Shown: positions 1 to 43,418 of the stretch, piece after piece
Position numbering within the stretch: the stretch's first letter is position 1
How the letters are laid out: every line of letters starts with the position of its first letter
Assembly (NCBI GenBank): GCA_015711825.1
Contig: JACVJD010000013.1
Location: 1 to 43,418 of the forward strand
Reading direction: 5' to 3'
DNA from: Candidatus Solincola daggyaiensis
GTDB lineage: Bacteria; Actinomycetota; Geothermincolia; Geothermincolales; RBG-13-55-18
Length of the DNA stretch: 43,418 nucleotides
Position numbers and translations under genes: made by a program
Notes under the pieces: generated by a model
What the model was told of the DNA's origin: nothing
Databases searched by the model: none
The model's input: only the letters and a program-made list of their open reading frames with translations

Positions 1-39
1 TCCCCGCCTGCGCATGAGAGCCACGCAATAAGACCTAGG

Positions 40-957
40 TCAGACGCAGTCCTGGGAAGACGCTTTGCCCAGCCGCACCATGGCCTCTCGCAGCGTCTCC
101 TTGCCCTTATCGGTCATGCCCGCCAAGGGGAGGCGTACTCCCCCCACCGGCACCCCCATCCAGTTCAGCGCCTGCTTGATGGCGGTGGGGTTGGGCTCAC
201 AGAAGAGGGCGCGCACCAAGGGAAGAACGCTAAAATGTATCTCCCGCGCCTCCTCCGTCTTCCCCTCCCATACCAGCCTGCACATGCGCCCGAATTCCTT
301 GCCGAGGACGTGTCCCACCGCCGCTATGCATCCCTGACCGCCCAGGCAGAGCACCAGGAAGGTGACGGCATCCTCCCCGGAATATACATAGAAATCGCGC
401 CCCGCCTCGCGGGCGCCCTCGATCACCGCGCTGACCTGCAGGATGTCCCCCGAAGCCTCCTTTACGCCCACGATGTTTTCGATCTCGGAGAGGCGGAGCA
501 TGGTCTCTACCTCTATATTCCTGCCGGTCCTGAAGGGGATGTTGTAAAGGATGATGGGGAGGGAGGTGCTTTCCGCGATGGCCTTGAAATGCTCGTATAT
601 ACCCTCCTGGCTGGGGCGGTTGTAGTAGGGGCTGACCTGTAGGCTGCCGTCCACGCCCAGCTTTTCCGCCGCCACGGTCATGGCGATGGCCTCCGCGGTG
701 CTGTTGCTGCCGGTGCCTGCGATGACCGGTACCCTTCCCGCGGTTTCCTCGCAGACCACCTCGATCACCCGCATGTGCTCCTCGTGGCTGAGGGTGGGCG
801 ACTCCCCGGTGGTGCCGCAGGGGATGAGGGCGTCGGCCGCTTGTTCGTCGATGAGGTAGTTCACCAGGTTGCGGAGGGCCTGCTCATCTACCCTGCCCTG
901 AGCGTCGAAGGGCGTCACCAGGGGCACGAGGCATCCCTTGACCTTCCAAGCCGTCAT
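40..957 (-). CDS. dapA: 4-hydroxy-tetrahydrodipicolinate synthase
   Basis: Condenses pyruvate with aspartate semialdehyde in the cytoplasm, the first committed step of lysine/diaminopimelate synthesis. The 305-residue length is usual for the family. Visible motifs are GTTGE at 48-52, the SPYYNRPSQEG segment near 109, catalytic Tyr138 in LYNIPFRTG, Arg143 that binds the substrate carboxylate, and the Schiff-base Lys166 in GVKEASGD. The start is supported by GAGGAGGTAAGG directly before ATG. NIPFRTG replaces the more common NVPGRTG, and the DapA/NAL/KDG-aldolase superfamily contains look-alikes, but the full lysine-type active site favours DapA. lysA lies far away in the window at 33.5 kb, so the pathway is split. 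The gene faces away from the flavoprotein gene at 1484, leaving a 526-bp divergent region. Confidence 0.93.
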   Translation of the reverse strand: MTAWKVKGCLVPLVTPFDAQGRVDEQALRNLVNYLIDEQAADALIPCGTTGESPTLSHEEHMRVIEVVCEETAGRVPVIAGTGSNSTAEAIAMTVAAEKLGVDGSLQVSPYYNRPSQEGIYEHFKAIAESTSLPIILYNIPFRTGRNIEVETMLRLSEIENIVGVKEASGDILQVSAVIEGAREAGRDFYVYSGEDAVTFLVLCLGGQGCIAAVGHVLGKEFGRMCRLVWEGKTEEAREIHFSVLPLVRALFCEPNPTAIKQALNWMGVPVGGVRLPLAGMTDKGKETLREAMVRLGKASSQDCV

Positions 958-1117
958 CCTTACCTCCTCGCTAGTTCCTATCCGTGTTCATACATCATAG
1001 CAGACATGATGGCTTCGGCTGCAGGCTGGAAGCAGTCCCGGGAGCGCACGGTCAAGGCTTAATATGGCAATATATGGTTTGTTTACGATCTCCCCGCATT
1101 TTTTACCCCCCACCCTA

Positions 1118-1145
1118 TTGACACCTACGTCGATGGTGATATTAT
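1118..1145 (+). promoter_or_regulatory. Strong sigma70-type promoter (TTGACA-N16-TATTAT)
   Basis: TTGACA at 1118-1123 is a perfect -35 box and TATTAT at 1140-1145 a near-perfect -10 box, 16 bp apart. Transcription would start near 1152, exactly where an RNA with strong secondary structure begins. It is one of the best-matching promoters in the window. Confidence 0.75.
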
Positions 1146-1151
1146 TTAACC

Positions 1152-1300
1152 GTTCCGGCTGGACTCGGGGGAAAACCTGAATTGGAGCGCTTTTCAGGCT
1201 TGCGCGTCCGGAACGTAGGTAGGAACCCAGGATGCCGAGTAGAAAACGTCGCGCCGCGTGCTCGACGGCCCCAAAGGTATCTTGGGTTTCTACTTTTTTT
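1152..1300 (+). ncRNA. Candidate structured RNA or 5' leader of unknown class
   Basis: Seen: an arm CGTTCCGG at 1151-1158 pairs perfectly with CCGGAACG at 1208-1215. Inside it lies a smaller hairpin CCTGAA/TTCAGG. This is followed by a long second hairpin (1219-1293) and seven Ts. The unit starts at the predicted start site of the promoter at 1118 and ends at the T run, about 149 nt in all. There is no convincing reading frame in it. It does not match the sequence hallmarks I know for TPP, SAM, cobalamin, FMN, glycine, c-di-GMP, ydaO, 6S or tmRNA. It is either a free small RNA or an attenuator leader for the flavoprotein gene that starts 184 nt later. Confidence 0.55.
1219..1300 (+). terminator. 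Rho-independent terminator with a 15-bp stem
   Basis: GTAGGAACCCAGGAT (1219-1233) pairs along its whole length with ATCTTGGGTTTCTAC (1279-1293), using two G-U wobbles. TTTTTTT follows at once (1294-1300). The 45-nt loop holds its own small stem CGTCG/CGACG (1247-1251 with 1263-1267). Confidence 0.65.
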
Positions 1301-1369
1301 CAAAGTCTTGCGCTTAACCGGGGATGAAGTGACTTAATCGGGGTACCAAAAGCGTCTTGGGTTTCTACT
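1271..1369 (+). repeat. Direct repeat of the terminator 3' arm
   Basis: CTTGGGTTTCTACT occurs at 1281-1294 and again at 1356-1369, each preceded by CCAAA-type sequence. The second copy lacks a T run and has no 5' arm of its own nearby, but could pair with the same arm at 1219-1233. Two competing pairings are therefore possible in a read-through transcript. Confidence 0.6.
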
Positions 1370-1483
1370 CCTTTCGAGGACGCGGGCCGTGCGGGGGAGC
1401 GCCCCGAGCGTGGTAATCGCGGTTTAGCCTGCATGAGAAGGGCGGGGAAAGGCAACGTTTCCCGGCGCTACAGGAGGTGCGAA

Positions 1484-2887
1484 ATGGCGGGAGGCCTAAA
1501 GGGCAGGAAGGTGCTGGTGATAGGCACGGGCATAGGCGGCTCCGCGGTGTCCGCATTGCTGGCCAAGGAGGGCGCCGATGTCACGGTGCTCGAGCGCAAC
1601 AGCTATGCGGGCGGCAAGGCCGCGAGCTTCGAGCGTGAAGGGTTCGTCTACGATACGGGCGTGCACTGGCTGGCCCGGGGAGATAAGGGGCCCATGGGCG
1701 AGATCGCGAACATCGTGGGTGCGGATATTCGATTTCGCAGGCTGGAGCCGGCGATGCAGTTCACCACCGGGGGACGTACTGCCATATTATCCCAGGACAT
1801 GGACGATGAGGAGGCGTTGAACAGCCTCTTCGAGCAGGTAGGAGTCCTGCCGGAGAACCGCGAAGGCGCCCGCGCCCTCTTTAAGGACATGGCCAGGGAA
1901 CGCTCTCCCCAGGAGTTGGAGGAGCTGGACGAGGTGTCCTTCTCCGATTATATCGCCGGATTCGTCGACGACGAGCAGCTCAACCGGGTGCTGGACGGCT
2001 TTACCGGCATGTATATGTGCATATCGCGCAGGGCCGCCTCGGCGGGCGAGTTCATCCTCTGCTTTTCCAGCCAGGCAAAGGAAAAGAACCTGTGCTACCC
2101 CTTGGGGGGCATGCGGGCGGTGCCCATGGCCTATCTCGAGGCGCTGGAAGCGCTTGGCGGCGAGGTGCGTTTCTCCACGCCGGTGGAGGGCATCGTGGTG
2201 GAAGGCGGCAAGGTCAGGGGCGTGGAGGCGGGCGGCTTCATCCCCGCGGACGTGGTGATCAGCAACAACGGTATAAAGGAGACGGTGGCCATGGCGGGAC
2301 GGCATAACTTCCCCGACCGTTACCTGGCCATGGTGGATTCGCTGCGTCTCTCCTTCGGGGCCGTGAGCGTCAAGTACGCCCTGGACGCCGAGGTGGTGAA
2401 GCCCCACCTCTTCTGCTATTTCCCCGATTTCCGCGATGCGGAGCTGGTGGAGCGCCAGGCGGCCATCTTCGTCCCCGTGCCCTCCGCCGCGGATCCCTCC
2501 CTGGCGCCCCCCGGCTGCCAGATGGTGCTGGCGGGCTCCCTGGCGCCCCCCGGCCTTGAGGACCGCGACCAGGTCAAGGCGATATGCGAGGAGATGCTGG
2601 ACAGGATAGAGAACACCATGCGCGACCTCTTCCCGGGGATAGAGGATCACGTGGTTTGGAAGATACGCACCGATACCCGCTATATCTCCGAGATTTCCGG
2701 CAGATGGACAGGAGAGGTGATCGGCGTCGCTCAGAACCGCCACCAGGTGGGAAGGAAGCGACCGGGCAACATCACTCCCATCGAGGGCCTTTACCTCGTG
2801 GGCGCCGATGCGGGGGCGCGGGGCGTGGGTACCGAGATGGCCGCGGAAAGCGCCCTTAACCTCTGGAGGCAATTGCGCGGCGCTTAA
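1484..2887 (+). CDS. FAD-dependent phytoene-dehydrogenase/desaturase-like oxidoreductase
   Basis: A 467-residue flavoprotein of the CrtI/retinol-saturase type. The N-terminal Rossmann motif GTGIGG (about 14-19) is followed by VTVLERNSYAGGKAAS, the usual dinucleotide-binding signature with the GGK loop. The C-terminus carries GLYLVGADAGARGVGTEMAAESA, the second FAD-contact region of this family. The start is set by AGGAGG at 1472-1477, six bases before ATG 1484; an upstream in-frame ATG at 1433 would add 17 poorly conserved-looking residues. No phytoene synthase or other carotenoid gene is nearby, so the substrate (carotenoid, polyprenoid or other lipid) is unknown. It lies downstream of the structured RNA and may be controlled by it. 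The family is firm; the reaction is not. Confidence 0.8.
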   Translation: MAGGLKGRKVLVIGTGIGGSAVSALLAKEGADVTVLERNSYAGGKAASFEREGFVYDTGVHWLARGDKGPMGEIANIVGADIRFRRLEPAMQFTTGGRTAILSQDMDDEEALNSLFEQVGVLPENREGARALFKDMARERSPQELEELDEVSFSDYIAGFVDDEQLNRVLDGFTGMYMCISRRAASAGEFILCFSSQAKEKNLCYPLGGMRAVPMAYLEALEALGGEVRFSTPVEGIVVEGGKVRGVEAGGFIPADVVISNNGIKETVAMAGRHNFPDRYLAMVDSLRLSFGAVSVKYALDAEVVKPHLFCYFPDFRDAELVERQAAIFVPVPSAADPSLAPPGCQMVLAGSLAPPGLEDRDQVKAICEEMLDRIENTMRDLFPGIEDHVVWKIRTDTRYISEISGRWTGEVIGVAQNRHQVGRKRPGNITPIEGLYLVGADAGARGVGTEMAAESALNLWRQLRGA

Positions 2888-2962
2888 GCCGGGTCCCCCG
2901 CTTGCGGAAAGGCAAAGGGGACTCCTCAGCGGGGCGCGGGCGCACGGCGGCCGGGCATCGGC

Positions 2963-4435
2963 TCAAGCGCGGAAGCGCACGCAGTTGCGGCCGGCCTCTT
3001 TGGCTTCGTAGAGGGCGGCATCGGCCTTGGCCACGATGTCGGAGCGCTCCTTGATGTCCGGGGCCGGGAAAGAGGTGACCCCCTGGCTCACGGTGACCGT
3101 GACCCTCTTTCCCCTTGAGAGGGGGAAGTCATGGTTGGAGACCGCCATGCGTATGCGCTCGGCGGTGAGCACCGCGTCCTCGAGGTCGGTCTCCGGCAGC
3201 AGGATGGCGAATTCCTCCCCTCCGTATCGCGCCAGGACGTCCATGGTCCTGAGGCATCCCCTCACCAAGGCGGCCATCTCGCGCAGGATCTCGTCGCCGT
3301 AGAGGTGTCCGTGGGTGTCGTTGAGGCGCTTGAAGAAATCTATGTCCATCATGATGAGGGAAAAGGTGGTATTGTAGCGCACGGCGCGTTTGTATTCCTT
3401 CTCGAACAGCTCCTGGAAGAAGCGGTGGTTGTATATCCTGGTCAGCCCATCGGTGATGGCCATGCGCTTGGCCTCCTCATAAAGCCTGGCGTTGTCCACG
3501 ATCATGGTCAGCTCGTTCCTCACCAGGTTGAGTATGGAGGGGGCGTCGCGGCGAAAGGCGGGGGTCGCCGGTCCGGCCACCAGGAGCACTCCTATGACCT
3601 TATTATGCGAGGTCAAGGGGATGTGCACGAAAGCGAGCTCGGGCCGGCTTTCCTCTTCCCGCTCCTCCACCGCTCCCTCTTTGATGACCGTGCGCTCCAC
3701 GAGGGAAGAATCCTCCCCGCTCCAGGCGTATCCCGTGGCCGTGCGCAGCGTCTCCTCGGCCGTCTCGTCGAGAAGATCGCTGCTTATGGACCTGTTGACG
3801 TATAGGTAAAGCTCTTTCTCCTCCAGCAGAAAGAGGCCGCCCGCCAGGTAGTCGAAGATCCGGTCCAGGTTTTCGAACACCGAGGCCAGCGTCTCCGTGA
3901 AATCCTGCATCGATCCCGACAGGGAGGCGAAATCGTTCAATATGGTGGTCTCGAACAACTTGCGGTCCAGCAGGTCGGTTATCTTGTCGATGATATAGGC
4001 ATCGGTGATGTCCTTGCGGCGGCGTTTACGGGAAAGCTCCTTCTGCTCGCGGTATTCGCCCTCCTTGGAGAGCAGCTCCTCCACTTTCTCCAGCAGGTGC
4101 TCGGGCCGGAAGCCCTTGGTGATGTAGGCGTCGGCGCCGGTCTTGATCCCCCAGAACATGTCGCTCTGGTGTTCGCGCCCTGTGAGCATGATTATGGGCA
4201 GCCAGGAAGTGAGAGGATCCTCCTTAAGCAGCCGGCAGACCTGGTATCCCTTGATCTTAGGCATCTCTATGTCCAGGATGAGGAGGTCGGGCATGAGGGA
4301 GAAGGCCTTGACGGCGGCCTCCAGGCCGTCCCAGGCCACGTCCACCTTGTGCCCCGCCTGCTCCAGGATGGAGCTGGTCACCTTGACCACGAGCTTGTTG
4401 TCATCCGCCAGGAGCACGTGCCTCTTTCCGGCCAT
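2963..4435 (-). CDS. Response regulator with GAF and diguanylate cyclase (GGDEF) domains
   Basis: 490 residues. An N-terminal receiver domain has acidic residues D11-D12, phospho-acceptor D55, T85 and K107. A charged linker (about 125-150) leads to a GAF-like sensor domain (about 165-315), then a GGDEF domain (about 325-488). The catalytic GGEEF at 405-409 is intact and is preceded five residues upstream by RTMD (396-399), the RxxD inhibitory site for c-di-GMP feedback. The protein should therefore make c-di-GMP and be product-inhibited. Start: GGGGAGG about ten bases before ATG. No kinase is adjacent; the nearest histidine kinase is at 15.5 kb. A weak promoter may sit at 4475-4504. Output could affect pili or surface growth, but no c-di-GMP receptor is visible here. 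Confidence 0.9.
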   Translation of the reverse strand: MAGKRHVLLADDNKLVVKVTSSILEQAGHKVDVAWDGLEAAVKAFSLMPDLLILDIEMPKIKGYQVCRLLKEDPLTSWLPIIMLTGREHQSDMFWGIKTGADAYITKGFRPEHLLEKVEELLSKEGEYREQKELSRKRRRKDITDAYIIDKITDLLDRKLFETTILNDFASLSGSMQDFTETLASVFENLDRIFDYLAGGLFLLEEKELYLYVNRSISSDLLDETAEETLRTATGYAWSGEDSSLVERTVIKEGAVEEREEESRPELAFVHIPLTSHNKVIGVLLVAGPATPAFRRDAPSILNLVRNELTMIVDNARLYEEAKRMAITDGLTRIYNHRFFQELFEKEYKRAVRYNTTFSLIMMDIDFFKRLNDTHGHLYGDEILREMAALVRGCLRTMDVLARYGGEEFAILLPETDLEDAVLTAERIRMAVSNHDFPLSRGKRVTVTVSQGVTSFPAPDIKERSDIVAKADAALYEAKEAGRNCVRFRA

Positions 4436-4474
4436 ATCCTCGATCCCTCCCCTGGTCGTGGTTTTCGCCTATGA

Positions 4475-4504
4475 ATTATCGGCCCGTGAAGGCATGGAGT
4501 TGAA
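4475..4504 (-). promoter_or_regulatory. Possible promoter for the GGDEF gene
   Basis: On the minus strand GATAAT (4475-4480) lies 18 bp downstream of TTCAAC (4499-4504). The -10 is fair and the -35 weak. Position, about 40 bp before the start codon, is suitable. Confidence 0.35.
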
Positions 4505-4596
4505 TGGCGCGGCGATTGGGCGGAGGTGGATCTGCTCGCAAAGCCCTGCGCATAGCAGGCGTGAAGACATGGCCTTTAAAGTCGAGATGTACGGAC

Positions 4597-5253
4597 TCAA
4601 TCGGGGCGCAACAGCATCTCCACCTCCCCCCGGTCACGCGCGGCCGCCATGCGGCAGGCCTCCTCCGGCGTCAGCTTCAGGAGTATGCAGGGAGAAGAGG
4701 TGGACGGAGACCCCATGTATTCCTCCGTGGCCGTGACGCGCCCGCCGTAAACGCATATGACCTCCACGTTCTCGAGCAGCAATTCCGCCGAGTCGCCTGC
4801 AAGCGCGAGGATATCCACGCGGCTTCCTTCCCGCAATTCGCTCGCGGGGAAGGCCACCGCCGCGGCGGGAAGCGGATAGGCTCGAAAATCCCTTCCCAGG
4901 GTTGAAGGCGCCAGGCCGTTATCTCCCGGTAAGAGCAGGGAGCTTGCCAGCAGCGGCTCCCCCTCGCCCACCGGCCCGCGCAGGGCGGCGCCCGCAACCT
5001 CCCTGGGGTCCATGAAGGCGCCGGGGAAGAGATAGTTCTCGGGAAAATCGGCCAGGCGCAAAGAGGAGGGGTCGAGCACCTCACCCGCCGCCATGTCTCT
5101 GGCCGCCACCACCATGGGCACCAGCCTCCCTCCCTGGGCCATGTGCGTCCGCATGTCGCGCAGGTAGAGGAAGAGGCTGAGGGCGGCCAGGAAAGCGGCG
5201 GCCACGGAGGCGCCGAGATAAAGCCGCGAGTTGCGATAGGCAAGCTTTTTCAT
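4597..5253 (-). CDS. CpaB/RcpC-like SAF-domain protein of Flp pilus type
   Basis: 218 residues. A basic N-terminus is followed by one membrane segment (about 12-30), which anchors the rest outside the membrane. The SAF domain follows with the sequence VVAARDMAAGEVLDPSSLR, typical of CpaB, where it may bind peptidoglycan or pilus parts. GSRVDILALAG and a later LKLTPEEA segment match the CpaB/RcpC C-terminal region. The start has AAGGAAGAG upstream and a hairpin at 5273-5295 in the leader. No cpaA, cpaE, cpaF, tadB, tadC or flp gene is next to it, so it is an orphan in this window. A SAF protein of another system is possible. Confidence 0.7.
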   Translation of the reverse strand: MKKLAYRNSRLYLGASVAAAFLAALSLFLYLRDMRTHMAQGGRLVPMVVAARDMAAGEVLDPSSLRLADFPENYLFPGAFMDPREVAGAALRGPVGEGEPLLASSLLLPGDNGLAPSTLGRDFRAYPLPAAAVAFPASELREGSRVDILALAGDSAELLLENVEVICVYGGRVTATEEYMGSPSTSSPCILLKLTPEEACRMAAARDRGEVEMLLRPD

Positions 5254-5272
5254 ACATCTCTTCCTTTTCTCC

Positions 5273-5295
5273 CCAGCCGGCTCTGCGCCGGCTGG
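5273..5295. repeat. Perfect 9-bp inverted repeat upstream of the CpaB-like gene
   Basis: CCAGCCGGC and GCCGGCTGG flank TCTGC. The hairpin would lie 20-42 nt upstream of the start codon at 5253. There is no T run on either strand, so an RNA stabiliser or leader element is more likely than a classic terminator. Confidence 0.5.
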
Positions 5296-5430
5296 TCAAA
5301 CCGCTCTTGTGCGGGAGGGAATGGGGCTGGGCGGCGGAAGCGAGGGCTTCAGCGCCGGGAAACCCGCCGCAAACGGGACCGCGCGCCCCGGCAGAGGGCA
5401 TGACCGAGCGCAGGCAAAGGAGCGGTCAGG

Positions 5431-6279
5431 CTATGCCAGGGGTATGAACTCGAAGGCGTTCGCGGCGGTGTCGAGCAGCAGGAACCCGTGGCGGATGGTC
5501 TCCCCCCCGCAGAGGACCTTTACCACCTCCTGTGCCTGCAGCGAGGCCACCAGGGCGGGAGTGGTGGGAGGGTTGCCCTCCGTCACCTCCACGCCGCGGT
5601 CTTCTCCGGGGGGGTAGAGGGCTTTGAGGCCCGGGTCTCCCGGATATACGGTCATGACCTGGCCGGTGTTTCCCGCGATGGCCCCGTGGACTAGGGGAAT
5701 GCCCAGCGCGGCGCAGCATTCCTCCAGCAGCAGGCGCGTCTGCACGTTGTCGAGCGCGTCCACCACCACTTGGCATGGCGCGAAAAAATCGGCGGCTTCC
5801 TCCATGGCGGTGATCCTGCGATGCATGGTGACGACCTCGGTGGCGCGGTTGACGGATCTTATGCGCTCGGCCGCCGCTTCCGCCTTCGGTCGTCCCAGGT
5901 CGCCCTCCGAGCATAGGAGCTGGCGGTTGAGGTTGCTTTCCTCGAAGAGGTCGCCGTCCACCAGCGCCAGAAACCCCACCCCGAAACGGGCCAGCTCCTC
6001 CGCCACGTAACCGCCCAGCCCGCCCAGCCCGCAGATCCCCACCCGGGAGAGGATCAGCCTCAGCTGTCCCTCGACACCGATGGTGCCTATGTTGCGCTGG
6101 TAGCGGATGGGAACCACCCCCGCCGCGAGGGCTTCGGACTCCACCTCGCGCAGCGAAGCCCCGGTGCGCTCGGCGATGCCTCTGAGCGATTCCATGGCGA
6201 TGAGCGGATACGCCAGGCCCTCGCGTCGCACCGACTCCGCCTGAACAGCTTCACGCAGTTTATCTTGCTCGGTAGCCAT
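5431..6279 (-). CDS. ThiF/MoeB/HesA-family adenylyltransferase (E1-like)
   Basis: 282 residues. An N-terminal helical extension (about 1-75) precedes the E1-like Rossmann fold with ICGLGGLGGYVAEELAR (ATP-binding GxGGxG), VDGDLFEESNLNRQLL (the D-E-N-R-Q active-site motif) and DALDNVQTR. These enzymes adenylate the C-terminal Gly-Gly of a ubiquitin-like sulfur carrier (ThiS, MoaD) or a peptide. The usual paired CxxC zinc ligands of MoeB/ThiF are not visible, so the protein belongs to a zinc-free subgroup. No thiS, moaD or rhodanese gene is nearby, so the partner is unknown. The start ATG is seven bases after a -10 box, with no Shine-Dalgarno site, and looks leaderless. Confidence 0.85.
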   Translation of the reverse strand: MATEQDKLREAVQAESVRREGLAYPLIAMESLRGIAERTGASLREVESEALAAGVVPIRYQRNIGTIGVEGQLRLILSRVGICGLGGLGGYVAEELARFGVGFLALVDGDLFEESNLNRQLLCSEGDLGRPKAEAAAERIRSVNRATEVVTMHRRITAMEEAADFFAPCQVVVDALDNVQTRLLLEECCAALGIPLVHGAIAGNTGQVMTVYPGDPGLKALYPPGEDRGVEVTEGNPPTTPALVASLQAQEVVKVLCGGETIRHGFLLLDTAANAFEFIPLA

Positions 6280-6286
6280 GCAATAA

Positions 6287-6315
6287 ATTGTAAAACATAA
6301 TCAACTTATATACAA
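6287..6315 (-). promoter_or_regulatory. Leaderless promoter of the ThiF-like gene (TTGTAT-N17-TACAAT)
   Basis: On the minus strand the -35 TTGTAT (6310-6315) and -10 TACAAT (6287-6292) are 17 bp apart. The -10 box ends seven bases before ATG 6279, so transcription should begin at or next to the A of the start codon. Confidence 0.7.
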
Positions 6316-6459
6316 GGCCGCACGAAAAAAAGCCTTCCCCAGCCGTGGTTGCCGGGAACGGGCTGTTGCCCATAGCCGCCGCATTCCTTATCACGCCCTC
6401 TCCATGGTCCCATGGTCATGGTCGCCACAAAGAGGCACGCTCTATACCTGGGCCTCGGA

Positions 6460-6497
6460 GAGCGAACGGCGCCCGCTGGAACGGGCGCCGTTCGCTC
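6460..6497. terminator. Perfect 16-bp hairpin downstream of the nitronate-monooxygenase-like gene
   Basis: GAGCGAACGGCGCCCG pairs without mismatch with CGGGCGCCGTTCGCTC across the loop CTGGAA. It begins 31 bp past the stop of the minus-strand gene ending at 6528. No T run follows, so it is a hairpin-only terminator or an mRNA 3' stabiliser. Short GGGCCTCG direct repeats flank it. Confidence 0.6.
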
Positions 6498-6527
6498 AGG
6501 GCCTCGCTTAATGGGATGAACGTTTCG

Positions 6528-7577
6528 CTAGCCCGCGGTTTTCTCTCCCAGGCGTTTGATCACTTCCTCCGCCTCCCGCACCGTCCTCTCGATGACCTCT
6601 TGAACAGTGGGGACATCGTGCAGGAGCCCGGTTACCTGTCCCACGGGGAGCACGCCGTTCTCCACGTCGCCGTTTTCGGTGGCCACGCGGATCTGCTTGA
6701 AGGCGTTGGCCATGAAGGCCAGCTGCCGCGCGTTCTCCCAGCCCGAAGCCAGCACCCCGATGAAAAGCTTGTAGTAGGGCAATTTGAGCATCTTGGCGAT
6801 GGCGCGAGAGTTCGGGATGGCTTTCAGTAGGTCAAGGGGGGTCAACCCGTGCTTGATGGCCTTTCGCGCCGCGGGGGTGTCGAGGACGCGGCACCACAGG
6901 CCGTCGAAGTTCTTGGAGTAAAGGGTATCGTAAACGTCCTTTTCCAGGGAGAGCTGCTTGAAGTTCTGATGAAGGGGGCTCTCCACCGTGGTCATGAGGC
7001 GGGTGCCCATGGCCACGCCTTCCGCTCCCAGGGCTAAGGCGGCCGCGAGGCCCCTGCCGTCCCCTACGCCTCCGGCGGCGATAACCGGTATGTCGAGGCC
7101 CGAGGCCAGGCTGGGAACAAGGCAAAAGGTCGTGACTTGCTCTCCGTGGGCCGCCGCCTCGTTGCCGGTGGCGATGACGCCGTCGCATCCGTAATCCTGG
7201 GCGCGCTTGGCGTGGCGAAGGTTGGTGACCGTGGCCAGTACCTTGCCCCCGTACTCGTGGGCGGCCTGGACGATCCAGTCCCCTTTGCCCAAGGAGAAGT
7301 TGATAACCGGCACCTTTTCCTCGAGGAGCACCGCGGCGTTTTGCGCCGCCCCCGGAAAGAGCAGGGACACGTTGGCGCCGAAGGGTTTGTCGGTCAGGCT
7401 CCTGATTTCCCTCACCGCCGCGCGCGTCTCGTCCGCGTCCAGGACCCCGGTGGCGAGAAGCCCCAGTCCCCCGGCGTTGGACACCGCGGCGACCATCTTG
7501 GGGACGCTTATCCAGCTCATGCCGGAGAGCAGTATGGGGTGCTCTATCCCCAGGATCTCGGTGACCTTCGTCTTCAT
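6528..7577 (-). CDS. Nitronate monooxygenase / 2-nitropropane dioxygenase family flavoprotein
   Basis: 349 residues, an FMN-binding TIM barrel. It opens with TEILGIEHPILLSGMSW, the family's N-terminal signature, followed by NAGGLGLLATG. GNEAAAHG at 139-145 places His144 at the catalytic position of nitronate monooxygenases. VIAAGGVGDGRGLAAALALGAEGVAMGTR is the phosphate-binding stretch that holds FMN. The same fold includes FabK enoyl-ACP reductases and related enzymes, so the substrate cannot be fixed. The start is supported by GGAAGGAGC about five bases upstream of ATG. It is followed by the long hairpin at 6460 and stands apart from its neighbours by about 245 bp on both sides, so it is probably a single-gene unit. 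Confidence 0.85.
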   Translation of the reverse strand: MKTKVTEILGIEHPILLSGMSWISVPKMVAAVSNAGGLGLLATGVLDADETRAAVREIRSLTDKPFGANVSLLFPGAAQNAAVLLEEKVPVINFSLGKGDWIVQAAHEYGGKVLATVTNLRHAKRAQDYGCDGVIATGNEAAAHGEQVTTFCLVPSLASGLDIPVIAAGGVGDGRGLAAALALGAEGVAMGTRLMTTVESPLHQNFKQLSLEKDVYDTLYSKNFDGLWCRVLDTPAARKAIKHGLTPLDLLKAIPNSRAIAKMLKLPYYKLFIGVLASGWENARQLAFMANAFKQIRVATENGDVENGVLPVGQVTGLLHDVPTVQEVIERTVREAEEVIKRLGEKTAG

Positions 7578-7822
7578 CGCGATGCTCCTTCCTCTCGATT
7601 GATGCGATCGAACCGTCCCTCCCTGAAAGCACGGAGGAAAGAAGGCATCTCCGCCTTCAGGACGCCGCCGCCACGCGGGATGGTCCTAAGCCGGTCCCGG
7701 TAGCGCGGCCACGCCTAATTATAGCCCAACCCTCCCTCATTATCATTTTCCGGCGGTCGAAAGCTTGACCGGCATAGGGGTTGAGGAAAGCAGCGGCATG
7801 AAGGGCCTCGCAAGGGGGTGAT

Positions 7823-8959
7823 TCATCGGGCCCGGTCGCGATCCGCTACCCGCCGGATATCCTCTTTGAGCAGGATGCCCGCAAGTCTTCCCCCCTCCGT
7901 CACCCACAGGAAATCCCTGCCCACGCGCTCCATCAACAACAGGGCGTCGAACAGCGGCGATTCCGCGCCTATCGCTTCCCCCTCTTTTAACGGCCTGGCC
8001 ACGGCGGAAACGGGGGTTTCCTCCCAGTATTCCGGCCTCACCGGTCGCATCTGCGGCATGCCCACGCTCGCTGTGAGCTTTCCCTGCCTCAACACCGGCA
8101 CCACGGTGGCGGGAGCGCGCTGGAGGTACAACCGATAAACCTCCTCCAGGGTAGAGGAGGAATCGACCGCCGCCACCCCTTGTCTCAGCAGGTCGCCGGC
8201 GCGAAGACCGGCGAGGGAGAGGCGCAGGCGCACCTGGCGGTAGCTGCTGGAGGCCGCCTGCACCAGGAAGAAGCCGATGAGCGTGAACCACACGCTGGCG
8301 AAGAGGTAATCGTTCCCCCCGCGGAAGATATCCACCAGGAAGAGGGATAACCCGCCCCCCACCAGCAGAGCCCCCACCCCCTCGCCTAGGCGGCTGGCGG
8401 CGCGAGTGCTCCGCTCCAAGTCGTCCCAATGGTGCCAGAGGAGAGAGCGCAGTATCCGCCCTCCGTCCAGGGGGAACCCGGGCACGAGGTTGAAGGTTCC
8501 GAGGCCGAAGTTCACCGCGGCGAGAAGCATAAAACCGTATGATAAGGTGCCCGCTCCTCCCAGGCCGGTGAGATAAGCGGCGGCGCCGAACAACAGGCAC
8601 AGGAGATATGAACACAGAGGTCCTGCCACCGCCATCTTGAATTCCACTCCCGGAGAGCTGACGTCCCTTCCCATCTGGGCCACGCCCCCGAAGACGAAGA
8701 GGGTGATGCGAAGGATGGGGATGCCGTTGCGAAGGGCCACCATGGAATGCGAGAACTCGTGCGTCAGGACGGAGGCGAAAAAGAGGATGGTGGTGACGAA
8801 GGACACGGGAAGGTAAGCGGCGGGTGAGGATTCCGTGTTGAGCTGAAAATATTGCGCCACCACCCACAACAGGAGGGCGAAGACTATGAACCAGCTCCAG
8901 TGAAGGTAAACGTCCACCCCCCGAAACCTCGCGATGCGGAAGCCTTTGCGGGGGATCAC
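7823..8959 (-). CDS. Site-2-protease-like M50 metalloprotease with C-terminal CBS domains
   Basis: 378 residues of an integral membrane zinc protease. The HEFSH motif (about 67-71) in the second membrane segment supplies two zinc ligands and the catalytic Glu. NLVPGFPLDGGR (about 157-168) supplies the third ligand, Asp. Four to six hydrophobic segments span residues 18-240. A cytosolic tail (about 250-378) carries a CBS-type pair, which in this SpoIVFB-like subgroup binds nucleotides and gates activity. The start is GTG and lies 15 bp after the mtnP stop, which suggests co-transcription. Its target, perhaps a membrane anti-sigma factor or a sporulation-like precursor, is not in the window. 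Confidence 0.9.
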   Translation of the reverse strand: MIPRKGFRIARFRGVDVYLHWSWFIVFALLLWVVAQYFQLNTESSPAAYLPVSFVTTILFFASVLTHEFSHSMVALRNGIPILRITLFVFGGVAQMGRDVSSPGVEFKMAVAGPLCSYLLCLLFGAAAYLTGLGGAGTLSYGFMLLAAVNFGLGTFNLVPGFPLDGGRILRSLLWHHWDDLERSTRAASRLGEGVGALLVGGGLSLFLVDIFRGGNDYLFASVWFTLIGFFLVQAASSSYRQVRLRLSLAGLRAGDLLRQGVAAVDSSSTLEEVYRLYLQRAPATVVPVLRQGKLTASVGMPQMRPVRPEYWEETPVSAVARPLKEGEAIGAESPLFDALLLMERVGRDFLWVTEGGRLAGILLKEDIRRVADRDRAR

Positions 8960-8974
8960 CGCTCGCCGCTCACT

Positions 8975-9805
8975 TCAGAAATGTTCCACGATCTCGATGG
9001 GGCTGATGGTGGCCTCCTCGAGCATGGAGGGGCAGTCGCAGTCAAGGTCGTCCGAGATGGCAGGCAGCAGCTCCTCGAGGAGCACCAGCAGCCTCTCGTT
9101 GTTCTGCTTGAAAACGCGCCCCACCTCCTCGGCGGTCACCGTTTTGACTCCCTCTTCGTCGGCGATCCAGACATCCCAGTCGGTGACCAGGGAGATGTTG
9201 AGGTAACACATGCCCAGCTCTCGCGCCAGCACCACTTCCGGGTACTGGGTCATGTTGATGACTTCCCAACCCTGGGAATGGTACCATTTGCTCTCCGCGC
9301 GGGTGCTGAAGCGCGGGCCGTCGATGATCACCGCGGTCCCTCCGTTACGGCACGGTATGCCGAGGCGCTCGGCGGTTTCCGCGCATGCCTTGCGCATGGC
9401 CGGGCAGTAGGGCTCCGAGCAACTGATGTGAACAGCCGCCGGTCCGTCGTAAAAGGTGCTGCCCTGGCGGGAAGTGCGGTCCACGAACTGGTCGCAGAGG
9501 ACGAAGGTGCCCGGGGGTATCTCCCGCTGTAGTGAGCCGCACGCGCCGGGCGATACGATGCGCTCCACCCCGAACTCCTTCATGCCCCAGATGTTGGCGC
9601 GGTAATTGATGCGGTGGGGGGGATATTGGTGATGGCGCCCGTGGCGGGGAAGGAAAGCCACCTCCACCCCGTTGAGCTCTCCCACCACGAAGCGGTCGCT
9701 GGGAGGCCCGTAGGGCGTGTGCACGGCGTAGCTGCTGGCTTTCTTCAGAAGCGAGTAGAAGCCCGAGCCTCCGAAGATGCCGATCCTTACCTTTGGAAGC
9801 TGCAT
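8975..9805 (-). CDS. mtnP: S-methyl-5'-thioadenosine phosphorylase
   Basis: 276 residues, purine nucleoside phosphorylase family 2. It splits methylthioadenosine with phosphate into adenine and methylthioribose-1-phosphate, the entry to methionine salvage. Phosphate-binding GGSGFYS (about 13-19) and RHGRHHQYPPHRINYRANI are intact. NMTQYPEVVLARELGMCYLN carries the ribose-site methionine and glutamate region. The late motif TDWDVW has the two aspartates (TDxD) that recognise a 6-amino purine; 6-oxopurine enzymes have Asn there. This favours MTA over methylthioinosine. It sits between fmdB and the M50 protease in one minus-strand unit. Confidence 0.88.
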   Translation of the reverse strand: MQLPKVRIGIFGGSGFYSLLKKASSYAVHTPYGPPSDRFVVGELNGVEVAFLPRHGRHHQYPPHRINYRANIWGMKEFGVERIVSPGACGSLQREIPPGTFVLCDQFVDRTSRQGSTFYDGPAAVHISCSEPYCPAMRKACAETAERLGIPCRNGGTAVIIDGPRFSTRAESKWYHSQGWEVINMTQYPEVVLARELGMCYLNISLVTDWDVWIADEEGVKTVTAEEVGRVFKQNNERLLVLLEELLPAISDDLDCDCPSMLEEATISPIEIVEHF

Positions 9806-9941
9806 CGAAATCCCCTCCGCGATCGAAAAACCGCTTCACGGTCACCCGGCCGCTCAGTGACGGAAGCTCCCCTCAGCGTGCCTCGCGCGGGCTTTAGGAT
9901 TTGGCGCAGGCGCTTCCCCACCGTACGTCAACGAGCCGGCC

Positions 9942-10202
9942 CTAATCCTCGCATGCCTTTGCCGCCGACTTTTCGGGCTCCCGGGCTCCCTTATCGTCCC
10001 CCGTCTTCTCGCCGCCGTTGTCGGGCGCCTTGCGCGAGTCCGTCTTATAAAAGCCCGATCCCTTGAAGATGATCCCCACGGGGTGGAACACGCGACGCAC
10101 CCTGCCCCCGCACTTGGGGCAGCTTTCCACCTCCTCGTCCACCGCGTGTACGACCTCGAAGACATCGCTGCACTCGGCGCATTTGTAGTCGTAAGTAGGC
10201 AT
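9942..10202 (-). CDS. FmdB-type zinc-ribbon protein
   Basis: 86 residues from the preferred start. The N-terminal MPTYDYKCAECSDVFE begins a small zinc ribbon with two CxxC pairs (CAEC and CPKC). HPVGIIFKGSGFYKTD is the conserved tail of the FmdB family. The last about 30 residues are charged and disordered. GTG and ATG codons lie three and two codons upstream, but MPTY is the canonical family start and has AGAGG nine bases before it. FmdB was named from methylotroph formamidase/amidase operons and its role is poorly defined. It is first in the fmdB-mtnP-M50 unit, behind the promoter at 10241. Confidence 0.88.
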   Translation of the reverse strand: MPTYDYKCAECSDVFEVVHAVDEEVESCPKCGGRVRRVFHPVGIIFKGSGFYKTDSRKAPDNGGEKTGDDKGAREPEKSAAKACED

Positions 10203-10240
10203 CTTCATCACCTCTGACAGCGTTATTTTCAGCAGAACAA

Positions 10241-10269
10241 AATATACATGTTGGACAAATCCTTTTCAA
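10241..10269 (-). promoter_or_regulatory. Promoter of the fmdB-mtnP-M50 unit (TTGAAA-N17-TATATT)
   Basis: On the minus strand TTGAAA (10264-10269) and TATATT (10241-10246) are separated by 17 bp. The site lies about 40 bp upstream of the FmdB start, giving a normal leader with a Shine-Dalgarno site. Confidence 0.7.
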
Positions 10270-10450
10270 TATTAAGGGTAGCACTGCGGCGGGAAACTGC
10301 CCCTGACGCCGCTCATCCACGCCTTATGGACGCTCGGGGCAGGGGGTCGACCCCGGATTCGGGTGATAAGATGGAGGTGTTCCCGCCTCCGCCCGAACGG
10401 ATGCCGGATGAGGGGGCGGGCGGCTATGCTGGAGGCTGGGAGGGGAGAAG

Positions 10451-11566
10451 GTGCGAGAGGAAAGCGATTCCCTTTCCGCCACGCTGCGCTCGAGAGGCGA
10501 CGGCGTTGCGAGGGGAGGGGTGGAGGCGGCCCGCTCGCGGGGAGGCTGGCGCCTGCTCGCAAACCTCATGGTTATGTTGTGGCTGGGGGTGGGCCTTTAT
10601 TACCTGGTCCCCAAGTTCATCGGCGACCGCGAGATGCTGGCGGTGGTACGGAACGCCAACTTCCTCCTCATCCCCGCGGCCCTCGCGGTGGAGACCGCCT
10701 CCATGCTCTTCATCTGCCGTCTTTACTATGAAGTGCTGAGGATAGGGGGCGGAAGGCTCTCTTTCGGGCGCGTCTCCCTCATCTATATGAGCGCCTATGC
10801 CTTCGGGCACGTGGTGCCGGGAGGAAACGCCGGCACCGTTTACCTCAACTACCGGGAACTGAGGAGGGAAGGAGTGGGAAGGGCGCTTACGGTAAAGGCG
10901 CTCGGGGCCGCCTATGTGATCTATTCCGCGGCGCTTATCGCGCTTGTGGCCATGGGCCTGCTCCTCTCCCTGCTCACCGGCCGCCTGCCCCTCGCCTTCA
11001 ACCTCACCGCCCTCTCCATCGCCGGCGGATCTCTGCTCTTCATGGCCGCATGCGTTTATCTCGTGCGCAGGCCCCGCGTCCTCAAGCGCCTGGCGGGTAG
11101 GCTTCTCCTTGCCGCCCAACGGGCGCGGCTGTTGCGAGGCGTTGACGCAGGGGAGGTCGAGGAGAGGGTGGAGGAGACCCTCGATTACCTCATGGCCATA
11201 TTCACGCGGCGCGACAACGCCGTGCGCGCCGGGGCCTGGGGCCTGGGATTCTGGCTTTTCGACCTGGCCTGCCTTTACACCGTGTTCGTGGCCATCGGCC
11301 ACCCCGTCAACCCGGGCATACTCATGGTCTGCTACACCGTCGCGGACATCATGGGGAGCCTTCCCCTCACTCCCGCGGGCCTGGGCGTGTTCGAGGTCAG
11401 CCTGGGGGCGACCCTCTACGCCTTCGGCTACCCTAAGGAGGTCCTGGCCACGGCGGTGCTGGGGTTCCGCTTCTTCAGCTTCTGGCTCTGCACCCTGGCG
11501 GGCGGGATCTGCTACCTCGTCCTCCGGCTGCGGAGGCGGTCGGAGGAGAAGGAGCACATGGGATGA
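10451..11566 (+). CDS. YbhN/UPF0104-type membrane protein (lysylphosphatidylglycerol synthase TM-like)
   Basis: 371 residues with a charged N-terminal tail of about 32 residues and about eight hydrophobic segments, beginning with LLANLMVMLWLGVGLYYLV. GHVVPGGNAGTVYLNYRELR and LPLTPAGLGVFEVSLGATLYAFG are hallmarks of the flippase-like half of MprF, here without the lysyl-transferase domain. Such proteins are thought to move or organise lipids. The GTG start follows AGGGGAG. The next gene, a PfkB kinase, starts 255 bp away behind a repeat-containing spacer, so an operon is not certain. The substrate cannot be told from sequence. Confidence 0.8.
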   Translation: MREESDSLSATLRSRGDGVARGGVEAARSRGGWRLLANLMVMLWLGVGLYYLVPKFIGDREMLAVVRNANFLLIPAALAVETASMLFICRLYYEVLRIGGGRLSFGRVSLIYMSAYAFGHVVPGGNAGTVYLNYRELRREGVGRALTVKALGAAYVIYSAALIALVAMGLLLSLLTGRLPLAFNLTALSIAGGSLLFMAACVYLVRRPRVLKRLAGRLLLAAQRARLLRGVDAGEVEERVEETLDYLMAIFTRRDNAVRAGAWGLGFWLFDLACLYTVFVAIGHPVNPGILMVCYTVADIMGSLPLTPAGLGVFEVSLGATLYAFGYPKEVLATAVLGFRFFSFWLCTLAGGICYLVLRLRRRSEEKEHMG

Positions 11567-11640
11567 TGCGGGGGTCGCGTGCCGGGGTTGGCGGCCGGTA
11601 TTCGTCGCACCCCCGCTCCATGACCTTGTGGGCACGATGT

Positions 11641-11729
11641 ACCGACGCCCTCCGCATGTGGAGGAGATGAGCGGCGACCGGCCTTATGTTCCGAAGCCCC
11701 ACCGACGCTCTCCGCCCGTGGAGGAGATG
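11641..11729 (+). repeat. Two 29-bp direct repeats, 60-bp period
   Basis: ACCGACGC[C/T]CTCCGC[AT/CC]GTGGAGGAGATG occurs at 11641-11669 and 11701-11729, with 26 of 29 positions identical. Each copy contains a small CTCC/GGAG hairpin. The segment between them (11670-11697) is related to sequence at 15132-15169. Confidence 0.65.
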
Positions 11730-11821
11730 GAAGGGGAGGCACTTCCCGCCTTCGCGGGACTCCGCAGGCGGCGCCCGGGGGCCCGGATACATGTTAGAAT
11801 AGCGGGAAAACGGAGGTGGTC

Positions 11822-12721
11822 ATGAGCATACTCGTAGTGGGGTCGGTGGCGCTCGATTCCATTCGCACTCCCTTTGGAGAGGTCGAGGAGATACTGGGAG
11901 GGTCCGCCACCTACTTCAGCGTGGCGGCCTCGTTTTTCGGGGACGTACGGCTGGTGGCGGTGGTAGGAGAGGATTTCCCCTCCGAACACGTGGACTTCCT
12001 GCGCTCGCGCGGCGTCGACACGCGTGGCTTGCGCTGCCTCCCGGGCAGGACCTTCCGCTGGAAGGGATACTATACCTACGACCTCAACGAAGCCCATACC
12101 CTTGATACCCAGCTCAACGTCTTCGAGGATTTCGACCCCGAGATACCCGAGGAGTACAAGGACTCCGAGTTCGTCTTCCTGGCCAACATAGATCCCCGGC
12201 TGCAGCTGAAGGTGCTGGAGCAGGTGCGCTCGCCCCGCCTGGTGGTCTGCGACACCATGAACTTCTGGATCGAGAACAAGCGAGAGGACCTGCTGGAGAC
12301 GGTATCCCGGGTGGACTGGCTGCTGTTGAACGACGCCGAGGCGAGGCAACTGGCGCAGGACCCCAACCTCGTCGCGGCGGGGAGGAAGCTGCTCGGGATG
12401 GGCCCCGAGAGGGTGATAATCAAGAAAGGGGAGCACGGGGTGATCATGCTCGCCGGGGAGGGCTTCTTCTCGCTCCCCGCCTATCCGCTGGAGACGGTCT
12501 TCGATCCCACGGGAGCGGGCGACACCTTCGGTGGGGGCTTCCTGGGCGCGCTTTCGCGTCTTGGAAAGGAGGGCGAGGGGGAGATCCGCAAGGCGGTGGT
12601 TTACGGCAGCGTCATGGCTTCCTTCACCGTGGAGGATTTCTCCTGCCGCCGCCTCAGCGCCTTGAGCATGGAGGAGATAGAGGAGAGGTATCGGGCTTTC
12701 TCGGCCATCACCTGTTTTTAA
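11822..12721 (+). CDS. PfkB-family sugar or nucleoside kinase
   Basis: 299 residues, ribokinase-like fold. The N-terminal SILVVGSVALDSI is the usual opening strand, and EEILGGSATYFSVAAS is the GG substrate loop. DPTGAGDTFGGGF (PfkB signature 2) carries the catalytic base Asp in GAGD and the anion hole. IIKKGEHGVIML precedes it as expected. The start chosen is ATG 11822, five bases after GGAGG; a GTG two codons upstream lies inside the Shine-Dalgarno region. The substrate is not evident; adenosine, ribose and fructose kinases all share these motifs. A TAGAAT box at about 11794 could be a -10 element but has no good -35. The next gene begins 52 bp later on the same strand. Confidence 0.87.
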   Translation: MSILVVGSVALDSIRTPFGEVEEILGGSATYFSVAASFFGDVRLVAVVGEDFPSEHVDFLRSRGVDTRGLRCLPGRTFRWKGYYTYDLNEAHTLDTQLNVFEDFDPEIPEEYKDSEFVFLANIDPRLQLKVLEQVRSPRLVVCDTMNFWIENKREDLLETVSRVDWLLLNDAEARQLAQDPNLVAAGRKLLGMGPERVIIKKGEHGVIMLAGEGFFSLPAYPLETVFDPTGAGDTFGGGFLGALSRLGKEGEGEIRKAVVYGSVMASFTVEDFSCRRLSALSMEEIEERYRAFSAITCF

Positions 12722-12773
12722 CGGGGTAGCAAAAGGGCCCTGGAGGCACGGCGAGGTCGATGCAAGGAGGGGG

Positions 12774-13727
12774 ATGATGGCGGCGCAATACCACCACAAG
12801 GTGATCGAGGGGCAAGAGACGGTCATCTTCGATAAGAGGCATTCGCTCTGGGAGATATGGAGAAACTTCCTCATAGGCATAGGGGCGGTGGTGGCCCTGG
12901 TGTTGCTCCTCACCAAGTTCAGCCCCGGCCCCTCCCATCCCGACTCTCCCTCCACCAACTGGGGATACATCGTGCTGATCAGCGCGTTTGCGCTCTTTAT
13001 GGCCCTGTTTTATGGAGCTTGGCCGGCTTTCAAACGGCGCGACCTGCCGGAGAAGAGTTACTTTCTCCCCGTGGGCGCCGCTGTCCTGTCCGCAGCGGGC
13101 TGGGGGGCGCTGATGTGGTTCCGCAACAGCAGCGGGTTTGCCGACATATGGTCCATCATCGTGTGGGTCTCCTTCGCGGTGGTGATCGTGGGCTGGCTGC
13201 TTTATCCCGTACTCTCCTGGTATTTCTCTCATTTCATCCTCACCGACCGTCGCATCATACTGGTGACCGGCATCCTCACCAAAAAGACCAAAGCCATCCC
13301 GCTGGACCAGCTCAACGACATAAGTGGAAGCCAGAACGCATGGGAGAGGATGTTCAATTACGGCGACCTGGTCATAGAGTCCGCGGGCGAGTTCGGACAG
13401 CAGCCCTTCACCAACATCTCGGATCCCGTGGGGGTAAAGAGGCTCATCTTCGAGCAGCGGCGCTTGTTCGAGGAACGCCAGGAGCGCAAGTACGGCGAGG
13501 AGATGGCCAAGCAGCTCTCGGGGGTCATGCAGGCCGCGCAGCCCCACGCGTCTCCGGCACGGGAGGAAGCCCGGCGCCGGGATGGCACCGTGGACGAACT
13601 CGAGGTGGTGGAAGGCCTGAGGAAACTGGATGAGCTACGCCGGAGCGGCGCGTTGACGGATGAGGAGTTCCAGGAGGCCAAGCGCGACTTGCTGGAGCGC
13701 ATGCGCGAGGGTAAGGATAGGGAATGA
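12774..13727 (+). CDS. Membrane PH-domain protein with C-terminal SHOCT motif
   Basis: 317 residues. Four hydrophobic segments (about 29-48, 64-84, 98-116 and 124-145) come first. A bacterial PH (YdbS/DUF304-type) domain follows, recognised by SHFILTDRRIILVTGILTKKTKAIPLDQLNDI. The C-terminus ends in a SHOCT-like helix pair, LRKLDELRRSGALTDEEFQEAKRDLL, common at the ends of membrane proteins and thought to mediate oligomer contacts. GAGGGGG lies just before two adjacent ATG codons; the first is used. It follows the PfkB gene by 52 bp, so they may be co-transcribed, but a functional link is not apparent. Role unknown; perhaps membrane stress or lipid binding. Confidence 0.82.
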   Translation: MMAAQYHHKVIEGQETVIFDKRHSLWEIWRNFLIGIGAVVALVLLLTKFSPGPSHPDSPSTNWGYIVLISAFALFMALFYGAWPAFKRRDLPEKSYFLPVGAAVLSAAGWGALMWFRNSSGFADIWSIIVWVSFAVVIVGWLLYPVLSWYFSHFILTDRRIILVTGILTKKTKAIPLDQLNDISGSQNAWERMFNYGDLVIESAGEFGQQPFTNISDPVGVKRLIFEQRRLFEERQERKYGEEMAKQLSGVMQAAQPHASPAREEARRRDGTVDELEVVEGLRKLDELRRSGALTDEEFQEAKRDLLERMREGKDRE

Positions 13728-13893
13728 CCGGGCCTGGGTGCAGCCCTCGCCCTGCCCGTCTGAAGAGAGGATCAAGGGCGGGATCCCAGCCGGGGTGGTT
13801 TTATGCGCAGCCGGTCTCGTGCCGGCACCATGCATAGCGTTCTTTGCGGTCTTTTCTCGGCGAGGATCGCCCAGATGCTCGCCACGCGGTCGG

Positions 13894-13920
13894 AAAAGGC
13901 GCCCTTGAAGGCGCCCTTTT
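13894..13920. terminator. Bidirectional terminator between convergent genes
   Basis: AAAAGGCGCC and GGCGCCCTTTT pair across a short loop with one bulged C, giving a GC stem with A and T flanks on both strands. It sits between the plus-strand PH/SHOCT gene and the minus-strand Lys-rich gene, so it can serve both. Confidence 0.6.
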
Positions 13921-13982
13921 CGCCCCGCGATCTCCCGCGCTCGTCCTGAATGCCTTAAAGGAAAAGAGGGTGCCGGAGGCGC

Positions 13983-14138
13983 TTATTTTTCCAGCTTCCT
14001 CTCGAGCTTTTCCACCTTTTTCTGTGCCTTGGCACCTGATTTCTCGAGCTTGCCGAGCTTTTTCTCCAGCCTGGCCTTGCCCTTCTCCGCCTTTTCCAGC
14101 GTCTTCTGAGCCTTCTTGAGCTTCCTCTCCTTGCCCAT
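13983..14138 (-). CDS. Small Lys/Glu-rich coiled-coil protein
   Basis: 51 residues, starting MGKERKLKKAQKTLEKAEK and ending KLERKLEK. It is almost entirely Lys, Glu, Leu, Ala and Gly with heptad-like spacing of Leu and Ala, so a single charged helix or coiled coil is expected. It has no cysteine, aromatic residue or membrane segment. ATG 14138 has AGGAGG about eight bases upstream and a promoter at 14194-14223; a longer frame to 14207 lacks a ribosome site. Terminator at 13894. I do not recognise a family. A role in binding nucleic acid or as a scaffold is possible from charge alone. Expression signals on both sides argue that it is a true gene. Confidence 0.65.
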   Translation of the reverse strand: MGKERKLKKAQKTLEKAEKGKARLEKKLGKLEKSGAKAQKKVEKLERKLEK

Positions 14139-14193
14139 TGCCCTTCCTCCTTTCGTGTAGGACCTTCGGATGTCGGCTGCCGCGAGCACTATA

Positions 14194-14223
14194 TATATAC
14201 CCGACAAAGGGTCGGCCTCTCAA
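14194..14223 (-). promoter_or_regulatory. Promoter of the small Lys-rich gene (TTGAGA-N18-TATATA)
   Basis: On the minus strand TTGAGA (14218-14223) and TATATA (14194-14199) are 18 bp apart, about 55 bp upstream of ATG 14138. Confidence 0.55.
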
Positions 14224-14310
14224 GTACTCATAGTAAAGCAGCCGTGCCGTGCCGCGAGAACCCCTATATCTTACTTCGAGCAGCCGTTTTTTGCTATCCT
14301 CCATAGGAGG

Positions 14311-15108
14311 ATGCATGCATTCATCGATCACCACCTGCACACCAGCCGGTGCGGACACGCAGAGGGCCGGCCGGAGGACTACGCCCGCGCCGCGGAGGAA
14401 AAGGGCCTTGCGGGCATAGGTTTCTCCGACCATTTCCCCCTCCTGCACATGCGTGACGCTACCTTGACCATGGGGATAGAGGAGCTTCCCTCCTACGTGC
14501 GGGAGGTGCGAGAGCTGGGCGACGCTTTCCCGGGGCTATGCGTGAGGCTGGGTATAGAGGTGGACTACCTTCCGGAGACCGTGGACCGGCTCGCCGAGCA
14601 TCTCGGCGCTCACCCCTTCGATTACGTCATGGGATCCGTGCATTTCATCGACGGCTGGGGGTTCGACGATCCCCGCAACCTCCCGGGTTACGAGGGGCGC
14701 GACCTTTTCTACCTGTGGGAGCGTTATTTCGAGCTGCTGGGCGACGCCGCGGAGAGCGGCCTCTTCGACCTCTTGGCACACCCCGACCTGATAAAGAAAT
14801 TCGGCTTCCGGCCCCGGTCGGACGTGACGCCGCTTTACGAGAGGTGCCTGGACCGCGTGGCGGCGGCGGGGGTTGCGGTGGAGGTGAGCACGGCGGGGTT
14901 GCGCAAGCCGGTGGGGGAGATCTATCCCGGCGAGGATTTCCTGCGCATGTGCCTGGAAAGAGGCATCCGGGTCGCGCTGGGCTCCGACGCCCATAGTCCG
15001 GACGAGGTGGGCTACAGGTTCCACGAGGCGCTGGAACTCCTGCGAAGGGTGGGGTACCAGGAGACCGTCGCCTTCGAGTCCCGCGAGGGTTTCATGGTGC
15101 CGCTGTAG
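14311..15108 (+). CDS. PHP-domain phosphatase, histidinol-phosphatase-like
   Basis: 265 residues. FIDHHLHTSRCGHAEG near the N-terminus carries the HxH metal motif of PHP enzymes; FSDHFPL, VMGSVHFID, LLAHPDLIKKFG and GSDAHSPDEVG supply the later metal ligands in the order seen in HisJ. HisJ hydrolyses histidinol phosphate to histidinol in histidine synthesis. No other his gene is near, so a different small phosphoester is possible. AGGAGG directly abuts ATG 14311, an unusually short spacing, but no other start codon upstream in frame fits better and the N-terminus matches the family. The gene converges with the response regulator gene at 15154. Confidence 0.83.
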   Translation: MHAFIDHHLHTSRCGHAEGRPEDYARAAEEKGLAGIGFSDHFPLLHMRDATLTMGIEELPSYVREVRELGDAFPGLCVRLGIEVDYLPETVDRLAEHLGAHPFDYVMGSVHFIDGWGFDDPRNLPGYEGRDLFYLWERYFELLGDAAESGLFDLLAHPDLIKKFGFRPRSDVTPLYERCLDRVAAAGVAVEVSTAGLRKPVGEIYPGEDFLRMCLERGIRVALGSDAHSPDEVGYRFHEALELLRRVGYQETVAFESREGFMVPL

Positions 15109-15131
15109 TTCCTTCCCGGCATGCGGCATAC

Positions 15132-15169
15132 GCGGCGACGACCGACCTTATGTCTACCGTTCCGAAGCC
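15132..15169. repeat. Dispersed repeat related to 11671-11697
   Basis: Blocks GCGGCGAC, CCTTATGT and TCCGAAGCC occur in the same order in both places, with insertions of 2-6 bases here. The right block overlaps the last codons and stop of the response regulator gene. Confidence 0.5.
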
Positions 15170-15534
15170 AGGGCTTCCCTGGCTATTCTCTCCACCTGGT
15201 CCTTGGTGAAGGGCTTCTCCAGGTAGTCGTCCACTCCCTCTCGCCTGGCCTGGGCGATGGTCTGGGGAGAGGAATAGGCGGTCATGAGGACTATCTTCAC
15301 TTTGGGGTGTTCAGCTTTCACTATGCGCGCCAGCTCGATGCCGTCCAGCTTGGGCATGCGGATGTCGGCGAGGACGATATCCGGGACCTCTCTGCGGATC
15401 ATCTCCACCGCTTCCTCGCCGTCTCCGGCCTCCCGCACCGCGAACCCGGCGCGTTCCAGCCAGCGCGCCACCAGGTGGCGCACCCCCTCGTTGTCGTCCA
15501 CGATGAGCAGCTTGGCTTCAGGAGACCGGTTCAT
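15154..15534 (-). CDS. Single-domain response regulator (CheY-like receiver)
   Basis: 126 residues, one receiver domain. LLIVDDNEGVRHL gives the acidic pair, VLADIRMPKLDG the phospho-acceptor Asp, LMTAYSS the switch Thr and EKPFTKDQ the conserved Lys. There is no output domain, so it acts by protein contact, as in a phosphorelay or on a motor or kinase. Its start overlaps the end of the histidine kinase gene by 17 bp, so the two are translationally coupled and the kinase is the likely partner. Confidence 0.92.
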   Translation of the reverse strand: MNRSPEAKLLIVDDNEGVRHLVARWLERAGFAVREAGDGEEAVEMIRREVPDIVLADIRMPKLDGIELARIVKAEHPKVKIVLMTAYSSPQTIAQARREGVDDYLEKPFTKDQVERIAREALASER

Positions 15535-17386
15535 GGCTTGCTCCTCTGGTCGGTAGCTTCAGTATGAACGTGGTGCCCATTCCTTTTTGTGAGCGTACCT
15601 CGATATCGCCTCCCATATCCAGCAGTATCTTCTGCACGATGGAAAGGCCCAGCCCGGTCCCCCCCTCTTTGGTGGTGAAGAAGGGATCGAAGACGGAGGG
15701 GAGGATATCCGGGTCTATCCCCGTGCCGGTGTCCTCCACGCGCATTTCCAAAAACCCGTTCCCGGTGTCGTGGGCCCTCACGGTGATCACCCCCCCGGAG
15801 GGCATGGCTTGCACCGCGTTTTCCAGCAGGTTGAAGATGATGTGACGCATGTTGTCGCGGCTGAGCATGACGGGGGGGAGGTCATCCCCGAAGTCCTTCA
15901 CGATCTTGATCTCCCCTACCTGGTGGGAGCGGGCGAAATCGGCCAGCAGCTCGGGGAGGGTGACCTGCGGGGATACCGCCGTGCCCTCCGTTACCGGGAA
16001 GGGCGACCGGCTGAAAGTGAGCATGCCCGAAATCCACTGGTTGCCGAGGGTGGCCTCGCGCTTTATGGTGGCGAGCAGTTGCTTGCGCTCCGGATCCTGC
16101 TCATCCTCCTCCAGCTCTTCCGCCAGGCCTATGATCGCGAAGAGAGGGTTTTTTACCTCGTGCGCGATCTTGGCCGCCATCTGTCCCAGGATGGAGAGAT
16201 GATCCTGTTGCCGCAGGCGGGCTTCCATCTCCTTCATGGGAGAGATGTCCATGAAGACCACCGCCGCCCCCATGCGCTCCCCCCTGGCGCGGTGGAGGGG
16301 AAAGGCGTTGAAGCTGATGGTCATCCTCCTGCCTCCCGGGCCCTCTATGGCCAGCTCGTGGCGGCGGAAAACGCGGTCTTCCTCCAGGCATAGGCGGAAG
16401 ATGGGCTTCAGGAAGGCGAGGGGCTTGAACTTCTCCCGCTCCTCGGTGAAGTCGGCGTAGTTGACGCCGATTACCTCCTTGGGCTCTATGGCCAGGAGGT
16501 CGGCCGCCTCGCGGTTGAAGTAGATGACGTCACCGTCGTCGTTGACCACCGCCACCGCCGCCAGCATCTCCTGGATGAAGTGCTCGGTGTATTCCTGGGA
16601 GTCCTTCAGCCATTGCAGGGTCTTCTGACTCTGCTGGTAGAGATCCACGTTGATCATGGCTACCGCGAGCTCGTGGCAAAGGCTGGAGAGGAGGGAGACC
16701 TCGTCCGGGTTGTACTCGTGCTCCTCGCAGGAGGCGGTGACCGCTATGCCTACCATCTGCCCCTTGGCCTTTAGGGGCATGATGATCTGCGACCTGGGGC
16801 TGCGACCGTCGAGGTATGTTTCCGCGGCCTTGGGATCCTGGGGTAGATTCCCGCGGATGACCGCCTTCCCGTCCTGGAAAGCCTTTCCCACCGCCCCCTT
16901 CCCCACCGCGATCTTGAGGCCTCGCACCGCTTTTTCCTGGAATCCGCGGTGCGAGAGCACCTGTAGGTAGGCGTTGCTCTCGTCCGGGACCAGCACCACC
17001 CCTATGGACGAGTTGGTAAGGGTGAGCATCACCCCGAGAATATTGGCCACCAGCTCCTCCAGGTCCAGGGTGGAGCTCACCGCGCTCACCGCGTCGGCCA
17101 GGATCCCGAAGCGCAGGTTCAAGTCGGTTATCTCGTCTATGTAGCCCTTGTTCTGCTCTCGGTAACGATGCCACTCGTAACTGAGGTAAGAGGAGAGGGC
17201 GATTATGCAGGCGCAGAGCACCCCCGCGGCCACGTAATTCAAGGGAGGAGAAGCGGTGGCGCATACCGCCACTATCCCTCCCGCCAGGATGGCGTTGACG
17301 ACCACCAGCGCGGGCAAGAGATAGCCGGACGGCGTTCGCCTTGTTCTCAACGAGGATTCGCTTGTAAGCCTTTGCTTATTTTCCAT
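15518..17386 (-). CDS. Membrane histidine kinase with GAF and PAS domains
   Basis: 622 residues. Two membrane segments (about 22-44 and 50-68) with almost no external loop mean that sensing is cytosolic or in the membrane. A GAF domain (about 95-250) and a PAS domain (about 268-385) follow. The HisKA domain has the H-box IAHEVKNPL with His409. The ATPase domain has the N-box NLLENAVQAM, DTGTGI and FTTKEGGTGLGLSI. All catalytic boxes are intact. The C-terminal coding end overlaps the start of the single-domain response regulator, its probable partner. No external ligand-binding domain exists; GAF and PAS point to a small molecule, redox or energy signal. Confidence 0.92.
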   Translation of the reverse strand: MENKQRLTSESSLRTRRTPSGYLLPALVVVNAILAGGIVAVCATASPPLNYVAAGVLCACIIALSSYLSYEWHRYREQNKGYIDEITDLNLRFGILADAVSAVSSTLDLEELVANILGVMLTLTNSSIGVVLVPDESNAYLQVLSHRGFQEKAVRGLKIAVGKGAVGKAFQDGKAVIRGNLPQDPKAAETYLDGRSPRSQIIMPLKAKGQMVGIAVTASCEEHEYNPDEVSLLSSLCHELAVAMINVDLYQQSQKTLQWLKDSQEYTEHFIQEMLAAVAVVNDDGDVIYFNREAADLLAIEPKEVIGVNYADFTEEREKFKPLAFLKPIFRLCLEEDRVFRRHELAIEGPGGRRMTISFNAFPLHRARGERMGAAVVFMDISPMKEMEARLRQQDHLSILGQMAAKIAHEVKNPLFAIIGLAEELEEDEQDPERKQLLATIKREATLGNQWISGMLTFSRSPFPVTEGTAVSPQVTLPELLADFARSHQVGEIKIVKDFGDDLPPVMLSRDNMRHIIFNLLENAVQAMPSGGVITVRAHDTGNGFLEMRVEDTGTGIDPDILPSVFDPFFTTKEGGTGLGLSIVQKILLDMGGDIEVRSQKGMGTTFILKLPTRGASHEPVS

Positions 17387-17738
17387 GGCCTTCCTCTGGT
17401 CCTCACTCCATCATTATCGGCAGGAATTCGCGTATATAAAGGGGAGCCCTCTTCTCACGCGGAAATTACCTGTGGGCCCTGGTCCGAGGTGCTCTGCATG
17501 CCCGGGGCTCATTGTGACCACGTCTGCAACCGCGTGAAAACCGGGGACACGCGGGATGGCGGCGGCTTGAGCTCACCTTAGCCCGACCAACAGGGCGCTC
17601 GCTGACGATCCCGTCTTCTCGCTATCGTCGATGCACGAATGAGGTTTACCGCGCCCGACCTCCGTGACACTCACGTGCTCTGGCGGGAAAGGTAACGCCG
17701 GGGATATCCCGGCGGCGTTCGGGGCATCCTCGGGGGGA
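17387..17738. other. 352-bp intergenic region
   Basis: Lies between the kinase start and the chelatase stop (both minus). It holds a possible AT-rich -10 area on minus near 17430-17450, an inverted repeat GACGAT/ATCGTC around CCCGTCTTCTCGCT at about 17596-17621, and the hairpin at 17694-17719. No protein-like frame was found. Confidence 0.5.
17694..17719 (-). terminator. Hairpin downstream of the chelatase gene
   Basis: AACGCCG and GGCGGCGTT flank the palindromic core GGGATATCCC. It lies 20 bp beyond the stop codon at 17739. The minus-strand tail is only weakly T-rich, so this is a hairpin-type terminator at best. Confidence 0.45.
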
Positions 17739-19745
17739 TCATAGCAGCCGTTTAAGCTCATCCACCATCACCTGCGGCTGCGGGTTGGCAAGTCGATGGT
17801 AATCCGCCCCCATGGCGTCGGCGATACGGCGTGCATGGGATACGAAAGGCCTGCCTTCGCGGAAACGCGCGGGAAAGGCGGAGGTGTCGAAGACCACACA
17901 CGCAAGGCCCTCCTCCCGGATCCTGGCCGCCAGCTCCAGGCTTTCCCGTAACGGGTTGTCGGAAAGGTAGCCCACGTTCCCCTGGCCGTCGGTGATCAGC
18001 ACCAGCAGAGGCATCACGTCCGGTTCGCGCCGCATCTCCCTCTTGGCCACCTGCAAGGCCATGGCCAGGCCGTGGTTCAGCGGAGTGGCCCCGCCGGTGG
18101 CGATCTCCTTCACGCGCAGGTTGGCCAGCTGTACGCTGGAAGTGGGGCTGAGCACGAGCTGCGCGCCCTGGTCCCGGAAGGAGATGAGACCCACGCGGTC
18201 CCTTTTACGGTAGGCGTCGGTGAGCAGCATCCCCACCGCTTTCTTCGTCGCCTCTATGCGCTCGTTGCACCCCATGCTGGCGCTGGCGTCCAGCACGAAG
18301 AGCACCAGGTTCGCGACCTTGCGCTTTCTCACCGCATAGCGGAAATCCTCCCGGCGCACCGAGAAGGGCTGCTCGCTTGCCGCCGCTCTTCCCGCCGCCG
18401 CCCGCAGGGTGGCGTCGATGGCCAAGTCGCCCGGAGAGCCCTCCTCGTCGGCATGCGGCATGCGGTGACCGATGCGCCTTCCGTTACCGGAATCGGTCAC
18501 CGCGCTCGAGCGTTTGCCGGTGAGCGGTCGTGCGGCCCGGGCCGTTATACCCGACAGCGAAGGCACCTCCACCTCGCGGCATGAGGCCGCGGCGCCACGT
18601 TCCGCGCCCGCTGAGCGATCCGTCTCTTCGCTCCCCCCAAACGACGCGTCGATTTGGGCGTCCCCGTACACGGGCGCGGAGCAGGGGTCCTGCAGGGAGA
18701 GGCACGATGACCTGCCCCCGCGTTCGATGATGCGGTCCAATCGCTCCATATCCTTGAGGCCCTCGTCGAAGGGGGTTTTCCTGAGACGGTGCAGCAACGC
18801 CATCTCGGCGGCCTCGCGCACGTGGCCGGTACCTACTCTATCGCATCCATCCAGGGCGGCGAGGGCGCTGGAAGCCTGGTAGATCGCGATATCGGCGCGG
18901 TGCCCGCATACGCCCATCTCCAACGCGATGAGGGCGATCAGTTTCATCATCTCCTCCGGCATTTCGACGGAGGAGACGAGCTCGCGCGCCCTGGCCACGA
19001 CTCCTCGCAGTTCCTCCTGGGCCTGCTGGTAGCAGGCGCGCATGAGCTGAGGGTCGTGGAGGAAAAGGCGCCGCCGCCGCATGATCTCGACGCGCTCCCG
19101 TGGGTCGTTTTCCCCGCTCACCTCCACGCAGAGCCCGAAGCGGTCCTCGAGCTGGGGCCTCAGTTCCCCTTCCTCCGGGTTCATGGTCCCGATGATGATA
19201 AAACGCGAAGGGTGGGAAAAGGACACCCCCTCCCGCTCCACGACGTTCACTCCCATAGCCGCCGCGTCCAGCAGCAGGTCCACGATGTGGTCGTCAAGCA
19301 GGTTCACCTCGTCCACGTAGAGGATGGAGCGGTTCGCCTCCGCCAGCACGCCGGGCTCGAAATCCTTTACCCCCTCGCGCACGGCGCGCTCCAGGTCGAG
19401 GGTCCCGACCACGCGGTCCTCGCTGGCGTTGAGGGGGAGGGTCACCAATCGCGTCGGTCTGGTGGCTATGGCGAGGGGCTCTCCCCGCCGCCATCGCTCC
19501 AGGCATCCGGAACACATCCCCTCCTCGTTATGGGGATCGCAGGAGAAGGGACAGTCGGCCACCACCTCTATATCGGGAAGGAGCTCCGCCAGGGCGCGGG
19601 CGGCGGTGGATTTGGCCGTGCCCCGTTGGCCCTTTATGAGCAGGCCGCCGACGCGGGGATCGACGGCGTTGATGAGCAGGGCGCGCTTCATCTTGTCCTG
19701 CCCCACGATGGCGGAAAAGGGATATAGGACGGAGCCTTGCCTCAT
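17739..19745 (-). CDS. Fused chelatase I/D-type AAA+ and VWA protein (Mg- or cobaltochelatase subunit)
   Basis: 668 residues. The N-terminal AAA+ module (about 5-330) has Walker A GQRGTAKST (39-47) and Walker B ILYVDEVNLLDD (141-152). Between them is a four-cysteine cluster, C65, C69, C78 and C81, found in this fused subfamily. A low-complexity linker (about 345-460) leads to a VWA domain with the MIDAS motif DASASMG. ChlI and ChlD parts are thus in one chain, as in CobN-dependent cobaltochelatase subunits. These drive metal insertion into a tetrapyrrole bound by a large H/CobN subunit, which is not in the window. A MoxR-like chaperone role is the alternative. A good promoter lies at 19772-19800. 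Confidence 0.85.
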   Translation of the reverse strand: MRQGSVLYPFSAIVGQDKMKRALLINAVDPRVGGLLIKGQRGTAKSTAARALAELLPDIEVVADCPFSCDPHNEEGMCSGCLERWRRGEPLAIATRPTRLVTLPLNASEDRVVGTLDLERAVREGVKDFEPGVLAEANRSILYVDEVNLLDDHIVDLLLDAAAMGVNVVEREGVSFSHPSRFIIIGTMNPEEGELRPQLEDRFGLCVEVSGENDPRERVEIMRRRRLFLHDPQLMRACYQQAQEELRGVVARARELVSSVEMPEEMMKLIALIALEMGVCGHRADIAIYQASSALAALDGCDRVGTGHVREAAEMALLHRLRKTPFDEGLKDMERLDRIIERGGRSSCLSLQDPCSAPVYGDAQIDASFGGSEETDRSAGAERGAAASCREVEVPSLSGITARAARPLTGKRSSAVTDSGNGRRIGHRMPHADEEGSPGDLAIDATLRAAAGRAAASEQPFSVRREDFRYAVRKRKVANLVLFVLDASASMGCNERIEATKKAVGMLLTDAYRKRDRVGLISFRDQGAQLVLSPTSSVQLANLRVKEIATGGATPLNHGLAMALQVAKREMRREPDVMPLLVLITDGQGNVGYLSDNPLRESLELAARIREEGLACVVFDTSAFPARFREGRPFVSHARRIADAMGADYHRLANPQPQVMVDELKRLL

Positions 19746-19771
19746 CTCACCTTCCTCTCGCCGTTTAGTAC

Positions 19772-19800
19772 AATATATAGTAAATCTTTCGATGCATCAA
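19772..19800 (-). promoter_or_regulatory. Promoter of the fused chelatase gene (TTGATG-N17-TATATT)
   Basis: On the minus strand TTGATG (19795-19800) and TATATT (19772-19777) are 17 bp apart, about 27 bp before the start codon at 19745. Copies of ATATATAG nearby (19773-19780 and 19805-19812) could be protein sites. Confidence 0.65.
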
Positions 19801-19987
19801 CACGATATATAGTTATTATGGCGTAGAACGGCTATGGTGGGGCGCTGAGGGTCGGCGAGGCCGCCCAAACCCGTCAGACCCTTAGTGGGGCTCGAGGACG
19901 CGGTAGGGCTTCCCATTCAAACCGCGAGGGGGTTATGCCGATATCTTCATTGTCGTCCCGGTATGGCAATGGAGAGGAGGCGTGCTT

Positions 19988-20332
19988 ATGGAGGTATCGG
20001 TTTCCAGGGCCGGTGACATGGGCGAGATCGCCGTGGTGCGCGTTTCGGGGGTGGTTGATTCCGAAACGGTGGAGCGGTTCGGTGAGTCGCTTGAGGGGGT
20101 TTTCCAGGACGGATGCTACAATGTCGTCCTCGACATCGAGGGCCTTTCCTACATCAATACCGCCGGCCTGAGCGTCATCGCCGACGCCTACAAGAAATGC
20201 AGCCAGAATAAGGGGGCGTTGAAGATACTCAGGGCGGGGGAAGCCATCCGGGAGCTTCTGGACGTGGTCCGCTTCACCAAGATCATCGAGATCTACGAGA
20301 GCGAAGAGGAGGCCGTGGGCAGCTTCAGGTGA
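19988..20332 (+). CDS. STAS-domain anti-sigma factor antagonist
   Basis: 114 residues covering one STAS domain, as in SpoIIAA and RsbV. NVVLDIEGLSYINTAGLSVIADAYKKC is the phosphorylation-loop region. The residue at the usual Ser position is Thr (INTAGL, where SpoIIAA has DSSGL), so a Thr would be the phosphate acceptor for a kinase of the RsbW type. GAGAGGAGG lies seven bases before ATG 19988; a GTG two codons earlier is a weaker choice. The SpoIIE-type phosphatase/kinase gene starts eight bases after the stop, so they form an operon and very probably a partner-switching pair. The sigma factor controlled is not in the window. Confidence 0.9.
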   Translation: MEVSVSRAGDMGEIAVVRVSGVVDSETVERFGESLEGVFQDGCYNVVLDIEGLSYINTAGLSVIADAYKKCSQNKGALKILRAGEAIRELLDVVRFTKIIEIYESEEEAVGSFR

Positions 20333-20340
20333 TATGGTAG

Positions 20341-22086
20341 ATGCTGGAAGAAAACGTGGACAAGGACGAAGGCGGAGGGAGCGTCGATCCGAGCAAGGGC
20401 GGAAGCTTCTACCGCGTCGGCATGCTGATAACCTCCTCCATGGAGTTGTCAACTCGCTTGGAGCGAGTGCTGGACCAGGCCATGGAGCTGCTGGGCGCCG
20501 AGCGCGGCAGCATCATGCTCGTGGACGATGAGGGGTACCTGGCGGTGAGGGCGTCGCGGGGCCTGGAGTCCTCGCGCGCCTTCAAGGTCCGAGTGGGGGA
20601 GGGCATAGCCGGATGGGTGGCCGCCCGAGGCGAGCCCCTGGTGCTGCAGGACGTGGTCGCCGACCGCCGTTTCCGCGGCACCGACCCCAGCCTCAAAAGC
20701 GCACTCGCCGTCCCCCTTAACGTGGACGGGAGGATCATCGGAGTGCTCAACGTCTCCACGGCGGTAAGGCAACGCCGTTTCGATCGCCGGGACCTCGAAC
20801 ACCTGACATCCTTCGCGGACATGGCGGCGGTGGCCATCGACAACGCCCGCCTTTACGAGGCCCTGCGCTGGGATCACGAGCGCATGGCCAGGGAACTACG
20901 CATGGCCAGCCGCATCCAGCGCTCCATCCTATCCACCCACGTGCCCTGCGCCTCCATCCGCATGGTCTCCCGGCTCATGCCCGCCTCTGCGGTGGGAGGC
21001 GACTTCTTCAGCGTCATACCTCTGGACCGCGACTCGCGCTTCTGCTTTTATTGCTCCTCGGAGGTGCAGGACCGCTGCCAGAGGCTGCGCACGGAGTTCT
21101 GCCCCAACAAGTTCGGACTTACCATCGGGGACGTCGCCAACAAGGGTATGCCGGCGGCCCTGATCATGTCCGTGCTCACCACCAACCTTTACGAAATAGG
21201 GCGGCGGCAGGCGTCGCCCCGCGCCATACTTGACGAGGCCAACACCGCCTTCCGACGCTTTTTCAACGAGTCCCAGTACGGCTTCGCGACCCTTTTCTAC
21301 GCTTTTTACGACAATACCGACAACACCCTCACCTACTGCAGAGCCGGGCATGAGCCTCCGCTCCTTCTGCGCGCGGGAGGAAGGGAAATGGAATACCTCG
21401 AGGGGGAGGGTTTCCCCGTTGGGCTTATGGCCGACGGCGATTACCAGGAAAAAAAGGTGAAGCTGGAGAAAGGGGACCGCGTTCTCCTCTATACCGACGG
21501 CCTTACCGGGGCCCTCAACGCGCGGGGCGAGGTGCTGGGCAGGAAGCGCCTGGTGGAGCTGGTGAAGGCGCATGCGGGACAAGACATAGAGGGTTTCCTG
21601 GACGCGCTGGCGGACGAGATCATGCTTTTTACCGGGGACGCCCCTCAGCCCGACGACATCGCGGTGATGGTCATGGAGCTGGAGGATCTCTATGACCTGA
21701 CCATGACGGTGGGTACGGACGTCCGCCAAATACGCTACGTGATCGACAGCGTGCTGGACACCCTGCAGAGCTTCGAGGGCTTGAAAGACCCCGTCACCTT
21801 GCGCCTGTGCCTGGAGGAGCTGCTCCACAACGCCATGGAACACGGCAACCGCTGCGATGCCGCAAAGAAAGTGTATATCACCGTAAAGGCGGAGCCGCGA
21901 CGCGCTACCATCCGCGTGCGCGACGAAGGAGAGGGCTTCGATTTCCAGCGGCGGCTGGCGGAGGCGAGGGAGCGGGAGAATCTGCTCTCGGAGCGCGGCC
22001 GCGGCCTGCTCATCGTGCGCCATTACGCCGACGAGCTGCGCTTCAACCGTGAGGGCAACGAGGCCACGCTGGTGTTCACCGCCTGA
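20341..22086 (+). CDS. GAF-PP2C(SpoIIE)-HATPase regulator with a four-cysteine insertion
   Basis: 581 residues. GAF domain (about 38-172), helical linker, SpoIIE/RsbU-type PP2C phosphatase (about 200-428) and a C-terminal RsbW-like ATPase (about 440-580). Metal-binding Asp residues are present in VGGDFF (D221) and IGDVANKG (D264), and DD of QPDDIAVMV at the end. The ATPase has EELLHNAMEHGN and RDEGEGFD. One protein thus has both the kinase and the phosphatase of a partner switch, acting on the STAS protein just upstream. Between D221 and D264, where other family members have a short turn, about 20 extra residues carry C235, C238, C246 and C254 (CxxC-x7-C-x7-C), a likely metal or redox site. 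The phosphatase may answer to that site and to the GAF ligand. Confidence 0.92.
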   Translation: MLEENVDKDEGGGSVDPSKGGSFYRVGMLITSSMELSTRLERVLDQAMELLGAERGSIMLVDDEGYLAVRASRGLESSRAFKVRVGEGIAGWVAARGEPLVLQDVVADRRFRGTDPSLKSALAVPLNVDGRIIGVLNVSTAVRQRRFDRRDLEHLTSFADMAAVAIDNARLYEALRWDHERMARELRMASRIQRSILSTHVPCASIRMVSRLMPASAVGGDFFSVIPLDRDSRFCFYCSSEVQDRCQRLRTEFCPNKFGLTIGDVANKGMPAALIMSVLTTNLYEIGRRQASPRAILDEANTAFRRFFNESQYGFATLFYAFYDNTDNTLTYCRAGHEPPLLLRAGGREMEYLEGEGFPVGLMADGDYQEKKVKLEKGDRVLLYTDGLTGALNARGEVLGRKRLVELVKAHAGQDIEGFLDALADEIMLFTGDAPQPDDIAVMVMELEDLYDLTMTVGTDVRQIRYVIDSVLDTLQSFEGLKDPVTLRLCLEELLHNAMEHGNRCDAAKKVYITVKAEPRRATIRVRDEGEGFDFQRRLAEARERENLLSERGRGLLIVRHYADELRFNREGNEATLVFTA

Positions 22087-22200
22087 GCCCGGGGTGCTGT
22101 TTCGGGGATATGGCGATCAGGAATAGAAAGCTGCGGAGAACACCCCCTTGATTGCGAGGGCTTTCCCGCCGACTGCTTGCCGGTAACCGGGCTGTACTTT

Positions 22201-22327
22201 TTGGGACGGCGGGGGAGGGTATGCTATCATTTAGCGTGAATTATCCCTTAAGGGGTGAGGGAACCTCCCCCGCGAGGGTAGTGGGAAGCCCTTCGCCGAA
22301 CTGCGGCGGGGGAGAACGGAGAGGAGC
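22201..22327 (+). promoter_or_regulatory. Promoter and structured 5' leader of the NlpC/P60 gene
   Basis: TTGGGA (22201-22206) and TATCAT (22225-22230) are 18 bp apart. The predicted 90-nt leader can fold into three hairpins: GGGG-T-GAGG with CCTCCCCC (loop GAA), GCGAGGG with CCCTTCGC, and CCG with CGG, ending next to the ribosome site. NlpC/P60 genes of Gram-positive bacteria are often controlled by c-di-AMP (ydaO) riboswitches, but the full ydaO core is not recognisable here. Confidence 0.45.
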
Positions 22328-23362
22328 ATGATGCGCAGACAGGCAGCGGCGGCATTGCTCAGCCTGCTGCTGGCGGCGATGATGCTGTTGGCGGCGAGCG
22401 GCGCGTCCACCGCCGATCCCGTGCAGGATAAGAAGAGAGAGCTGGAGCGGATCAAAAGCGAGGTGCAGAGCATCGACGCGCGGCTCGAGTCGGTCACGGA
22501 GCAGTACAATCTCACCAGTCTCAGGGTGGAGCAGACGCGCGCCAGGATCGCCCAAAAAGAAAGGGAGATCGAGATGCTCACCGCGGAGCTGGAGAATCGC
22601 AAGGACATCCTCGGACAACGCCTGCGCGAGATCTACAAGTCGGGCAACGCCGATATCCTCGAGGTCATAACCGAATGCAAGACGGTGGACGACCTCTACA
22701 CCAACCTCGACCGCGCGCAGCGTATCGGAGGCGGGGACGTGGAGATCATCGCCTCGTTGCTGGCCTCCCGGGGGCAGGTGGAGGCGGCGCGAGCCGAGCT
22801 GGACGCCCAGCGCGCGCAGCTGGATGCGGCGGTGGCGCAACTGTCGGCCCAGAAAAGGAGCATAGAGTCGGAGCTGCAACGCAGGAAGGAACTCATGTCC
22901 GGGGTGGAGGCGGAGGTGAACCAGCTCATCGCCCAGGAGGAGGCCAACCGCGCGGTGGCGAGCAATCCGCGCCGGACGGTTTCGCGGCCCATCCCTCCCC
23001 CGCCCCCGGCCCCTCCCTATGCCCCCCGCGTGGTCCAGGTAGCCTACCAGCAGCTGGGGAAGCCCTACAGGTACGCTGGGTCGGGTCCAGACGTATTCGA
23101 CTGCTCGGGGTTGGTGATGTACTGCTACGCCCAGGTGGGTATAAGCCTTCCCCACAGCTCCTATATGCAGGCGCGATGCGGGGTCCCGGTTTCATATTCC
23201 GACCTACAGCCCGGCGACCTGGTGTTTTTCCACGGCTACGGGCACGTGGGGATGTATATCGGAAACGGACAGTACATCCACGCGCCCCGTACCGGGGACG
23301 TGGTGCGTATCGCGGATCTGGGCAGGCGCAGCGATTTCTGCGGCGCGGTGCGGATAATCTAG
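22328..23362 (+). CDS. Secreted NlpC/P60 peptidoglycan hydrolase with coiled-coil N-terminus
   Basis: 344 residues. A signal peptide (about 1-28, hydrophobic core AALLSLLLAAMMLLAA) sends it out of the cell. Residues 31-210 are two long coiled-coil stretches, as in RipA/CwlO-like hydrolases, where the coil holds back the enzyme or docks to FtsEX. A proline-rich hinge (PIPPPPPAPP, about 221-230) joins the NlpC/P60 domain with catalytic C259 (DCSGL), H306 (GHVGMY) and H318 (YIHAP). It cleaves stem peptides between D-Glu and the diamino acid. GGAGAGGAGC precedes the doubled ATG. The upstream leader is strongly structured. No ftsEX genes are near. Confidence 0.93.
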   Translation: MMRRQAAAALLSLLLAAMMLLAASGASTADPVQDKKRELERIKSEVQSIDARLESVTEQYNLTSLRVEQTRARIAQKEREIEMLTAELENRKDILGQRLREIYKSGNADILEVITECKTVDDLYTNLDRAQRIGGGDVEIIASLLASRGQVEAARAELDAQRAQLDAAVAQLSAQKRSIESELQRRKELMSGVEAEVNQLIAQEEANRAVASNPRRTVSRPIPPPPPAPPYAPRVVQVAYQQLGKPYRYAGSGPDVFDCSGLVMYCYAQVGISLPHSSYMQARCGVPVSYSDLQPGDLVFFHGYGHVGMYIGNGQYIHAPRTGDVVRIADLGRRSDFCGAVRII

Positions 23363-23437
23363 ACGGATGCCGGGAAGGGGGCGCCCCGAGGGGGCGTGCG
23401 GCTCTCCGGCGCGAAACTCTCCGGGGGGTTAGGAGAA

Positions 23438-24490
23438 ATGGGCTCGACGGCGGTTTTTTACGATCCCATCTACCTCGAGCATGATACCGGTTTCGGGCAT
23501 CCCGAGCGCGCCGAACGCCTGGAAGCCGCCATGGGGATGCTGCGCGAAAGCGGTCTCGCGGAAAGGGTCAGCCTGCTATCGCCGCGTGACGCCACGGTGG
23601 AGGAGATAAACCTCGTCCATCCCTTGGGCTACATCGAGATGGTGAAAAAAACCGCGGAGTCGGGGGGAGGATGGCTGGATGCCGATACCCACGTGGGGCC
23701 GCGTTCATATGCCGCGGCGCTGAGATCCACGGGGGCCCTGCTGGACGGCCTGGAGCGCGTTTTCTCGGGGGAGATAGGCAACGCTTTCTGTCTCGTGCGG
23801 CCCCCGGGGCATCACGCCACCGCGGGGCGCGCCATGGGCTTCTGTCTCTTCAACAACAATGCCGTGGCCGCCAGGTTCGCCCTGCGGGAGCTCGGCATCT
23901 CGCGCGTCTTCATCCTCGACTGGGACGCGCATCACGGCAACGGCATCCAGGACATCTTCTACCACGACGACCAGGTCCTCTACGCATCCCTGCACCAGTA
24001 CCCGCATTACCCGGGAAGCGGTTCCTCGGGAGAGGTAGGCTCCGGCAAAGGCAGGGGTTTCACGGTCAACTTCCCCCTACCCGCCCGCAGCGGGGAAGAC
24101 GTCTATCTCGCCGCCTTCGACCAGGTGATATTGCCGGTGGCGGAGCAGTTCCAGCCGGAGTTGGTGCTCATCTCCGCCGGTTACGACGGGCATTTCAGCG
24201 ACCTCCTCTGCTCCATGCTGCTGCGCGGCAGCTCTTACGCCGAGATGACCAGGCGCCTCAAGGACCTGGCGGAGAGGCACTGCGGCGGGAAGATACTCGC
24301 AGCCCTCGAGGGCGGATATAACCTGGACGGGATCGCCGTTTCCATAACCAACACCATCGCGGTCATGGCGGGCGAGGATATCGTGGTTGAGGAGGACCTG
24401 GGGGGGAGGTCGCTTCCCGAGCCGTCCGGCAGGGGAATGGAGGTAGTGGAGGCCACGCGCCGCGAGCTTTCCGCCTTCTGGAAGCTCTGA
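23438..24490 (+). CDS. Histone-deacetylase-family amidohydrolase
   Basis: 350 residues, class II HDAC/acetoin-utilisation (AcuC)/acetylpolyamine amidohydrolase family. RPPGHHATAGRAMGFCLFNN holds the His pair of the charge relay; DWDAHHGNG and SAGYDGH give the Asp, His and Asp zinc ligands. In bacteria such enzymes remove acetyl groups from acetyl-CoA synthetase, polyamines or other small amides. No acs gene is present here to decide. ATG 23438 is preceded by TTAGGAGAA; the frame extends 14 codons further up without a good ribosome site. The gene begins 75 bp after the NlpC/P60 gene. The catalytic set is complete, so it should be active; the substrate is not known. Confidence 0.88.
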   Translation: MGSTAVFYDPIYLEHDTGFGHPERAERLEAAMGMLRESGLAERVSLLSPRDATVEEINLVHPLGYIEMVKKTAESGGGWLDADTHVGPRSYAAALRSTGALLDGLERVFSGEIGNAFCLVRPPGHHATAGRAMGFCLFNNNAVAARFALRELGISRVFILDWDAHHGNGIQDIFYHDDQVLYASLHQYPHYPGSGSSGEVGSGKGRGFTVNFPLPARSGEDVYLAAFDQVILPVAEQFQPELVLISAGYDGHFSDLLCSMLLRGSSYAEMTRRLKDLAERHCGGKILAALEGGYNLDGIAVSITNTIAVMAGEDIVVEEDLGGRSLPEPSGRGMEVVEATRRELSAFWKL

Positions 24491-24932
24491 GGGCCCGAGG
24501 CCTTTCACCTCGCGGCGGCCGCGATATAAGCAGCGTGCCGGGTCATGTGGGGAGCCGTTGCCCATGCCCGCCACGCGCAGGCCTTTCACCATTTGCGACA
24601 GGGCCGACACCGGCGCATACCGCGCTTCCGTGCGGCGAAGAAATCGTCGCGGTCGTTTTGATATCCATGGAGCAAGCAGGTCGTATGTCGCATGTCCCCA
24701 TGGGTGGCGACGAAGGCGTCGACCATCTACCCGGACGGCTTGAGAGCGAGGAAGGCCTACGACCTGAGGGGTTGTTGCGTCAGCCGTTCTCTCGCGCGGC
24801 TCATAGGTCCCTGTTGTTTTTACCGGCCTTCAAACCGTCGCCACGCGCATGCAGGGAGACGCAACGCAAGCACGGACTCTGTGCTATATTGAACCTGGTG
24901 GGTAAACTTGAGGAAGGTGGTTAGGGGGCAGG
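24491..24932. other. 442-bp intergenic region before pilT
   Basis: Holds a direct repeat AGGCCTTTCACC (24498-24509 and 24579-24590). The first copy sits in a hairpin CGAGG/CCTCG and the second between CGCA and TGCG. TATATT at 24885-24890, within TGTGCTATATT, is a likely -10 box for pilT, without a good -35. No protein-like frame was found. Confidence 0.5.
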
Positions 24933-26030
24933 ATGGATATCCAGAATCTGCTGCAATACATGGTCGACAAGCAGGCCTCGGATCTGCACATCAAGGCGGG
25001 CGGGCCGCCTTATTTCCGTATAGACGGACGCCTGGTGAAGCCGGATTTCCCTCGCCTATCGCCCACCGATACGGTAGAGGCGGCCTATGCCCTTATGAAC
25101 GAGAAACAGGCCAAGAAGTTCGCGGAGCGCAACGAGGTCGATTTCGCCTACAGTATAGCCGGACTGGGGAGGTTCCGGGCCAACATCTTCAAGCAGAGGG
25201 GCACGGTGGGGATAGCCATCCGCAGGGTGCTCACCACCTCCGTGCCTTCCTTCGAGGAGCTGGGGCTGCCGCCGGTGTTGAGGCGCCTGGCCATGGAGCG
25301 GCGCGGCTTGATCCTGGTGACGGGGCCCGCCGGGGCGGGCAAGACCACCACCCTGGCGGCGATAATCGATTTCATCAACACCAACGACCAGGTGAACATC
25401 ATAACCATCGAGGACCCCATCGAGGTCCTGCACGTGGACAAGAAGAGCATCATCCACCAGAGGGAGATCGGCACGGATACCGAGAGCTATGCCGACGCCC
25501 TCAAGTACATCACCCGCCAGGATCCCGACGTGATCCTCATCGGCGAGATGAGGGACCCGGAGACGGTGACGGCGGCCATGAGCGTGGCCATGACCGGCCA
25601 TTTGGTGCTCTCGACCTTCCATACCATAGACACCACCGAGACCGTGAACCGCATCATAGACTTCTTCCCGCCTCAGCAGCAGAAGCAGATCAGGCTCACC
25701 CTGGCCAGTGTGCTCAGGGGCATCGTCTCCCAGCGGCTCCTGCCCCTCAAGGACCACAGCGGGAGGGTGCCGGCGGTGGAGGTTTTGGTCATGACGGGCC
25801 GCATGGCGGAGGCGCTCATCAACGAGGAGCCCACCACGGTGATGCGGGAGATAATCGCCGAGGGAGAGTTCTACGGCATGCAGACCTTCGACCAGTCGTT
25901 GGTGGACCTCTACCGCTACGGATTGGTTGATTACAAGGTGGCGGTATCGGCCTCCACCAGCCCCCACGATTTCAGCCTGGCGGTGAAGCAGCTCGGCCTG
26001 GAAGTGGAAGAAGACCTGCTCTCGAGATGA
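24933..26030 (+). CDS. pilT: PilT-type type IV pilus retraction ATPase
   Basis: 365 residues. The N-terminal PAS-like PilT domain (ASDLHIKAGGPPYFRIDGRL) is followed by the RecA-like ATPase with Walker A GPAGAGKTTT (131-140), the Asp box IEDPIEVLH, Walker B DVILIGEMRDPET (E205) and the His box GHLVLSTFHT. PilT hexamers pull type IV pili back for twitching or DNA uptake. The ATG follows GGGGGCAGG. No pilB, pilC or pilin genes are adjacent, so it is alone here, as lone pilT copies often are. A PilU or DNA-uptake variant cannot be excluded. The usual C-terminal AIRNLIRE signature is not seen; the corresponding area reads AEALINEEPTTVMREII, within normal family variation. Confidence 0.92.
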   Translation: MDIQNLLQYMVDKQASDLHIKAGGPPYFRIDGRLVKPDFPRLSPTDTVEAAYALMNEKQAKKFAERNEVDFAYSIAGLGRFRANIFKQRGTVGIAIRRVLTTSVPSFEELGLPPVLRRLAMERRGLILVTGPAGAGKTTTLAAIIDFINTNDQVNIITIEDPIEVLHVDKKSIIHQREIGTDTESYADALKYITRQDPDVILIGEMRDPETVTAAMSVAMTGHLVLSTFHTIDTTETVNRIIDFFPPQQQKQIRLTLASVLRGIVSQRLLPLKDHSGRVPAVEVLVMTGRMAEALINEEPTTVMREIIAEGEFYGMQTFDQSLVDLYRYGLVDYKVAVSASTSPHDFSLAVKQLGLEVEEDLLSR

Positions 26031-26347
26031 CCTACGGCATGGGAGCCGAGCTCCTTTCCCGATGGGGAAAAAGAAGGCTCTTTCCCGGCGGCGTGGGCAG
26101 AAAGATGACGGCAATGGGATGGCGATCCGCGGCAAAGCCGACGTTTTAGGCTTGGGCAACGCCTTCGCGCGCCCGTTCTGGCCCTAAGAAGCATTACAGC
26201 GGAGGGTCAAGCTGGGGCAGGCAGGCCTTGCGATCCCTTAACCGTTTGCGGGCAAGCGAGTAAAGGGGGTCATCCCGGGCCCCGCCCGCAATCCCGGTCC
26301 GGTCACCCCCTCAATCGTCTCCCCGTCGATTGATATATAATCGTGCC
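26031..26347. other. 317-bp intergenic region after pilT
   Basis: Near the pilT end TTTCCC-GATG-GGGAAA is followed after ten bases by another TTTCCC (about 26056-26095), so two rival hairpins are possible. GGGGGT and ACCCCC (about 26264-26309) could enclose a larger structure. The -10 box at 26336 serves the next gene. No protein-like frame was found. Confidence 0.4.
26336..26341 (+). promoter_or_regulatory. TATAAT -10 box of a leaderless transcript
   Basis: A perfect TATAAT ends six bases before ATG 26348. No -35 box is clear. The start point would fall on or next to the A of ATG, and there is no Shine-Dalgarno sequence in the gap. Confidence 0.6.
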
Positions 26348-26518
26348 ATGTCTTTTCGCAAGTTGCGCCCGGCCGCGGCGGCCGCTCTGGCGGGTCTGGT
26401 GCTCGCCGCCGTTTTGCTGGCCATAAGGGAGATAAAAACAGCGCCACAGGGAACCCCGGGTTCGGAACTGGTGTGGAGAACGGCAGCCCCTGGGGATCTT
26501 TTCCGGGGGGCGCAATGA
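26348..26518 (+). CDS. Small single-span membrane protein, coupled to the next gene
   Basis: 56 residues. A short basic N-terminus (MSFRKLRP) precedes a hydrophobic stretch AAAAALAGLVLAAVLLAI (about 9-26), then a polar tail of 30 residues. It would span the membrane once with the tail outside by the positive-inside rule, or be a signal peptide of a tiny exported protein. Its stop overlaps the next start as ATGA at 26515-26518, a classic coupling signal. The -10 box directly upstream and the lack of a ribosome site on the second gene suggest that this small frame starts the operon. I do not recognise a family. The alternative is that it is just a translated leader. Confidence 0.5.
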   Translation: MSFRKLRPAAAAALAGLVLAAVLLAIREIKTAPQGTPGSELVWRTAAPGDLFRGAQ

Positions 26519-27696
26519 GGGTTCTCATCCTTGGGGCCGCGGGCAGGACGGGGCGGATGGTCGCCGCTAGCTTGAGTAGAGCAAGCTGCACGACCCGCCT
26601 TTATCTCGCGGACCGCGACGCGGAGGCCTTGTGCAAGATAACCTCCGAGCGGTCGGGAATTCCCGCCAGCCCACGCTACCTCGACGTCGAGGATGAGGAC
26701 TGCCTGCTGGAAAGGGTCTCCGAGTCCGACCTGGTGGTGGGTTGCGCGGGTCCCTCGCACCTCCACGAGGCGCGCATGGCGAGGGCCGCCCTGGAGGCGG
26801 GGCGCGATTACGTCTCCCTGTGCGACGACCCGGAGGCGGCGGTCGCATTGCGGGAACTCGGCCCCGCGGCGGAGAGAAAAGGGGTTAGGATCCTGTGCGG
26901 CACGGGATTGACCCCGGGTATATCGAGCCTGCTTGCGTGCAGGGCGGCCGCCTGTCTGGACGAGGTCCGATCCGTGTCCGTGGCGTGGCACCTACGCCTT
27001 TCCTCGGGACTGGGCCCCGCCACCCTGGCGCACCTCCTGCGCGCTTGCGGAGGCAGGGCACCGATCTGGCGGGCAGGGAGGGCGGGGAGGGAACGCTCCG
27101 GGAGCGGCCCTGAAACGGTGCATTTCCCGCCCCCGCTGGGGTGGCGCCAGGTCTCGATCATCGCTCACCCCGAGCCCATTTCGCTTGCGGAGGCTCTGCC
27201 CGGCCTCATGGAGGTGGACTTCAGGGCGGGTTTCGGTGAGCGCGGCCTTGACCTGGCCCTACAGGCCCTTGCCTGGCTGCACGACGGCTTGGACGATTCC
27301 TGGGCGTGGCGTGAAGCCCTGCGCATCATGACCTCGACGCTTGCGGGGAGATTCGGCGGCGGCCCTTTGTCCGCGGTGATGGCCAAGGCGGAGGGAAGGG
27401 CGAAGGGATCGCCGGCCGTCAGGGCACTCGCGGTGGTGGGTGACTATTACGGGCTGTCCGCCGCCATGGTGGCGGCGTCCCTGGAACATATGAGGCTGGA
27501 GGAGATGGAGCCGGGCTTTCATTTCCCCGAACAGGCTCTGGATCGGCCCTCCTTTTTCGCCCGCCTGAAGGCCATGGGGGTGCGCTTTTTGGTGGGAGAG
27601 GCGAGGGGAGATGAGTCGGTGACGGGGCAAGCCGCACGCCATGTTTCCCCCCGAGCTCCTTGCGCGTGCGGATGGGCCGGGGCTGAAAAGGGGTAG
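26515..27696 (+). CDS. Saccharopine-dehydrogenase-like NAD(P)-binding protein
   Basis: 393 residues. It starts with a Rossmann strand and loop, MRVLILGAAGRTGRMVAASL (GAAGRTG), followed by LADRDAEAL with an acidic residue at the end of strand two. SDLVVGCAGPSHLHEARMARAALEAGRDYVSLCDDP is typical of the saccharopine dehydrogenase/carboxynorspermidine dehydrogenase superfamily, as is CGTGLTPGISSLLA. The C-terminal half is less conserved. ATG 26515 is chosen because the Rossmann motif begins there and because of the ATGA overlap with the small membrane gene. An upstream in-frame start at 26473 adds 14 unlikely residues. Substrate unknown; true lysine-pathway function is doubtful because DapA/LysA are present. 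Confidence 0.8.
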   Translation: MRVLILGAAGRTGRMVAASLSRASCTTRLYLADRDAEALCKITSERSGIPASPRYLDVEDEDCLLERVSESDLVVGCAGPSHLHEARMARAALEAGRDYVSLCDDPEAAVALRELGPAAERKGVRILCGTGLTPGISSLLACRAAACLDEVRSVSVAWHLRLSSGLGPATLAHLLRACGGRAPIWRAGRAGRERSGSGPETVHFPPPLGWRQVSIIAHPEPISLAEALPGLMEVDFRAGFGERGLDLALQALAWLHDGLDDSWAWREALRIMTSTLAGRFGGGPLSAVMAKAEGRAKGSPAVRALAVVGDYYGLSAAMVAASLEHMRLEEMEPGFHFPEQALDRPSFFARLKAMGVRFLVGEARGDESVTGQAARHVSPRAPCACGWAGAEKG

Positions 27697-27742
27697 GAAG
27701 GCAAACGATCATGGCAGGCCAAGGGAAGGCATGTAAGCTAGC

Positions 27743-27846
27743 GGAAAAACCCCTTTGGGGGTTCAGGATATGGGCGGGGGAGACGAAAAGAGCGAGAGAA
27801 GGCGAGACGGCGCGAAGAAGTCGGGCGGATCGTCCGCACCCGACTT
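27743..27846 (+). terminator. Two hairpins after the saccharopine-dehydrogenase-like gene
   Basis: AACCCC-TTTG-GGGGTT at about 27745-27760 and a longer stem at 27818-27846 (AAGTCGGG...CCCGACTT with an inner CGGA/TCCG and a two-base bulge). Neither has a T run. They separate the two plus-strand genes and may end the upstream transcript. Confidence 0.45.
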
Positions 27847-27890
27847 CCCTTGCCGGGGCTTGCGTGACAGGGTAAGGAGGTAGAGAAGCC

Positions 27891-28823
27891 TTGAGGATTC
27901 TGGTTACGGGCGGGGCGGGGTTCATAGGGTCCCATCTCTGCGAGCGGCTGGTAGAGGAGGGGCACGAGGTGATGTGCCTCGACAACCTGTGCACTGGGGA
28001 TCCGCGCAATCTGGAGACATTGCAAGGCCATCCGCGTTTCCGTTTCATCCTCGCCGATGCCGTTTCGCCCATCAACCTCACCGTTGACCGCGTGGCCCAC
28101 CTTGCCAGCCCGGCCAGCCCGGTCGATTACGGACGTCTGTCGGTGGAGACCATGATGGTGAACTCCCTCGGCACTTACCAGGCACTCGAGCTGGCGCGCA
28201 AGAACGGCGCGCGCTTCCTTCTCGCCTCCACCTCGGAGGTATACGGCGATCCCCTCGAGACGCCCCAGGGCGAGGAGTACCATGGCAACGTCAACCCCGT
28301 GGGCCCACGTGCTTGCTACGACGAATCCAAGCGTTTCGCTGAGGCCATGACCTCCACCTATCGCAGGCTGTACGGGCTGGAGACGGTGATCCTCAGGATC
28401 TTCAACACCTTTGGCCCGCGTATGCGACGTGAGGACGGCAGGGTGGTGCCCAATTTCATCTTGCAGGCGGTGGCGGGGGAGCCCATCACCGTCTACGGCG
28501 ACGGCACCCAGACGCGCAGCTTCTGCTACGTGGACGACCTGGTGGAGGGGATCCGGCGCGCGCTTTTCACCGACGCCGCGGTGGGAGAGGTGATAAACCT
28601 GGGCAATGACGGGGAGATGACCATTCTCGAGCTGGCGGAGCGGGTAAGGCATCTCACCGGCTCTGCCTCGGAGATAAGCTTTCGCCCCCTTCCCGAGGAC
28701 GACCCCCAGCGGCGCAGGCCGAGGCTGGAGAAGGCGCGCGAGATCCTGAGCTGGGAACCGCGGGTATCGCTTGAGGAAGGCCTGAGCAAGGTGGTGGAGT
28801 GGTTCAAGGAGCATCCCGTCTGA
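27891..28823 (+). CDS. UDP-glucuronate decarboxylase-like NAD-dependent epimerase/dehydratase
   Basis: 310 residues, extended SDR family. [10 protein letters not shown] near the N-terminus binds [12 protein letters not shown] and YDESKRFAE give the catalytic Ser/Thr, Tyr and Lys. [20 protein letters not shown] and [19 protein letters not shown] closely match UDP-xylose synthases (UXS), which turn UDP-glucuronate into UDP-xylose. Related UDP-glucose epimerases and dTDP-glucose dehydratases have different residues here, so UXS is the best call. The start is TTG with AAGGAGG ten bases before; the protein begins exactly at the Rossmann strand. The thioesterase gene overlaps its stop (TGATG). No glycosyltransferase or ugd gene is near, so the sugar polymer it serves is unknown. 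Confidence 0.85.
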
Positions 28824-29275
28824 TGGGAGGTCTTGCGGTGGAGGATATCGAGGCCAGGTACCGGGAGATAAGGCGCTCGCGCTCGGACCCCGGCACTTTC
28901 TACGGCTTGCTGGGCATGGAGCTGGAGGAGCTGGGCGAGGGCAGGGCGCTTTTCACCCTGGAGGTGGGCGAGAGGTTTTTCAACGCCGGCGGGGTGGTGC
29001 ACGGAGGCGTATTCGCCTCCCTCGCCGATGCCGCCCTGGCCGCCGCCCTTGCCACCATGGTCGATCACGAAAAGGAATCCATTGCCACGGTGGAGATGAA
29101 GATAAATTATATGGCCCCGGCGCGCGGCGGAAAACTGGCGGCGGAGGGAAGGATAATCCAGCGGGGCAGGTCCGTCGCGGTGGGCGAATGCGCGGTCAGC
29201 GACGGCGAGGGCCGCATGATGGCCAAGGCCATGGCCACTTTCCTGATCCGTACACGCTTAAAGGAGGGCGGATGA
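28823..29275 (+). CDS. PaaI-type hotdog-fold acyl-CoA thioesterase
   Basis: 150 residues from the ATG used. NAGGVVHGGVFASLADAALAAAL is the hotdog signature with the HGG motif and the catalytic Asp on the helix; VEMKINYMAPARGGKLAAEGRII is the next conserved block. Members cleave aromatic or acyl-CoA thioesters. The ATG overlaps the stop of the epimerase gene (TGATG at 28821-28825). A GTG at 28838 has GGGAGG seven bases before it and may be the real start, giving 145 residues. The link to the sugar gene is only by position. Confidence 0.85.
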   Translation: MGGLAVEDIEARYREIRRSRSDPGTFYGLLGMELEELGEGRALFTLEVGERFFNAGGVVHGGVFASLADAALAAALATMVDHEKESIATVEMKINYMAPARGGKLAAEGRIIQRGRSVAVGECAVSDGEGRMMAKAMATFLIRTRLKEGG

Positions 29276-29318
29276 AAGACCTGGCGTCCCGGCCCTGCCC
29301 CTTCAGGCCATGATGCCG

Positions 29319-29618
29319 TTAGGCCATGACGCCGAGCCTCCACACGCGTCGGAGCGACCAGGAGTCGGCGCCCTCGTCATATCCTAGTAGGTAAAGATCG
29401 CCATCATCGGCCCGTACGCGGAAGCAGGCATGCCTGGCCCGGCTTACCTCGTCTTCCTCAAACCAGCTGCCCTCGATGTCCATGACCATGAACTCGCGCT
29501 CGTCGAGGAAAAAACTGAGAGGCCTCTGGTTGAGCTTGAAGCCCGAATAGCATTTGACCGCGAGGGGAAGGTCGGTCCGCTCGCAAATCACGGCGGGGAT
29601 GTGCATCGCTTCCGGCAA
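29319..29618 (-). CDS. Small conserved-looking protein of unknown function
   Basis: 99 residues from a TTG start that has AGGAG eight bases upstream; ATG 29606 is the alternative. The core reads KLNQRPLSFFLDEREFMVMDI followed by SWFEEDE and ACFRVRADDGDLYLLGYDE, ending SWSLRRVWRLG. The pattern (RP..F...r.f.V.di...W......yrVra..G..y.L.yd....W.L..v) resembles small beta-rich proteins annotated DUF6504 in Actinobacteria, but I cannot confirm that. No cysteine pair or membrane segment. It follows ino1 on minus across a gap of 160 bp. Function unknown. Confidence 0.6.
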   Translation of the reverse strand: MPEAMHIPAVICERTDLPLAVKCYSGFKLNQRPLSFFLDEREFMVMDIEGSWFEEDEVSRARHACFRVRADDGDLYLLGYDEGADSWSLRRVWRLGVMA

Positions 29619-29778
29619 TTCTCTATCTCCTGAACATATAGAGGGACACCGTACGCTAGAGTAATATATCACAACACGCCGTGAAATCAAGCGCCTTGCG
29701 ATTCCCAGGGCCCGTTTCGAGGGCGCGCTCTAAACCCCTTTGGGCAACCGCGGGGGAGGTCGATCGCCGTGCGAGCAT

Positions 29779-30945
29779 TTATTCCCGCTGCGAGACGGGA
29801 GGGGACTGGGCCATTTCCTCCGAGATCTCGAGGTCTTTTCCGTTGCCGAAGTCCGCGGTGGTCAGCATGCCGGCGGGGTTGCCGGCGATGAAATCCTCCA
29901 CCATACGCCGCGCTTCCTCGTCCGAGTACTGCACCGGGGGAGATTTCATGAAGTAGGCGGAGGGTCCGATGAGCGCACCGCTCATGCCGCGGTCCATGGC
30001 CAGGCGGCAGCAGCGGATGGCGTCGATCACTATTCCGGCGGAATTCGGGGAATCCCAGACCTCCAGCTTGAACTCGAGGGACATGGGGACGTCCCCGAAC
30101 TCCCTTCCCTCGAGGCGAATATAGGCCCATTTGCGGTCGTTGAGCCAGGCCACGTAATCGCTTGGCCCGATATGCACGTTGTCTTTGTCTATGTTGTGGT
30201 TGAGCTGGGAAACCACGGCGTCGGTCTTGGATATCTTCTTGGACTCCAGGCGCTCTCTTTCCAGCATGTTCATGAAGTCCATGTTGCCGCCGATGTTGAG
30301 CTGAGCGGTGCGGTCGAGGATGACGCCGCGGTCGTTGAAGAGCTTCGCCAGCACGCGGTGAACGATGGTCGCTCCCACCTGCGACTTTATGTCGTCACCC
30401 ACGATGGGCAGGCCGTACCTACGGAACTTGCCCTGCCACATCTCCTCCCTGGCCACGAAAACAGGGATGCAGTTGACGATGCCGCACCCGGCCTTGAGCG
30501 CCTCCTCCACGTAAAAATGAGTGGCCTTTTCGCTCCCCACCGGCAGGTAGTTGACCAGCACATCCACTTCGTGCCTGGCCAGGGTTTCCGCCACGTTGAC
30601 CGGCTCGCCAGGGTCTTCTTCCGCCACCGTGCGGTAGTACTTGCCGAAGCCGTCCAGGGTATGGCCGCGGTATACGGGGGCGCCGAGCCGCGGGACGTCG
30701 CAGATCTTTATGGTGTTGTTGCGGCCGCTCAATATCGCCTCGGAGACGTCTTTGCCGACCTTGTCCGCGTCCACGTCGAAAGCGCACACCACCTCGATGT
30801 CGCGGATATGGTAATGGTCCACCTTGACGTGCATAAGACCCGGTATGAGGTCGCCTTCCCGCGCCTCCCGGTAATATTCGATACCCTGCACCAGAGATGA
30901 GGCGCAGTTGCCCACGCCCACTATGGCCACGCGTATCCTCTTCAT
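29779..30945 (-). CDS. ino1: Inositol-1-phosphate synthase
   Basis: 388 residues. Converts glucose-6-phosphate to L-myo-inositol-1-phosphate using NAD, feeding phosphatidylinositol, mycothiol-like thiols or inositol-phosphate solutes. [16 protein letters not shown] is the NAD loop; [30 protein letters not shown] (Asp and catalytic Lys) and [12 protein letters not shown] are hallmarks of the shorter actinobacterial/archaeal enzyme. ACAGGAGGTC precedes ATG 30945; the frame runs 24 codons further up but without conserved sequence. A PadR regulator lies directly upstream on the same strand, 68 bp away. This order (PadR, then ino1) is also found in mycobacteria (Rv0047c-Rv0046c), which supports an actinobacterial origin and PadR control. 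Confidence 0.93.
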
Positions 30946-31013
30946 CTTCAGACCTCCTGTCAAACCCCTATATCCATGCCGCCGGGGCTTCAAAACCGGC
31001 ATCGCTACCAATA

Positions 31014-31643
31014 TCAAGCCTGTAACGGCGTAGCTTTCTCCAACGGGTTTTCCTCGATGACGATCTTCCCACCCCCCTTCTCCTCCTTCGAGACCGCCTC
31101 ACGCTCTTTCCTGCTCTCCTGGATGTGCGTTCTCTCCTGCGCGATGAGCTCCTCCAGCCAGGCGATATCGCTCTCAAGCTGCTCCTGGCGGTGACGGTAA
31201 AGCCCTTGCCGGTAGCTATCCGGTTCCTTTTCGCGCGGCTTGCCGGCCCCGCTCATCTCCTTCAGCCTCTCCTCAAGATAGTTCCTGCGCCTTTCCAGGA
31301 GCCAAAGCCTGAGCTCCGGCTCCATGTACTGGAAGAAGGCCAGGCGCAGGCTGAACTTGTCGCCGTCCGTTATCTCCGACTTCTTGCGCGTGTCCACCAG
31401 AAGCCTCTGGAAGGTCTCCTCACCCTCGGGAGTTATGCGGTAGACGTACCGGTTGCGCGTCTTCTCTTTCACCGTGTACGCTTTTTCCACCGCGTTCTTG
31501 GCCTCCAACCTCTTGAGGGCGGGATAGAGCGAGCCGTAGCTTATCTTCCACAGGTGGCCCAGGAGATAGGACAGCCTCTTTTTCAACTCGTAGCCGTGCA
31601 TGGGCTTTTCCTTCAACGCCCCGAGGATGGCCAGTTCCAGCAC
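31014..31643 (-). CDS. PadR-family transcriptional regulator
   Basis: 209 residues. A winged helix (about 1-85) with [43 protein letters not shown] and [18 protein letters not shown] is diagnostic of PadR. The C-terminal part (about 100-175) is the PadR_C dimer helix set, followed by a charged tail. GTG 31643 has GAGGAGG seven bases upstream; longer starts lack support. Adjacent to ino1 on the same strand, so it probably controls ino1 and itself. Three GATATAT palindromes at 31705-31738 are the likely operator. Confidence 0.92.
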
Positions 31644-31704
31644 TTTACAACCTCCTCGTCCGCCCCTACAATCTTGCGCAGGGCCGGACAATACATATCA
31701 CCTC

Positions 31705-31738
31705 GATATATCTCCACGATATATCTATTCGATATATT
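31705..31738. promoter_or_regulatory. Three 13-bp-spaced palindromes, probable PadR operator
   Basis: GATATATC at 31705-31712 and 31718-31725 and GATATATT at 31731-31738 start exactly 13 bp apart. The first two are perfect palindromes, each preceded by C. They lie 62-95 bp upstream of the padR start. Confidence 0.6.
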
Positions 31739-31902
31739 AATTCACCCCTCCTCCCATAACAAGCCCCAAGATGTAGTGTTTTAGTGTATTGCGAGACATC
31801 ATATCCGTTTCAGCGCCCCGAGGCATGGTCCAGGCCGACGGGGAACCTTCATATCCGGGGGCGAAAGAATACGGCAAAAGGTTTCGTCGCCATGCGGGGC
31901 AG

Positions 31903-31921
31903 GGAACGCGCTGGGCGTTCC
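31903..31921. terminator. Hairpin downstream of the MBL-fold gene
   Basis: GGAACGC-GCTGG-GCGTTCC, a perfect 7-bp stem 36 bp past the stop of the minus-strand hydrolase gene; no T run follows. Confidence 0.45.
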
Positions 31922-31956
31922 GGACCACGGTACTCCGGTCTGGCGCGCCGCCGGGC

Positions 31957-32646
31957 TTAGAGCCGACCGTAATTGCGCAGGTAACCCTGGATATACTCGC
32001 GCACCTCGGAGGCCGGTCGATAGATGCCGAAGTGACCCTCGCAGAGGATGTCTGCCTCCAGAGCTAAGAGCTTGCGCATGGATTCGCTCCAGGCGTCCAG
32101 GTCGGAGCCGAAGGAGGCGTAGAAGGGGCCATGGATGTCCTGGCCGAAGAGCACGCGATAGAGGCCGTTGTCCGCCAACAAGGATATGGATCCCGGCGTA
32201 TGACCCGGGGTATGGATCCAGCGCAGAGGAGAAGCCCCTCCCTCGATAACGCCCCCCTCGCCCACCAGGCGTCTTTTCACCACCAGGGGAGCCAGTTGGA
32301 CGCCGTACCAGCTGGCGGCGGTACGACGCTCGTCTGCATTCTCCACCGCGGGGGCGTCCAAGTCGTGGATGGCCAGCGGTATCCCGAACCTCTCAGAGAG
32401 GAAGGAAGCTCCTCCCACGTGGTCTATGTGGCAGTGGGTGAGGACTACCAGCCTCAGGTCACGCGGGGAATAACCCAACCGCTCCAGGTTGGCGATGAGC
32501 TTGCGCGTCGCTTTGCCCGCCCCCGCGTCGATAAGTATGGGGTATCCAAGGTCCACCAGGTACACGCAGCAATCCTCCGGGGAGGTCATGTCCGGGCCTC
32601 CCACCTGGAAGACGCCCTCACATATCTTGAAGGGATCCAACCGCAT
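31957..32646 (-). CDS. Metallo-beta-lactamase-fold hydrolase
   Basis: 229 residues. THCHIDHVGG is the HxHxDH zinc motif; HTPGHTPGSISLL, FGQDIHG and EGHFGIY give the further His, bridging Asp and last His. The group is close to glyoxalase II-like and AHL-lactonase-like hydrolases. PEDCCVYLVDLGYPILIDAGAG is the usual first strand pair. ATG 32646 starts 13 bases after a TATAAT box, with a GTG codon right before it; the longer frame to 32919 has no expected sequence. The substrate cannot be told. Its nearest plus-strand neighbour is yjbQ, across a 467-bp repeat-rich region. Confidence 0.87.
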   Translation of the reverse strand: MRLDPFKICEGVFQVGGPDMTSPEDCCVYLVDLGYPILIDAGAGKATRKLIANLERLGYSPRDLRLVVLTHCHIDHVGGASFLSERFGIPLAIHDLDAPAVENADERRTAASWYGVQLAPLVVKRRLVGEGGVIEGGASPLRWIHTPGHTPGSISLLADNGLYRVLFGQDIHGPFYASFGSDLDAWSESMRKLLALEADILCEGHFGIYRPASEVREYIQGYLRNYGRL

Positions 32647-32659
32647 CACCCCAGGTGAG

Positions 32660-32665
32660 ATTATA
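32660..32665 (-). promoter_or_regulatory. TATAAT -10 box of the MBL-fold gene
   Basis: Perfect -10 hexamer on minus, 13 bases before ATG 32646 (ten before the adjacent GTG). The mRNA leader would be only a few bases long. No clear -35. Confidence 0.55.
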
Positions 32666-32750
32666 GACCAAGCGCGTCCGGGAGGATACGGCTTAAGGAG
32701 AAGGGTGTGGGCGATGCATTCGATGGCCGTTTTACCGCCGGAGCAAGTCC

Positions 32751-32852
32751 CGCACATGTCGCGGCCATGTCGCGTCGCTCCTCGGACGAGCCGATGCCGA
32801 AAACCGTTTCCCGTATCTGCCCGCGCATGTCGCGGCGATGTCGCTTCGCCCC
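32751..32852 (+). repeat. Imperfect 31-bp direct repeat
   Basis: A unit with CATGTCGCGGC and ATGTCGC at 32751-32781 recurs at 32822-32852, 27 of 31 bases identical, 71 bp apart. Each unit contains ATGTCGC twice. Confidence 0.65.
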
Positions 32853-32961
32853 TTGCCGGAGGCGATATCCCGATCCCGTGAGGGCCTGTCCATGGTTTCT
32901 TTCCGGGGCTGCCGATCACGGTTGCTCGTTCCTCCCGCTATCCCAAACACGTGTGGGCAAT

Positions 32962-32992
32962 GCCCAAGCGATGCGAAGGCCCAAGCGATGCG
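32962..32992 (+). repeat. Tandem repeat GCCCAAGCGATGCG
   Basis: Two exact 14-bp copies at 32962-32975 and 32979-32992, period 17. The first follows TGGGCAATGCCCA, a small palindrome. Confidence 0.65.
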
Positions 32993-33064
32993 CTACCTAT
33001 TGCGCGCACGGCAGGGGTTGTCGCTAAACTAAGAAGGATATAGGAGCGGTGCCTCTCCTGCTGT

Positions 33065-33095
33065 TACTATATGAATTGCGCGGTTAATTGCGCGG
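33065..33095 (+). promoter_or_regulatory. Possible yjbQ promoter with tandem AATTGCGCGG
   Basis: TACTAT (33065-33070) may be a -10 box. AATTGCGCGG occurs exactly twice (33074-33083 and 33086-33095), period 12, over the predicted start site, as an operator would. Confidence 0.35.
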
Positions 33096-33113
33096 ACGCG
33101 GAAAGGAAGGGTC

Positions 33114-33533
33114 ATGGCGGTGCTACACAGGCGGCTGGAGTTCGAGACCGAGGGCAACGCCCACATCGTGGAGATAACGGGGGAGATAAGGGAGTTGCTC
33201 GTCGGCGCGGGCTTGCGCAGCGGCATCATCAACATCTTCGTGCCGGGGGCGACGGGTGCGGTTACCACCCTCGAGCACGAGCCGGGGGTATGCCGGGATT
33301 TCCGCGAGCTCTTCGATTTTCTTGCCCCCGCCGACCGCGACTATCACCACAACCGCAGGGGTGTGGATTCCAACGGCCACTCGCACGTGAGGGCCGGGTT
33401 GCTGGGACCATCCCTCACCGTGCCTTTCGAGGAGGGTGAGCCGGTTCTGGGGACATGGCAGCAGGTGGTATTCATCGATTTCGACGAGGTGCCGAGGTCG
33501 CGCACCCTGGTGGTAACCTTTGTTGGGGAGTAA
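33114..33533 (+). CDS. yjbQ: YjbQ/UPF0047 family protein
   Basis: 139 residues, single-domain. HHNRRGVDSNGHSHVRAGLLGPS is the family signature with several conserved histidines, and GTWQQVVFIDFD is the closing block. Family members have weak thiamine-phosphate-synthase activity and a YjbQ trimer can bind metal; the true cellular role is unsettled. GGAAGGGTC precedes the ATG. lysA begins 21 bp after the stop, so they probably share an mRNA. No thiamine gene is nearby. Confidence 0.9.
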   Translation: MAVLHRRLEFETEGNAHIVEITGEIRELLVGAGLRSGIINIFVPGATGAVTTLEHEPGVCRDFRELFDFLAPADRDYHHNRRGVDSNGHSHVRAGLLGPSLTVPFEEGEPVLGTWQQVVFIDFDEVPRSRTLVVTFVGE

Positions 33534-33554
33534 GCCGAAGATCTGGATAGCGAG

Positions 33555-34802
33555 ATGCATGCCTTCGAGTTCAAAGACGGGCAGCTTCATTGCGAGGAAG
33601 TCCCGCTGCGGCGCATCGCCGAGGAAGTGGGGACGCCGGTTTACGTGTACAGCCGCCGCACCCTGAGAGAGCATTACCGGCGCCTCGATGAGGCGTTCTC
33701 GTCCCTTCCCCACATCATCTGCTACTCCGTGAAGGCGAACTCCAACCTGGCGGTGCTTGCTACCCTCGCGGGTGAAGGCGCGGGGGCGGACATAGTATCC
33801 GGGGGAGAGCTGTATCGAGCCCTTAAGGCCGGCATAAAGCCGGAAAAGGTGGTTTACGCGGGGATAGGCAAAACGCGGGAGGAGATGGCCTATGCCCTAG
33901 GCGCCGGGATACTGATGTTCAACGTGGAGTCGGAGCTGGAGTTGGAAGCGCTGGACGGGGTTGCGGGCGAGCTCGGGATGAAGGCGTCGGTGGCCTTGCG
34001 CGTCAACCCCGACGTGGATGCGGAAACCCATCCCTACATCGCCACCGGGCTGAGGGAGGCGAAGTTCGGCATAGGCATGGAGGACGCCGTGGAAGCCTAC
34101 AGGCGGGCGGCGTCGCTGAAAAACCTGGAAGTGACGGGAGTCCACCAGCACATAGGTTCCCAGATAACGCAGGTGGAGCCCTTCCGGGAGAGCCTTTCCC
34201 GGGTGGGAGAGCTGGTGGAGCGCTTGCAGTCCATGGGCATGGGCATCAGGTACATCAACATCGGCGGCGGCTTCGGGATCCCCTATCGGGGAGAAGAGGT
34301 CCCCTACCCACGCGACTACGCCCAAGCCCTCGAGCCCATACTGCGCGGGTCGGGATGCACCGTCATCCTGGAGATCGGGCGTATGATCGTCGGCAACGCG
34401 GGGGTGCTGCTGGCCAGGGCTCTCTACCGCAAGCGCACGGGGGAAAAGCGCTTCCTGGTGGTGGACGCGGCCATGAACGACCTCATACGCCCCAGCCTTT
34501 ACGGCTCCTTCCACGATATCCTGCCCGTGGAGGAGCGGGAACGCCCGGTGGAAAAGGTGGACGTGGTAGGGCCGGTGTGCGAGTCGGGCGATTTCCTGGC
34601 CCGCGATCGGGAGCTGCCGGCCTTCGAGCCGGGCGATTTGCTGGCGGTCATGAGCGCGGGCGCCTACTCCTTCGCCATGTCCTCCAATTACAACTCACGT
34701 CGGCGCGCCGCGGAGGTGCTGGTGGACGGCGGGCGCTTCGAGGTGGTAAGGCAGAGGGAGAGCTACGACGACCTGGTGCGCGGCGAGCGTATAATGGGCT
34801 GA
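33555..34802 (+). CDS. lysA: Diaminopimelate decarboxylase
   Basis: 415 residues, PLP-dependent alanine-racemase-fold enzyme. It makes L-lysine from meso-diaminopimelate in the last step of the pathway. Lys60 in CYSVKANSN binds PLP. HQHIGSQI, NIGGGFGIPY (phosphate loop), EIGRMIVGNAG and GPVCESGDFLA (Cys from the partner subunit in the dimer active site) are all present. YNSRRRAAEVLVDG closes the domain as usual. Preceded by yjbQ, followed after 85 bp by the PP2C-like gene. dapA is at the other end of the window. Confidence 0.95.
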   Translation: MHAFEFKDGQLHCEEVPLRRIAEEVGTPVYVYSRRTLREHYRRLDEAFSSLPHIICYSVKANSNLAVLATLAGEGAGADIVSGGELYRALKAGIKPEKVVYAGIGKTREEMAYALGAGILMFNVESELELEALDGVAGELGMKASVALRVNPDVDAETHPYIATGLREAKFGIGMEDAVEAYRRAASLKNLEVTGVHQHIGSQITQVEPFRESLSRVGELVERLQSMGMGIRYINIGGGFGIPYRGEEVPYPRDYAQALEPILRGSGCTVILEIGRMIVGNAGVLLARALYRKRTGEKRFLVVDAAMNDLIRPSLYGSFHDILPVEERERPVEKVDVVGPVCESGDFLARDRELPAFEPGDLLAVMSAGAYSFAMSSNYNSRRRAAEVLVDGGRFEVVRQRESYDDLVRGERIMG

Positions 34803-34887
34803 GACGCTTCCTGCGCCGGCCGCCGGCAAAAGGTATTCTCTTACGGCGCGGATGGGCGTACGGCAGGGCGTATGGAGGTGAAAAGCC

Positions 34888-35727
34888 ATCGGGGAACAGG
34901 CATTCAGCGTAGGCATAGCGCATAACGGTGAGAGAAGGAACCCGCCCGATGCGCCGTTCTTCTTCCTCGATATCGCCTCCGGCGAGCCTCCCGAGGCCCT
35001 CGTTTTCGCGGCGGGGGTATGCTCCGAGGGCGGGGACGAAGTCGAGTTGGAGGCGCGGCGGTACGCCGTCTCACTTGCGTGCGAGTTCTTCCGCGTCAAG
35101 GGAGGGGAGGTCCGTGTCTCCGATTATCGCCGCGTGCTCAAAGGCGTATGCCTTCACATCCACCGACACCTCGCAAAGGAACGGCAGGGCATGGGCCTCG
35201 ATTTCCTCCTGGTGGCTGCCGACCCGGCGCGGGTTTATTGCGCGCGAAGCGGTGGAGGCGCCCTTTTTCTTTTTCACGAGGGAGAGGGCAAGGCGGTGAC
35301 TGCGCCTGGGGAAGGCGGAGCGCTGCTGGGCATGCCGGGCGGGGAAGAGGTCGATACGGGAGTGGCGCCCCTCCAGCCGGGCGATATGGTGGTCCTGTGC
35401 AGTCCCTCGGCGGCCGCGGTGATGGGGGAGAGGGATATAACCCTCATACTGCGCCGTGCCGCCGATCCCGCCAAGGCCGCCCTTTTTCTCTCCGCCATCG
35501 CGGAGCGCAAGGGAGCGAAAAGCCCCTTCACCGCCCTCGTATGGGAGGTGCCGAACTACCGGGGCGCCGCTATGCTCACCGGCGAGGAAAGCGAGGTGCC
35601 CCAGGTCTCGGAAGGCGCGGCTCCACCTGAAAGCGGGGGGGAAGCGCCGGCGGCGGGAGAGGACGCGTCCCACGCCGATCAAGCGAAAAAGCAGTGGCTC
35701 AGCAAATGGAGAAAACGCAAGGAATGA
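34888..35727 (+). CDS. Degenerate PP2C-like protein with probable AUC start
   Basis: 279 residues if read from ATC 34888. No ATG, GTG or TTG lies in frame between the stop codon at 34879 and TTG 35047, yet the peptide there is protein-like (FSVGIAHNGERRNPPDAPFF) and fits the PP2C opening (svg..d.G..R..NeD). GGAGGTGA at 34874-34881 is a full anti-Shine-Dalgarno match nine bases before ATC. The order of PP2C blocks is kept, but metal Asp residues are gone: DG of the second motif reads LDIASG; the late LCSDG reads LCSPSA; the final GDNxT reads KSPFT. It is therefore likely to be a pseudophosphatase that binds rather than cuts. The last 50 residues are disordered with a basic end. It ends one base before the convergent HPS-RraA gene. 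A one-base error in AAAA at 34881-34884 is the alternative. Confidence 0.6.
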   Translation: MGEQAFSVGIAHNGERRNPPDAPFFFLDIASGEPPEALVFAAGVCSEGGDEVELEARRYAVSLACEFFRVKGGEVRVSDYRRVLKGVCLHIHRHLAKERQGMGLDFLLVAADPARVYCARSGGGALFLFHEGEGKAVTAPGEGGALLGMPGGEEVDTGVAPLQPGDMVVLCSPSAAAVMGERDITLILRRAADPAKAALFLSAIAERKGAKSPFTALVWEVPNYRGAAMLTGEESEVPQVSEGAAPPESGGEAPAAGEDASHADQAKKQWLSKWRKRKE

Positions 35728-35728
35728 G

Positions 35729-37024
35729 CTACTTCTTCTCCCATTTCTCCAGGTAGGCGACCTGCGACAAGGTGGATCCGGCCTCGATCTCGGCACGGAG
35801 GCGGTTCTCCTTCTCCAGCACGTCCATGGCGCGGTTGGCTATCTCCACCACCTTGTCGCGGGGTATCACCATCACCCCGTCGTCGTCTCCCACCATCCAG
35901 TCGCCGGGGAAAACCCGCCTCCCACCCACCTTTATGGGCACGTTTATCTCCCCGAACCCCTTGGGCTCCCCCGCGGTGGGGGTGATGAGGCGCGAGAAAG
36001 CCGGGAATCCCAAGGCCCTGATCTCCACCGTGTCCCGGATGGCGCCGTCGATCACCACGCCGGCCACCTTCCTCTGCAGGCAACTGTGGGTGGCCAGTTC
36101 CCCCCACAGCGCCGGCCCGAGTCCCCCGGCGTCGATGACGATGACGTCTCCTTCCTCGGCCAGGTCGATGGCCTCCACCGGCTTGGCCCAGTCCCCGGGA
36201 TAAGAGCGCACGGTGAGCGCGGGCCCCACCATCTTTAGGCCGGGACTGATGGGCATGATGCCTTCCAACTCCCCCGAGCGGTGCATGGCGTCGGAGATAT
36301 TGGGCGTGGATACCCGTTGCAGGATCTCCCGCACGTTGGCCAGGTCAACGCGCTTGTAGAGATCGGTGCGCACCGCCTCCCCGCTCAACATGGCCTGCTT
36401 TATCTCCGCTGCGGCACGGCGGGCGTCGCCGCTTTTGATGATCGCCCCGCCCACGATAACGATATCCGCGCCGCACTGCACCGCGGTGGCGGCGGTCTCC
36501 GAGTTCACGCCTCCCGCTACCGCCACGGGGATATCCACGGAGTTGGCCACCACCTTGAGCCTCTCGAAGGGGTCACCTCCGCGCATCTGTACGTCGATGG
36601 CGGTGTGCACGGCGATGTAATGGGCGCCGGTGGCCTCGGCGGCGCGTGCCCGCTCCACCGGATCGCCGACCTCTATGAGGTCCACGATGATCTCGGCGCC
36701 GTAATTGTTCGCCGCCTCCACGCACTCCTTCACCGTGGCGTCGGAGGCGGCTCCCAGGACGTCGATGATGTTGGCGCCCGCCTTGGCGGCAGCCTCGACC
36801 TCCGCCCTTCCCGCGTCCATGGTCTTCATGTCCGCGATGATGGTGCGGTTGGGGAAGCGGCGGCGCAGCTCGCGCACGGCGTTGAGCCCCTCGCTCTTTA
36901 TAAGCGGCGTGCCGGCCTCGATCCAGTCCGCGCCCCCCTCAACGGCCTCCTCGGCCACCTTGAGGGCGCGCTCGAGATCCACGAAATCCAGGGCCACCTG
37001 CAGTACGGGTTGTTTGAGTTTCAT
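35729..37024 (-). CDS. Fused 3-hexulose-6-phosphate synthase and RraA-like protein
   Basis: 431 residues. Residues 1-213 form an OMP-decarboxylase-type barrel; the metal motif DMKTMD (D65, K67, D70) and VAVAGGVN are those of hexulose-phosphate synthase, which joins formaldehyde to ribulose-5-phosphate or runs in reverse to supply pentoses. Residues about 232-425 form an RraA/HMG-aldolase-like domain with GPALTVRS, GDVIVIDAGG, GELATHSCLQRKVAGVVIDG and the catalytic-type DGAIRD (326-331). The same fusion is annotated in methanogenic archaea. The start ATG is ten bases after TATAAT and has no ribosome site. The usual partner, hexulose-phosphate isomerase, is not here. Confidence 0.9.
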   Translation of the reverse strand: MKLKQPVLQVALDFVDLERALKVAEEAVEGGADWIEAGTPLIKSEGLNAVRELRRRFPNRTIIADMKTMDAGRAEVEAAAKAGANIIDVLGAASDATVKECVEAANNYGAEIIVDLIEVGDPVERARAAEATGAHYIAVHTAIDVQMRGGDPFERLKVVANSVDIPVAVAGGVNSETAATAVQCGADIVIVGGAIIKSGDARRAAAEIKQAMLSGEAVRTDLYKRVDLANVREILQRVSTPNISDAMHRSGELEGIMPISPGLKMVGPALTVRSYPGDWAKPVEAIDLAEEGDVIVIDAGGLGPALWGELATHSCLQRKVAGVVIDGAIRDTVEIRALGFPAFSRLITPTAGEPKGFGEINVPIKVGGRRVFPGDWMVGDDDGVMVIPRDKVVEIANRAMDVLEKENRLRAEIEAGSTLSQVAYLEKWEKK

Positions 37025-37034
37025 GGCGCTATCG

Positions 37035-37040
37035 ATTATA
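37035..37040 (-). promoter_or_regulatory. Extended -10 box (TGTTATAAT) of the HPS-RraA gene
   Basis: TATAAT on minus, preceded by TG one base upstream, ends ten bases before ATG 37024. The leader would be only three or four bases. No good -35, as is usual for extended -10 promoters. Confidence 0.6.
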
Positions 37041-37182
37041 ACACGCAAGGGCGGCGTGAGAAGAAAGTAGGCCGAATCCGTTCGGTCCTTTTGGCCCGGA
37101 ACCTGGCGGTGCGACCTCGTCACCTCACCGGCTGCCCCCTTTTTCATCGCCTTTGCGGTGAGCCCTGGGCCGCCGGTCCAGA

Positions 37183-37301
37183 TGCGCCGTCTTCTCGACG
37201 CCCTTATTGCCGCATCGCCCGTTTCGGCCGGCCCCGCTGCCGCAACGTCTCCAGTTCCAGCGGCGATCGACCTGTCGGAGGGTTGCGCCGTCTTCTCGGC
37301 G
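37183..37301 (+). repeat. TGCGCCGTCTTCTCG repeat forming TCTTCT-loop hairpins
   Basis: Exact 15-bp copies at 37183-37197 and 37284-37298. The second is GCGCCG-TCTTCT-CGGCGC, a perfect hairpin; the first has CGACGC instead, one mismatch. A related CCCGTCTTCTCG lies inside an inverted repeat at about 17596-17621. Confidence 0.55.
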
Positions 37302-37610
37302 CGTCGCCAACCAGAGGCGACGATGTGGTGCCGTTCCGCAGGGCACTTTGCGGATCGAAAAAACAAGGGATCGCCCCATCATCCAGTCATTAGCGGTAAG
37401 GATCCATGGGGATATGAAATCCGGGCTTCTCGAAAGGCAGCCCGGGACGTTGCACCTAACCCCGAGTCTTTCCCTGCTGGTAGAATAGTCATAATCGGTA
37501 CTGTGGCGGCATCGCCGGCGGGGCGAGGAAGGGATGAACGGCCTTCCCGGTAAGCATGCCGGCGGGGAGCGGCAGGCGCCTTGGCGCCGAGCCCGGAGGC
37601 GGAGGGGAGG

Positions 37611-38912
37611 ATGAAAGACAACCGCAAGAGCATAAAGGTGGGACTTATCGGGTGCGGCACCGTGGGGTCCGGCGTTTACCGCATCCTGGAAGAGAACGCG
37701 GAGGTGATATCCAGGCGCACCGGATGCGATATCAAGGTCAGGCGCGTGGCGGTGAGGGACCTCTCGGATCCCCGTTACGTGGAAGTCCCCGCAGAGCAGC
37801 TGACCACGGAGGCCATGGAGGTCGTTCGCGATCCCGAGGTGGATATCGTGGCGGAGGTGATCGGGGGCGTGGAGCCGGCGCGTACCTTCATCCTGGAGGC
37901 CATGGCCTGCGGCAAGCACGTGGTGTCCGCCAATAAGGAGCTCATGAGCACGCACGGCGGGGAGATCCTCTCCGCCGCCGAGGAGGCGGGTGTGGACGTG
38001 GCCTACGAAGCCAGCGTGGGCGGGGCCATCCCCATACTCCTGCCCTTGAAATACAGCCTGGCGGGGAACGCCGTGGGCAGCATACTGGGGATAGTGAACG
38101 GCACCACCAACTACATCCTCACACGCATGAGCGAGGAGGGGCTGGCCTTTTCCGAGGCCTTGCGCAAAGCCCAGGAAAGGGGTTACGCGGAGGCCGACCC
38201 CGGCGCCGACGTAGAGGGAAGGGACGCGGCGGCCAAGTTGGCGATACTCGCCTCCATGGCCTTCAATTCCCGCGTGACCTTGGAGGACGTCTATTGCGAG
38301 GGGATCGCCGCCATTACCCCCGACGACATCAGGTTCGGGCGCGACCTCGGTTACGTCATCAAACTCCTGGCGGTGGCCAAGGAAGAGCCGGACGGCATCA
38401 GCGTGCGCGTCCACCCCACCATGATCCCCATGGACCACCCGCTGGCGGCGGTGAAGGACGAGAACAACGCCATCTTCGTAAGCGGCGACGCCGCCGGGGA
38501 GCTGATGTTCTACGGCAAGGGAGCGGGTTCCCTGCCGGCGGCGAGCGCGGTGGTGGGGGACATAATCACCATCTCCCGCAACATCCTCTCGGGTGGGCGC
38601 ATGGTGGGATGCACCTGCTTTTACCGCAAACCCGTCAAGGATATGGCCGACGTGGTCTGCCGTTATTTCATGATCTTCGACGCCCCGGACCGGCCCGGCG
38701 TGCTGGCGAGGATCGCGGGGGTGTTCGGGGAAAACGGGGTCAGCATCAAGTCGGTGATCCAGCACGGCACGGGCAGCGAGGCGCGCATCGTGCTCATCAC
38801 CCACGCGGTGCCGGAGAAAAGCATACGCCGCACCGTGAAAGGCCTGGAGGAGCTGGGGGCCGTCAACCGCATTGCCAGCGTCATCCGGGTGGAGGACCGG
38901 GAGCGGGACTGA
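37611..38912 (+). CDS. hom: Homoserine dehydrogenase
   Basis: 433 residues. Reduces aspartate semialdehyde to homoserine. KVGLIGCGTVGSGVY is the NAD(P) loop; NKELMSTHG, YEASVGGAIPI, GIVNGTTNYIL and EADPGADVEGRDAAAKLAIL hold the substrate and catalytic lysine sites. The C-terminal ACT domain (about 345-425, starting YFMIFDAPDRPGVLARIAGVFGENGVSI) allows feedback by threonine. ATG 37611 is used; the frame extends ten codons up without conserved sequence. GGAGGGGAGG runs up to the ATG. thrC follows after 282 bp that contain a hairpin. Confidence 0.95.
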   Translation: MKDNRKSIKVGLIGCGTVGSGVYRILEENAEVISRRTGCDIKVRRVAVRDLSDPRYVEVPAEQLTTEAMEVVRDPEVDIVAEVIGGVEPARTFILEAMACGKHVVSANKELMSTHGGEILSAAEEAGVDVAYEASVGGAIPILLPLKYSLAGNAVGSILGIVNGTTNYILTRMSEEGLAFSEALRKAQERGYAEADPGADVEGRDAAAKLAILASMAFNSRVTLEDVYCEGIAAITPDDIRFGRDLGYVIKLLAVAKEEPDGISVRVHPTMIPMDHPLAAVKDENNAIFVSGDAAGELMFYGKGAGSLPAASAVVGDIITISRNILSGGRMVGCTCFYRKPVKDMADVVCRYFMIFDAPDRPGVLARIAGVFGENGVSIKSVIQHGTGSEARIVLITHAVPEKSIRRTVKGLEELGAVNRIASVIRVEDRERD

Positions 38913-39096
38913 GGCGGCGAGGGGCGAGAAAGGGAAGGCGCGCTAAAGGGAGACGGTAGGACAAAGGGAACGGGTTCCGCTCAAGGGCGCCGAGCGCGGA
39001 GGTATGCACGTCAACCTGGCGTCGACGGGTCTATCGGCTTTCTCTCCACGGTCGGTCCGCTTTCCGGAATCGCCGCGGCCGCTTTGCGGGCTGTAG

Positions 39097-39134
39097 GCCC
39101 GGGCGGCGCCGGGCCCTGGAACCGCCCGGGCTTT
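39097..39134 (+). terminator. GC-rich hairpin between hom and thrC
   Basis: GCCCGGGCGG (39097-39106) pairs perfectly with CCGCCCGGGC (39122-39131) and is followed by TTT. Between hom and thrC it can act as a partial terminator or attenuator. Confidence 0.5.
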
Positions 39135-39194
39135 GACGGTATTTTAGGTCGGGAGAGCCGCCTGGCGGCATGGCGCTTTAAAGGGAGGTAGGAA

Positions 39195-40250
39195 TTGGTT
39201 ACCGAATGGCGGGGGATAATAGAGGCCTACAGGGATTTTCTCCCTGTCGGGGAGGACACCCCTGTGATCACCCTGCGGGAGGGGAACACGCCCTTGGTGG
39301 AGGCCGGCTACATAAGCGGGCAGTTGGGATTGGAGGTGCTTCTCAAGTGCGAAGGCCTCAACCCCACGGGATCCTTCAAGGACCGGGGCATGACCGTGGC
39401 GGTTAGCAAGGCGCTGGAGGAAGGGGCCAAGACGGTGATCTGTGCCTCCACCGGCAACACCAGCGCCTCGGCGGCGGCTTACGCCGCGCGCGCGGGTATT
39501 GGGTGCGCGGTGCTCATCCCGGAAGGGGCCATCGCCCTTGGCAAACTCGCCCAGGCCCTCATCCACGGCGCCACGGTCATAGCGGTGCAGGGGAACTTCG
39601 ACCAAGCCTTGAAGCTGGTGAGGGAGATAAGCGAGGAATACCCGGTGGTGTTGGTGAATTCCCTCAACCCGCATCGCATCGAGGGTCAGAAGACGGGTGC
39701 CTTTGAGATATGCGACGCGCTGGGACAGGCGCCCGATTATCATTTCATCCCGGTAGGCAACGCGGGCAATATCACCGCTTACTGGAAAGGATACCGCGAA
39801 TACCGGGAAAGCGGGCGTGTCTCTTCCCTACCGCGCATGATGGGCTGGCAAGCGGAAGGCGCAGCCCCAATCGTCAGGGGGCACGTGGTGGAGGAGCCTC
39901 GCACCGTGGCCACGGCGATAAGGATCGGAAACCCCGCGAGCTGGGAACGCGCGGTTGCGGCGGCGCGGGAGTCGGGAGGCCTTATCGACATGGTCTCCGA
40001 CCAGGAGATCCTGGACGCCTACCGCCTCCTTGCCGATCGCGAGGGGGTTTTCGTGGAACCGGCATCGGCGGCCTCGGTGGCCGGGCTGTACAAGGCTCGT
40101 GCCCGGGGGGATGTTCCGGACGGCTCGAAGGTGGTGTGCGTGCTTACCGGTCACGGGCTCAAAGACCCAGGGCTGGCGGTGGAATGCGTTCGCGAACCGA
40201 GGGCGGTGCCCGCGCGCAAGGAGGATATACTGGAGATACTGGGACTATGA
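39195..40250 (+). CDS. thrC: Threonine synthase
   Basis: 351 residues, PLP-dependent fold type II. Turns O-phosphohomoserine into threonine. Lys62 in [11 protein letters not shown] binds [20 protein letters not shown] and [13 protein letters not shown] (PLP phosphate loop) are typical, and [13 protein letters not shown] ends the core. The length matches the short class found in Actinobacteria and archaea. The start is TTG with GGGAGG six bases before it. The next gene starts 27 bp later and is likely co-transcribed. Confidence 0.95.
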
Positions 40251-40277
40251 GCCGGCTGGCGAGAGGGGGCGTCGGAT

Positions 40278-41498
40278 TTGAAATATGTGGTCCTGGTGCC
40301 TGACGGGGCGGCCGACCTGCCGCTGGAGGAGCGGGGAGGGGAGACGCCGCTGCAGGCGGCCCGCATCCCCAACATGGATTTCCTGGCCCGGGAGGGGATA
40401 TGCGGTACTGCGGTGACGGTGCCCGAGGGCATGCCGGCGGGGAGCGACGTGGCCAATTATGCACTCATGGGTTACGACCCGCGCGAGTATTACAGCGGTA
40501 GGGGACCGCTGGAGGCCGCGAGCATGGGCATCGAGCTGGGTGCGGAGCAGGTGGCGTTCCGCTGCAATTTGGTGACCGAGAGGGGGGGATGTCTCGCCGA
40601 CTACAGCGCCGGCCACATCACCACTTCCGAGTCGAGGGAACTCATCCTCGCGCTGCGCGAGTGCCTGGACGACGAGTTCACCTCCTTTCACCCCGGCGTC
40701 GGCTACCGCCATCTCCTGGTGCTCAAGGGCCTCAAGCACCTCGAGGACCGCTGCTTTCCGCCCCACGACGTGGTGGGGAAAGAGGTGGAGAGCATCCTTC
40801 CGCAAGGCCCGGGCGCGGCACGGCTCAATGCCCTCATGCGGCTCTCCCGGCGCCTGCTCGCCAAGCACCCCGTGAACAGGCGGCGCGTGGCGGAGGGGTT
40901 GCCGCCCGCCAACCTCATCTGGCCATGGGGGCAGGGAAGGACCCCTACCCTTCCCACCTTCGCGGCGAAGTACGGCTTGCGTGGAGCCATCATCACCGCC
41001 GTGGATCTTCTTAAGGGGTTGGGGAAGCTGGCGGGCCTCGAGGTGGTGGACGTCCCCGGGGCGACGGGATACTACGACACCGATTATTCCGCCAAAGCCG
41101 CCTATGCGCGTGATTGCCTTCGCCGCCTGGACCTGGTGTACATTCACGTCGAAGCGCCGGACGAAGCGGGCCACGAGGGCAACTGGGAAGAAAAGGTAAA
41201 GGCCCTCGAGCGCATCGACGAGCTCATCCTGGGGCCGCTGCTCGACGAGACGGTAAGATCCGGCGAGGACTATTCCTTCCTGCTCGTGCCCGACCACCCC
41301 ACGCCCATCGCGGTGAGGACGCATGTCGCCGGCCCCGTGCCCTTCGCGATCTATTTCCCCCAGGCGAAGCCGGACGGGTGCAGGGAGTTCAGCGAGAGGG
41401 CCGCGGCGGAGGGAGCGATCAAGGCGTGCGAAGGATGGAAATTAATGGATATATTTCTGGAAAGGGCGGGAGGCATACGGGCTTCCTCGCGCGTGTGA
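40278..41498 (+). CDS. PGM-like alkaline-phosphatase-fold enzyme, proposed homoserine kinase
   Basis: 406 residues of the archaeal-type cofactor-independent phosphoglycerate mutase (ApgM) family. Metal and nucleophile sites: VPDGAADLP (D9), PAGSDVANYALMGYDP (S56-D57), HVEAPDEAGHEGN and LVPDHPTP. A subgroup next to threonine genes was proposed to be homoserine kinase (TIGRFAM hyp_Hser_kinase). Here hom and thrC precede it directly and no thrB is in the window, which fits that proposal. A plain mutase role is the alternative. Start TTG with GAGAGGGGG upstream; the protein starts at the first strand. Confidence 0.85.
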   Translation: MKYVVLVPDGAADLPLEERGGETPLQAARIPNMDFLAREGICGTAVTVPEGMPAGSDVANYALMGYDPREYYSGRGPLEAASMGIELGAEQVAFRCNLVTERGGCLADYSAGHITTSESRELILALRECLDDEFTSFHPGVGYRHLLVLKGLKHLEDRCFPPHDVVGKEVESILPQGPGAARLNALMRLSRRLLAKHPVNRRRVAEGLPPANLIWPWGQGRTPTLPTFAAKYGLRGAIITAVDLLKGLGKLAGLEVVDVPGATGYYDTDYSAKAAYARDCLRRLDLVYIHVEAPDEAGHEGNWEEKVKALERIDELILGPLLDETVRSGEDYSFLLVPDHPTPIAVRTHVAGPVPFAIYFPQAKPDGCREFSERAAAEGAIKACEGWKLMDIFLERAGGIRASSRV

Positions 41499-41597
41499 TA
41501 TATTGGGAACATAGTCCTGATACGAGCATGCATCCTAACGCTGCCGGAGGCGCGGCATCCGGCGGCGACGAAAGGATACGGACGGAACTGAGGAGCG

Positions 41598-42419
41598 ATG
41601 CCTGCAAGGATATTTCCCGTGACCAAGTCGCCGGTGGTGATAGCCCACATCTCCGATTTCCACATCGGATCCTATCACTTCGTGGCCAACCTCATGAACC
41701 GCTGCATCCTCGAGCTCAACGAGCTCCGGCCGGATATCGTGGTGGTGACCGGAGATCTGACCAATGAGGGCTTCCGGCAGGAGTACCTCACCGCCAAATC
41801 CTACCTGGACGGGCTGGAATGCGAGCGGGTGATGATCATCCCGGGCAACCACGATTCGCGCAACGTGGGATACCTTCACTTCCAGGAGCTCTTCGGGCCT
41901 CTTTTCCAGAACCTGGAGTGGGCCGGCGTTTACATCATGGGAGTGGACTCAAGCGAGCCGGACCTGGACTCGGGGCAGATCGGGAGGGAGAAGTACGTCA
42001 GGATCGTGGACTATTTTCACGGCCTCGAGGGCTTCAAGGTGTTCGCGCTGCACCACCACCTCCTGCCCGTGCCGGGAACGGGGAGGGAGAGAAACATCGT
42101 CTTCGACGCCGGCGATGTCCTGGAGCTGCTGGTGTATGCCGGCGTGGACCTGGTGCTCACCGGGCATAAACACGTTCCCTATGTGTGGAAGCTCGAGGAC
42201 CTTTACGTGGTGAACGCGGGCACCATATCCTCGTTGCGCCTGCGCGGCAACACCAAGCCGTGCTACAACGTGATCGAGATAAGGGAGGATCTGGTGCGGG
42301 TCTTCCGCAAATATCCTTTCGGGGGGCGGGACGTGATCGCCCAGTTCGGGGCGGGGGTGAACGACACCCAGAAAGAGCTCTCCGGGGTGGTGCGGGAGAT
42401 AATCGGCTCCGATTTCTGA
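41598..42419 (+). CDS. Calcineurin-like metallophosphoesterase
   Basis: 273 residues. All metal motifs are present in order: DFH (D20, H22), GDLTNEG (D53), GNHD (about 83-86), HHH in ALHHHLLP and GHKH. This layout resembles CpdA cyclic-nucleotide phosphodiesterases and their many relatives, so the substrate is open. The ATG follows GAGGAG at short distance; GTG 41619, with AAGGA eight bases before, is another possible start. It begins 99 bp after the putative homoserine kinase gene and is followed after 156 bp by cpgS; all face the same way. Confidence 0.87.
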   Translation: MPARIFPVTKSPVVIAHISDFHIGSYHFVANLMNRCILELNELRPDIVVVTGDLTNEGFRQEYLTAKSYLDGLECERVMIIPGNHDSRNVGYLHFQELFGPLFQNLEWAGVYIMGVDSSEPDLDSGQIGREKYVRIVDYFHGLEGFKVFALHHHLLPVPGTGRERNIVFDAGDVLELLVYAGVDLVLTGHKHVPYVWKLEDLYVVNAGTISSLRLRGNTKPCYNVIEIREDLVRVFRKYPFGGRDVIAQFGAGVNDTQKELSGVVREIIGSDF

Positions 42420-42575
42420 GGCCTGGCAAGGCTTCCCAGGACGCGAAGCGGGTGCCGTGGTTCGGGAGCGCCGTGGCCACGGGGCGCGCACGCGAAATAA
42501 GAAGGAAAAGAAACGCAGTCATGCGCACTTTGCATTTCAACCTTTCTAAGTGGGGGCGAAAGGGTGCGTAAGCGG

Positions 42576-43418
42576 ATGGAGAAAAAACGAGCTCTGTTTC
42601 TGGTGGACGGGGAGCATCATCCCGACACGGTGCGAGACGCGGTGCGCGAGATGGTGGCCAGGGAGAACCTGGAACCGGTGGCATTGTATTTCCTGGGCGG
42701 CGCCGAGAAGCTGCTCGACCTCTCGGAGATGTCTTGGCCTGGGTGCCCCCTGGTGGCACCCGGAGACGTGGCGGGGGAGTTCGGCGCCGTGCTCGACGAG
42801 CTCTCTCCCCATCTTGTCCTGGACCTCAGCGATCTTCCCGTGCTCGGGCCGGCTCAGCGCATGAGAATGGCCGCGACGGCGCTCGCCCACGGCGCTGCCT
42901 ACCGCGGGGCCGATTTCGAGTTCAGGCCGCCGCGCCGCCGGCGTGTCCTCACCAAGCCGTCCTGCGCGGTGATAGGCACCGGCAAGCGCTGCGGAAAGAC
43001 CGCGATATCGGCGGAGATGGCGCGTTACCTGACGCGCACGGGACGGGATCCGGTGGTGGTGGCCATGGGCAGGGGCGGTCCCCCCCGCCCCTACGTGGTG
43101 AAGGGCAAGGCCGTGGACGAGGATTATCTGCGGGGCGAGCTGGAAAAGGGGTTGCACGCCGCTTCCGACCACTACGAGGACGCTCTCATATCGGGAGTGA
43201 CGACGGTGGGATCGCGACGCTGCGGAGGGGGGATGGCGGGGGAGCCCTTCGTCACCAACTGCGTGGAGGCGGCCGCGACGGCCAACGGCCTTCCGGAGCG
43301 CTTGGTTATCGTGGAGGGAAGCGGTTCCAGCGTGCCGCCGGTGCACACCGACGCCGCCTTGCTGGTCATCAGCGCGGCGCAGGAGCTGGAGGAGGCGCTG
43401 GGATACCTGGGCGCCTAC
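42576..43418 (+). CDS. cpgS: Cyclic 2,3-diphosphoglycerate synthetase (partial)
   Basis: 281 codons are visible, with no stop before the window edge; the full protein of this family is about 450 residues. It uses ATP to close 2,3-diphosphoglycerate into its cyclic form, a thermoprotectant and phosphate store known from methanogens. The N-terminal half (1-125) begins RALFLVDGEHHPDTVRDAV and binds the substrate. A P-loop GTGKRCGKTAISAEMA (about 132-147) and VVAMGRGGPPRP follow, as in archaeal cDPG synthetase. ATG 42576 is used; GTG 42564 in the same frame is possible. A 2-phosphoglycerate kinase is needed to supply the substrate but is not in the window. Confidence 0.82.
   Translation, partial: MEKKRALFLVDGEHHPDTVRDAVREMVARENLEPVALYFLGGAEKLLDLSEMSWPGCPLVAPGDVAGEFGAVLDELSPHLVLDLSDLPVLGPAQRMRMAATALAHGAAYRGADFEFRPPRRRRVLTKPSCAVIGTGKRCGKTAISAEMARYLTRTGRDPVVVAMGRGGPPRPYVVKGKAVDEDYLRGELEKGLHAASDHYEDALISGVTTVGSRRCGGGMAGEPFVTNCVEAAATANGLPERLVIVEGSGSSVPPVHTDAALLVISAAQELEEALGYLGAY

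Follow-up and report, generated by a model that had tools for sequence, protein, structure and literature searches.

What does the stretch between a dapA gene and a flavoprotein gene encode in Candidatus Solincola daggyaiensis, and does it act on the gene that follows it? The window analysed here is the whole stretch of 43,418 nucleotides of contig JACVJD010000013.1. The initial annotation described this part of it as a compact unit of unknown class with a promoter, a folded RNA and a terminator, which might sense the substrate of the flavoprotein or be a free small RNA.

Promoter and fold in the window

The coordinates of all features are collected in Table 1. The promoter matches 11 of the 12 consensus bases and carries an extended TG at positions 1137-1138. 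As shuffled sequence also yields about one such site per 6 kb, the lone match in the window carries little weight. The site was confirmed by comparison, with a -35/-10 pair present in 15/15 oriented relatives where shuffles predict 0.28; the hexamers and the 16-nt spacer are conserved in nearly all relatives of the window's own family. Transcription from this promoter would start near position 1152 and end near 1294-1300, giving an RNA of about 145-150 nt. The RNA would measure only about 80-90 nt in the shortest relatives, in which the predicted start falls at the foot of the hairpin.

Table 1. Features of the RNA locus, with positions in the window and the conservation observed for each
Feature	Position (strand)	Description	Conservation
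Upstream stretch	1103-1117 (+)	TTACCCCC-ACCCTA, directly 5' of the -35 box	near identical in family members
Promoter	1118-1145 (+)	-35 TTGACA 1118-1123, 16-nt spacer, -10 TATTAT 1140-1145	kept in 15/15 relatives (0.28 expected)
5' domain	1151-1215 (+)	stem 1151-1158/1208-1215 at the predicted start site	own family only, without covariation
Core hairpin, outer stem, 5' arm	1218-1236 (+)		covariation
Internal loop, 5' strand	1237-1246 (+)	GAGUAGAAAA	phylum consensus KAGUAGANAA
Inner stem and variable terminal loop	1247-1267 (+)	stem 1247-1250/1264-1267	covariation alignments
Internal loop, 3' strand	1268-1275 (+)	GCCCCAAA	phylum consensus GYNCCAAM
Core hairpin, outer stem, 3' arm	1276-1294 (+)		covariation
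Seven Ts 3' of the hairpin	1294-1300 (+)	possible intrinsic terminator in this species	not conserved

The predicted fold of positions 1152-1300 has an energy of -66.3 kcal/mol (z = -3.7), and none of 200 shuffled sequences folded as well. The 8-bp closing stem of the initial annotation is present, formed by CGTTCCGG (1151-1158) paired with CCGGAACG (1208-1215). It is almost invariant within the family and therefore offers no covariation, and it is absent from deeper relatives outside the family. The core of the RNA is the 3' hairpin (1218-1294), in which about 19 bp, G-U pairs included, close a two-stranded internal loop (consensus YKAGUAGANAAC / GGYNCCAAMGG) and an inner hairpin. As for the proposed terminator, its seven Ts are real, but the stem is larger than the 15 bp assigned to it and the U-run is not conserved, being missing in several close relatives (e.g. 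L006, L011, L013 and L014). The absence of a reading frame agrees with the alignment, which contains indels of 1-2 nt and strong base-pair covariation.

A second copy of the 3' arm of the hairpin (CCAAAAGCGTCTTGGGTTTCTAC, 83% identical) was seen at 1346-1374, 75 nt downstream. Among the family loci only L007 has another match to this arm, on the opposite strand and inside the hairpin itself, so the copy in the window has the appearance of a partial duplication that arose locally in this genome.

Covariation and distribution in Actinomycetota

A DNA search of the window's own taxonomic family recovered the RNA in 14/15 genomes, with one strong match each at 80-93% identity; the single genome without it is 62% complete. 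Beyond the family, covariance models of the core hairpin were applied. The model built from the own family (R1) found it in 52/396 genomes of the phylum, and two models built from wider alignments found it in 59/396 (R2) and in 86/396 sampled genomes, together with 133/296 genomes of one class (R3); these counts are lower bounds owing to strict filters, and they are not strictly comparable, as genome samples and E-value limits differ. Up to two copies occur per genome. The holders include Actinomadura, Nonomuraea, Streptosporangium, Microbispora, Ornithinimicrobium, Serinicoccus, Pedococcus, Acidimicrobiales and Nitriliruptoraceae. Also among them is a genus, very common and probably Streptomyces, whose genomes measure 6-11 Mb and have the gene order RNA-ppm1-fxsA-rbpA. 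The covariance-model search gave no clear match in those other families of the window's class that lie outside its order, nor, with R3 in the 396 genomes, in many other lineages of Actinomycetota.

The pairing of the hairpin was assessed in two alignments. With 28 sequences, 89.8% of the pair cells are standard pairs and 17/23 pairs show changes on both sides. With 90 sequences the values are 91.4% and 20/21, in an alignment that was fitted to the structure and is therefore biased in its favour. Slid controls, with the partner moved by 1-3 columns, were paired in 33-51%. A cleaner test of the pairing was provided by a pattern scan of GTDB genomes that specified the two loop strands and the adjoining GG and no base of the 5' arm. 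In Actinomycetota the arms flanking the matches beat at least 98% of shuffled arms in 57/63 cases; in other phyla this was so in 1/17, and matches outside Actinomycetota were taken as chance, their arms being no better than shuffles in the remaining 16/17. A lack of compensatory changes in relatives had been named at the outset as grounds for discarding the unit; the covariation is instead very strong in both alignments, and the hairpin structure is real.

The loop behaves differently from the stem. In 48 rows that the covariance model, as opposed to the pattern, had recovered, AGUAGA, AAC, CCAA and the G of the 3' strand are 96-100% identical, whereas most positions of the outer stem are about 40-70% identical. 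Selection would thus appear to act on the long 3' hairpin as a structure whose stem letters drift with compensation and whose loop (KAGUAGANAAC / GGYNCCAAM) hardly changes. This is hard to reconcile with selection for stem strength alone, whether in a mere terminator or in some other hairpin with a role at the DNA level. The near perfect 19-bp stem and the seven Ts of the window would suit such a role, but the invariant loop letters set against drifting stem letters, the near fixed promoter spacing (see below) and the variable U-run make it highly improbable, and the last of these led us to reject a simple terminator.

Some local variants were also observed. Candidate subtypes in some lineages are a changed loop (YGAGGANAAC-like, in L115-L119) and an inner hairpin with CAATAACC...GCTACC, which between them cover L115, L116, L118, L119 and L163. 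Streptomyces-like and related loci (L294-L297, L301 and L302) share a conserved GAGCCAGG stretch 5' of the hairpin, which suggests a longer 5' domain in them. A copy of the type found next to polA, with 14/14 stem pairs formed, lies on the viral contig IMGVR_UViG_3300044808_000042 (L317, 9230-9275); it is surrounded by phage-like genes, with no polA nearby, and is possibly phage-borne.

Gene contexts and mode of action

Three recurring contexts were recognized. In the lineage of the window (context A) dapA lies divergently upstream and the RNA is followed by the flavoprotein gene, which in several relatives is replaced by a GGDEF gene on the other strand, the RNA being retained. In many lineages (context B) a small DUF4193-like gene and/or lnt and ppm1 come after the RNA, with rbpA close by, further on; nearly all of these loci have their next gene on the strand of the RNA, for the most part no more than about 250 nt away. 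In Streptosporangiales, and for second copies elsewhere (context C), a divergent polA and a thioesterase gene lie upstream, and what follows the RNA is either a gene for a response regulator or an ABC gene, in many cases convergent, or else same-strand transporter genes. The genes flanking the RNA in these contexts comprise dapA, flavoprotein, amidohydrolase-like, DUF4193-like, lnt, ppm1, thyX, polA and thioesterase genes. The dapA, flavoprotein and GGDEF assignments were confirmed by profiles; DUF4193, lnt, ppm1, fxsA, rbpA, thyX, polA and thioesterase are names given by reading the sequences, without a profile search. No downstream gene is common to the whole phylum, and the neighbour differs between clades.

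The RNA has its own -35/-10 pair not only in context A but also in 17/40 loci of context B and 22/30 of context C, for which shuffles predict 0.18 and 0.05. The distance from the -10 box to the core is near constant within clades, with 88-93 nt in the main family of context A, 45-49 nt in most loci of context B and 20-26 nt in most of context C, where the predicted start coincides with the foot of the hairpin. In 16/43 lnt/ppm1-type loci (0.9 by shuffling) the next gene has a leaderless promoter of its own (TANNNT, 6-7 nt, GTG) placed 3' of the RNA, so that in those 16 loci the RNA need not belong to the lnt message. Hexamers resembling a -10 box also precede the gene in DUF4193-type loci, as judged by eye. 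Neither a promoter of the RNA nor one of ppm1 was recognized in Streptomyces-like loci.

These contexts bear directly on the possibility of a cis-acting leader, whose internal loop would sense a ligand or a protein and control the operon behind it, which would be lnt/ppm1/DUF4193 in most clades and that of the flavoprotein in the window. The same-strand neighbour at short distance in context B is what a leader would require, roughly 20 conserved loop positions would be apt for an aptamer, and a promoter between the RNA and lnt was found in no more than 16/43 loci. Nevertheless, we consider a leader unlikely: members of the own family without the flavoprotein gene retain the RNA, the next gene in context C is often convergent, those 16 loci provide lnt with a leaderless promoter 3' of the RNA, and the phylum shares no downstream gene. 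The outer stem is, moreover, long and near perfect, and no conserved alternative pairing was noticed on inspection. A riboswitch would be expected in the 5' leaders of one consistent gene class, whereas the gene downstream of the present RNA varies by clade and can be convergent. A flavoprotein riboswitch was rejected, as relatives that lack the gene still carry the RNA; the suggestion that the RNA senses the substrate of the flavoprotein likewise finds no support, given the copies kept beside an opposite-strand GGDEF gene and the unrelated neighbours across the phylum.

An action in trans could in principle proceed by base pairing between mRNAs and a single-stranded part of the RNA, for which GGGGAAGG would be an example. 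Distantly related lineages (L065, L067, L131, L149 and others) share this sequence in the terminal loop of their polA-type copies, where it is possibly a second functional site. An antisense-type RNA is nonetheless improbable, because the GGGGAAGG loop is absent from the copy in the window and from most lnt-type copies, and the part common to all copies is the two-stranded internal loop. That both strands of this loop are conserved suits a folded docking site better than an antisense seed.

A fixed two-stranded loop, a drifting stem, an own promoter and shifting neighbours together form the pattern of a free-standing RNA that docks a protein. The reading we lean towards, with modest confidence, is that of a structured RNA with a transcript of its own, acting in trans and probably bound by a protein. 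Its family extends across Actinomycetota and is not in Rfam 15, and the RNA would act away from its neighbour genes. The compact unit of promoter and folded RNA is upheld, and with it the option of a free small RNA, by the own promoter, the covarying hairpin and the varied neighbours. We would give about an even chance to a more specific picture. In it, the RNA is housekeeping-like, binds a protein, acts in trans and has no known relative; Streptomyces-like and many other lineages of Actinomycetota carry it as one or two paralogues (lnt/rbpA-type and polA-type), and it escaped notice because the stem letters drift and no more than two short loop strands are fixed.

Retention in one or two copies, with a fixed loop, from relatives of Candidatus Solincola to Streptosporangiales and, presumably, Streptomyces suggests that the RNA is probably important physiologically, and its holders include the main antibiotic-producing bacteria. 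The family is one more for RNA annotation, and in tractable strains it offers a specific loop for mutation and a bait for the pull-down of partners.

Comparison with known RNAs

A search against Rfam 15 (4227 families) gave no match at the gathering threshold for the window or for 15 distant loci, in keeping with the unknown class and the lack of a known riboswitch core noted initially. Three representatives searched in E-value mode gave no matches, or only chance ones below threshold; for the window, with E values of up to 10 allowed, a sub-threshold 25-nt CRISPR repeat was the sole match. The family is new in being absent from Rfam 15 and from the literature searched; its general kind, the free-standing structured small RNA, is already known. 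For the loci of the family, that of Streptomyces (SCO1423 = ppm1, SCO1424, polA and rbpA) included, no mention of an RNA was found in the article texts searched, and individual transcripts of the family may already be listed in sRNA tables.

Several likenesses were considered and set aside. GAGUAGRGAAC presumably resembles a stretch of E. coli 5S rRNA, with AGUA recalling the loop-E motif; the opposite strand departs from the usual GAA. Genes for response regulators that look like pdtaR adjoin some polA-type copies and raised the idea of an ANTAR-type target RNA, which was rejected because the core is one long hairpin and not two hexaloop hairpins. With intrinsic terminators the RNA shares, in this species, a G+C-containing stem followed by Ts; it differs from them in its conserved internal loop and in the absence of a conserved U-run, the U-tract lying directly 3' of the stem in the window and not in several close relatives.

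6S RNA (150-190 nt) is free-standing and single-copy, has a long stem with an internal loop and binds RNA polymerase in trans. The present RNA resembles it in having a long stem broken by an internal loop, and 6S RNA can serve as its functional model. Identity with 6S RNA was ruled out: positions 960-1500 gave no RF00013 match with E values of up to 10 allowed, and the true 6S RNA of this genome lies on another contig (G000:C34:15427-15614). The loop letters of the present RNA are, furthermore, near invariant, whereas the primary sequence of 6S RNA is described as not conserved (PMC11077062). That source names other RNAs, among them scr3559, scr0792 and CoRP.

The livJ motif of Streptomyces, located upstream of LIVBP genes and with a ribosome-binding site in its stem (PMC11109978), is likewise a structured actinobacterial RNA near genes for branched-chain amino acid transport. 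It is set apart by its description, as polA-type copies of the present RNA in many cases face the distal end of such a cluster, or else other genes. Ms1 (scr3559) is a widespread, structured actinobacterial sRNA that binds the RNA polymerase core (PMC9130861; PMC11077062), and the present RNA is also structured, widespread and actinobacterial. By its description Ms1 is nevertheless distinct, being longer and syntenic with HAD hydrolase and oxidoreductase genes (PMC9130861), an arrangement not encountered in the recurring contexts of the present RNA, which adjoins dapA, DUF4193/lnt/ppm1 or polA. By analogy with 6S RNA and Ms1, both partners of RNA polymerase, the internal loop would most likely be the docking site of a protein, with RNA polymerase itself as one candidate.
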